Shown in pieces: positions 1 to 30,416 of a DNA stretch of 30,416 nt. The position numbers and the translations under genes are program-made. Each line of letters begins with the position of its first letter. Position 1 is the stretch's first letter. The stretch is from a virus: the IMG/VR virus record IMGVR_UViG_3300006735_000135, positions 1 to 30,416 of that record. One strand, written 5' to 3'. Below the pieces are notes generated by a model, which did not search any database, had not been told where the DNA came from, and worked only from the letters and a program-made list of their open reading frames with translations.

Positions 1-505
1 GGGCCATAGGTTTATCATTGTAAGCGCCTCCAACGTGAATGTTGATTTTGGCTTTTGGTGTGCGTGGTTGGCACAACAAGTCCATTAGTTTACCGTGAAT
101 TTCAAGATCACGGATGGTGTTAGACACCACTTGCTCTCTAGGAGAGCAAAGTTTGTTGAATGGGCCCGGATGCGTTGTAAGACGCATACCATGCTCCTCA
201 ACAAATAGTCCACATTCAAATAAAATTTCTTCGATCTCATTGAAGTCAGGAAGGTCTTCGAGTTTGTAATCGGAAGCCCACGGAAAGATGTCGGAGGACA
301 TACGGAAAAACGTAATGTCGTTCTCCAAGTTCCATTGAAGGATTTGTCGCAGATCTTTCACATTCTGTAAGGCGAGTTCTGAAGCGTAAGGCAAACCTTT
401 TGCTTGAAATGTTCGCTTGATCATTGAGCGGTTAGTTGTTATCTTGGGCTTTTGAGCACCAAGGGTCATGTTTATACAGGCATAGCCTAGTCGATAGTTA
501 GTCAT
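1..505 (-). CDS. uvsE: UV damage endonuclease UvdE/UvsE, N-terminal part (cut by window edge)
   Basis: This is the 5' part of a gene that runs off the left edge of the window; about 168 codons are visible. UvdE enzymes nick DNA 5' to UV photoproducts using a metal-dependent TIM barrel. The visible part shows the family hallmarks: an opening RLGYACINMTL strand near residues 5-15, a TTNRSM segment, an FRMSSDIFPWAS block matching the usual F-R-(I/M)-S-S motif, and metal-site-like HPGPF and HVGGAYNDK motifs. The start is ATG at 505, preceded by GGAGGA five bases upstream and by its own consensus promoter. A phage copy would repair UV lesions in viral DNA. The family call is firm; completeness cannot be judged here. 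Confidence 0.9.
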   Translation of the reverse strand, partial: MTNYRLGYACINMTLGAQKPKITTNRSMIKRTFQAKGLPYASELALQNVKDLRQILQWNLENDITFFRMSSDIFPWASDYKLEDLPDFNEIEEILFECGLFVEEHGMRLTTHPGPFNKLCSPREQVVSNTIRDLEIHGKLMDLLCQPRTPKAKINIHVGGAYNDKPMA

Positions 506-566
506 TGTGTCCTCCAATGTCTTTGTGTTGTGTTTATAATATAACGCGTTAGTTATTGTTTGTCAA
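503..566 (-). repeat. Promoter-leader cassette, copy 1 (copy 2 at 1128-1190)
   Basis: The uvsE control region and the region at 1128-1190 share the -35 box, the -10 box with trailing ATAA, and an almost base-for-base leader with ACAAAGACATTGGAGGAC. The spacers differ. This looks like a duplicated or convergently maintained expression cassette for two adjacent genes. Confidence 0.7.
538..566 (-). promoter_or_regulatory. Sigma70-type promoter for uvsE
   Basis: The minus strand has -35 TTGACA (561-566), a 17-bp spacer and -10 TATATT (538-543), followed by a leader with GGAGGA before the uvsE ATG. The -35 box lies immediately beside the stop codon of the upstream gene. Confidence 0.85.
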
Positions 567-569
567 GTA

Positions 570-1130
570 TTAAAGTTTAAATTTACTTTTGATTTGCTTT
601 TTAGGTACCCGTCTTGAGCCATTGTGGTAGATAACATAAGGGATAGTAAACAATTCTTTCAAAAATAAAGATATTGAATCTCTATAGGGGTCTTCAAGAG
701 CCAAGTATTCATCTTGTTTCTGTTTCAATATTTCTCTAAGTTTTTTCATTGCTTTTGGATGCTTTATCACAGCATAAAATATTGGCTCTTCTGATTTGTC
801 GACAAACAAGGTTATTAAACCATCAAAATTTAAAGTCTTCTTTCTTTGTGTAACATCGTTTTGTTTATCAAACTCGACCCTAACAGATGCGGAATACAAA
901 GGTACACTCTTCAACATCTTTGCCGCGCCGCTTTTAATTTCTATCACTTTGTGGCTTGTGGAAGTAGCATCTGGACCTGTTATTTTGTTGTCTGTGGTGT
1001 AGTTTTTAAAATACAATTCGCCCAAGTGCTGACACCTTACTTCTCTGTGTTTGTAGTTGTGCCACAAATTAGTGTTGTACACTTTGTTCAATCTTTGCAT
1101 TTCTTGAAAAACTTTTTGTATATCATTCAT
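570..1130 (-). CDS. Hypothetical protein with PD-(D/E)XK-nuclease-like motif
   Basis: A 186-residue protein I do not recognise as a named family. It has an acidic residue in HLGELYF (E38), then GPDAT (D54) and, ten residues later, EIK (E64, K66). That spacing and the strand-like VIEIKSG context resemble the D...ExK core of restriction-enzyme-like nucleases. A later segment, FDGLITLFVDK, looks like another buried strand. The C-terminus is basic (PKKQIKSKFKL). The gene sits alone behind its own promoter and the GGAGGACAAATG start shared with several other genes here, directly upstream of uvsE, which suits a DNA-processing role. The nuclease fold is inferred from the motif only; a modification or inhibitor protein is equally possible. 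Confidence 0.6.
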   Translation of the reverse strand: MNDIQKVFQEMQRLNKVYNTNLWHNYKHREVRCQHLGELYFKNYTTDNKITGPDATSTSHKVIEIKSGAAKMLKSVPLYSASVRVEFDKQNDVTQRKKTLNFDGLITLFVDKSEEPIFYAVIKHPKAMKKLREILKQKQDEYLALEDPYRDSISLFLKELFTIPYVIYHNGSRRVPKKQIKSKFKL

Positions 1131-1161
1131 TTGTCCTCCAATGTCTTTGTATTATATTTAT

Positions 1162-1190
1162 AATATAACTGGTTGGAAGATGTTTGTCAA
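1162..1190 (-). promoter_or_regulatory. Sigma70-type promoter for the 186-residue gene
   Basis: TTGACA (1185-1190), a 17-bp spacer and TATATT (1162-1167) on the minus strand. Downstream comes a leader almost identical to the uvsE leader, ending in TTGGAGGACAAATG. Confidence 0.85.
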
Positions 1191-1197
1191 GTTTTTT

Positions 1198-2076
1198 CTA
1201 CCACTTTTTGCAGGACCAATAACGTGCTTTGGTCTTTGGCCCCGGATTATCGCAATTATGACGAGCACGGAATGATTTGCGCGCTTTTGGATTGTTCTTA
1301 CGAATCTTCATGGTCTTTTCACCCTTGGATTTAGCGGATGATCCACCGTGGCCAAAGTTTACTTTCTTAATGTTTCCGGTCTTTGGATCTTTAACATACA
1401 CCTTGAACTTCTTTACATCTCCGCGTGTTGGCTTGTTAAGAGTGACTTTGCGACCTTGATATTCCGCCTCACCAACCAAATCTGGACATTCACAGGAAGC
1501 CTCTTGAAGCATTTCGAATAGGCAACCTCCACAAACAAGACCACCTTCTTCAAGAATCGCATCTTCAAACATCTCTAAGATCGCTGCGTCTCCTTCGTAT
1601 AGCATTCCTTTTCTCATATCTAATACCTCATTTTTTTTACTTTTTCTTTTTGCCTTCTTGCCCCAAGATTTACCTTTACCCTTTTCTTTACAAGCGCCGG
1701 GTGTTGGGCGACAAGCAGGATACTTTTTTCTTTTTTCACCAGAGCCACGACCGCAGGACTTGTATCCCCCTTTTCCATCTGGTGCGTTACAATCAACCCA
1801 TCCTTTCTTTTTCCCTTTGGCCCCTTTGCGACCAAACCAATCACGAAGAGAGGATTCTTTACTAGATTCTGTTCCGGCTTTCTTTCTTTTCTTTCGCTTC
1901 TTCTCTTCAAGTTCTTGATTCTCTTCAGCCTTAACACAATTGCGGTAGGTTTTACCAAACATTTCTTTAGTCTTTTGGGTATCATGAGTTTTATAGCCTT
2001 TCTGGCATCTTTCATCTAGAGCGGTTTCCAACTCTTCTTTGATCATCTGATGTAGGTCTTCTTTTGTAAGTCGCAT
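1198..2076 (-). CDS. Lys/Gly-rich, Cys-containing phage protein with leader peptide
   Basis: A 292-residue, very basic protein. Residues 1-20 form an amphipathic leader (LTKEDLHQMIKEELETALDE) of a type repeated on other proteins in this window. A Lys-rich stretch follows, then a Cys/Gly/Lys domain (GWVDCNAPDGKGGYKSCGRG to GACKEKGKGKSWGKK, about residues 92-142) that I associate with DUF5872-like phage and giant-virus proteins. Next come an acidic helical patch with CGGC and CEC, and a C-terminal domain with NFGHGG, TMKIRKNNPKARKSFRARH and a terminal RYWSCKKW. The function is unknown; its charge suggests nucleic-acid binding, and the leader suggests packaging in the capsid. It is the last gene of the unit starting at 4042, and its start sits just after the upstream stop. 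Confidence 0.75.
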   Translation of the reverse strand: MRLTKEDLHQMIKEELETALDERCQKGYKTHDTQKTKEMFGKTYRNCVKAEENQELEEKKRKKRKKAGTESSKESSLRDWFGRKGAKGKKKGWVDCNAPDGKGGYKSCGRGSGEKRKKYPACRPTPGACKEKGKGKSWGKKAKRKSKKNEVLDMRKGMLYEGDAAILEMFEDAILEEGGLVCGGCLFEMLQEASCECPDLVGEAEYQGRKVTLNKPTRGDVKKFKVYVKDPKTGNIKKVNFGHGGSSAKSKGEKTMKIRKNNPKARKSFRARHNCDNPGPKTKARYWSCKKW

Positions 2077-2078
2077 TT

Positions 2079-2660
2079 CTATTGTCTTCCATAGGTCTTA
2101 CAAGGATCCTGACCACAACCGCAATTCTTTTTGCGTTCTTTGACGATCTCAACTTCTTTACTATCGTCTAGGATGTAATCTTTATCTTCGTGCTGACCAA
2201 CGTTTGGCATTGCTTCTAGAGCCTTGATGATCTCCTTTTCCATGTCTTCTCCAAATTCTTTCAGAAATGGGTCCATACCGGCAGCACCACCTTCGTCGCG
2301 AAGAACTTTTTCAATACGCTTTGGGTCGACATGCACATAGCCTTTAGCAGCCATATCCTTGTGGGCTTGTTCTTTTTTGGCTATAAATTTTTCGCCTGTC
2401 TTTGGATCAAACATATCGTGAGTCTTGAATTCTTCGCTCAGTCCTTCACTTTTATTTCCCCAATTAGCAGCACCAACTTTACGACACTTCACAAGAGCAC
2501 CAGAGCCATAAGCCGAAGGCCACACTTTATAGCGTCTTTTCACCTTGTGATAACATGCGTCTTTCTTGCCTTTTTTCTTTTTCTTTTTTCGTTTCTTTTT
2601 CTCACCCAAGACTTCGTTAAGCATTTCTTCTATGAGATTGTACAATATTTCTTTTTTCAT
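2079..2660 (-). CDS. Lys-rich phage protein with CYHKVKRRYKVWPSAYGSG-type motif
   Basis: A 193-residue protein. It begins with an amphipathic leader (MKKEILYNLIEEMLNEVLGE), followed by an almost pure lysine tract (residues 21-33). The conserved-looking block CYHKVKRRYKVWPSAYGSG...VKCRKVGAANWG (about residues 37-70) is, from memory, a widespread phage and giant-virus motif of unknown function. A mostly acidic helical region follows, then a C-terminal cysteine cluster (NCGCGQDPC). The start ATG overlaps the stop of the upstream membrane protein (ATGA), so the two are translationally coupled. With the 292-residue neighbour it makes a pair of basic, leader-bearing, Cys-containing proteins, possibly DNA-associated virion proteins. 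No enzymatic motif is visible. Confidence 0.75.
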   Translation of the reverse strand: MKKEILYNLIEEMLNEVLGEKKKRKKKKKKGKKDACYHKVKRRYKVWPSAYGSGALVKCRKVGAANWGNKSEGLSEEFKTHDMFDPKTGEKFIAKKEQAHKDMAAKGYVHVDPKRIEKVLRDEGGAAGMDPFLKEFGEDMEKEIIKALEAMPNVGQHEDKDYILDDSKEVEIVKERKKNCGCGQDPCKTYGRQ

Positions 2661-2932
2661 TTGTCACCCTTCATTCGCATCATTCGTTCTTCAGCATATT
2701 TTTCTCGCATTGTCTGAAGACCATCATCAATCTTAATTAGTGCCTTCTCGAGCATTTTTTCCTGATTTTCAAGCCTTGTTATGATGTTTTCTTGATAATA
2801 CCGTAATCGATCTGCTGCTCTTTCTTCATCTTCTTTTTGGTCTTTCCGCTGCTGCCAATTCATCCAAAGTAAAGATGCTGTCCACAGACCAAGTGGCCCG
2901 TATTGAGCCAGTCCTTCAATTATCGCCTCCAT
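2657..2932 (-). CDS. Small membrane protein with coiled coil (holin/UviB-like or i-spanin-like)
   Basis: A 91-residue protein. Residues 7-25 form a single hydrophobic, Trp-containing segment (GPLGLWTASLLWMNW). It is followed by a charged helical coiled-coil region to the end (QRKDQKEDEERAADRLR, then heptad-like repeats). A short N-terminus, one membrane span and a cytoplasmic or periplasmic coil is the layout of BhlA/UviB-type holins; inner-membrane spanins look similar. No endolysin is adjacent, so a lysis role is only inferred. ATG at 2932 is preceded by GGAGGG. The gene lies between the SprT-methyltransferase gene and the 193-residue gene in one transcription unit. Confidence 0.65.
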   Translation of the reverse strand: MEAIIEGLAQYGPLGLWTASLLWMNWQQRKDQKEDEERAADRLRYYQENIITRLENQEKMLEKALIKIDDGLQTMREKYAEERMMRMKGDK

Positions 2933-2962
2933 TCATAGTCCCTCCGAATATTGCTTTAATAA

Positions 2963-4042
2963 TTAGGATCTGAAGAGTCTTTCTTCCGCTTTATCGAAGA
3001 ATTCCTCGTCAAGTTCGCATCCGATGAAGCCACGACCCAAATTTTTGGCGGCGAGCAGCGTGGCTGCTGAGCCGGCGAATGTGTCCAATACCACGTCTGC
3101 GGGATTGCTATGCTTTTTGATCAAAGCCTCCATAAACGCCAAGGGTTTTTGAGTTGGGTGAAATCTTCCTTTCTCATGGCAAATAGGGAAGCGATACACT
3201 CCATTGTCGTATTTCGAATTAAACGTGGGTTTACTGACCTTTACGCCTAGGAGAGCGACTTCTCTAGCATTATTAAGATAATTCCTGCTGGAGTTAAGAG
3301 GTACGGGGTTTGTTTTTACCCATTCAATGAAACGGATTTGTTTAAACCCTGCTTCTTCCATGATTTGTTTTACGTCTGTAATTTTCCACAGATCACAAAA
3401 GATAATTGCCGTTCCGTGTTTCTTAAGAACGCGATAATATTCTTTTACAGAATCTCGCAAATCTTCCAGAGAAAAATTTTCGGCTTTGTCCCATTCTCCA
3501 TGTTCCGTTGACACAGCAAAACGTTCGACTCCATTCTTTACACTTTTGAAACCGGATGGCTTACTAATAATGTAAGGCGGATCAGTCAATACTAAGTCTA
3601 CAGATCCTTTTTCTAGTTTAGACATAAGCGAAAGAGAATCAGTGTGTTCAAAATCTTGTATCTCGCCTCGTATCATACGTAAAATCTCTTTGTATTCCTC
3701 GTCGGAGAAGAAATTAGTGCCATCAGTAAAACAGTCTGGGTTTTCGAAACCGACTTTCTTCATCTCCTCTATCCATTCAGGTCCGTGGCCATCGACAGTC
3801 ATTCCATACTCCTCGTAAACAACATGATGACACACCTCATGAAGTAATACTCCAAGCATTTGTCGCTCAGATAATCCTTGATTTTTTGCTAAATGGATAG
3901 TATTAACGCCCAACTCATCATGAACAAAGTCTCCAATCATATCATCATCCATATCTTTAAGAAACACAGGTATCGATCGATACTTCTGATTCCAGTACTT
4001 TCTCATAAAATAGTCAAAAGCGTAATTCCATATATAATTCAT
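2963..4042 (-). CDS. SprT-like zinc metallopeptidase fused to beta-class DNA methyltransferase
   Basis: A 359-residue fusion. Residues 1-95 are a SprT-like domain: HEVCH at 68-72 is the HExxH zinc site and HGPEW at 86-90 supplies the usual third histidine. Residues 130-359 are an amino-methyltransferase: DPPY at 154-157 is the catalytic motif for N6-adenine or N4-cytosine methylation, followed by a target-recognition stretch, HPTQKP at 295-300, and the SAM-binding FAGSAATLLAA and GCELD near 322-344. The catalytic-first, SAM-site-last order is the beta class. A longer reading frame upstream exists, but ATG at 4042 has TGGAGGACAA before it and a promoter at 4062-4090. The DNA substrate and any peptidase activity are unproven. 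Confidence 0.9.
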   Translation of the reverse strand: MNYIWNYAFDYFMRKYWNQKYRSIPVFLKDMDDDMIGDFVHDELGVNTIHLAKNQGLSERQMLGVLLHEVCHHVVYEEYGMTVDGHGPEWIEEMKKVGFENPDCFTDGTNFFSDEEYKEILRMIRGEIQDFEHTDSLSLMSKLEKGSVDLVLTDPPYIISKPSGFKSVKNGVERFAVSTEHGEWDKAENFSLEDLRDSVKEYYRVLKKHGTAIIFCDLWKITDVKQIMEEAGFKQIRFIEWVKTNPVPLNSSRNYLNNAREVALLGVKVSKPTFNSKYDNGVYRFPICHEKGRFHPTQKPLAFMEALIKKHSNPADVVLDTFAGSAATLLAAKNLGRGFIGCELDEEFFDKAEERLFRS

Positions 4043-4061
4043 TTGTCCTCCATTTTTATAT

Positions 4062-4090
4062 AATGTAACTTGTTTTGTTGTGTTTGTCAA
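4062..4090 (-). promoter_or_regulatory. Sigma70-type promoter for the SprT-methyltransferase unit
   Basis: TTGACA (4085-4090), a 17-bp spacer and TACATT (4062-4067) on the minus strand. The -35 box lies inside the last codons of the upstream 67-residue gene. Confidence 0.8.
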
Positions 4091-4290
4091 ATTTTTTCTA
4101 TCATATCTATGCTTACTACCAACTTCACGTCTCCGAACAGAGCGACATACCAATTCATAATTATTTTGTTATCTTTTTGGTATTTAGTCAATACTTTGTC
4201 CGACACTATTATGCCGATTTGATTTTTCATAACCCGAGGCGAGGATGATTTAAATATCACCAGATCTCCCACCTCGATGCTATTATTCAT
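4087..4290 (-). CDS. Small GDLV-type beta-barrel protein (copy 1)
   Basis: A 67-residue protein beginning MNNSIEVGDLVIFKSSSP, with a GIIVSDKV strand in the middle and a hydrophobic C-terminal strand ending in VVSIDMIEKI. The pattern GDLV, then G-(I/V)-(I/V)-(T/S), then a Y-x-V strand, is shared with the proteins at 4283, 11004 and 21536. It looks like an SH3- or KOW-like small barrel; the function is unknown. Its ATG overlaps the TGA of the preceding paralogue (ATGA), so the two are coupled. It is the last gene of its unit. Confidence 0.75.
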   Translation of the reverse strand: MNNSIEVGDLVIFKSSSPRVMKNQIGIIVSDKVLTKYQKDNKIIMNWYVALFGDVKLVVSIDMIEKI

Positions 4291-4528
4291 TCGAATCTAG
4301 ACTCGTTAAATTTATTAACTCGCCAAACCAACAATCCAGAGCATACCCGCATTTCAACACAACAATACAGTCGTATATGTTGCGAGAATCCCAACTAGTG
4401 TCATATACCAAAGTTACGATCCCAACTTCACCAGCATTGATAGAAAGGCCCATAAACTCAATTGAGTGCCCGATCATGACTAAATCGCCAATTTCACAAA
4501 CAGCATCAAACGGAAAAGGACCTAGCAA
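4283..4528 (-). CDS. Small GDLV-type beta-barrel protein (copy 2), TTG start
   Basis: An 81-residue protein with EIGDLVMIGHS near residue 12, AGEVGIVTLVYD near 32, and a CIVVLKCG strand. It has the same layout as its downstream neighbour. TTG at 4528 is the earliest possible start because an in-frame TGA sits directly upstream; a G-run (GGGGGG) lies 8-13 bases before it. A later ATG (MIGHS) would remove the GDLV motif, so TTG is preferred. The function is unknown. The start directly abuts the stop of a Cys-rich micro-ORF. Confidence 0.65.
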   Translation of the reverse strand: MLGPFPFDAVCEIGDLVMIGHSIEFMGLSINAGEVGIVTLVYDTSWDSRNIYDCIVVLKCGYALDCWFGELINLTSLDSNE

Positions 4529-4633
4529 TCAATAATCCCCCCAGTGACAATCACATGGATCGCAACCGCACACCTCACATTCATCACTCTGGTTGTGATT
4601 CGGCGTGAAGAGGGTATCCCATTTGTCTGGCAT
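4529..4633 (-). CDS. Possible Cys-rich 34-residue protein overlapping clpS
   Basis: A short open frame overlapping the last 50 bases of clpS in another frame. It reads MPDKWDTLFT... and ends in DECEVCGCDPCDCHWGDY: five cysteines and a histidine in 18 residues, a composition unlikely to arise by chance. A CxxCxC...CxC pattern suggests a zinc ribbon or knuckle. Its TGA is followed immediately by the TTG start of the next gene. The weak point is the lack of a clear ribosome binding site before ATG at 4633; translation could be coupled to clpS. Confidence 0.45.
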   Translation of the reverse strand: MPDKWDTLFTPNHNQSDECEVCGCDPCDCHWGDY

Positions 4634-4886
4634 ACATTGTAGTAGTTGAAACTTTTGTATCAGCAACTTCTTTAGAATAAACACCTGCTACTCCTTTTCC
4701 TTGTCTGTGTACTCTCATTGTGATTGCCTCTGCTTCGGGCAACCCCTTATTAAATACTTCTATTAATATCGAAGTGACCAAATTCATTGGTGTAAAATCA
4801 TCATTGTAGAAAACGACCTTGTATTTTTTTGGTCTATCTAATTTTTCTCTATTTTTTACTAGAGTGTCTTTTTGTTTCTTTGGCAT
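4584..4886 (-). CDS. clpS: ClpS, adaptor of the ClpAP protease
   Basis: A 100-residue protein covering the whole ClpS core. ClpS binds the N-domain of ClpA, delivers N-degron substrates and, in known systems, turns ClpAP away from ssrA-tagged proteins. Key residues align with E. coli ClpS: the YKVVFYNDDFTPM stretch gives N28, D29, D30 and M34 of the N-degron pocket, and RVHRQGKGVAGVYSKEVADTK gives H60. The N-terminal extension that blocks ClpA is present (about 20 residues, basic). Its ATG overlaps the thioesterase stop (TAATG) and uses a TTGGAG site inside that gene. Finding it in the same unit as a phage tmRNA is notable. It could redirect host ClpA during infection. Confidence 0.93.
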   Translation of the reverse strand: MPKKQKDTLVKNREKLDRPKKYKVVFYNDDFTPMNLVTSILIEVFNKGLPEAEAITMRVHRQGKGVAGVYSKEVADTKVSTTTMYARQMGYPLHAESQPE

Positions 4887-5296
4887 TATTTCTCCAACTT
4901 CTTCCTAATGTGTGGAGCAATGGGAACGGGCTCTCCGTCACCATCAATCCTGACAAAAACAACTTGACACTTACAAACTGGCTTTTGAGTTCCGTTGTAA
5001 ATACTGTGTCTTCTTGCCTCAATTTCAATCGTAACAGAAGTGTTACCGATCTTTAAACAACGTCCATAAATTTTTATAAGTTGACCCGGACGCACTGGTC
5101 TTTCAAAAGTTAAAGCCGAAATGTGTTTTGTGACCATCCGGCCTGTGTCAGCAATCTGGCATGCGAATGCTGCTCCTGCTTCATCTATCCAAGCAAGCAT
5201 TATGCCACCAAATAAATTTCCGTGATACCCCACTTGCTTAGCCATCACATAGTGAGTTGAAATCAACTGCATTTCTGACCATTTTGATGATGTCAT
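4886..5296 (-). CDS. Hot-dog-fold acyl-CoA thioesterase, YciA-like
   Basis: A 136-residue single hot-dog domain. The signature is at residues 15-45: HYVMAKQVGYHGNLFGG, then MLAWIDEAGAAFA. This corresponds to the N-x-x-G/F-G-G and D-x-x-x-A catalytic helix of the YciA/BACH group, which hydrolyses acyl-CoA thioesters as oligomers. TFERPVRPGQLIKIYG and SVTIEIEARR are the expected central strands. ATG at 5296 lies directly after the upstream stop, with AAGGAA as ribosome site. The length suits the family. The acyl substrate is unknown; a role in membrane lipid change during infection is speculation. Confidence 0.88.
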   Translation of the reverse strand: MTSSKWSEMQLISTHYVMAKQVGYHGNLFGGIMLAWIDEAGAAFACQIADTGRMVTKHISALTFERPVRPGQLIKIYGRCLKIGNTSVTIEIEARRHSIYNGTQKPVCKCQVVFVRIDGDGEPVPIAPHIRKKLEK

Positions 5297-5297
5297 T

Positions 5298-5459
5298 CTA
5301 TCTGTTCCTTGTTGGTATCTTATGAACCTTCACTTCTTCAAAACAACACCTATCTTGTAACTTGCTTCTTAAAAGGTCGACTTGTCTTCTATAGTATTCT
5401 ATTATGTTCTCACAAGCAGCAATAGAACTTAGGATTATTTTTTTTTCGTGCTCTGTCAT
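5298..5459 (-). CDS. Small helical protein of unknown function
   Basis: A 53-residue protein, MTEHEKKIILSSIAAC..., with a predicted helix carrying regularly spaced hydrophobics (IIEYYRRQVDLLRSKL) and a CC pair before a basic tail. I do not recognise it. The frame is open further upstream, but ATG at 5459 overlaps the lipoprotein's TGA (ATGA), the arrangement used throughout this operon, so this start is preferred. Confidence 0.65.
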   Translation of the reverse strand: MTEHEKKIILSSIAACENIIEYYRRQVDLLRSKLQDRCCFEEVKVHKIPTRNR

Positions 5460-6340
5460 TCTATGTGCCCTGTTCCTACGACTTCCCATTGCATGTGGGT
5501 CTCAATATAGGTATTCTTTTCTTCCCATGGGACCAGTTCTATCTTGTGCCTAATCAAATGAACTGCTACCAAAGACCAAGTTGGATAAGACAGGTATTGT
5601 CCGGGAATTGTCATCATACCAGAGTCTCCGCCGGAGCAAGCAACATAACCCAAAAGAGAAGAACCATCAGACGAATAGATAGCCAACATAACAGTGAAGG
5701 TGCTATTAGACCCATAAGGCATCCACCAAAAGGTTGCCCCTGATCTGTAGATAGGCGCAGCAAAGGCATATGAAGGATCTACATATCGCAATTCATATGG
5801 CTCAATTGAATCAAACCCGTGAAAGGATGCGAACTCCATAAATTCATAATTTTGTTCTCGAGAAACAGTATGGATTGTATCTCTGATATAAGTTGCGTCT
5901 GAGTACCAAGTGTTAAAATAGTTTCCTTGATTTGTTTTGTAAGCATGGATGGTCTGACCGTTGGCTGTCGCTTTTATTTCAGATCCAAAATCTATTAAAG
6001 AAACAACCGGCACTATTTCATTAACGTTTTGAGTACATTGACCTTGGACCGGTACATGTCTTGTGTAATTATCATAAATTTTTTCATGAAACCTCGCATC
6101 GAACTCAAGAGTGATCTCATTTGTTTCCCCCATACAGGCCGGACAGGCCACTTGTCGCAAGTGATAGTGTACATACCCTCCGATACCTTCCATAGGCTCA
6201 GAAGAGGGCTCTGTGGACGGCTGAGAGGGTTCTGTGGTGTCTGTTCTGGGAGAAGTCATTCCTGTCTCTGTAGGTGTTGGGACTTTTGAGATTGACACCT
6301 CTGTACAACTCAAAATTAATCCCATTAAAATATATCTCAC
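5456..6340 (-). CDS. Secreted lipoprotein with Pro/Thr-rich linker
   Basis: A 294-residue protein. The start is GTG at 6340, chosen because TGGAGG lies four bases upstream and GTG overlaps the upstream TGA; the open frame begins seven codons earlier without a site. The first 12 residues, MRYILMGLILSC, form a very short signal with lipobox LILSC, so Cys12 would be lipidated. A disordered Pro/Thr/Ser/Glu linker follows (about residues 18-45, PSQPSTEPSSEP). Then comes a globular domain with CPACMGETNEI and several aromatic strands. I do not recognise the domain. The composition looks like bacterial surface lipoproteins. Possible roles are blocking superinfection or outer-membrane lysis; neither is shown. 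Confidence 0.75.
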   Translation of the reverse strand: MRYILMGLILSCTEVSISKVPTPTETGMTSPRTDTTEPSQPSTEPSSEPMEGIGGYVHYHLRQVACPACMGETNEITLEFDARFHEKIYDNYTRHVPVQGQCTQNVNEIVPVVSLIDFGSEIKATANGQTIHAYKTNQGNYFNTWYSDATYIRDTIHTVSREQNYEFMEFASFHGFDSIEPYELRYVDPSYAFAAPIYRSGATFWWMPYGSNSTFTVMLAIYSSDGSSLLGYVACSGGDSGMMTIPGQYLSYPTWSLVAVHLIRHKIELVPWEEKNTYIETHMQWEVVGTGHIE

Positions 6341-6501
6341 GCTTCCTCCAGTTGGTACCAAAAACTATACCCTGTTACTCCGGCCCACAGAGAACAGCCT
6401 ACGAATAAGCCCCAGTCGCCGTTTTTAAATGCGGCTATTGCTACTGTTACAAGAAAGGCGCAACACAAGAACGTGAACCACTTGTTGTTTAAAATATTCA
6501 T
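6337..6501 (-). CDS. 54-residue membrane protein
   Basis: A small gene with two hydrophobic segments (about residues 8-24, FTFLCCAFLVTVAIAAF, and 30-45, WGLFVGCSLWAGVTGY) joined by a short KNGD turn. It probably forms an inner-membrane hairpin. ATG at 6501 follows TTGGAGA by six bases, close downstream of the tRNA minihelix. Its TGA overlaps the lipoprotein's GTG. The function is unknown; holin-like or lipoprotein-partner roles are possible. Confidence 0.7.
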   Translation of the reverse strand: MNILNNKWFTFLCCAFLVTVAIAAFKNGDWGLFVGCSLWAGVTGYSFWYQLEEA

Positions 6502-6525
6502 TTTTTCTCCAATGTTTTAATGTTA

Positions 6526-6563
6526 AGCGGGTGGTGGGATTCGAACCCACGAGTCACACCCGC
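6526..6563 (-). ncRNA. tRNA minihelix: acceptor stem plus T arm only
   Basis: In the minus-strand sequence, GCGGGTG (6557-6563) pairs perfectly with CACCCGC (6527-6533). Between them are TGACTC and a perfect T arm: GTGGG, loop TTCGAAT, CCCAC (6534-6550). The discriminator would be T6526 and CCA is not encoded. A full tRNA needs about 35 more bases for D and anticodon arms; here only six separate the 5' acceptor strand from the T stem. It begins six bases after the tmRNA CCA end. It may be a processing signal, a remnant tRNA or a tRNA mimic. Confidence 0.75.
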
Positions 6564-6569
6564 AATGTT

Positions 6570-6902
6570 TGGTGGATCCGGCGGGAGTTGAACCCGCGTC
6601 CGCAATAGTCTTAGTTTGAGTCATTCACATGCTTATCTGGTTATTTCTCCAACCAGCAAGATAGACGGCTATGAAACAACGCTTACCGTCCTGTTGCGTT
6701 GAGTTGTTTTGATTTTTACAACTGTCCTGTTGTGTTGCCTCTCTTGGATAGATGGTTCGAGGCGACCACCCGATTAAGCCGCTAGGGCTTCTTCGAAATA
6801 CAAATTATTGTTTGCGTTTATAAAAATTTGAACGATTAAGGCTGATTCACGCCTGCATGCACTCTCCCCTTGATTCTACTCCGTCGAAGCCTTTTCGGAC
6901 CC
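6570..6902 (-). ncRNA. ssrA: Transfer-messenger RNA (tmRNA)
   Basis: A one-piece tmRNA of about 333 nt. The 5' end GGGTCCG (6896-6902) pairs with CGGATCC near the 3' end, followed by A and an encoded CCA ending at 6570. The 5' GGCTTCGACGG and 3' GGACGCGGGTTCAACTCCCG segments match the tRNA-like domain of bacterial tmRNA, including the T arm. The tag frame lies at 6774-6815. Downstream repeats (CAACAGGAC twice) sit in the pseudoknot region. tmRNA with SmpB rescues stalled ribosomes and tags the product for proteolysis. It is flanked by same-strand protein genes without its own visible promoter or terminator, so it is probably cut from a longer transcript. SmpB is not in the window. Confidence 0.95.
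6774..6815 (-). other. tmRNA tag reading frame (ANNNLYFEEALAA, stop)
   Basis: The resume codon is GCA at 6813-6815, preceded by ATAAAC, and the frame closes with TAA at 6774-6776. It encodes ANNNLYFEEALAA. The ALAA ending matches the ClpXP/ClpAP recognition end of known ssrA tags (E. coli ANDENYALAA). The longer 13-residue tag with LYFEE differs from the E. coli form. Confidence 0.92.
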
Positions 6903-7055
6903 TAATAATTCTTTTAATTCATCGTATCGATCTCCGGTGTCTCCGGGATAAATCTCAACTACTTCTTGTCTTTTTGAGTCTTGAGTATCATTTGTAAAAA
7001 AAGCGATACTCAATCCAATTAAAATAACTAAAATAATATTTATAATTCTTAACAT
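6876..7055 (-). CDS. 59-residue membrane-anchored protein ending inside the tmRNA
   Basis: ATG at 7055 follows TTGGAGGAATT, a strong ribosome site. The product starts with a signal anchor (MLRIINIILVILIGLSIAFF) followed by a short polar, acidic domain ending in DELKELLGSEKASTE. The last eight codons and the TAG stop lie within the first 27 nt of the tmRNA (6876-6902), so the message for this protein is destroyed once the tmRNA 5' end is matured, or vice versa. The function is unknown. Confidence 0.7.
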   Translation of the reverse strand: MLRIINIILVILIGLSIAFFTNDTQDSKRQEVVEIYPGDTGDRYDELKELLGSEKASTE

Positions 7056-7066
7056 AATTCCTCCAA

Positions 7067-8023
7067 TTAATTACTATGTTTTCCTAACACTGATGTTTCA
7101 TTATCCATTCTCTTCAGAGCATTTCCAGCAGATCTTTTTACTTTCTTAAGAACATCTTGCTTGGACACCTTACTATATCCTTGCCCATATTCTGTAACCA
7201 CTCCGTACTTTTCAAATATAACACTGGCCTCTTCTTGAGTTTTGGCTTGTTCTAGTTCCGCATCCATAAAAGACACTAAATCAATAAGAACTCTTTGTGC
7301 CAATGTCCAAGCCAAAGGTAATTTTCTAAATTTTATATTTCTCATTTCACCGGTTAAATAATCTCTTTCTTTCTGATCGATTTCGATAGTGGCAAACAAC
7401 TTGCCCTCATTAGCATCAGAGGAACTTGTGTAACTGAAAAATTCCGGTCTTCCATATACATATTGGTGGAGTCGTGTGATCCCAAAACCTTTGTAAAAAT
7501 CATATGCTTGATCCATTGCTTTTTTGATTTCCGGGTTCGTTTCACCTATCAAATCCAAATCTATTTCTGATGCGTAAGCGTAATAACCTTGAAGTTGGTT
7601 TTGGGCCACGGGGGCCATTGCCCACTCTCTATTGTCTTCAAGTTGGGCCGGTGCTATCATCAAAGCACCCACTTTTTGGAATTGTAACTGCTTTATCTCA
7701 CTGTCACTCAGCCCCTCGTATTCATCCTTGTGGCTTTCTCTACCTTCCATTTCTTTTTCGTATTGTTGTAGCGCCTTAATATACTCTGGGTCTTGTATTT
7801 CTAGACCTGCTAACTGCTCGGGGCTGGCCTCTATTAGTTCATCCTGCTCTTTGTCAGTTAGGCCTTTAAAATAATCAGTACTCATCAGAGCATATAGTAA
7901 ACCAGCAGCCGCGCCGCCAGCAAGAAATTGTCTTCTACTAATTGCCTCGTTCAAACGCCTTTCGATAACCGGAGATAAATCAGGGTCAATAAACCCCCTC
8001 CAACTTTTAACAATACTCTTCAT
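7067..8023 (-). CDS. Protein with leader peptide and twin-arginine-like motif
   Basis: A 318-residue protein of unknown function. Residues 1-26 form a leader ending in LSPVIERRLNE; the LNE-A junction fits the (L/I)xE cleavage rule of T4-type prohead proteases. Directly after it is SRRQFL (29-34), a good twin-arginine (Tat) motif, then a small-residue hydrophobic stretch (AGGAAAGLLYALM). The rest is soluble and mostly helical, acidic in 50-110, with an aromatic patch (HQYVYGRPEFFSYT) and a basic C-terminus. ATG at 8023 is preceded by AGAGGT and by a consensus promoter. It is the first gene of the unit leading into the tmRNA. It could be a virion-packaged protein or an exported one. Confidence 0.75.
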   Translation of the reverse strand: MKSIVKSWRGFIDPDLSPVIERRLNEAISRRQFLAGGAAAGLLYALMSTDYFKGLTDKEQDELIEASPEQLAGLEIQDPEYIKALQQYEKEMEGRESHKDEYEGLSDSEIKQLQFQKVGALMIAPAQLEDNREWAMAPVAQNQLQGYYAYASEIDLDLIGETNPEIKKAMDQAYDFYKGFGITRLHQYVYGRPEFFSYTSSSDANEGKLFATIEIDQKERDYLTGEMRNIKFRKLPLAWTLAQRVLIDLVSFMDAELEQAKTQEEASVIFEKYGVVTEYGQGYSKVSKQDVLKKVKRSAGNALKRMDNETSVLGKHSN

Positions 8024-8042
8024 ATTATGACCTCTTATATAT

Positions 8043-8071
8043 AATGTAACCTAATTAGTGTCACCTGTCAA
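8043..8071 (-). promoter_or_regulatory. Sigma70-type promoter, probably driving the tmRNA unit
   Basis: TTGACA (8066-8071), a 17-bp spacer and TACATT (8043-8048) on the minus strand, ahead of the 318-residue gene. No other consensus promoter or terminator is visible between here and 4090, so this one may serve the tmRNA and all genes down to 4087. Confidence 0.8.
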
Positions 8072-8078
8072 GTATAAA

Positions 8079-8684
8079 TTATATTTTTACTCCAAATAAT
8101 TGTTTAATGAAACTCTTAATCACACTATCCTTACAGTTTTCATCTTCTTCACATTCATAAAACATATAAGAATATTGGTTCTTTAATGAGGAAATTTGCT
8201 TCTTTAATACATCTATCGAATCTTTTATTGACTTATTAACCATTTCATAATCCTCAATGTCAATTTCATGTTTATCCGCAACATCAAACAAGTCTCCCCA
8301 ATGACCATTGTTTATACCGTTGGCTGCTTTTTTGAAATCGTCTTCAAATTCTGGAAGCCTAGGGTCATCATCACTTAATTTATCTGGATGTAGTTTTCTG
8401 GCTATTTGTTTAAAAATTTTTTTATAATCGTAATCTTTTGCTCTAATTTTTTCATCGATGCCTTTTATTTCAGATTGTTTAGATTCTTCAAAAGCCTTGG
8501 TAACCTTATCTTTGTTGTCTTTTTCTAAAGATGCTATGCTCACTTCATTCTCTTGACAAAATTTTCTATAATATTCATCAAAATCTTGGTGCGAATCTCT
8601 AAGAACCTCTTTTATATATTGTTCCTCATACTTTAGAGATTTATATTCGTTTAATAATTTTTTAAATTTAAGTTTACTCTTCAT
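8079..8684 (-). CDS. J-domain (DnaJ-like) protein with coiled coils
   Basis: A 201-residue protein. A J-domain core is visible at about residues 92-130: YKKIFKQIARKLHPDKLS contains the invariant HPD between helices II and III, followed by the FKKAANGINNG segment in place of helix III. The flanks are charged coiled coils (about 15-80 and 145-180), with cysteines near the end (CEEDENCKD). J-domains stimulate DnaK/Hsp70, so this protein could recruit host DnaK to a phage target. No zinc-finger or CTD substrate domain is present. GTG ATG gives two possible starts; ATG at 8684 is used, overlapping the upstream stop. Confidence 0.8.
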   Translation of the reverse strand: MKSKLKFKKLLNEYKSLKYEEQYIKEVLRDSHQDFDEYYRKFCQENEVSIASLEKDNKDKVTKAFEESKQSEIKGIDEKIRAKDYDYKKIFKQIARKLHPDKLSDDDPRLPEFEDDFKKAANGINNGHWGDLFDVADKHEIDIEDYEMVNKSIKDSIDVLKKQISSLKNQYSYMFYECEEDENCKDSVIKSFIKQLFGVKI

Positions 8685-9585
8685 CACGATCTAAGTAGTT
8701 TTTTCCGATCGCATTATATCTCTTATTTATTAAAATTGTTTTAGTTGGCCTTTTTATTTCATTGTCGAGGTTCTCGGACATAAACAATTTGTACTGTTGC
8801 CAAGATCCTATGTTGTAAAAAGTTTCAACAGGGATTTCTTGTGCCCGTTCGGTAACAAATGGAGAAAAGACTTGTTCTAACTCAAAAAATCTCGCAGACC
8901 ATCTTTCTTCAATGGGTAAAGCATCATACTCCTTATAATCAACTCCGGGGCGCCATCGTCCTGTTCCGGTCCTTATAATTTTACGGAACTCTATGAATTC
9001 TTCCTTGCCAAATGTGAAAGATGTATAATAATTATCCTTCATACATTTTCCATCAGAAGATATAAATATATTTTCCGAGGATGAAATTTTTTTCCTGTGT
9101 TCTCTCAATTGCCATGCCGGGAAGTACCCGTATGGAAAACTAACATAGTATTTGTTTGGAACAGCCCACCTAGATAATTCATCCGATATCTTGAATGCGG
9201 TTAGTGAGCCATGTAAGACACTCCAAGCAAGACAATCACGCTTATCGCGATCTTTTGGATGAACCGGAACATAATAAACGGGTATTTGTCTTTTACTTTC
9301 ATCAGGAAATTTATCGAATTTACGATAAGCCCATACCGGATCACCGACGAAATCGCCAATTTTCTTTTTTACCGCCGGGGCAATATCATCATTACAAATT
9401 ATCCAGATAGTATCACACCCAGCCCAAGCACACTCAACTACGGCTGATTCTATCAAAGTGTAGTCCTGAGCGATTGGCATCATGCAGTCAGGCCAAAGTT
9501 GATTAAAGTCCAATGATTGTCCCGCAACTGGGACTATACCTGCTAGGTGGAAGTATGTTGTATTATTTTCTCTAGTAACTTCCAT
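8674..9585 (-). CDS. GT-A-fold nucleotidyltransferase-like protein
   Basis: A 303-residue protein. The N-terminal half looks like a sugar-nucleotidyltransferase or GT-A Rossmann-type fold: FHLAGIVPVAGQSLDFN gives the first strand and loop, MPIAQDYTLIESAVVECAWAGCDTIWIICND resembles the substrate-binding P-x-x-x-x-L-I-E-x-A-V segment followed by the second strand. The usual glycine-rich GxGTR loop is not obvious, so catalysis is uncertain. The C-terminal half is rich in aromatics and Trp and is not recognised. It overlaps the upstream gene by 43 bases and the downstream J-domain gene by 11, suggesting tight coupling. Possible substrates are sugars or modified nucleotides. Confidence 0.7.
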   Translation of the reverse strand: MEVTRENNTTYFHLAGIVPVAGQSLDFNQLWPDCMMPIAQDYTLIESAVVECAWAGCDTIWIICNDDIAPAVKKKIGDFVGDPVWAYRKFDKFPDESKRQIPVYYVPVHPKDRDKRDCLAWSVLHGSLTAFKISDELSRWAVPNKYYVSFPYGYFPAWQLREHRKKISSSENIFISSDGKCMKDNYYTSFTFGKEEFIEFRKIIRTGTGRWRPGVDYKEYDALPIEERWSARFFELEQVFSPFVTERAQEIPVETFYNIGSWQQYKLFMSENLDNEIKRPTKTILINKRYNAIGKNYLDRDEE

Positions 9586-10340
9586 GTGTAACCTTTGGTG
9601 GTTTCAAGACCATAAACATCGTCAAAAGAAATATCTGGTTTAAAATAAGGCTTAGTGACTCTTCTGTTGAATTCGATCACTGGTGCGGTATGTGTTGGGA
9701 TTCCCTTTGAATTATATCCCGTCACCCTTCCTTTGATTCCGTTCTCTTTTAACATTCTTAATATCTTTAGTCTTGAGTATACTGATGACGTCTCCATCTC
9801 TAGCAACTCTGTCTCGTTCATGAATGACACCCCAACGAGATCTTTGACTGCGTTGTTGACTTTCTCTCTCTCGGAGGAATAGAAAATTATTTTTTTAATA
9901 AAGTTGTCTTCTGTGTCCTCGATTAGATCAGTCTGATGTAGACTCCCTGATCGCCAATCAAAATAATCATATACGTAATACCAGCCAGTTTCTGATTCAT
10001 CAAATTTTGTAATCTCATCAGAATTTACTATTATTTTTTGATTATTATTGGTTATAATCTCTACAATATTTTCTTTCTGTCTGGCTGTGGAGATATTATT
10101 AGGGAACAACAAAAGCCCCGACATGCTTAATAAAAAACACAACCTATCCCAGACCTGTTGTGGGTTTGGGTCGTGTATCCCTAGGAACGAAAAGTCATAT
10201 CCGGATATATATTCATCAAATTTAAAAGGTGGAGTTGGTTCTGTTAAAATACAAGCCGTTTCTGTCTTGAAAGAATGTAGCAAACATGTTAAAGTTCTGC
10301 CAATGTTTAAATTTTTATAATATAAATTTATCTCTTCCAC
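9543..10340 (-). CDS. Hypothetical protein paired with the GT-A-like gene
   Basis: A 265-residue protein I do not recognise. It starts with an alternating hydrophobic strand-loop (EINLYYKNLNIGRTLTCLLHSFKT) and has a conserved-looking FLGIHDPNPQQVWDRLCFLLSMSGLLLFPN stretch (about 53-82), which reads like a Rossmann-type strand-helix unit. A C-terminal helix ends in WKLLEKIIQ. Two GTG codons could start it; the second (10340) has GAGG five bases upstream and is preferred. The gene overlaps the GT-A-like gene by 43 bases, so the two products probably act together. Confidence 0.65.
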   Translation of the reverse strand: MEEINLYYKNLNIGRTLTCLLHSFKTETACILTEPTPPFKFDEYISGYDFSFLGIHDPNPQQVWDRLCFLLSMSGLLLFPNNISTARQKENIVEIITNNNQKIIVNSDEITKFDESETGWYYVYDYFDWRSGSLHQTDLIEDTEDNFIKKIIFYSSEREKVNNAVKDLVGVSFMNETELLEMETSSVYSRLKILRMLKENGIKGRVTGYNSKGIPTHTAPVIEFNRRVTKPYFKPDISFDDVYGLETTKGYTWKLLEKIIQHTST

Positions 10341-10347
10341 AAACACC

Positions 10348-11007
10348 TCATCTGCTAAATTTATCCATCATTGCTTTCATGTCAGCCATTGACATTTCTG
10401 GTTCTTTTCTTCTTCGCTTCTTTGCTTTTGGTGCCTGTGGGGCTTGAGTCTTGCTGTAATAACCAGCATCACGCAAAATCGGTATAACAAATTGTCTTAT
10501 ACCGATACTTGATGTCATATAGGCATCATCTGCTCTTAGGCCATTAATGACCCCGACACTGACTGCTAAAGTTGTTGGATATATTAATTCTGATCTGTCG
10601 GCTCTTACGTTGTCAATAATTTGCTCCATTAAACCATTTTTTAATATTCCCTGTTCTTCTTCGGATATCATAGATTCTAGAATCTGTAATTTTTTCTGTA
10701 TGACCATTGCTACCATTTCATCGCTGCCGGCACCATGTCTACTATCACCAGACCAATATAAACACAGTCCAATGTTTGCGCTGCGGGTTACTTTATCAAT
10801 CTTCTCTTGATCATTGAATTTATTTTCAGCATTAGAAGTCAATTCTTCATAAAACGATTCAAACTCACCATCATGAAGTTTTTTGTATTCTGGTTCCCAA
10901 CTGTTATAAGAGCCAAAGAATATATCCCTGACTAGGTCTAATAGTTTGTCATCAATCTCAGAATTTTCTTTGAGAAAATTTTTCCACTCATTTAACATTC
11001 TCTTCAT
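10348..11007 (-). CDS. Hypothetical protein with capsid-targeting-like leader
   Basis: A 219-residue protein. The N-terminus, MKRMLNEWKNFLKENSE, has the basic-aromatic-acidic pattern of T4-type capsid-targeting leaders. The body is helical and acidic, with NIGLCLYWSGDSRHGAGSDE in the middle and a basic Pro/Ala/Lys linker (APKAKKRRRKEPEMS) before a short C-terminal helix (MADMKAMMDKFSR). No enzymatic motif is recognised. ATG at 11007 overlaps the upstream TGA (ATGA). Confidence 0.7.
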   Translation of the reverse strand: MKRMLNEWKNFLKENSEIDDKLLDLVRDIFFGSYNSWEPEYKKLHDGEFESFYEELTSNAENKFNDQEKIDKVTRSANIGLCLYWSGDSRHGAGSDEMVAMVIQKKLQILESMISEEEQGILKNGLMEQIIDNVRADRSELIYPTTLAVSVGVINGLRADDAYMTSSIGIRQFVIPILRDAGYYSKTQAPQAPKAKKRRRKEPEMSMADMKAMMDKFSR

Positions 11008-11231
11008 TTTATCGTTATCCTGTATATAAACTCTTCTGGTATATCACTATATAGTTGTCCGCACACAATTACATCATACACAACATACTGGGCAGGTTCG
11101 TTTAAGCCATAATAATCATACTCATATAATATTCTCCCTACTGATGCTATTAATCCTACAGACCCAGTAACAAACCGGAAGAGTTCTGTTCCATGTGAAT
11201 TAAAATGTAGCAAGTCTCCTTTCTCAAACAC
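11004..11231 (-). CDS. Small GDLV-type beta-barrel protein (copy 3), GTG start
   Basis: A 75-residue protein, MFEKGDLLHFNSHG, with SVGLIASVGRILYEYD and a YVVYDVIVCG strand, then EEFIYRITIK. It has the same order of elements as the 67-, 81- and 67-residue proteins elsewhere in the window. GTG at 11231 has a strong CCGGAGG site seven bases upstream, located within the end of thyX, which it overlaps by eight bases. The function is unknown. Confidence 0.7.
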   Translation of the reverse strand: MFEKGDLLHFNSHGTELFRFVTGSVGLIASVGRILYEYDYYGLNEPAQYVVYDVIVCGQLYSDIPEEFIYRITIK

Positions 11232-11937
11232 ATAGTTTCCTCCGGTACGAATTAACCGCTACGGGCCATAGTTCTGATGAAATTTCTAAACAAGCAATGG
11301 CAACATCTTGTATTTCTTTCTGTGCCCCTTCATGAATCCTGAGGTCTACAAACTTAAGTAAGTTATTTAAATTTACAGTACCGTAATACTCTGTATACAT
11401 ATTCTGGGGAAGTATCATTCTTGCCTGTTCTCGACATACTCCAGCAGCCATTAAATTGTCAAATAGAATTTTAGACCTCCCTATATGCTTGTGTAGTTCC
11501 TCTGCGCAACTTATACCAAATTGTGGATCTGACAAGTCCGGATACAGAATTGGGTTTATTTCGTCCTTATTAGAAGATTGCCTGTTGGACTTATGCTGTG
11601 TACGGAATGAAGTTGGGCAATAAAAAGCAAGATCTTTATCTGTGTATCTCCTGCTAATCTCGTTGTAACTCCAAGTCCTATGTCGCATATGTTGAGAGCG
11701 CACAAAAAGAGGAACGACAAACTTAAAGGTAGCCACGTTGTGCTCGAACGTACTCGTGTGTCTGTGTTTAACAAGGTAATTAATAAGTTTTTTATCTCGA
11801 GCATCTAATTCCTCCTTTTCTACTCCAAATGAAACACGGGCGCTGTTCACAATTGTGAGGTCAGATCCCATATGGTCAACGTATTGAACTTTACCTATGC
11901 CGTCTCCGTATAGGTCAATAGTTTTTTGATAAGACAT
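11224..11937 (-). CDS. thyX: Flavin-dependent thymidylate synthase ThyX
   Basis: A 237-residue enzyme converting dUMP to dTMP with methylene-tetrahydrofolate and FAD/NADPH. The diagnostic motif RHRTWSYNEISRRY is complete at residues 85-98 (RHRxxSxNExSxRY). FEHNVATFKFVVPLFVRSQHMRHR matches the FAD-binding region, and CREQARMILPQNMYTEYYGTVNLNNLLKFVDLR matches the C-terminal substrate-binding helices. The length is normal. ATG at 11937 uses AAGGAG located in the last codons of the upstream gene. With the ribonucleotide reductase at 13175 it supplies dNTPs for phage replication. Confidence 0.97.
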   Translation of the reverse strand: MSYQKTIDLYGDGIGKVQYVDHMGSDLTIVNSARVSFGVEKEELDARDKKLINYLVKHRHTSTFEHNVATFKFVVPLFVRSQHMRHRTWSYNEISRRYTDKDLAFYCPTSFRTQHKSNRQSSNKDEINPILYPDLSDPQFGISCAEELHKHIGRSKILFDNLMAAGVCREQARMILPQNMYTEYYGTVNLNNLLKFVDLRIHEGAQKEIQDVAIACLEISSELWPVAVNSYRRKLCV

Positions 11938-11939
11938 AC

Positions 11940-12635
11940 CTACTCCTTGGATTGATATGCTTTTTCTGCTGAGTATACGCCAGTTTCATCGCCCATTGCA
12001 AGACTTGGATCGCCACTATTAAAGAAAGGGATCTGAAATTTCTTTCCGCCTATAGCACTAAACAAGTCTGGTGCGGCTTGAGCAACTTTACCAGAAACAA
12101 CTACGTCCCTATCATCTACAGCATAATACTCCTGTGGGCCAAATGCAGGTTCATCAGAACCATCTGGTTCGGTTTGATAATAAGTTAGTCTGAAGTAAAC
12201 GCTCTTTTGTCCTTCACGATAGTTTCTGACTAGTTTTTCTCCACCAATGACAGCGGCTTGACCGTATTTTTTTCCTAAATCAATTAAATCTTGTTTCTTT
12301 ATATTCAAAACAAAATAACTTGTTTCGTCCCCACCATACTTACCAGCAAGTTCAACATAATCTAAGCCTGCTGAATCCAAAGTGTTTCTAAGATCGGACA
12401 TTCTTTCCGCATTGCTAGCATCATCTGCTGATTCTCCCCTTGGGTTTTCTGCTGTTAATATGCCTACTCTCTGTAGTTCCGCTCGTGGATTGGGATCTCT
12501 TAGCATTCCCAAGACTTGATCTAAAGATAAATCAACTTGTTTTTCAATTAAATAAGGACTCTCAAGCAACACAGACTTTTGTCTGTTCTCAAGTATAACC
12601 TGTTTTATCATTTGTTTTAAATTTTCTTTATTCAT
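11940..12635 (-). CDS. DUF3293-like protein with leader peptide
   Basis: A 231-residue protein. Residues 1-30 form a leader (NKENLKQMIKQVILENRQKS) of the repeated phage type, ending at LLE-S. The middle resembles DUF3293: ILTAENPRGES (about 59-69), NAERMSDLRNTLDSAGLDYVELAG, then ETSYFVLNIKKQDLIDLGKKYGQAAVIGGE, the pattern of a TAxNP opening and a LGxxYGQxAV ending. An unrecognised beta-rich C-terminus follows. The molecular function of this family is not known to me. It overlaps the GroES-like gene by eight bases. Confidence 0.75.
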   Translation of the reverse strand: MNKENLKQMIKQVILENRQKSVLLESPYLIEKQVDLSLDQVLGMLRDPNPRAELQRVGILTAENPRGESADDASNAERMSDLRNTLDSAGLDYVELAGKYGGDETSYFVLNIKKQDLIDLGKKYGQAAVIGGEKLVRNYREGQKSVYFRLTYYQTEPDGSDEPAFGPQEYYAVDDRDVVVSGKVAQAAPDLFSAIGGKKFQIPFFNSGDPSLAMGDETGVYSAEKAYQSKE

Positions 12636-12903
12636 CCTGTAGTCTCCCGTAAACGTAATTCTCTAACACTAGATAATTAGTTTCTCCCATTGCTTTTACT
12701 TCTGAAACCATTCTACTCTCAACAATTATACGATCTCCAATGTCAAGCCCAACTGTACAATCGTTGGAAACTCCCAGCACATCACATATGATATACGGAG
12801 ATTCTGGTTTCTTATAATCGTCAGGTAATATGATCGCAGATTTTTCTTCTTCTTTTTTTATCGGAAAGATAAGTAGATGTCTGTTTTTTGGTTCAAGATA
12901 CAT
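12628..12903 (-). CDS. GroES/gp31-like co-chaperonin
   Basis: A 91-residue protein with the chaperonin-10 layout. It has PKNRHLLIFPIKKEEEKSAIILPDD at the start (strand, then the mobile-loop region), YIICDVLGVSND as the central strand, GLDIGDRIIVES, and a final strand YLVLENYVYGRL. T4 gp31 and other phage GroES proteins cap host GroEL for capsid folding; this is the likely role. An upstream in-frame ATG at 12939 would lie at the transcription start of the 12945-12973 promoter, leaving no leader; ATG at 12903 has GGAGGG and gives the normal Cpn10 length, so it is chosen. Confidence 0.82.
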   Translation of the reverse strand: MYLEPKNRHLLIFPIKKEEEKSAIILPDDYKKPESPYIICDVLGVSNDCTVGLDIGDRIIVESRMVSEVKAMGETNYLVLENYVYGRLQDE

Positions 12904-12944
12904 TTTCCCTCCATCAATATAACCAATACCTTTTAGCATACTAT

Positions 12945-12973
12945 ATTATAGCACACTAAAAGACGTTTGTCAA
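12945..12973 (-). promoter_or_regulatory. Sigma70-type promoter for the groES-thyX unit
   Basis: TTGACA (12968-12973), a 17-bp spacer and perfect TATAAT (12945-12950) on the minus strand. The expected start of transcription is around 12937-12939, which decides the GroES-like start codon at 12903. Confidence 0.88.
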
Positions 12974-12976
12974 GTG

Positions 12977-13165
12977 TTAATTGTGAGAATTTTTCTTTTC
13001 TTGTATTTCCAATCTCAACTCTTTCAACTCTTTAATCGCTGTTAAAGCCGCTTTCCTTGCTCTTGGCGCTGCTGCTTTGTACCCATAGGTGCCGGCTTCA
13101 ACCTTGTCAACATCAGCCATCGCAGTTTTTAATTCTTCAATAATAAGTTCTAAGCGTTCTCTCAT
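12977..13165 (-). CDS. Histone H1-like (Hc1-type) small protein
   Basis: A 62-residue helical protein. ADVDKVEAGTYGYKAAAPRARKAALTAIKELKELRLEIQEKKNS matches the Hc1-type pattern of DVxKx..G...AA..RxRK followed by a Lys-rich helix. Hc1 relatives bind DNA, but this copy lacks a long Lys/Ala tail, so the role may be a short nucleoid-associated protein. ATG at 13165 follows TTAGGAG. It is separated from the ribonucleotide reductase stop by nine bases and is probably co-transcribed with it. Confidence 0.65.
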   Translation of the reverse strand: MRERLELIIEELKTAMADVDKVEAGTYGYKAAAPRARKAALTAIKELKELRLEIQEKKNSHN

Positions 13166-13174
13166 TTTTATCTC

Positions 13175-15028
13175 CTAAAATATCTCACAAGACCCACCAG
13201 CACATGCTAGTTCGCCTGATAGATTTGTATCGTCTTGTTCTTCTCTAATTAGATCCAAATTAATAGTTTTTAAGTAAGGTAATAAACTTTCGTACTCCTC
13301 TCTTGTACAATCAGTAAAAGGTGCCTGTACGTACGAGTGATCAGAGTGAGGCAATACAGATAATCCATTATAATGTTTTCTGTTAAGCCACATCCATTCT
13401 CCAACCGCTTTCCATTCGTTTGGTTTTATTGTTACAGTAGCAGAAACATTATGTGTATTGTGGCCAGTTTGGTGTCCTCCTTTGATCCAAGATGTGCTAA
13501 TATGCTTTACCCTCTTGAGAAGTTCCAAAGCACTCTCGTGGCGTGTTATGGCCCCTTGTGGCGCTTTCTGAGGCACTTTAATTATCGCTGTATCATGTGG
13601 GCGAAATTTATCGTCCTCAACAAGTTCTGGTATGTTTTCTAACAAATAAGAATATATAGCCTCATTTTTTCCTACGCGGATTCTGCGTATATAGTGATCA
13701 TTATGCCACGCATGGATTCCGCTTGAAGTACCAAGTGTAAGAGAGGTTGTCCCAGCCGGCTTTACACAAGTGGTTCTCGCCGCTGGTTTGATTCCAATTT
13801 GCATGGCGATTCTTCGATTTTCTCTCTTCACTATCAATGAAGCGGCAGTTAAATCTAGGCCCAATACACCACCAGAAGCAATGCCTGTCATTGAGACACC
13901 TATAAGAGCATCTTTTTCAGTGTTTCTCTGCCATACAGGTCTAAGATAATGAAAATCTGTGTAGGATGCTTGTAAAGTTCCTATGAAGGTTGCTGCTCTA
14001 ACTCTTTCTTCTAACTCTTCTTGTGTTTTAACGTCGCTGACGTTAACCTCGGTGAGATTACAAAACTGATATGGTCTCAAGCCTATTTCACAACAGGGAT
14101 TTGTCCCCCAGTCTTTGTCGTTGGAAAAATAGAATCCCGGCTCACCGCTTCCAGATTCACGAACTCTATCCCAGATAGACATAAAAGTGCTCCGGTCAAT
14201 ACGATGCCGCATAAGGACAACAGAATTATTAGCTCTTCCTCTCTGAGGGTTGAGTTCCCACCAGTTTCCAGCCTTTGCTGACAGCATCTCTTCATCGTCA
14301 GCCGAAAATAAAGAGATAAGAGCGGCCCGGCGAATACCGCCAGCCAAAACCGCATCCGCAATGTAGCAGATGATATCATGAACTTCAATAGGGGTAAGTT
14401 GTTCTCCGTCGTCTTTTTCATCTAAAATTCCTTCTATTTTTACTAAACACTCTTTAAGTGGTTGTGGGCCCGGTGCTTTACCTCCGGAAGTTACTAATCG
14501 AGCACCCTTCGGGCGAATGTCACTAAAATCAAAACGAAGGCGGGAGGTGCCCTTGAAGTAGGAAGCAATCAGAGCCTTCACAGAATCTGCCCAACCTTCA
14601 ATTGAGTCTCCAACAAGAAACCTTCGACTTCGTTTTGATGGTCTTCTTATCTCTGGTAGTTTTTCTATGTGATGTTTTTGTACAGAAAAACCAACACCAG
14701 TGCCTCCCAACAGTAGGAACATTATCTCAGAAAAAACGTGATAATTATCTACCGGACAGAAAGCACAATTAAAAATACGATTTGGTGAAACTTCAATCGG
14801 TTTCCCACCGAATTGCATGCTTCTCATAGATGGAAGCACTTTCTTATCATACACATAATCATATGCTTTTCTAATCTCCGGCGATAGTGATGGGAATTTT
14901 TTAATATGCATGTTCATATTTCTACTCACCAACTCGCGCCAGTTCTCTCTTCTATTTTCGCTCTCTATGTACCGCGCATACTTCATATGTACGGTGATGT
15001 CTGATAAAATCTTTTTTTCTAAGTCCAT
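13175..15028 (-). CDS. nrdJ: Adenosylcobalamin-dependent (class II) ribonucleoside-triphosphate reductase
   Basis: A 617-residue enzyme reducing ribonucleotides to deoxyribonucleotides with a cobalamin-generated thiyl radical. Landmarks: NRIFNCAFCPVDN near 85-95 (first redox Cys), the LLLGGTGVGFSVQ loop, NPCCEIGL near 310-317 (radical and redox Cys plus the catalytic Glu), CNLTEVNVSD, and the TTCVKPAGTTSLTLGTSSGIHA phosphate-binding region. The tail ACAGGSCEIF carries the C-terminal cysteine pair. It is shorter than the roughly 740-residue Lactobacillus enzyme. GTG at 15040 also opens the frame and overlaps the upstream stop, but ATG at 15028 has GAGG and is preferred. It needs host-supplied B12. 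Confidence 0.95.
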   Translation of the reverse strand: MDLEKKILSDITVHMKYARYIESENRRENWRELVSRNMNMHIKKFPSLSPEIRKAYDYVYDKKVLPSMRSMQFGGKPIEVSPNRIFNCAFCPVDNYHVFSEIMFLLLGGTGVGFSVQKHHIEKLPEIRRPSKRSRRFLVGDSIEGWADSVKALIASYFKGTSRLRFDFSDIRPKGARLVTSGGKAPGPQPLKECLVKIEGILDEKDDGEQLTPIEVHDIICYIADAVLAGGIRRAALISLFSADDEEMLSAKAGNWWELNPQRGRANNSVVLMRHRIDRSTFMSIWDRVRESGSGEPGFYFSNDKDWGTNPCCEIGLRPYQFCNLTEVNVSDVKTQEELEERVRAATFIGTLQASYTDFHYLRPVWQRNTEKDALIGVSMTGIASGGVLGLDLTAASLIVKRENRRIAMQIGIKPAARTTCVKPAGTTSLTLGTSSGIHAWHNDHYIRRIRVGKNEAIYSYLLENIPELVEDDKFRPHDTAIIKVPQKAPQGAITRHESALELLKRVKHISTSWIKGGHQTGHNTHNVSATVTIKPNEWKAVGEWMWLNRKHYNGLSVLPHSDHSYVQAPFTDCTREEYESLLPYLKTINLDLIREEQDDTNLSGELACAGGSCEIF

Positions 15029-15036
15029 AATTTCCC

Positions 15037-16395
15037 TCACTTTGCTGATATTTCTTGATATTTTTTCTTTAGCAGTGTCAAAGCATCTGCTGTAGACTGT
15101 ATAGAGTCTACGTCCTCGTCTCTATTTAGTATTTTGATGGTCACATCAGACCAATCTACAAAAGACTGGAAGACCATACCATCTGGGCCATTTCTATTCT
15201 TCGCCACAAAAAGACGACCTTTGTTAGCGGCCTTATCCTGTATAGTGCGAGACAATGAGAATATAAAATCCGCTACGAAACATTTATTAAATGCCTCAGA
15301 TATGGCTTCCATAGTAATGACCTCTGCGTTTAGGCCACTTCTGTTTGTTTGTGAAGCAGTCCACACAGGTATTTCATAAATTTGTGCCAAACCTCTTAGC
15401 CCTTCATAGGTTTCTTCAAGTTCATGTCGTTTTTCAGACGAAGACCTTGATGGTTTTAATAGGTCGGCATAATCTACCAGAACCATATCCGGATATATTC
15501 CTCTTTTCTTTAGTTTTTCTATATGATTCTTTATTGTCTGTACTGAGGCTGACTTGGTAGGGTATTCCTTAATGATTAGAGACCCTTCTATATCTTTTAT
15601 TTTATCGATAATCTCTTCTTTTCTAGTCTTATGATCAGACAAAGGTACACCAGTCAAGCAAGAATCAAATCTCATGCCGACCACCTTGTCTTTTAATTCC
15701 AAGGTATAATACACTACTGTTTTTCCAATCTTGAGTGCTTCTGCTGCGAGATGGACAAGAACCATTGACTTTCCAGCGCCAGTAGGAGCAATAACAACAC
15801 CAAGTTCATTCTTGCCAAGACCCCCTTTACATATTTCATCCATACGGTTCCACCCTGTGGTTGTTGGATCTCTGGAGATGATTTCAAATCTGGACAACGC
15901 ATCCTTGTGATACTCATGACCATAGTTGTTGTCTGTGCCTAGTTTTAGAGCATCTTGGATAACCTTCTCAATCTCATTAAAGGACGATGTTTTCAATAGT
16001 GCTACCGATTTCATCATTGCTCCTTTGAGAACTTGTTTTCTACAGAAATCTATCGCTTTTTCCTTGATATACTCATCACCCACAACCCCATCAGAGGATC
16101 TTATTCGAGCGTAAAAATCTCTAACTTGTTTAGTCGTGGTCTTATCATGATGATTCAATTCTGTTCTTAACAGAGAAATCATAATTTCATGATTGGGATG
16201 TTGTTGCCATTTGTTTCTATATGAAAGCAGTGTCTCAGTAAATATTTGTAGATATTTTTTTTCGAAAAAATTAATATCTAGAACTTCTGAAATTTGATCA
16301 CAAAATGGTCTATCTTCCAGCATAAGTTGGCACATATTTTCTTGAAAACTTTTCCCGAAACGCGAAAATGTCTCCTGATTATTATTAATATTCAT
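15037..16395 (-). CDS. Replicative DNA helicase, DnaB/T4 gp41 type
   Basis: A 452-residue hexameric helicase. Residues 1-170 are a helical N-terminal domain. The RecA-like motor begins at TTTGWNRMDEICKGGLGKNEL. Walker A is APTGAGKS at 203-210, TVVYYTLEL is the H1a region, and DMVLVDYADLL near 300 is Walker B. WTASQTNRSG near 343 is motif H3 with the sensor Gln, and LFVAKNRNGPDG is the H4 region with the arginine finger area. The gene has its own promoter and the TGGAGGACAAATG start. It unwinds DNA at the phage fork. It ends at or just before the ribonucleotide reductase start. No primase is in the window. Confidence 0.93.
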   Translation of the reverse strand: MNINNNQETFSRFGKSFQENMCQLMLEDRPFCDQISEVLDINFFEKKYLQIFTETLLSYRNKWQQHPNHEIMISLLRTELNHHDKTTTKQVRDFYARIRSSDGVVGDEYIKEKAIDFCRKQVLKGAMMKSVALLKTSSFNEIEKVIQDALKLGTDNNYGHEYHKDALSRFEIISRDPTTTGWNRMDEICKGGLGKNELGVVIAPTGAGKSMVLVHLAAEALKIGKTVVYYTLELKDKVVGMRFDSCLTGVPLSDHKTRKEEIIDKIKDIEGSLIIKEYPTKSASVQTIKNHIEKLKKRGIYPDMVLVDYADLLKPSRSSSEKRHELEETYEGLRGLAQIYEIPVWTASQTNRSGLNAEVITMEAISEAFNKCFVADFIFSLSRTIQDKAANKGRLFVAKNRNGPDGMVFQSFVDWSDVTIKILNRDEDVDSIQSTADALTLLKKKYQEISAK

Positions 16396-16416
16396 TTGTC
16401 CTCCAGTGTGTTATTA

Positions 16417-16444
16417 ATTATAACATTTTTTTTTGATTTGTCAA
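16417..16444 (-). promoter_or_regulatory. Sigma70-type promoter for the helicase unit
   Basis: TTGACA (16439-16444), a 16-bp A-rich spacer and perfect TATAAT (16417-16422) on the minus strand, followed by TGGAGGACAAATG. Confidence 0.85.
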
Positions 16445-16453
16445 TTATCTTGA

Positions 16454-17404
16454 TTATCTTTTTATATTTTTCATGTTCGCGATTAGATTATCGAAATTAA
16501 TGTATGCGCAGTCATCCTCAAATAACATTTTTAAAAAATTTAACTTCGAAAAGTCAGGTTCGAACTGTATTATTGAATTATCTATATATATCCTGTTGAT
16601 AGGTCTAATATTAGGGCTGTACAATTGCATGATTTTATAATTATTTTTTACCAAATTGGCAGACTTGATAATGTTTTCATGTAATTTAAGCCTTTTTGCT
16701 TGCATTGTACAAGTTGTAACAATCTTTTCGCAATCGTGTTCTTCTTCATTAGCCATGAATGGAAACCTTTTAGCAATTGTCTTAAGCCCAACACCAGACA
16801 CTCCCGGTAAGTTATCGCTTGGGTCTCCAGCAATGGCACGAGCAAGGGCAAAATTGTTAGGGTGTATCTTGAACTCGTCAAGAATAGTTTGTTTTGTAAC
16901 CAATTTATCTTGGATGGGTCTATAGATAGACGTGTACTTATCGCACAGTTGAAAAAAGTCTTTATCGGAAGAAACAATGATTTTATCCCACCCTCCGTAA
17001 TAAGGGTGCCGTGCTCCATAAGCGATAACATCATCGGCTTCAACATAATCGATAGTGGTTTGAATGACTGGTAATTCATTTAAGTACTCCATCAGCCTAA
17101 TAAGTTGATAGGCTTTGTTCTTTGTTTGTTCTTCAGGTGACAACTCAATTAACCTGCGGTTAAACCTTATAGGGCCTCTACCCTCTTTGTATTCCTTGTT
17201 AAGAGCCCTCTTTCTTTGAGAGCCCTCATTACCATCCCATGCTATTATCACTTCTTGAGGATTAAATTTCTTAACAACCTTTTGAAGAGATTTTAGAAAA
17301 CCGATACAACCACCTATTGGGTTTCCATGCTTATCCATTTGGGGGTTCACGATATAACTGCGGATAAACATATTCAGTCCATCGATAAACATAACTTTGC
17401 TCAT
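16454..17404 (-). CDS. 5'-3' exonuclease / RNase H of the FEN family
   Basis: A 316-residue structure-specific nuclease of the PolA N-terminal/T4 RNase H type, which removes RNA primers and flaps. Metal-binding acidic residues line up: D8 (MFIDGLNM), D57 (AWDGNEG), E122/D124/D125 (VEADDV), D147/D149 (SSDKDF), and D194/D197 (GDPSDN). GVSGVGLKTIAKRF at 201-214 is the helix-three-turn-helix DNA-binding element. The arch region carries basic residues (QRKRALNKEYKEGRG). ATG at 17404 overlaps the stop of a 51-residue ORF (ATGA) and is preceded by TGGAGGAA. Confidence 0.93.
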   Translation of the reverse strand: MSKVMFIDGLNMFIRSYIVNPQMDKHGNPIGGCIGFLKSLQKVVKKFNPQEVIIAWDGNEGSQRKRALNKEYKEGRGPIRFNRRLIELSPEEQTKNKAYQLIRLMEYLNELPVIQTTIDYVEADDVIAYGARHPYYGGWDKIIVSSDKDFFQLCDKYTSIYRPIQDKLVTKQTILDEFKIHPNNFALARAIAGDPSDNLPGVSGVGLKTIAKRFPFMANEEEHDCEKIVTTCTMQAKRLKLHENIIKSANLVKNNYKIMQLYSPNIRPINRIYIDNSIIQFEPDFSKLNFLKMLFEDDCAYINFDNLIANMKNIKR

Positions 17405-17556
17405 TTTTCCTCCATAATCTTGTAAGAGTGAGTTGACTTAGGGTAATGCCACTCCACCAATTTATTTTTATTCAGTGCTCTAAACTTTGTTGGCATATCT
17501 TCTAATAAATATCCAATAAATTCAACACCCTCGTGTTTTATTAAAATCTTTTTCAT
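17401..17556 (-). CDS. 51-residue protein of unknown function
   Basis: A short gene between a strong promoter and the exonuclease gene. The product, MKKILIKHEGVEFIGYLLED..., is basic and reads like a small beta-barrel (KKILIKHEG, EFIGYLLEDMPTKFRAL). ATG at 17556 has GAGGACATT upstream, close to the initiation region of other genes here. Its TGA overlaps the exonuclease ATG, so it is coupled to that gene. Confidence 0.75.
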   Translation of the reverse strand: MKKILIKHEGVEFIGYLLEDMPTKFRALNKNKLVEWHYPKSTHSYKIMEEK

Positions 17557-17579
17557 AATGTCCTCTTTATTATATTAAT

Positions 17580-17608
17580 AATATAACGTATCGCAAATGT
17601 TTTGTCAA
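17580..17608 (-). promoter_or_regulatory. Sigma70-type promoter for the exonuclease unit
   Basis: TTGACA (17603-17608), a 17-bp spacer and TATATT (17580-17585) on the minus strand, directly after the recA terminator. Confidence 0.85.
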
Positions 17609-17614
17609 ATAAAT

Positions 17615-17648
17615 AAATAAAAAACCCCACACTCAAAAGAGCATGGGG
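17615..17648 (-). terminator. Rho-independent terminator after uvsX/recA
   Basis: The minus strand reads CCCCATGCTC, loop TTTT, GAGTGTGGGG, then TTTTTTATTT. The arms at 17625-17648 form ten pairs with two G-T wobbles and are followed by a U-tract. It ends the ssb-FKBP-recA unit and insulates the next promoter. Confidence 0.93.
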
Positions 17649-17671
17649 AGTTATAGGTTCGGTACCAGCGC

Positions 17672-18787
17672 CTATTCTTTATCAACCTCAAAGTTCTTAC
17701 CTTCGGTGTCGAACTTCTTAATTATTTCTTCATCCATAATCTCAAAGACTAAGGATTTGAATTTTTGATCTTTTAGTTTATCTAGCCAAGAGGATGATCG
17801 GAATTTATGTTCCTTACCTTTTGAGTCGGTAAGGTAGTACCAACCACCTCCTACCCGAAAACGATCAGACTGAGATAATCTCAAGGCCTCTAACCAAGAC
17901 TCTTCGTCTTGAATTCCAACCTTGCTTCCCCAAAGAATCTTAAAAGCACAAGTACGACCTTCGGTCCCAAAACGAGACTTTTCGATCTTACATTTAACCT
18001 CCGATCCAATTCGCAAACCAGTATCATCTGTAACAAACGAGGCTTTTGCTTTGCGTTTTGTAAGCCAAATACGCATCGAAGTAAAATAAACTATTGCCTT
18101 ACCGCCCGGGGCGATATACGGAGTAGTCATTTGCTCAGCCATATTGTTGGTGATATTAGTTTTTAATTGATTAATCAACAACAATGTACACTGCTGATTA
18201 GCCAAAGGGATTGTAAGTTTTGGAAAGGCCTTTGCGAAAATGCGAGGCTTTACCGCCATTGTGGACTGTGGATTATAATCTGATTCGATTTCTTTTTCTG
18301 AAGAAGTAGCAGCGATGCTATCCCAGATAAAAGGGAATTGAGTCTCAGGATATTCACCCATAAGATCCTCAATGGTTTCCAGTGTTTTCTCAACTGAGAC
18401 TGCTTGTACATACAAAAGTTCATCTGTATTAACTCCAGCATCTTTCAAGAACATTGGATCAATAGCACTTTCAGCATCAAAATAGACCACAGTGTGACCC
18501 ATTCTTTGAGCATTGGCGGCTATCTGAACTGCCATAAATGATTTGCCGGCTGAGGACAAGCCAGCAATCTCGGTGATCTTTCCAACAGGAATTCCACCAT
18601 ACTTTCCTCTACAAGTAATAGAGTCAAGCCATCTTGAACCCGTAGGGATCCAAGTTTTAACCTCCGTAGGATTATCCTGACGGAGATCATGAGCAACGTC
18701 AAGTCCGACTTTTTTGTTGACGAACTTTTTCATTGCTGAAATATCAATCTTGCCCGGTTTCTTTGTCATTTTGATTACTTTTCCCAC
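17672..18787 (-). CDS. uvsX: UvsX/RecA-type recombinase
   Basis: A 371-residue strand-exchange ATPase. Walker A is GLSSAGKS at 76-83, following VGKITEIAG. VVYFDAESAIDPMFL near 101-115 carries the catalytic Glu, FPFIWDSIAATS is Walker B, and LLLINQLKTNITNNM near 205 corresponds to RecA motif 3 and loop L2 with PGGKAIVYFTSMRIWL after it. The C-terminal part is an acidic-basic helical domain ending in an acidic tail. GTG at 18787 has AAGGAG six bases upstream, inside the FKBP gene, which it overlaps by 44 bases; ATG at 18769 is an alternative. It works with the gp32-like protein of the same operon. Confidence 0.95.
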   Translation of the reverse strand: MGKVIKMTKKPGKIDISAMKKFVNKKVGLDVAHDLRQDNPTEVKTWIPTGSRWLDSITCRGKYGGIPVGKITEIAGLSSAGKSFMAVQIAANAQRMGHTVVYFDAESAIDPMFLKDAGVNTDELLYVQAVSVEKTLETIEDLMGEYPETQFPFIWDSIAATSSEKEIESDYNPQSTMAVKPRIFAKAFPKLTIPLANQQCTLLLINQLKTNITNNMAEQMTTPYIAPGGKAIVYFTSMRIWLTKRKAKASFVTDDTGLRIGSEVKCKIEKSRFGTEGRTCAFKILWGSKVGIQDEESWLEALRLSQSDRFRVGGGWYYLTDSKGKEHKFRSSSWLDKLKDQKFKSLVFEIMDEEIIKKFDTEGKNFEVDKE

Positions 18788-19235
18788 TTTCTTCTCCTTC
18801 TGTAACGCGAGTTATAAGTTCTATTTCAAAACTTATCTTTTGTCCGGCAAGGGGGTGATTAAAGTCTACCATTATTTCCTCTTCTTCTATGGCTCTGATT
18901 TGTGCTGGGTATTGTTTGTCATCGATTGAAAACATTACGACCGATCCAATATCAGGTATCTCTTGGTCTCCTAAGGCATTTTTTTCTATCACTCTTAGTA
19001 GATCAGGATTTACTGGTCCATAGGCTTCCTCAGGCTCAATGGTAACACTCCTAGTTTCACCCGCTCTCATACCAACGATGGTCTTATTGAAAGCCGGCAA
19101 AATTGAACCATGTCCAACAATAAATTGTAATGGTTCACCTCTTTGGCGAGAATCTTCAAAAACACTTCCATCTTCTAATGTTCCAACGTAGTGTACTTTG
19201 ACCATCTCGCCTTCAACTGCTTGCATATTATACAT
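18744..19235 (-). CDS. FKBP-type peptidyl-prolyl isomerase, SlyD-like
   Basis: A 163-residue protein with a complete FKBP domain interrupted by an insert-in-flap domain as in SlyD. VKVHYVGTLEDGSVFEDS and EPLQFIVGHGSILPAFNKTIVGMRAGE give the FKBP strands and active-site loop. EEAYGPVNPDLLRVIEK begins the insert domain and VDFNHPLAGQKISFEIELI returns to FKBP. The tail is acidic rather than His-rich, so metal storage as in E. coli SlyD is unlikely. The open frame reaches 19289, but ATG at 19235 has AAAGGAGA and starts right at the domain. It lies between ssb and uvsX, overlapping the latter. Confidence 0.93.
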   Translation of the reverse strand: MYNMQAVEGEMVKVHYVGTLEDGSVFEDSRQRGEPLQFIVGHGSILPAFNKTIVGMRAGETRSVTIEPEEAYGPVNPDLLRVIEKNALGDQEIPDIGSVVMFSIDDKQYPAQIRAIEEEEIMVDFNHPLAGQKISFEIELITRVTEGEESGKSNQNDKETGQD

Positions 19236-19315
19236 AATCTCTCCTTTTAAAAAGACCACCATTTTTTCACTCGGGCTGGTGGCCGCCACCCATATAGAAC
19301 AAGGAGGACTATGGC

Positions 19316-20083
19316 TTATTCATCGTTCATAAATTTTTCAAATTGCTTGTCGACATCCGAGGATCTTTGTGTGTACTTTGAAGTTTCACTAGATCTGTTT
19401 TCGGAGGACGTATCGGAAGATAAGAAGTCATCTAAGATTGCTTGCATATCTTCAGTGGTTTTTCTTTCAAAAATACCAGCGATATCAGGTACCGATTCTA
19501 AAAGTGAATCGCAATCGCTGACCGCTTCATCACAAAGAACACTCGGACGCCGACGAGGCTTAAGGGTGGTCTTAGGGAAAGACCCCGGGGTCCCGGGAAC
19601 ATCATAATTCAAAACAATATCAGTTCCAGTATCAGGATCCGTTACGTCTCCATAATCAGGGTCGAGGACATAACCCAGTAAGGTTTCGTATGCGGTCTTT
19701 CCATAAGCCCAAATCTTTACTCCCTCGGATTCTTTTCCTCGAACAAGAATTGGTGAATAATAACGCTTTCGAACAAAAAGTTTTTTCGCTTCTGATTTGA
19801 TCGCAGCGTCATCATTTTCGACACCATCTCTCCACAGTTTAGAAGCAAAGTCACAGATTGGACAGTCTTCACCATGATTCTTTTTAGGACATAGTAATCC
19901 GGGATTTTTACCTACATTATAATGGAAGTGAAACTCCTTGAACGGATCTCCATCTTGTGTAGGAAGTATACGAATTGTCTGGTCTCCTTGAGACGGTCTC
20001 CATTTCGTATTGTTAGTTTGACCTTTGTTGCCAGTTTTAGATGCGTTAAGTTTGGCTCGCATCGCTTCAATATTTATAGCCAT
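19316..20083 (-). CDS. Single-stranded DNA-binding protein, T4 gp32-like
   Basis: A 255-residue protein. A basic N-terminus (about 1-20) suits cooperative self-binding. The core has TKWRPSQGDQTIRILPT, then FHFHYNVGKN, and a candidate zinc site C65-x4-H70-x3-C74-x2-C77 (LLCPKKNHGEDCPIC), as in gp32-type proteins. KLFVRKRYYSPILVRG and KIWAYGKTAYETLLGY supply the OB-fold strands and aromatics. The C-terminus is Ser/Asp/Glu-rich and acidic, ending FEKFMNDE, as expected for partner recruitment. ATG at 20083 has TTAGGAG seven bases upstream; the frame is open nine codons further. It is first in the unit with FKBP and UvsX. Confidence 0.9.
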   Translation of the reverse strand: MAINIEAMRAKLNASKTGNKGQTNNTKWRPSQGDQTIRILPTQDGDPFKEFHFHYNVGKNPGLLCPKKNHGEDCPICDFASKLWRDGVENDDAAIKSEAKKLFVRKRYYSPILVRGKESEGVKIWAYGKTAYETLLGYVLDPDYGDVTDPDTGTDIVLNYDVPGTPGSFPKTTLKPRRRPSVLCDEAVSDCDSLLESVPDIAGIFERKTTEDMQAILDDFLSSDTSSENRSSETSKYTQRSSDVDKQFEKFMNDE

Positions 20084-20146
20084 AGTAGTTCTCCTAATTG
20101 TTAAGTACACGACAGGGTTTTAACCATATCGTTGGTTTGTTTTTTA

Positions 20147-20166
20147 TTGTGAAAATTAACTCACAA
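20147..20166 (-). promoter_or_regulatory. Inverted repeat in the ssb leader, possible operator or RNA hairpin
   Basis: TTGTGA, eight bases, TCACAA, a perfect 6-bp inverted repeat placed just after the -10 box at the expected transcription start of the gp32-like gene. It could bind a repressor as DNA or form a weak 5' hairpin in the RNA. T4 gp32 is known to repress its own translation through a leader structure. Confidence 0.5.
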
Positions 20167-20170
20167 TTAT

Positions 20171-20199
20171 AATATAACACGTTTTTTAAACCGTGTCAA
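20171..20199 (-). promoter_or_regulatory. Sigma70-type promoter for the ssb-FKBP-uvsX unit
   Basis: TTGACA (20194-20199), a 17-bp spacer and TATATT (20171-20176) on the minus strand. The leader is about 80 bases, longer than at the other promoters here. Confidence 0.88.
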
Positions 20200-20247
20200 G
20201 TAAAAAGTGAACATTTTTTTACGGAAAATGAACAAAAACCGTAAGGG

Positions 20248-20502
20248 CTAACCTTTAATTGTCACACTACGGTTGGACATAGAAACGTTACCGATAAGAG
20301 TATTGTAATTAAATGTACGGTACTGTCCTTTATCAACATCAAAGACAGTTTCAAAGCCGGGCTGTAATTTTCGAACTCGACTGTGAAGACTAGTGATTGA
20401 TTTTGGCAAATCAGGCATTTTGATAAAGTTCATTGTACGCTTTTCGCCTCTTTTAGTAGTGAATGTGCCAGTGTATACTGGAAATTGTTGTGTGATGCTC
20501 AT
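20248..20502 (-). CDS. 84-residue basic beta-rich protein of unknown function
   Basis: MSITQQFPVYTGTFTTKRGEKRTMNFIKM... contains strand-like segments and many basic residues (RGEKR, SRVRKLQPG), and ends in VSMSNRSVTIKG. This suggests a small nucleic-acid-binding barrel, but I do not recognise the family. ATG at 20502 follows AAAAGGAGAA, and the gene has its own promoter. It sits alone between the lipoprotein and the gp32-like gene. Confidence 0.75.
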   Translation of the reverse strand: MSITQQFPVYTGTFTTKRGEKRTMNFIKMPDLPKSITSLHSRVRKLQPGFETVFDVDKGQYRTFNYNTLIGNVSMSNRSVTIKG

Positions 20503-20529
20503 AAATTCTCCTTTTTGTTGAACATATAT

Positions 20530-20558
20530 AATACAACCTGTTCTGGTTATATTGTCAA
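20530..20558 (-). promoter_or_regulatory. Sigma70-type promoter for the 84-residue gene
   Basis: TTGACA (20553-20558), a 17-bp spacer and TGTATT (20530-20535) followed by ATATAT. The -10 box is weaker than at the other promoters of the window. Confidence 0.75.
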
Positions 20559-20577
20559 GTATTTTTTAATACTTTTT

Positions 20578-20670
20578 TTAACCCTCGGAAGAGTCTTCAA
20601 CGACGACTTCAGATGTGTCGTCTTCTTTCTCGCCGCACCCTATAATGGTGAGCAACATTAAACTAAGCAT
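20578..20670 (-). CDS. 30-residue lipoprotein
   Basis: MLSLMLLTIIGCGEKEDDTS... is a complete miniature lipoprotein: an 11-residue hydrophobic signal, a TIIGC lipobox with Cys12, then an 18-residue strongly acidic tail ending in EDSSEG. ATG at 20670 follows AAGGAG and a strong promoter of its own. Very small phage lipoproteins such as T5 Llp block receptors against superinfection; a similar role is possible but only inferred. The short signal lacks N-terminal basic residues, which is atypical. Confidence 0.65.
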   Translation of the reverse strand: MLSLMLLTIIGCGEKEDDTSEVVVEDSSEG

Positions 20671-20698
20671 TTCATCTCCTTGCTTTGTATTATATAAT

Positions 20699-20727
20699 AA
20701 TATAACCCGTTTAGGTTATCTTGTCAA
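20699..20727 (-). promoter_or_regulatory. Sigma70-type promoter for the 30-residue lipoprotein
   Basis: TTGACA (20722-20727), a 17-bp spacer and TATATT (20699-20704) on the minus strand. The -35 box overlaps the stop region of the tubulin-like gene. Confidence 0.85.
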
Positions 20728-21536
20728 GAAATTTCTTGAATAAAATGTGTATAATGCTTGATGTAGTAATAACTTTCTTGTTCTTCTGTCGACCAGATAG
20801 CGAATGAAGATTCTCTACCTAGTTCTTTGTTCTCGCGAACGACACCTTGAACATTTGGTAACACTTGAACGTCATTAACTAATTCATCGTGATTGATATT
20901 AATAATATATCTTGTTTCGGTTATGTTGTCAAGTAAATAAAACAACTTTTCATCTTTTTCTTCCATCAATCCCCTTCCTACGGTGCTTATACGACTGTGT
21001 CCTTTTGGAGCGTGGATTTTTCCAAACTCTGGTTTTACGTTTTCGCAGTAATTTAGTGTATGAATTGAAGAATAAATAAAATAATTTACTTTTTCATAAT
21101 AGTTGTATACGGTTCCACTTCCACACAATTCTAATAATATTTTATTATCAATAATCATAAGTTCATGAATCATGCCTGATCTTGCATATTGTTGTAAAAT
21201 ATTAAAGTGAACCTTGTGTCTTTTCTTCTCTGTCTCCGATAAATATTCAAGATCAGGGGCGATATATATAACAGTCATTTTAACGTGCGATATACCCTCT
21301 AGAATGCGTAGCGTTGCTCCAGAGACCTTACCACTACCACACACAAACAGAAAGCCTTCAGAGGCAGATTTGATGGCTTTCTTGCGAGGCTTGTATTCTA
21401 CTGAATCATAATCTTCTACAGTGTCTTTTTTCTTTATACCTTTGTCTTCATCTAATAATTCAACATGGTATTGTTTATGCTGCTTGAACAACTCTGCTAT
21501 GTTACAACCGGCTGTCCCAAGTCCTACTATTAACAT
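20724..21536 (-). CDS. Candidate tubulin/FtsZ-like protein
   Basis: A 270-residue protein. It opens with MLIVGLGTAGCNIAELFKQH, matching the first strand and G-rich loop of FtsZ/tubulin. FLFVCGSGKVSGATLRILEGI (61-81) is in the place of the signature G-loop (GGGTGTG in FtsZ), but in a changed form. VKMTVIYIAPDLEYLSETEKKR follows like the next strand-helix (FtsZ VAVVTKPF), and YCENVKPEFGKI could be the T7-type region. The length is shorter than FtsZ, and a clear T7 GxxNxD motif is not seen, so GTP hydrolysis may be lost or altered. A dinucleotide-binding Rossmann protein is the main alternative. It is coupled to a GDLV-type protein upstream. Confidence 0.55.
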   Translation of the reverse strand: MLIVGLGTAGCNIAELFKQHKQYHVELLDEDKGIKKKDTVEDYDSVEYKPRKKAIKSASEGFLFVCGSGKVSGATLRILEGISHVKMTVIYIAPDLEYLSETEKKRHKVHFNILQQYARSGMIHELMIIDNKILLELCGSGTVYNYYEKVNYFIYSSIHTLNYCENVKPEFGKIHAPKGHSRISTVGRGLMEEKDEKLFYLLDNITETRYIININHDELVNDVQVLPNVQGVVRENKELGRESSFAIWSTEEQESYYYIKHYTHFIQEIS

Positions 21537-21739
21537 TATATCTCCATTTTTTCTATTTCGTCCGAGAACAAAAAATATTCTTTCCCATCAATCAATACGC
21601 CATACACTTCTTTACCAGCAAATTTAGAACTCACGCTTGTGATAACTCCAATTTTATTTGGCTCCATGTTTTCAACAATGGCTTTAATTTTTTCTACCTT
21701 TGGAAGAGTAATCACCAGATCTCCTTCTTTTAGGTCCAT
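21536..21739 (-). CDS. Small GDLV-type beta-barrel protein (copy 4)
   Basis: A 67-residue protein, MDLKEGDLVITLPKVEK, with KIGVITSVSSKFAGKEVYGVLIDGKEYFLFSDEIEKM following. It is the clearest member of the four-copy family: GDLV, GVIT, YGVLIDG and a final EIEKM strand-helix. ATG at 21739 has GAGG upstream and overlaps the polymerase gene by ten bases. Its stop meets the ATG of the tubulin-like gene. The function is unknown. Confidence 0.75.
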   Translation of the reverse strand: MDLKEGDLVITLPKVEKIKAIVENMEPNKIGVITSVSSKFAGKEVYGVLIDGKEYFLFSDEIEKMEI

Positions 21740-22929
21740 GTAAAATCCCTCATTTCACCTAAGTTTTTACCTATCTTACATCCGGATGGAAAATTACCAA
21801 GTTTTGTATCTTCAAATATTTCTTTTATTTGCGGAATAAGATTACGATCGTCCCTATGAAGGTCGATAATAACACAATCGTGTATAGTAAAGGCCACATA
21901 ACTTCTCCTATCTCTTAAGAATCTTTCGATTTTGTTGACCCTGTCCAAACAGTTATCGGAGGAACTGGATTGAAGGAGGTAGTTGAGGGCGTGAAATCGA
22001 TCGCAATTTGTCCTTCTACCAAAGGGGGTTCGTAATATTTCTTTTTGTTCGTCGAAAAATTTTTCGACGAGAGTGTTTTTGCTATAGTATTCAGAATTGA
22101 TAGTTTTGTTTTCCGAATTGTAGAGCCATGCGAAAAACTTTTGTTTTGCTTCTGCTCTTGTGATATCTTCTTTAAATATGTTTTTGATATTCCATTCATG
22201 GATATCCTCCTGTGGTTGTTCTTGTCCCATTAGGGAAATCATTGTTCTTATCTCGGCAGCGTTGAAATCCAACTCAACGAAACAGTCCCATTTGGGTTCG
22301 ACAATGTCTTTTATTTCTGTTTTTAAATTCATTATGGGAAAACTTCCCATTTTAGTGGTAAGTCTGCCCGTTTTTGACCCGAACAGGTCATAATTCACAA
22401 TTGGGTGTGAATTCTCTTGAGTCCATTTCCACAAGTTTCTTGCCTTGGCATCGAATTTTGAATACCTGAACAATTTATGCTTGTTTATGTTCACCTCTTG
22501 TTTGGCAATGTTGTGGATTGTTACATACGAGTCGTGTAATAAAGAATAGTTATGAGGTCTGTCATAGTTTTCAAATATCCACTCGCAAATCTCATTTTTT
22601 GTTTGATAATAGTGTTTGAGTTGTTTTTCCGGCACCATATCAAAAAAGCAAATATCATCAAATCTTAATTTTGCTGTTTTTATTGATTTAAAATGCGACT
22701 TTATTCTTTTCTGAGCAACAGTCCAACGATTTACCAAATGCTCTGGGCATATATCATCGATTGATGATCCGCTTGTCCATAAAACGGCATATTCTATATG
22801 TCTATCTCGAAGATGATCAGAATATCCCCAAGTTTTATCTAAATTTTTTGGAATCCTATCATAAACAAATCTGTTGTCTGAATAAACTCCGATACAATCT
22901 TTCTTATCGTCCATTAATTGAAATATCAT
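21730..22929 (-). CDS. Small family A DNA polymerase without exonuclease domain
   Basis: A 399-residue protein. Polymerase motifs of the Pol I/T7 family are visible in order: SKTGRLTTKMGSFPIMNL (185-202), motif A LDFNAAEIRTM with D221 and E226, motif B-like TRAEAKQKFFAWLYN (257-271), TPFGRRT, HALNYLLQSSSSD (313-325), and motif C FTIHDCVIIDL with H350 and D351. The O-helix Lys/Tyr positions look degenerate. The first 170 residues show no 3'-5' exonuclease motifs. The frame is open to 23076, but ATG at 22929 has AGGAGGACAA. It sits just after the tail genes, away from the helicase. It may be the replicative or an accessory polymerase. Confidence 0.82.
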   Translation of the reverse strand: MIFQLMDDKKDCIGVYSDNRFVYDRIPKNLDKTWGYSDHLRDRHIEYAVLWTSGSSIDDICPEHLVNRWTVAQKRIKSHFKSIKTAKLRFDDICFFDMVPEKQLKHYYQTKNEICEWIFENYDRPHNYSLLHDSYVTIHNIAKQEVNINKHKLFRYSKFDAKARNLWKWTQENSHPIVNYDLFGSKTGRLTTKMGSFPIMNLKTEIKDIVEPKWDCFVELDFNAAEIRTMISLMGQEQPQEDIHEWNIKNIFKEDITRAEAKQKFFAWLYNSENKTINSEYYSKNTLVEKFFDEQKEILRTPFGRRTNCDRFHALNYLLQSSSSDNCLDRVNKIERFLRDRRSYVAFTIHDCVIIDLHRDDRNLIPQIKEIFEDTKLGNFPSGCKIGKNLGEMRDFTWT

Positions 22930-22937
22930 TTGTCCTC

Positions 22938-24203
22938 CTAATAACCTGAACCACCACCTCCGCCAGAAGTTCCTCCAGATGATGCTCCTTCCCCTCTCAA
23001 GCGTCTTCCAGATGTATCTGTTGTCTTCCCTCTTAATTTCTGAAGGGAATCGTGATAGCCATGGTCCTTGTTCCAAACCTGATCTCGGAACATATCATTA
23101 ATATAACCCATGGCAGACATCTTGTCAAGTTTTTTTAGGAAGTATTTTGCTTTTTTATAAATATGATTCAGTTTATTGTCCGTGAAAGGGTTACCTTCTT
23201 CCATATTACGAACCTGAACATATGTTAGTAACTCCCACTCTTCAGGGTAAACCCTATACCCTACATCTACCAATTCTAATTCGATAGTTTTAGTATATGG
23301 TTTACCGCATTTCATATCTAACATATCAATAATAGGATTCTTATTAACATGTTTATTATAATATATATTAATATTATTAAGTAAATAATACATATCAATA
23401 GTATATGTTTTTATAAATCTATTTTCAAAAAATAGTTCTAAATTATTTAATCCTCTGTGAGTCCTATATGGTTCTGTAGCAGGAGACATTATATCAAATA
23501 ATAAAACATTTGGATTATTTTTCAATATACTAAATCCCATATTCAGTGCGAGATTCTTTAAATACTCATAACAAGGATGATCTATTATTAAATTAACTTT
23601 TTCGCTATCTTTGTCATAAGGAATATCAGAATATTTGAATGCTAATCCTGTGTCTAAAATGCTTGAGTTGTAAGATGTATTCCACCTTGTCATTGTAATC
23701 GGAATACCTATACCACCGTTACGAATAAAATTGAAAAAGGTGTTGACATAATCTTCATATGATGCTATAATTATGTTTGGGCTCCTATCTAAAAATTCTC
23801 TGTTAAATGCTTTTAACATAGTACCGATATATAACTCATATTTTATTCTTGGATTATGATACGAATCTGTTAATAATAATTCCCCAACAGCAGAACCCGC
23901 AGCATTTACTAACCCCTTTTGGAGCGCAGCCATGTAATTTAATTTCATAACACTTATAGCATCAGCAACAAAGTCAAAAACTCTACCCTCATTAAAATTC
24001 ACAATGAATTTTTCGTCTGGAATTACAGAGTTGTTTTCATGATCAATGACCCCATAATGTATTCTTTCATGAAATTGTACATCTTTTATCATTACATCAC
24101 CAAGGCCATTGAATTCCTTATGTGCTCCATTGGCAAATTTTGTTTTTTGGCTCCAACTCATTGAGGACCCTAATCTATTTGAGCCGAAAAAGGACCTAGA
24201 CAT
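22938..24203 (-). CDS. Virion structural protein with Gly-rich tail
   Basis: A 421-residue protein I do not recognise by family. It begins MSRSFFGSNRLGSS, has long mixed alpha/beta stretches rich in Tyr, Asn and Phe, and ends in a low-complexity tail (GASSGGTSGGGGGSGY). The ATG overlaps the stop of the hub-like gene (TAATG), with AGAGGG upstream. Its place as the last gene of a tape measure, LysM, hub series makes a baseplate or tail-tip role likely. Confidence 0.75.
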   Translation of the reverse strand: MSRSFFGSNRLGSSMSWSQKTKFANGAHKEFNGLGDVMIKDVQFHERIHYGVIDHENNSVIPDEKFIVNFNEGRVFDFVADAISVMKLNYMAALQKGLVNAAGSAVGELLLTDSYHNPRIKYELYIGTMLKAFNREFLDRSPNIIIASYEDYVNTFFNFIRNGGIGIPITMTRWNTSYNSSILDTGLAFKYSDIPYDKDSEKVNLIIDHPCYEYLKNLALNMGFSILKNNPNVLLFDIMSPATEPYRTHRGLNNLELFFENRFIKTYTIDMYYLLNNINIYYNKHVNKNPIIDMLDMKCGKPYTKTIELELVDVGYRVYPEEWELLTYVQVRNMEEGNPFTDNKLNHIYKKAKYFLKKLDKMSAMGYINDMFRDQVWNKDHGYHDSLQKLRGKTTDTSGRRLRGEGASSGGTSGGGGGSGY

Positions 24204-27200
24204 TAATCTACCCTCTCAAGAAAATCACCGGAGTTTATATCAAGATATTTAAATCCCGGATCCAAAACAGTACCACCGGTGCTTTTTAGATCTGAAGACA
24301 AGTCCACTGATCTGCCATCCTTAAAGTTGACTGTGAACCCTGTTATTTGACAATATTGACCGGCACCAGCCCCTGTCATAACTTTCCAATCGACAGTTAC
24401 TCTATGTACTTCACCACTCCATTTTACCGGAACATAATACTGGCTATCAGTATACCCGAGACTGGATATTTTGGCTTTAACTTCTGCGGCCATTCTCTGG
24501 CCAAAAGATCCTGACCCGCCTCCCATCACAGTCCCATCCATTATGATACCTTTAGCCTCACTACGATTTATCGCATCTTGAGCAGATCCCGCGCCAACCG
24601 TTACAGCACCACCCTCGGGCACCCGAGTTCCAGCACTTGTTGCGGCAGTGGTGGCGGTGGCGGGGGTGGCAGTGACACGCTCGATCTCGCTCAATTGTAT
24701 TTCTTCCCCTGCTGTGGCGGCAATAACCTGAACCCTATCTTTTGCTTCATTGTAAATAGTTTCACACTTCTGATGTTTTGTCTGGATCTTACCAGTTGTT
24801 GTTGTCCGTCTCAATCTAGGCATGGCATTTGTCCCAATCCATTTGGTTTCTAATATAATGGTGTAGTTTTGTGGGTTTGTTCCCAAGTCATAAGTAACTT
24901 TCTTTATTATGTAGTAACCTCCGATCCCCATATTATTTGATAAACTATTAAGAACATGTGGATTCCTATCCGGTAAAGCAAAGTCTGAGATCGTGAGATT
25001 GATAATTGTTCCGGGATACAACATGGTTGTGGCACCAGCGGATTTTAATGTAATTTTAGCATCATATACATTCGCCAAAATAGCCAAAGAATTGAAAGAA
25101 TTGAAATATCTAGCCTCTCTTAATCCCGGAGCGTTTGTCTTTGTGAAAGAAATATCACTAATGAATGACTTACTATCGTTTATACCATATGTTAAGGTTG
25201 GTATATACTTGTTGTTGTAAGCAAATTTGCTGGGGGAATATGGTATTACTCTGTTATACAGCCCCATGTGTATCACGCAGTAATGCGAAATAGTTAAGTT
25301 TGAGTGCGCATCATTGTGAAAAAGTTTCCCTTGAGCCGGACCATCTCCTGTTCCATCTATCTCGACAAAACATTCATCGTCTGCGAGCCCATTCCCAGAC
25401 GTATTTTTTTTTAATGGTTTCCATATTTGATATGGATTATTTCGAGTATCAGTGAAGAAAGAAGTCCTCATGACAGGAGGTATTTCATCTTGCATATTAT
25501 TTCCGTAGCAAGTTTCATACAACAAATCATTTATTAATCTCTCTAAAATAACTCTTATCATATTCATTGAAGAAAAATATGTTACATCTTTATCTATCAC
25601 ATTTTTTTGCCACCAATTTTTAAAATAATACAAATCAATTGGCATACAAGTTGGTTGAAATTTTAATTGTTCATTAGGAAAAAAAGGGTTGGCAACTTCC
25701 ATATCCGAAAATACAAATGTTAAATCTTCTTGGAAATAATCTTTTGGTGTATCCCGCTGACGTGCGGTTTGTTTATATAGTTTTTTTGTTACTGCTCTGA
25801 ATAAATCTCCCAAGAAAAAAAAGGCGCCTTCTACATGAGTTGTATTTATGGTTCCGGGAACGATGGAAGGAAACAAACTCCCCACCGCCGTTGCTGAGAT
25901 GGCAGAAAGATCGGTGGTTTGATCTTCCACCATTATTCTTGAGATAGCTTCCAAGTCGGTCATGATAGGGTCTGTGGAAGAAAACAGTGGTGTCCCACCA
26001 GCAGATGTCACCATCGCTGTAGCGTTTATTATTGGATTATTATACATTGACATACCTAATCTACCAGCAACACCTCCGGCTTGAGCATTCTGTTGTGCGA
26101 TGACCGTGTTTAAATCTCCGGTTTCAACATAAGATTTCAAATCCGCTTCTGGTACTTCATATTTAAATATATCCCCATTATTGAAAAGTTGTTGTATAAC
26201 GTTGTTCCACCCATCGTGCTTGGCTTGTATAGAGTCTCCTTTTCTGTTCATTTTTACCATTTCTTTTATTACACTAGGTTCGCATTTTTCTTCAAGCGCT
26301 TTCTTCAATAATTTCTCATCTTCTATTCGTTGATCTAATTCAGCAGCATCAGCAAGAGCGTCCATCCAAGGCATTGACAATATAGACTCAAAATATCCTC
26401 TATAGTGGATTTTTAGTTCTGTAAATCCAGTATCATTATTTCTAGAAATTGAATGATCTATAATTGCTAAATCTATTATAAGATCGTCAATTCTATCTGT
26501 TACACTATCCCCATCTACTATAATCTTTATTCTTAAGCGGTTGTAATCTGGACTATATTGATTAACCATCTTACCACCAAGACCGGGCGAGGTTTTTTCA
26601 ACGCCGTATGGGTGCGTAATTAACTCATACAATTTAACTTTTTCCCAAGTCCCTTTGTCCTCGTTATAATACTCGCCAACTATGGAATTCAAATTATTAA
26701 AACTAGTCATTGTAAAAGTTAGGTCCACCTTCACATCTTTTCTAGCAGTGGAAGGGTTCGTTCCGTCAAAAGTAACCTTAATAGCGTCTCGTTTTACATA
26801 TGTGGTTTTTTTTCTGCCTCCAGCAGCACCACCGGTAGATAATCCGGCATCAGCCTTGAGTGTTTTTAGTTTGTTTAAAGCGGCATCTTCTGCTGCGGTT
26901 CTTTTCGATGGTGGAATTCTCTCAGCGTTTTGTAATCTTTGTTCGTCTCTCTCAGTCCACTCGTAAATAACGGAATCAGCCTCAAACTCTTCAGATTCTC
27001 CAAAATTTAAGAGAATCTCCTTAGTTTTGTGGGTATTTACGTCAAATGGATCCATGTCTTTCACTAAATAAATTTCATATGATAAACTGTGTTTAAATTT
27101 GTTAGTCTTACTTTCGCTTGTGCCGAGTTGGAAAAAATCTTTGAAATCAGGATTCATCTGACAATAATTTATAAAATATTTAGGATGTTTTGACTTTATA

Positions 27201-27364
27201 GGAATAATGGTGCTGCCATATAGCCAGTTGTTCGCTGGCGGTGGGTTTTTGTAACTTTTTACTTTATATCTCCAAGGTTCAGCGAGTCCTAAAAAAGCAG
27301 TGGATACATAACACTGTAGAAACTCATTTAGCGTCTGCTTGTCGATTTCATTAGAATTTGACAT
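24203..27364 (-). CDS. Large baseplate hub-like / tail protein
   Basis: A 1053-residue protein. The N-terminal 150 residues are followed by a charged Ala-rich helix-linker region (about 135-180) and beta-rich segments. The stretch at about residues 800-880, with LYPGTIINLTISDF then GIGGYYIIKKVTYDLGTNPQNYTIILETKW, reads like the beta-barrel of gp27/gpD-type hub proteins, in which a PGxxxxL strand precedes a YxVxxVxH-like strand. A disordered Ala/Thr/Gly linker (about 910-950, GC-rich in the DNA) leads to a compact C-terminal domain ending in LERVD. ATG at 27364 overlaps the LysM gene, with GGAGAG upstream. The hub assignment rests on gene order and this segment. Confidence 0.7.
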   Translation of the reverse strand: MSNSNEIDKQTLNEFLQCYVSTAFLGLAEPWRYKVKSYKNPPPANNWLYGSTIIPIKSKHPKYFINYCQMNPDFKDFFQLGTSESKTNKFKHSLSYEIYLVKDMDPFDVNTHKTKEILLNFGESEEFEADSVIYEWTERDEQRLQNAERIPPSKRTAAEDAALNKLKTLKADAGLSTGGAAGGRKKTTYVKRDAIKVTFDGTNPSTARKDVKVDLTFTMTSFNNLNSIVGEYYNEDKGTWEKVKLYELITHPYGVEKTSPGLGGKMVNQYSPDYNRLRIKIIVDGDSVTDRIDDLIIDLAIIDHSISRNNDTGFTELKIHYRGYFESILSMPWMDALADAAELDQRIEDEKLLKKALEEKCEPSVIKEMVKMNRKGDSIQAKHDGWNNVIQQLFNNGDIFKYEVPEADLKSYVETGDLNTVIAQQNAQAGGVAGRLGMSMYNNPIINATAMVTSAGGTPLFSSTDPIMTDLEAISRIMVEDQTTDLSAISATAVGSLFPSIVPGTINTTHVEGAFFFLGDLFRAVTKKLYKQTARQRDTPKDYFQEDLTFVFSDMEVANPFFPNEQLKFQPTCMPIDLYYFKNWWQKNVIDKDVTYFSSMNMIRVILERLINDLLYETCYGNNMQDEIPPVMRTSFFTDTRNNPYQIWKPLKKNTSGNGLADDECFVEIDGTGDGPAQGKLFHNDAHSNLTISHYCVIHMGLYNRVIPYSPSKFAYNNKYIPTLTYGINDSKSFISDISFTKTNAPGLREARYFNSFNSLAILANVYDAKITLKSAGATTMLYPGTIINLTISDFALPDRNPHVLNSLSNNMGIGGYYIIKKVTYDLGTNPQNYTIILETKWIGTNAMPRLRRTTTTGKIQTKHQKCETIYNEAKDRVQVIAATAGEEIQLSEIERVTATPATATTAATSAGTRVPEGGAVTVGAGSAQDAINRSEAKGIIMDGTVMGGGSGSFGQRMAAEVKAKISSLGYTDSQYYVPVKWSGEVHRVTVDWKVMTGAGAGQYCQITGFTVNFKDGRSVDLSSDLKSTGGTVLDPGFKYLDINSGDFLERVD

Positions 27365-27695
27365 CAGGCTCTCCCATTCCGGCCTCTATTAATGATGGGT
27401 TACCCGGTATTAAAACTATGTCGCCAATTTTATAATGCGCATCTGTAGGTTTATTGTTGACAAGACCTATGACCCAAAAATACTTTCCTTGACCATAATA
27501 TTGAACCGCTAATTTATGCAGAGTAGTGCCATAATCCCATACGACCTCTTCCATAATTAATACTCTCATATTTCTGATATCATTAAAATTAATCGACCTT
27601 CTTATCTCAATATTCTTAAGGCCTCTATCTTTTAATTTTTGTTCATACAAAGGATCGTCTAATAATCCTTTTCTTTCATTTAAATATTTAGGCAT
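27351..27695 (-). CDS. LysM-fold baseplate wedge protein (gp53-like)
   Basis: A 114-residue protein. The C-terminal half, TLHKLAVQYYGQGKYFWVIGLVNNKPTDAHYKIGDIVLIPGNP, is a LysM-like domain: helix, W-x-V-I loop, NN, then IGDIVLIP. This arrangement occurs in T4 gp53-type wedge proteins and in short LysM tail proteins, which join the baseplate or hub and may touch peptidoglycan. ATG at 27695 follows CGGAG. It lies between the 539-residue tail gene and the hub-like gene, the usual position. Confidence 0.82.
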   Translation of the reverse strand: MPKYLNERKGLLDDPLYEQKLKDRGLKNIEIRRSINFNDIRNMRVLIMEEVVWDYGTTLHKLAVQYYGQGKYFWVIGLVNNKPTDAHYKIGDIVLIPGNPSLIEAGMGEPDVKF

Positions 27696-27717
27696 AAATT
27701 ACTCCGTTAAACAATTA

Positions 27718-29337
27718 TTATTCTTTTTTTATTGTTGTATATTTTCTACTAAAAGGAAAAAGATAATCATCTTTTTCCTTAAGAGTGTTGACTCGATTAC
27801 CTGAACCGTCAATGGTTAGACCAAAATTTCTCATCAGAGACATGTCTGACTGTACAAAATTTAATGTAATAGTCATAGATTTTGGATACAATTTTCCGCC
27901 TTCTTTAAAAAATCCTTCCCCAGTATTTATTTTACAAGTGAATGATATAAAATTTAACTCTAAAGCATTATTGTAGGCTCTCATATACCCTCCTCTGTCA
28001 TGAGCATTTCCATGGAACCTGTTTGCTCCCCCTTTTTCTATCATTGAAGGGACATACACTTTAGTTATATTGTCGAAAACTCTTGTATCATATTTAGTGT
28101 ATCCTATTCTGTCCGCGCCGTATTTAGATACAACATCCGGTACAAACGTTGCCTTTTGTCTTTTAGCTAAAAGTCTAGACAATATTTGTATTTTTCCTAG
28201 ATTCTTTTTTGATGACATTAAATCACCAGCCAACACATTGAAAGATAGACTATATTCAACGGCGGAGTATTTGGAAAAAGTATATCCGCTAGAAAAATCT
28301 TTATCTGAATCGGTTTGATCGACTTTTTCGAACTTTACATTTCTCGTGAAATTTTGTAAAAAAATGTCAAAAACAACCCATCTTCTTCTTTGATATTTAG
28401 ATGATTCATCCTCGTACAACTCGTGTGCCCCGACTGTTGATGCTCTGTTAAGTTTTGTCTTTTCATTTAATATGTTATTAGAAATAAAAATATAACCATT
28501 ATCCTTTCTTCTTTGGGTAGATCTGCTGTCATTATTTAAATTTTGATAATAGATGGTGTTTGGTTTGTAGTTGCCGTCTTCTCCAAAGGTTGATCTAATT
28601 GGGATATTAAAAGGAGTAAAGCCTTGATCATTGTGTCTCAACAAGCCATTATCAGTATAGCCTCTTATGTATTTGTGTCCATGTGGATACATTTCTTCAT
28701 GTATAACATCTAAATTTAAATTTAATTTAATATTTTTAGGAAACATAAAGTTACCATCAGACATATCAGACTTAAAATACCCAGCACTAACATCTGGTTC
28801 GTAATTTATCTCTAAGCAATTTACTATTACGCCATAACTTTTTAAAGTATTAAAATCGTTTATTTTAGGTGTATTTCTGGGATTGTAATATACTCCGGAA
28901 TTCAGTAAATTTTTAAAAAAAACACTCAGCAACACCTTTGTTTGGTTCAACTCGTCTGTTCCACTAGTTGTAATTGTTCGTGGAGCGATCATCCTTTGTA
29001 ATTCTGCTATTTTAGCCAAATTGTTTCTAGATTCGTTATATGAATGAGCAGGTATGTTCAATGATAACGAAAATGACACTCTACATTCATTTTCTAGAAT
29101 TTGCTTGAATGTACTAAATGAGTTAATTGCTATTTGTTCACTGTTTTTTGTGACATTTAGGTCAAAAGAATCCAAAAACGCCTTAAGTGCCACAACTCTT
29201 TCGGATATATGACTGCCAATATAAATTATATCGCTTGTTTCATGACTAGAGTCATTACCATACCCTTGTATAGCAGAACCTTTGTATGTAATCCCTGAAG
29301 GATTGTAGCCATTGTGTTGTCCGGGCTTTAGTGCCAT
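27718..29337 (-). CDS. Tail/baseplate structural protein with internal duplication
   Basis: A 539-residue protein made of two related halves. About residues 40-67, 86-120 and 171-212 (VVALKAFLDSFDLNV; SFSLSLNIPAHSYNESRNNL; FKSDMSDGNFMFPKNIKLNL) find counterparts at about 319-344, 358-393 and 462-495 (VVFDIFLQNFTRNV; EYSLSFNVLAGDLMSSKKNL; FFKEGGKLYPKSMTITLNF). The repeated domain is beta-rich, compatible with a tail-tube-like or baseplate fold. It follows the tape-measure-like gene directly, its ATG (29337) overlapping that gene's TGA by one base. The exact role is not recognised. Confidence 0.78.
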   Translation of the reverse strand: MALKPGQHNGYNPSGITYKGSAIQGYGNDSSHETSDIIYIGSHISERVVALKAFLDSFDLNVTKNSEQIAINSFSTFKQILENECRVSFSLSLNIPAHSYNESRNNLAKIAELQRMIAPRTITTSGTDELNQTKVLLSVFFKNLLNSGVYYNPRNTPKINDFNTLKSYGVIVNCLEINYEPDVSAGYFKSDMSDGNFMFPKNIKLNLNLDVIHEEMYPHGHKYIRGYTDNGLLRHNDQGFTPFNIPIRSTFGEDGNYKPNTIYYQNLNNDSRSTQRRKDNGYIFISNNILNEKTKLNRASTVGAHELYEDESSKYQRRRWVVFDIFLQNFTRNVKFEKVDQTDSDKDFSSGYTFSKYSAVEYSLSFNVLAGDLMSSKKNLGKIQILSRLLAKRQKATFVPDVVSKYGADRIGYTKYDTRVFDNITKVYVPSMIEKGGANRFHGNAHDRGGYMRAYNNALELNFISFTCKINTGEGFFKEGGKLYPKSMTITLNFVQSDMSLMRNFGLTIDGSGNRVNTLKEKDDYLFPFSRKYTTIKKE

Positions 29338-29338
29338 A

Positions 29339-30416
29339 TCAAGAATCCTCTATAATTCGGGCAACCGCATCTCTAAGAGCGTCACCGTCAATAAATACTT
29401 TTACACTATTGTTAATTTTTCCTTGTTCTGGCATTTTTACATCAACTGTAAGTTTTCCGCCAAATGCGCTCGCTAGGACATTGTCTGATGCCATCATTAC
29501 TTCTGTTTTCGGACCGTCTGACTTCATTGTTAAGAAACCAGACTTACCAGAGATTGCTCCAATCTCTTTTAGACTTGTTTTTGCCGAAGAAAGACCTGCT
29601 GCTAATTTGTTGCCATCAAAGTCTGCTAAACTGGCTAGCATTGAGTCACTAGGATCATTGTCACCACCAAAGATGCCGGTTACTGCTGCGTGAAGAGACC
29701 TAAAAGTTCCTGTTATTTTGTCAATGACAAGTCCTGCTGGGTTTAATACGCTTACTAAAAACTTGATTCCCTCTGCTATAACACCAAATACTTCATAAAG
29801 AGGTGGAGATCCGGGATCGGTTGTTGCGTTGTGTAGACCAATAAGCCAATTTACAAATGCTGACCCGACCAAAACGCTGGCAACTTTAGCAAATGCTCCA
29901 AGGAAAGTTACGGCTAACCCAAGTGGGTTGGCTATAGCCATAAACGCCCCCGCCAGAAGAGCAGCGGTGGCGGCGATCTTGACAATTATAGCAGCAAAAT
30001 CATAAGCCTTAGTAGCAAAAGGGCCTAACCATGCCGCCCCTTTTTCCGACTTCTCCAAGCCCCAGAATATAAGTCCGAAGGCACCTCCTATTAAATTCAA
30101 CATATCTAAGAAAAGCAGAATTCCCGGTTCAAAAATTGTTAAGGTTTTCTGAAACGCGTTAAGCATCTTTGTCATCACCGGCACCATCTCTTGCGCTGTT
30201 TTCAACAATTCTTCTTGGCTTTTTGCTGCTGCTTCCTGTTCTTTAAGGTGTTCGTTATATTGATCTTGGTCCATATTTAGCATCTTCTGGGCCGCAGCGA
30301 CTGAACTTACGCCCAGCGCTTGTTGTACATACATTTGAGTGTACATATCCATGTCTGCCAAATTCCCACCAAGAGCATATTTGACCTCTTCTCTTAAATA
30401 ATTTATTCTGTCTTCA
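29339..30416 (-). CDS. Tail tape measure protein, C-terminal part (cut by window edge)
   Basis: The frame is open from the right edge through the whole 359 codons seen, so the beginning of the gene lies outside the window; the TTG at 30361 is not a real start. The visible part has helical charged residues, then long hydrophobic Ala/Gly-rich segments (about residues 95-120 and 140-190, such as IAATAALLAGAFMAIA). A Pro/Gly linker and a C-terminal domain with KLTVDVKMPEQGKINNSVKVFIDG follow. This pattern, and the tail genes downstream, fit the C-terminal region of a tape measure protein. A separate membrane-active virion protein is possible. Confidence 0.65.
   Translation of the reverse strand, partial: EDRINYLREEVKYALGGNLADMDMYTQMYVQQALGVSSVAAAQKMLNMDQDQYNEHLKEQEAAAKSQEELLKTAQEMVPVMTKMLNAFQKTLTIFEPGILLFLDMLNLIGGAFGLIFWGLEKSEKGAAWLGPFATKAYDFAAIIVKIAATAALLAGAFMAIANPLGLAVTFLGAFAKVASVLVGSAFVNWLIGLHNATTDPGSPPLYEVFGVIAEGIKFLVSVLNPAGLVIDKITGTFRSLHAAVTGIFGGDNDPSDSMLASLADFDGNKLAAGLSSAKTSLKEIGAISGKSGFLTMKSDGPKTEVMMASDNVLASAFGGKLTVDVKMPEQGKINNSVKVFIDGDALRDAVARIIEDS

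Follow-up and report, generated by a model that had tools for sequence, protein, structure and literature searches.

Polyvalent proteins of phages and conjugative elements, a described precedent for the gene analysed here, combine a zincin metallopeptidase and an N6A DNA methylase in one polypeptide of a mobile element; they are larger, multidomain proteins whose metallopeptidases form clades of their own, described as having no specific relationship to the zincin clades defined earlier (PMC5512222). ArdC of plasmid R388 couples a Spartan-like metalloprotease domain with a DNA-binding domain in an antirestriction protein whose metalloprotease active site is dispensable for the protection of DNA (PMC7213743). 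For jumbo phages, SprT copies and ClpS have been interpreted as host-targeting (PMC7824862), and SprT-like and methyltransferase genes both occur in marine Charybdis elements (PMC12324425). The window analysed here, a viral record of 30,416 bases taken at its full length, carries a gene in which a SprT-like metallopeptidase is joined directly to a DNA methyltransferase. In contrast with the polyvalent proteins, its product is smaller, has two domains, matches the SprT-like family in Pfam and is encoded in a DNA-metabolism region; it differs from ArdC in that the partner is a methyltransferase rather than an ssDNA-binding domain, while ArdC has Glu as the third metal ligand. No description of a SprT-methyltransferase fusion was found in the open-access literature, which is consistent with the statement of an initial sequence-only reading that none was known, and the fusion looks undescribed. 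Joins of a zincin with an adenine methylase were known already, as were phage SprT and ClpS; what appears new is the compact two-domain protein made of a SprT-type peptidase and a methyltransferase.

The window encodes ribonucleotide reductase, a DnaB-like helicase, a UvsX-like recombinase, a T4-type single-strand-binding protein, ThyX and DNA polymerase, and gp23, the capsid protein of T4, is found in larger relatives (120-192 kb); on this gene content, the lineage is assigned to the T4-like phages. By helicase, no isolate is nearer than Microcystis phage Mel-JY01 (41% identity). A marine origin is inferred from marine-type genes and relatives rather than from sample records, and no photosystem D1/D2 gene was present in four relatives.

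The fused gene runs on the minus strand from an ATG at 4042 to a stop ending at 2963, comprising 359 codons for 359 amino acids, and the plus strand of the same interval is interrupted by stops; the coordinates of the sequence-only reading were right (Table 1). PF10263 (SprT-like) matches residues 40-100 (E 1e-8) with 35.4 bits, or 37.2 bits for the N-terminal half alone, against a curated cut-off of 25.6 bits, while PF01555 (N6_N4_Mtase) matches residues 148-354 (E 1e-37), likewise above its curated cut-off. Among the PHROGs, the methyltransferase half belongs with phrog_67 (2e-56), and the peptidase half gives a weak match to phrog_6361.

Table 1. Features of the fused locus in the window.
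Feature	Position	Strand	Basis or remark
Fused gene, SprT-like metallopeptidase and class-beta N6/N4 DNA methyltransferase	2963..4042	-	single open frame; two Pfam families above cut-off; kept in 8 other contigs
SprT-like domain, residues 1-127	3662..4042	-	HEVCH 68-72 and H86; lacks Cys4 zinc-binding subdomain; model and PDB match
Methyltransferase domain, residues ~130 to ~356	2966..3655	-	DPPY 154-157, FAGSA 322-326; profile and solved-structure matches
Junction RMIRGEIQDFEHTDS	3630..3674	-	aligns with ribosome-binding site and start codon of solo methyltransferase genes
Ribosome-binding site GGAGGACAA	4043..4051	-	abuts the ATG; same or nearly the same in all fused relatives
Sigma70-like promoter TTGACA-N17-TACATT	4062..4090	-	similar element in several relatives
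Phage ClpS (N-degron adaptor of ClpAP)	4584..4886	-	PF02617 8.6e-27
91-aa gene downstream of the fused gene	2657..2932	-	conserved neighbour, no family match

Both active sites had been described as intact. HEVCH, HGPEW, DPPY and FAGSA are present as stated, HGPEW containing the third metal-binding histidine, H86, downstream of HEVCH; H68, E69, H72 and H86 do not vary among 17 SprT proteins, be they fused, split or solo, and these residues together with DPPY are invariant in the six closest fused proteins and present in contigs L063 and L065 as well. The methyltransferase half displays the class-beta order, with motif IV (DPPY) before motif I. Its motif I, however, has Ala for the third glycine of FxGxG in the fused gene and most of the family, reading FAGSA or FAGAA across the fused set, whereas the solved methyltransferases compared have FMGSG or FFGVG, the position being Gly in M1.HpyAVI and CcrM. 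FAGSA is common to many solo phage relatives and is therefore taken as a family variant, so that an intact methyltransferase is likely but not certain. The half shares with M1.HpyAVI (5hfj), CcrM (6pbd) and the phage orphan methyltransferases of phrog_67 the order of DPPY followed by FxGxx and a strong profile and fold match, differing in the N-terminal protease and the FAGSA motif.

The SprT domain was modelled alone from 17 viral relatives, whether fused, split or solo, giving a pLDDT of 93.4. The PDB structures closest to this model are 6mdx and 6mdw, both of human Spartan (Foldseek E about 1e-3 and probability 1.00), followed by the archaeal selecase/minigluzincins. Superposition on 6mdw reached a VIA-align Z of 10.3 across 108 residues, a score far higher than those of unrelated zincins. 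The phage domain thus shares with Spartan/SPRTN and bacterial SprT (PF10263) the SprT-like fold and the HExxH plus third histidine, but differs from Spartan in having no zinc-binding DNA subdomain and no basic region, in its fused methyltransferase and in an identity of only ~18%. The alignment covers Spartan residues 41-156, which constitute the protease part, and ends at about 156. The zinc-binding domain that follows in Spartan binds ssDNA (PMC12279946); it has no counterpart in the phage SprT domain, and the methyltransferase occupies that position of the chain. Since the match stops there and the fused or split SprT domains, with one to three Cys, hold no Cys4 site, the modelled phage domain is classed as a SprT-like peptidase that falls short of a full SprT domain of the Spartan type. 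In the full-length model (pLDDT 80.8, pTM 0.63), the methyltransferase half lies nearest to M1.HpyAVI, MboIIA and CcrM, the same structures that are nearest by sequence; because the loops 163-169 and 246-258 of that half fall below pLDDT 50 and the pTM is 0.63, the domain geometry is not readable from the model. The domain search and structure prediction proposed at the outset have accordingly borne out both assignments, with a Spartan-like and an M1.HpyAVI/CcrM-like fold.

The join is genuine. An uninterrupted fusion was found end to end in five further viral contigs at 83-87% identity and in three more at 73-77%, two of which carry the same protein, which amounts to nine viral contigs or records and eight distinct proteins at one locus. 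The two outcomes that the sequence-only reading had named as fatal to it did not materialize: an assembly or frameshift artefact is ruled out by the open fusion in nine contigs, and relatives do not have separate genes only, fused and split forms both existing. For either half, pairwise dN is 0.05-0.19 whereas dS is close to 1 or saturated, and purifying selection therefore acts on both. Moreover, no conserved internal start with a ribosome-binding site precedes the methyltransferase part; most of the methyltransferase is therefore probably produced in fused form.

Outside this lineage, four phage records gave matches covering 80% of the whole protein, and searches of the phage collection with the SprT part alone and with the junction returned no fused record. 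No fusion was found in plasmids, no SprT half was found at the best 80 bacterial and archaeal methyltransferase loci, and narrow peptide patterns gave no SprT match in genome contigs. Several candidates were rejected: the "DNA methylase" of Serratia phage Kashira (ON287374.1, L050:2311-3573), a weak SprT match, is by Pfam a misannotated tRNA nucleotidyltransferase/HD protein; the weak matches in Gordonia PokyPuppy, Vibrio 104E43.1 and Pseudoalteromonas H105/1 have no fused SprT domain; and the SprT-like zincins in the L042-L044 records fall below the cut-off and represent a different HELCH protein.

The junction suggests how the fusion arose. In L065, the earliest-branching fused protein in the methyltransferase tree, the junction GGAGGAGAAATGGATATTTTT corresponds to the start GGAGGACAAATGAATATTTTT of the solo gene in L060, the codons GGA GGA GAA ATG, then GAT ATT TTT, of the former facing GGA GGA CAA ATG, then AAT ATT TTT, in the latter; the other fused junctions are a worn version of this ribosome-binding site and start. 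Because the start signal of the solo gene is here read as codons, the plain reading of the alignment is that two neighbouring genes would have become one by read-through of the second gene's start signal. In L062 the halves are split: the promoter is followed first by a SprT gene of 126 aa, next by GIY-YIG and recombinase/HNH-like frames and last by the methyltransferase, which has a GGAGGACAA-ATG to itself, while in L060 the methyltransferase stands solo behind the same promoter type and ribosome-binding site, with no SprT across the 58.9 kb contig. With one relative split and one methyltransferase-only, the fusion is evolutionarily labile. In the methyltransferase tree these two solo genes are nested in the fused clade, which suggests later loss or exchange; the AU test is also compatible with all fused proteins forming one clade (p 0.225), so that either loss or a separate origin may be at work. 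The SprT half of the window is nearest to L004/L005 (80%) and its methyltransferase half to L002/L036 (93%), a discordance that separate recombination of the two halves would produce. Directly before the fused gene in L065 lies a GIY-YIG homing-endonuclease-like gene, and GIY-YIG endonuclease-like and recombinase/HNH-like genes stand beside or between SprT and methyltransferase in L062:1583-2995 and L065:2057-2614, insertions suggesting homing activity at the locus.

These observations bear on whether the join has any function. Two independent activities may have been united by chance, adjacent genes having lost a stop and a start in a harmless join; the fossil ribosome-binding site, the split and methyltransferase-only relatives, the discordant half identities, as if the halves had been exchanged separately, and the abundance of standalone SprT and standalone methyltransferase relatives all point that way. 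This explanation is nevertheless considered unlikely, for the fused state is kept in nine of the eleven contigs of the lineage, at divergence down to 73% identity, and no conserved internal start would free the methyltransferase. Autoproteolytic release, in which the SprT half would cut at or near the junction and free the methyltransferase, has a parallel in the release proposed for zincin/metallopeptidase domains of polyvalent proteins (PMC5512222) and in the reported autocleavage of SPRTN (PMC7826251); the junction is short, however, with no obvious long linker, and in the split and standalone SprT relatives there is no attached methyltransferase to be freed, which makes this option very improbable.

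As for expression, a promoter similar to that of the window precedes the fused gene in L003, L004, L005 and L063, the split SprT gene in L062 and the solo methyltransferase in L060, and is absent before the fused gene in L002, L036 and L065. All fused loci examined, as well as L060 and L062, have a ClpS gene upstream; the phage ClpS shares NDD-TPM and VH-QGK with ClpS proteins of solved structure, its N-degron-binding motifs being conserved. A UV-damage endonuclease (UvdE) gene is found slightly downstream in L002, L036, L062 and L064. Elsewhere in the window, a 4HBT-type thioesterase gene (4886-5296, minus strand) is 97% identical in L004, with no blastp match in the other fused loci compared, and a gene for a DUF3293 protein (11943-12635, minus strand) adjoins ThyX, being 94% identical in L002 and 35-38% in L003 and L036, a divergence that looks as if the gene had been replaced.

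UV damage is met by surface marine phages, which, together with the UvdE gene close by in relatives and Spartan as the top fold match, would favour DNA-protein crosslink repair, the protease clearing crosslinked proteins as Spartan does and the methyltransferase mainly binding DNA or methylating repaired DNA. UvdE, however, is a neighbouring gene whose co-regulation would be an assumption, and it is very common in marine phage contigs lacking the fusion; lesions scattered at random, moreover, are hardly what a sequence-specific methyltransferase would be expected to target. This role is judged unlikely.

Beyond the directly observed fusion, conserved catalytic residues, purifying selection, Spartan-like fold and shared locus, the fused protein probably helps the phage to protect or clear its DNA during infection. 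The preferred reading, put forward tentatively and at somewhat less than an even chance, is that of an early DNA-protection enzyme whose methyltransferase marks phage DNA and holds the protease there, with disposal through ClpS/ClpAP being possible. The protein would be made early from its own host-type promoter, and its orphan N6-adenine methyltransferase half would modify phage DNA against restriction. The same half would bring the compact SprT protease onto DNA, replacing the missing zinc subdomain of Spartan, whereupon the protease could cut proteins on phage DNA, such as host restriction enzymes, nucleoid proteins or crosslinked proteins, and the neighbouring ClpS may pass the cleaved fragments to host ClpAP. 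The roles originally suggested, a protease placed at DNA by the methyltransferase and the removal of restriction enzymes, are plausible hypotheses. A stricter version, in which the methyltransferase guides the DNA-bound protease so that phage DNA is marked and restriction enzymes or other bound proteins are destroyed in one step, with the fragments handed by ClpS to ClpAP as a coordinated counter-restriction, is regarded as quite unlikely.

DNA protection is favoured by both domains scoring above their cut-offs, the invariant catalytic residues, the low dN, the promoter and ribosome-binding site, ClpS beside all fused loci examined, UvdE downstream in L002, L036 and L064, and the precedents of PMC5512222 and PMC7824862, as well as by the SprT part covering the protease part of Spartan, by the methyltransferase standing where the ssDNA-binding zinc domain would be, and by the missing internal start. 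Against it count the dispensable metalloprotease site of ArdC, the FAGSA rather than FxGxG motif, the low-confidence loops and pTM of the full-length model, the compact SprT proteins that stand alone in other viruses, and the split genes of L062 and lone methyltransferase of L060, which imply that the halves need not be joined. If the halves do cooperate, the protein would be a naturally occurring protease anchored on DNA by a methyltransferase, in effect a Spartan of bacterial viruses in which an enzyme has taken the place of the DNA-binding part. Its two domains would make it a simple means of testing whether phages degrade restriction enzymes or clear DNA-protein blocks on their own genomes, with the fused, split and SprT-less forms of the locus as ready natural controls. 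Compact standalone SprT-like proteins of 115-157 aa that lack the Cys4 subdomain occur in other marine viral contigs (L145-L152), in whose records no methyltransferase of the fused-gene type was found; the methyltransferase is therefore not a required substitute for the zinc subdomain. Judged by eye, L145 and L146 also have a GMP reductase/IMP dehydrogenase-like gene close by.
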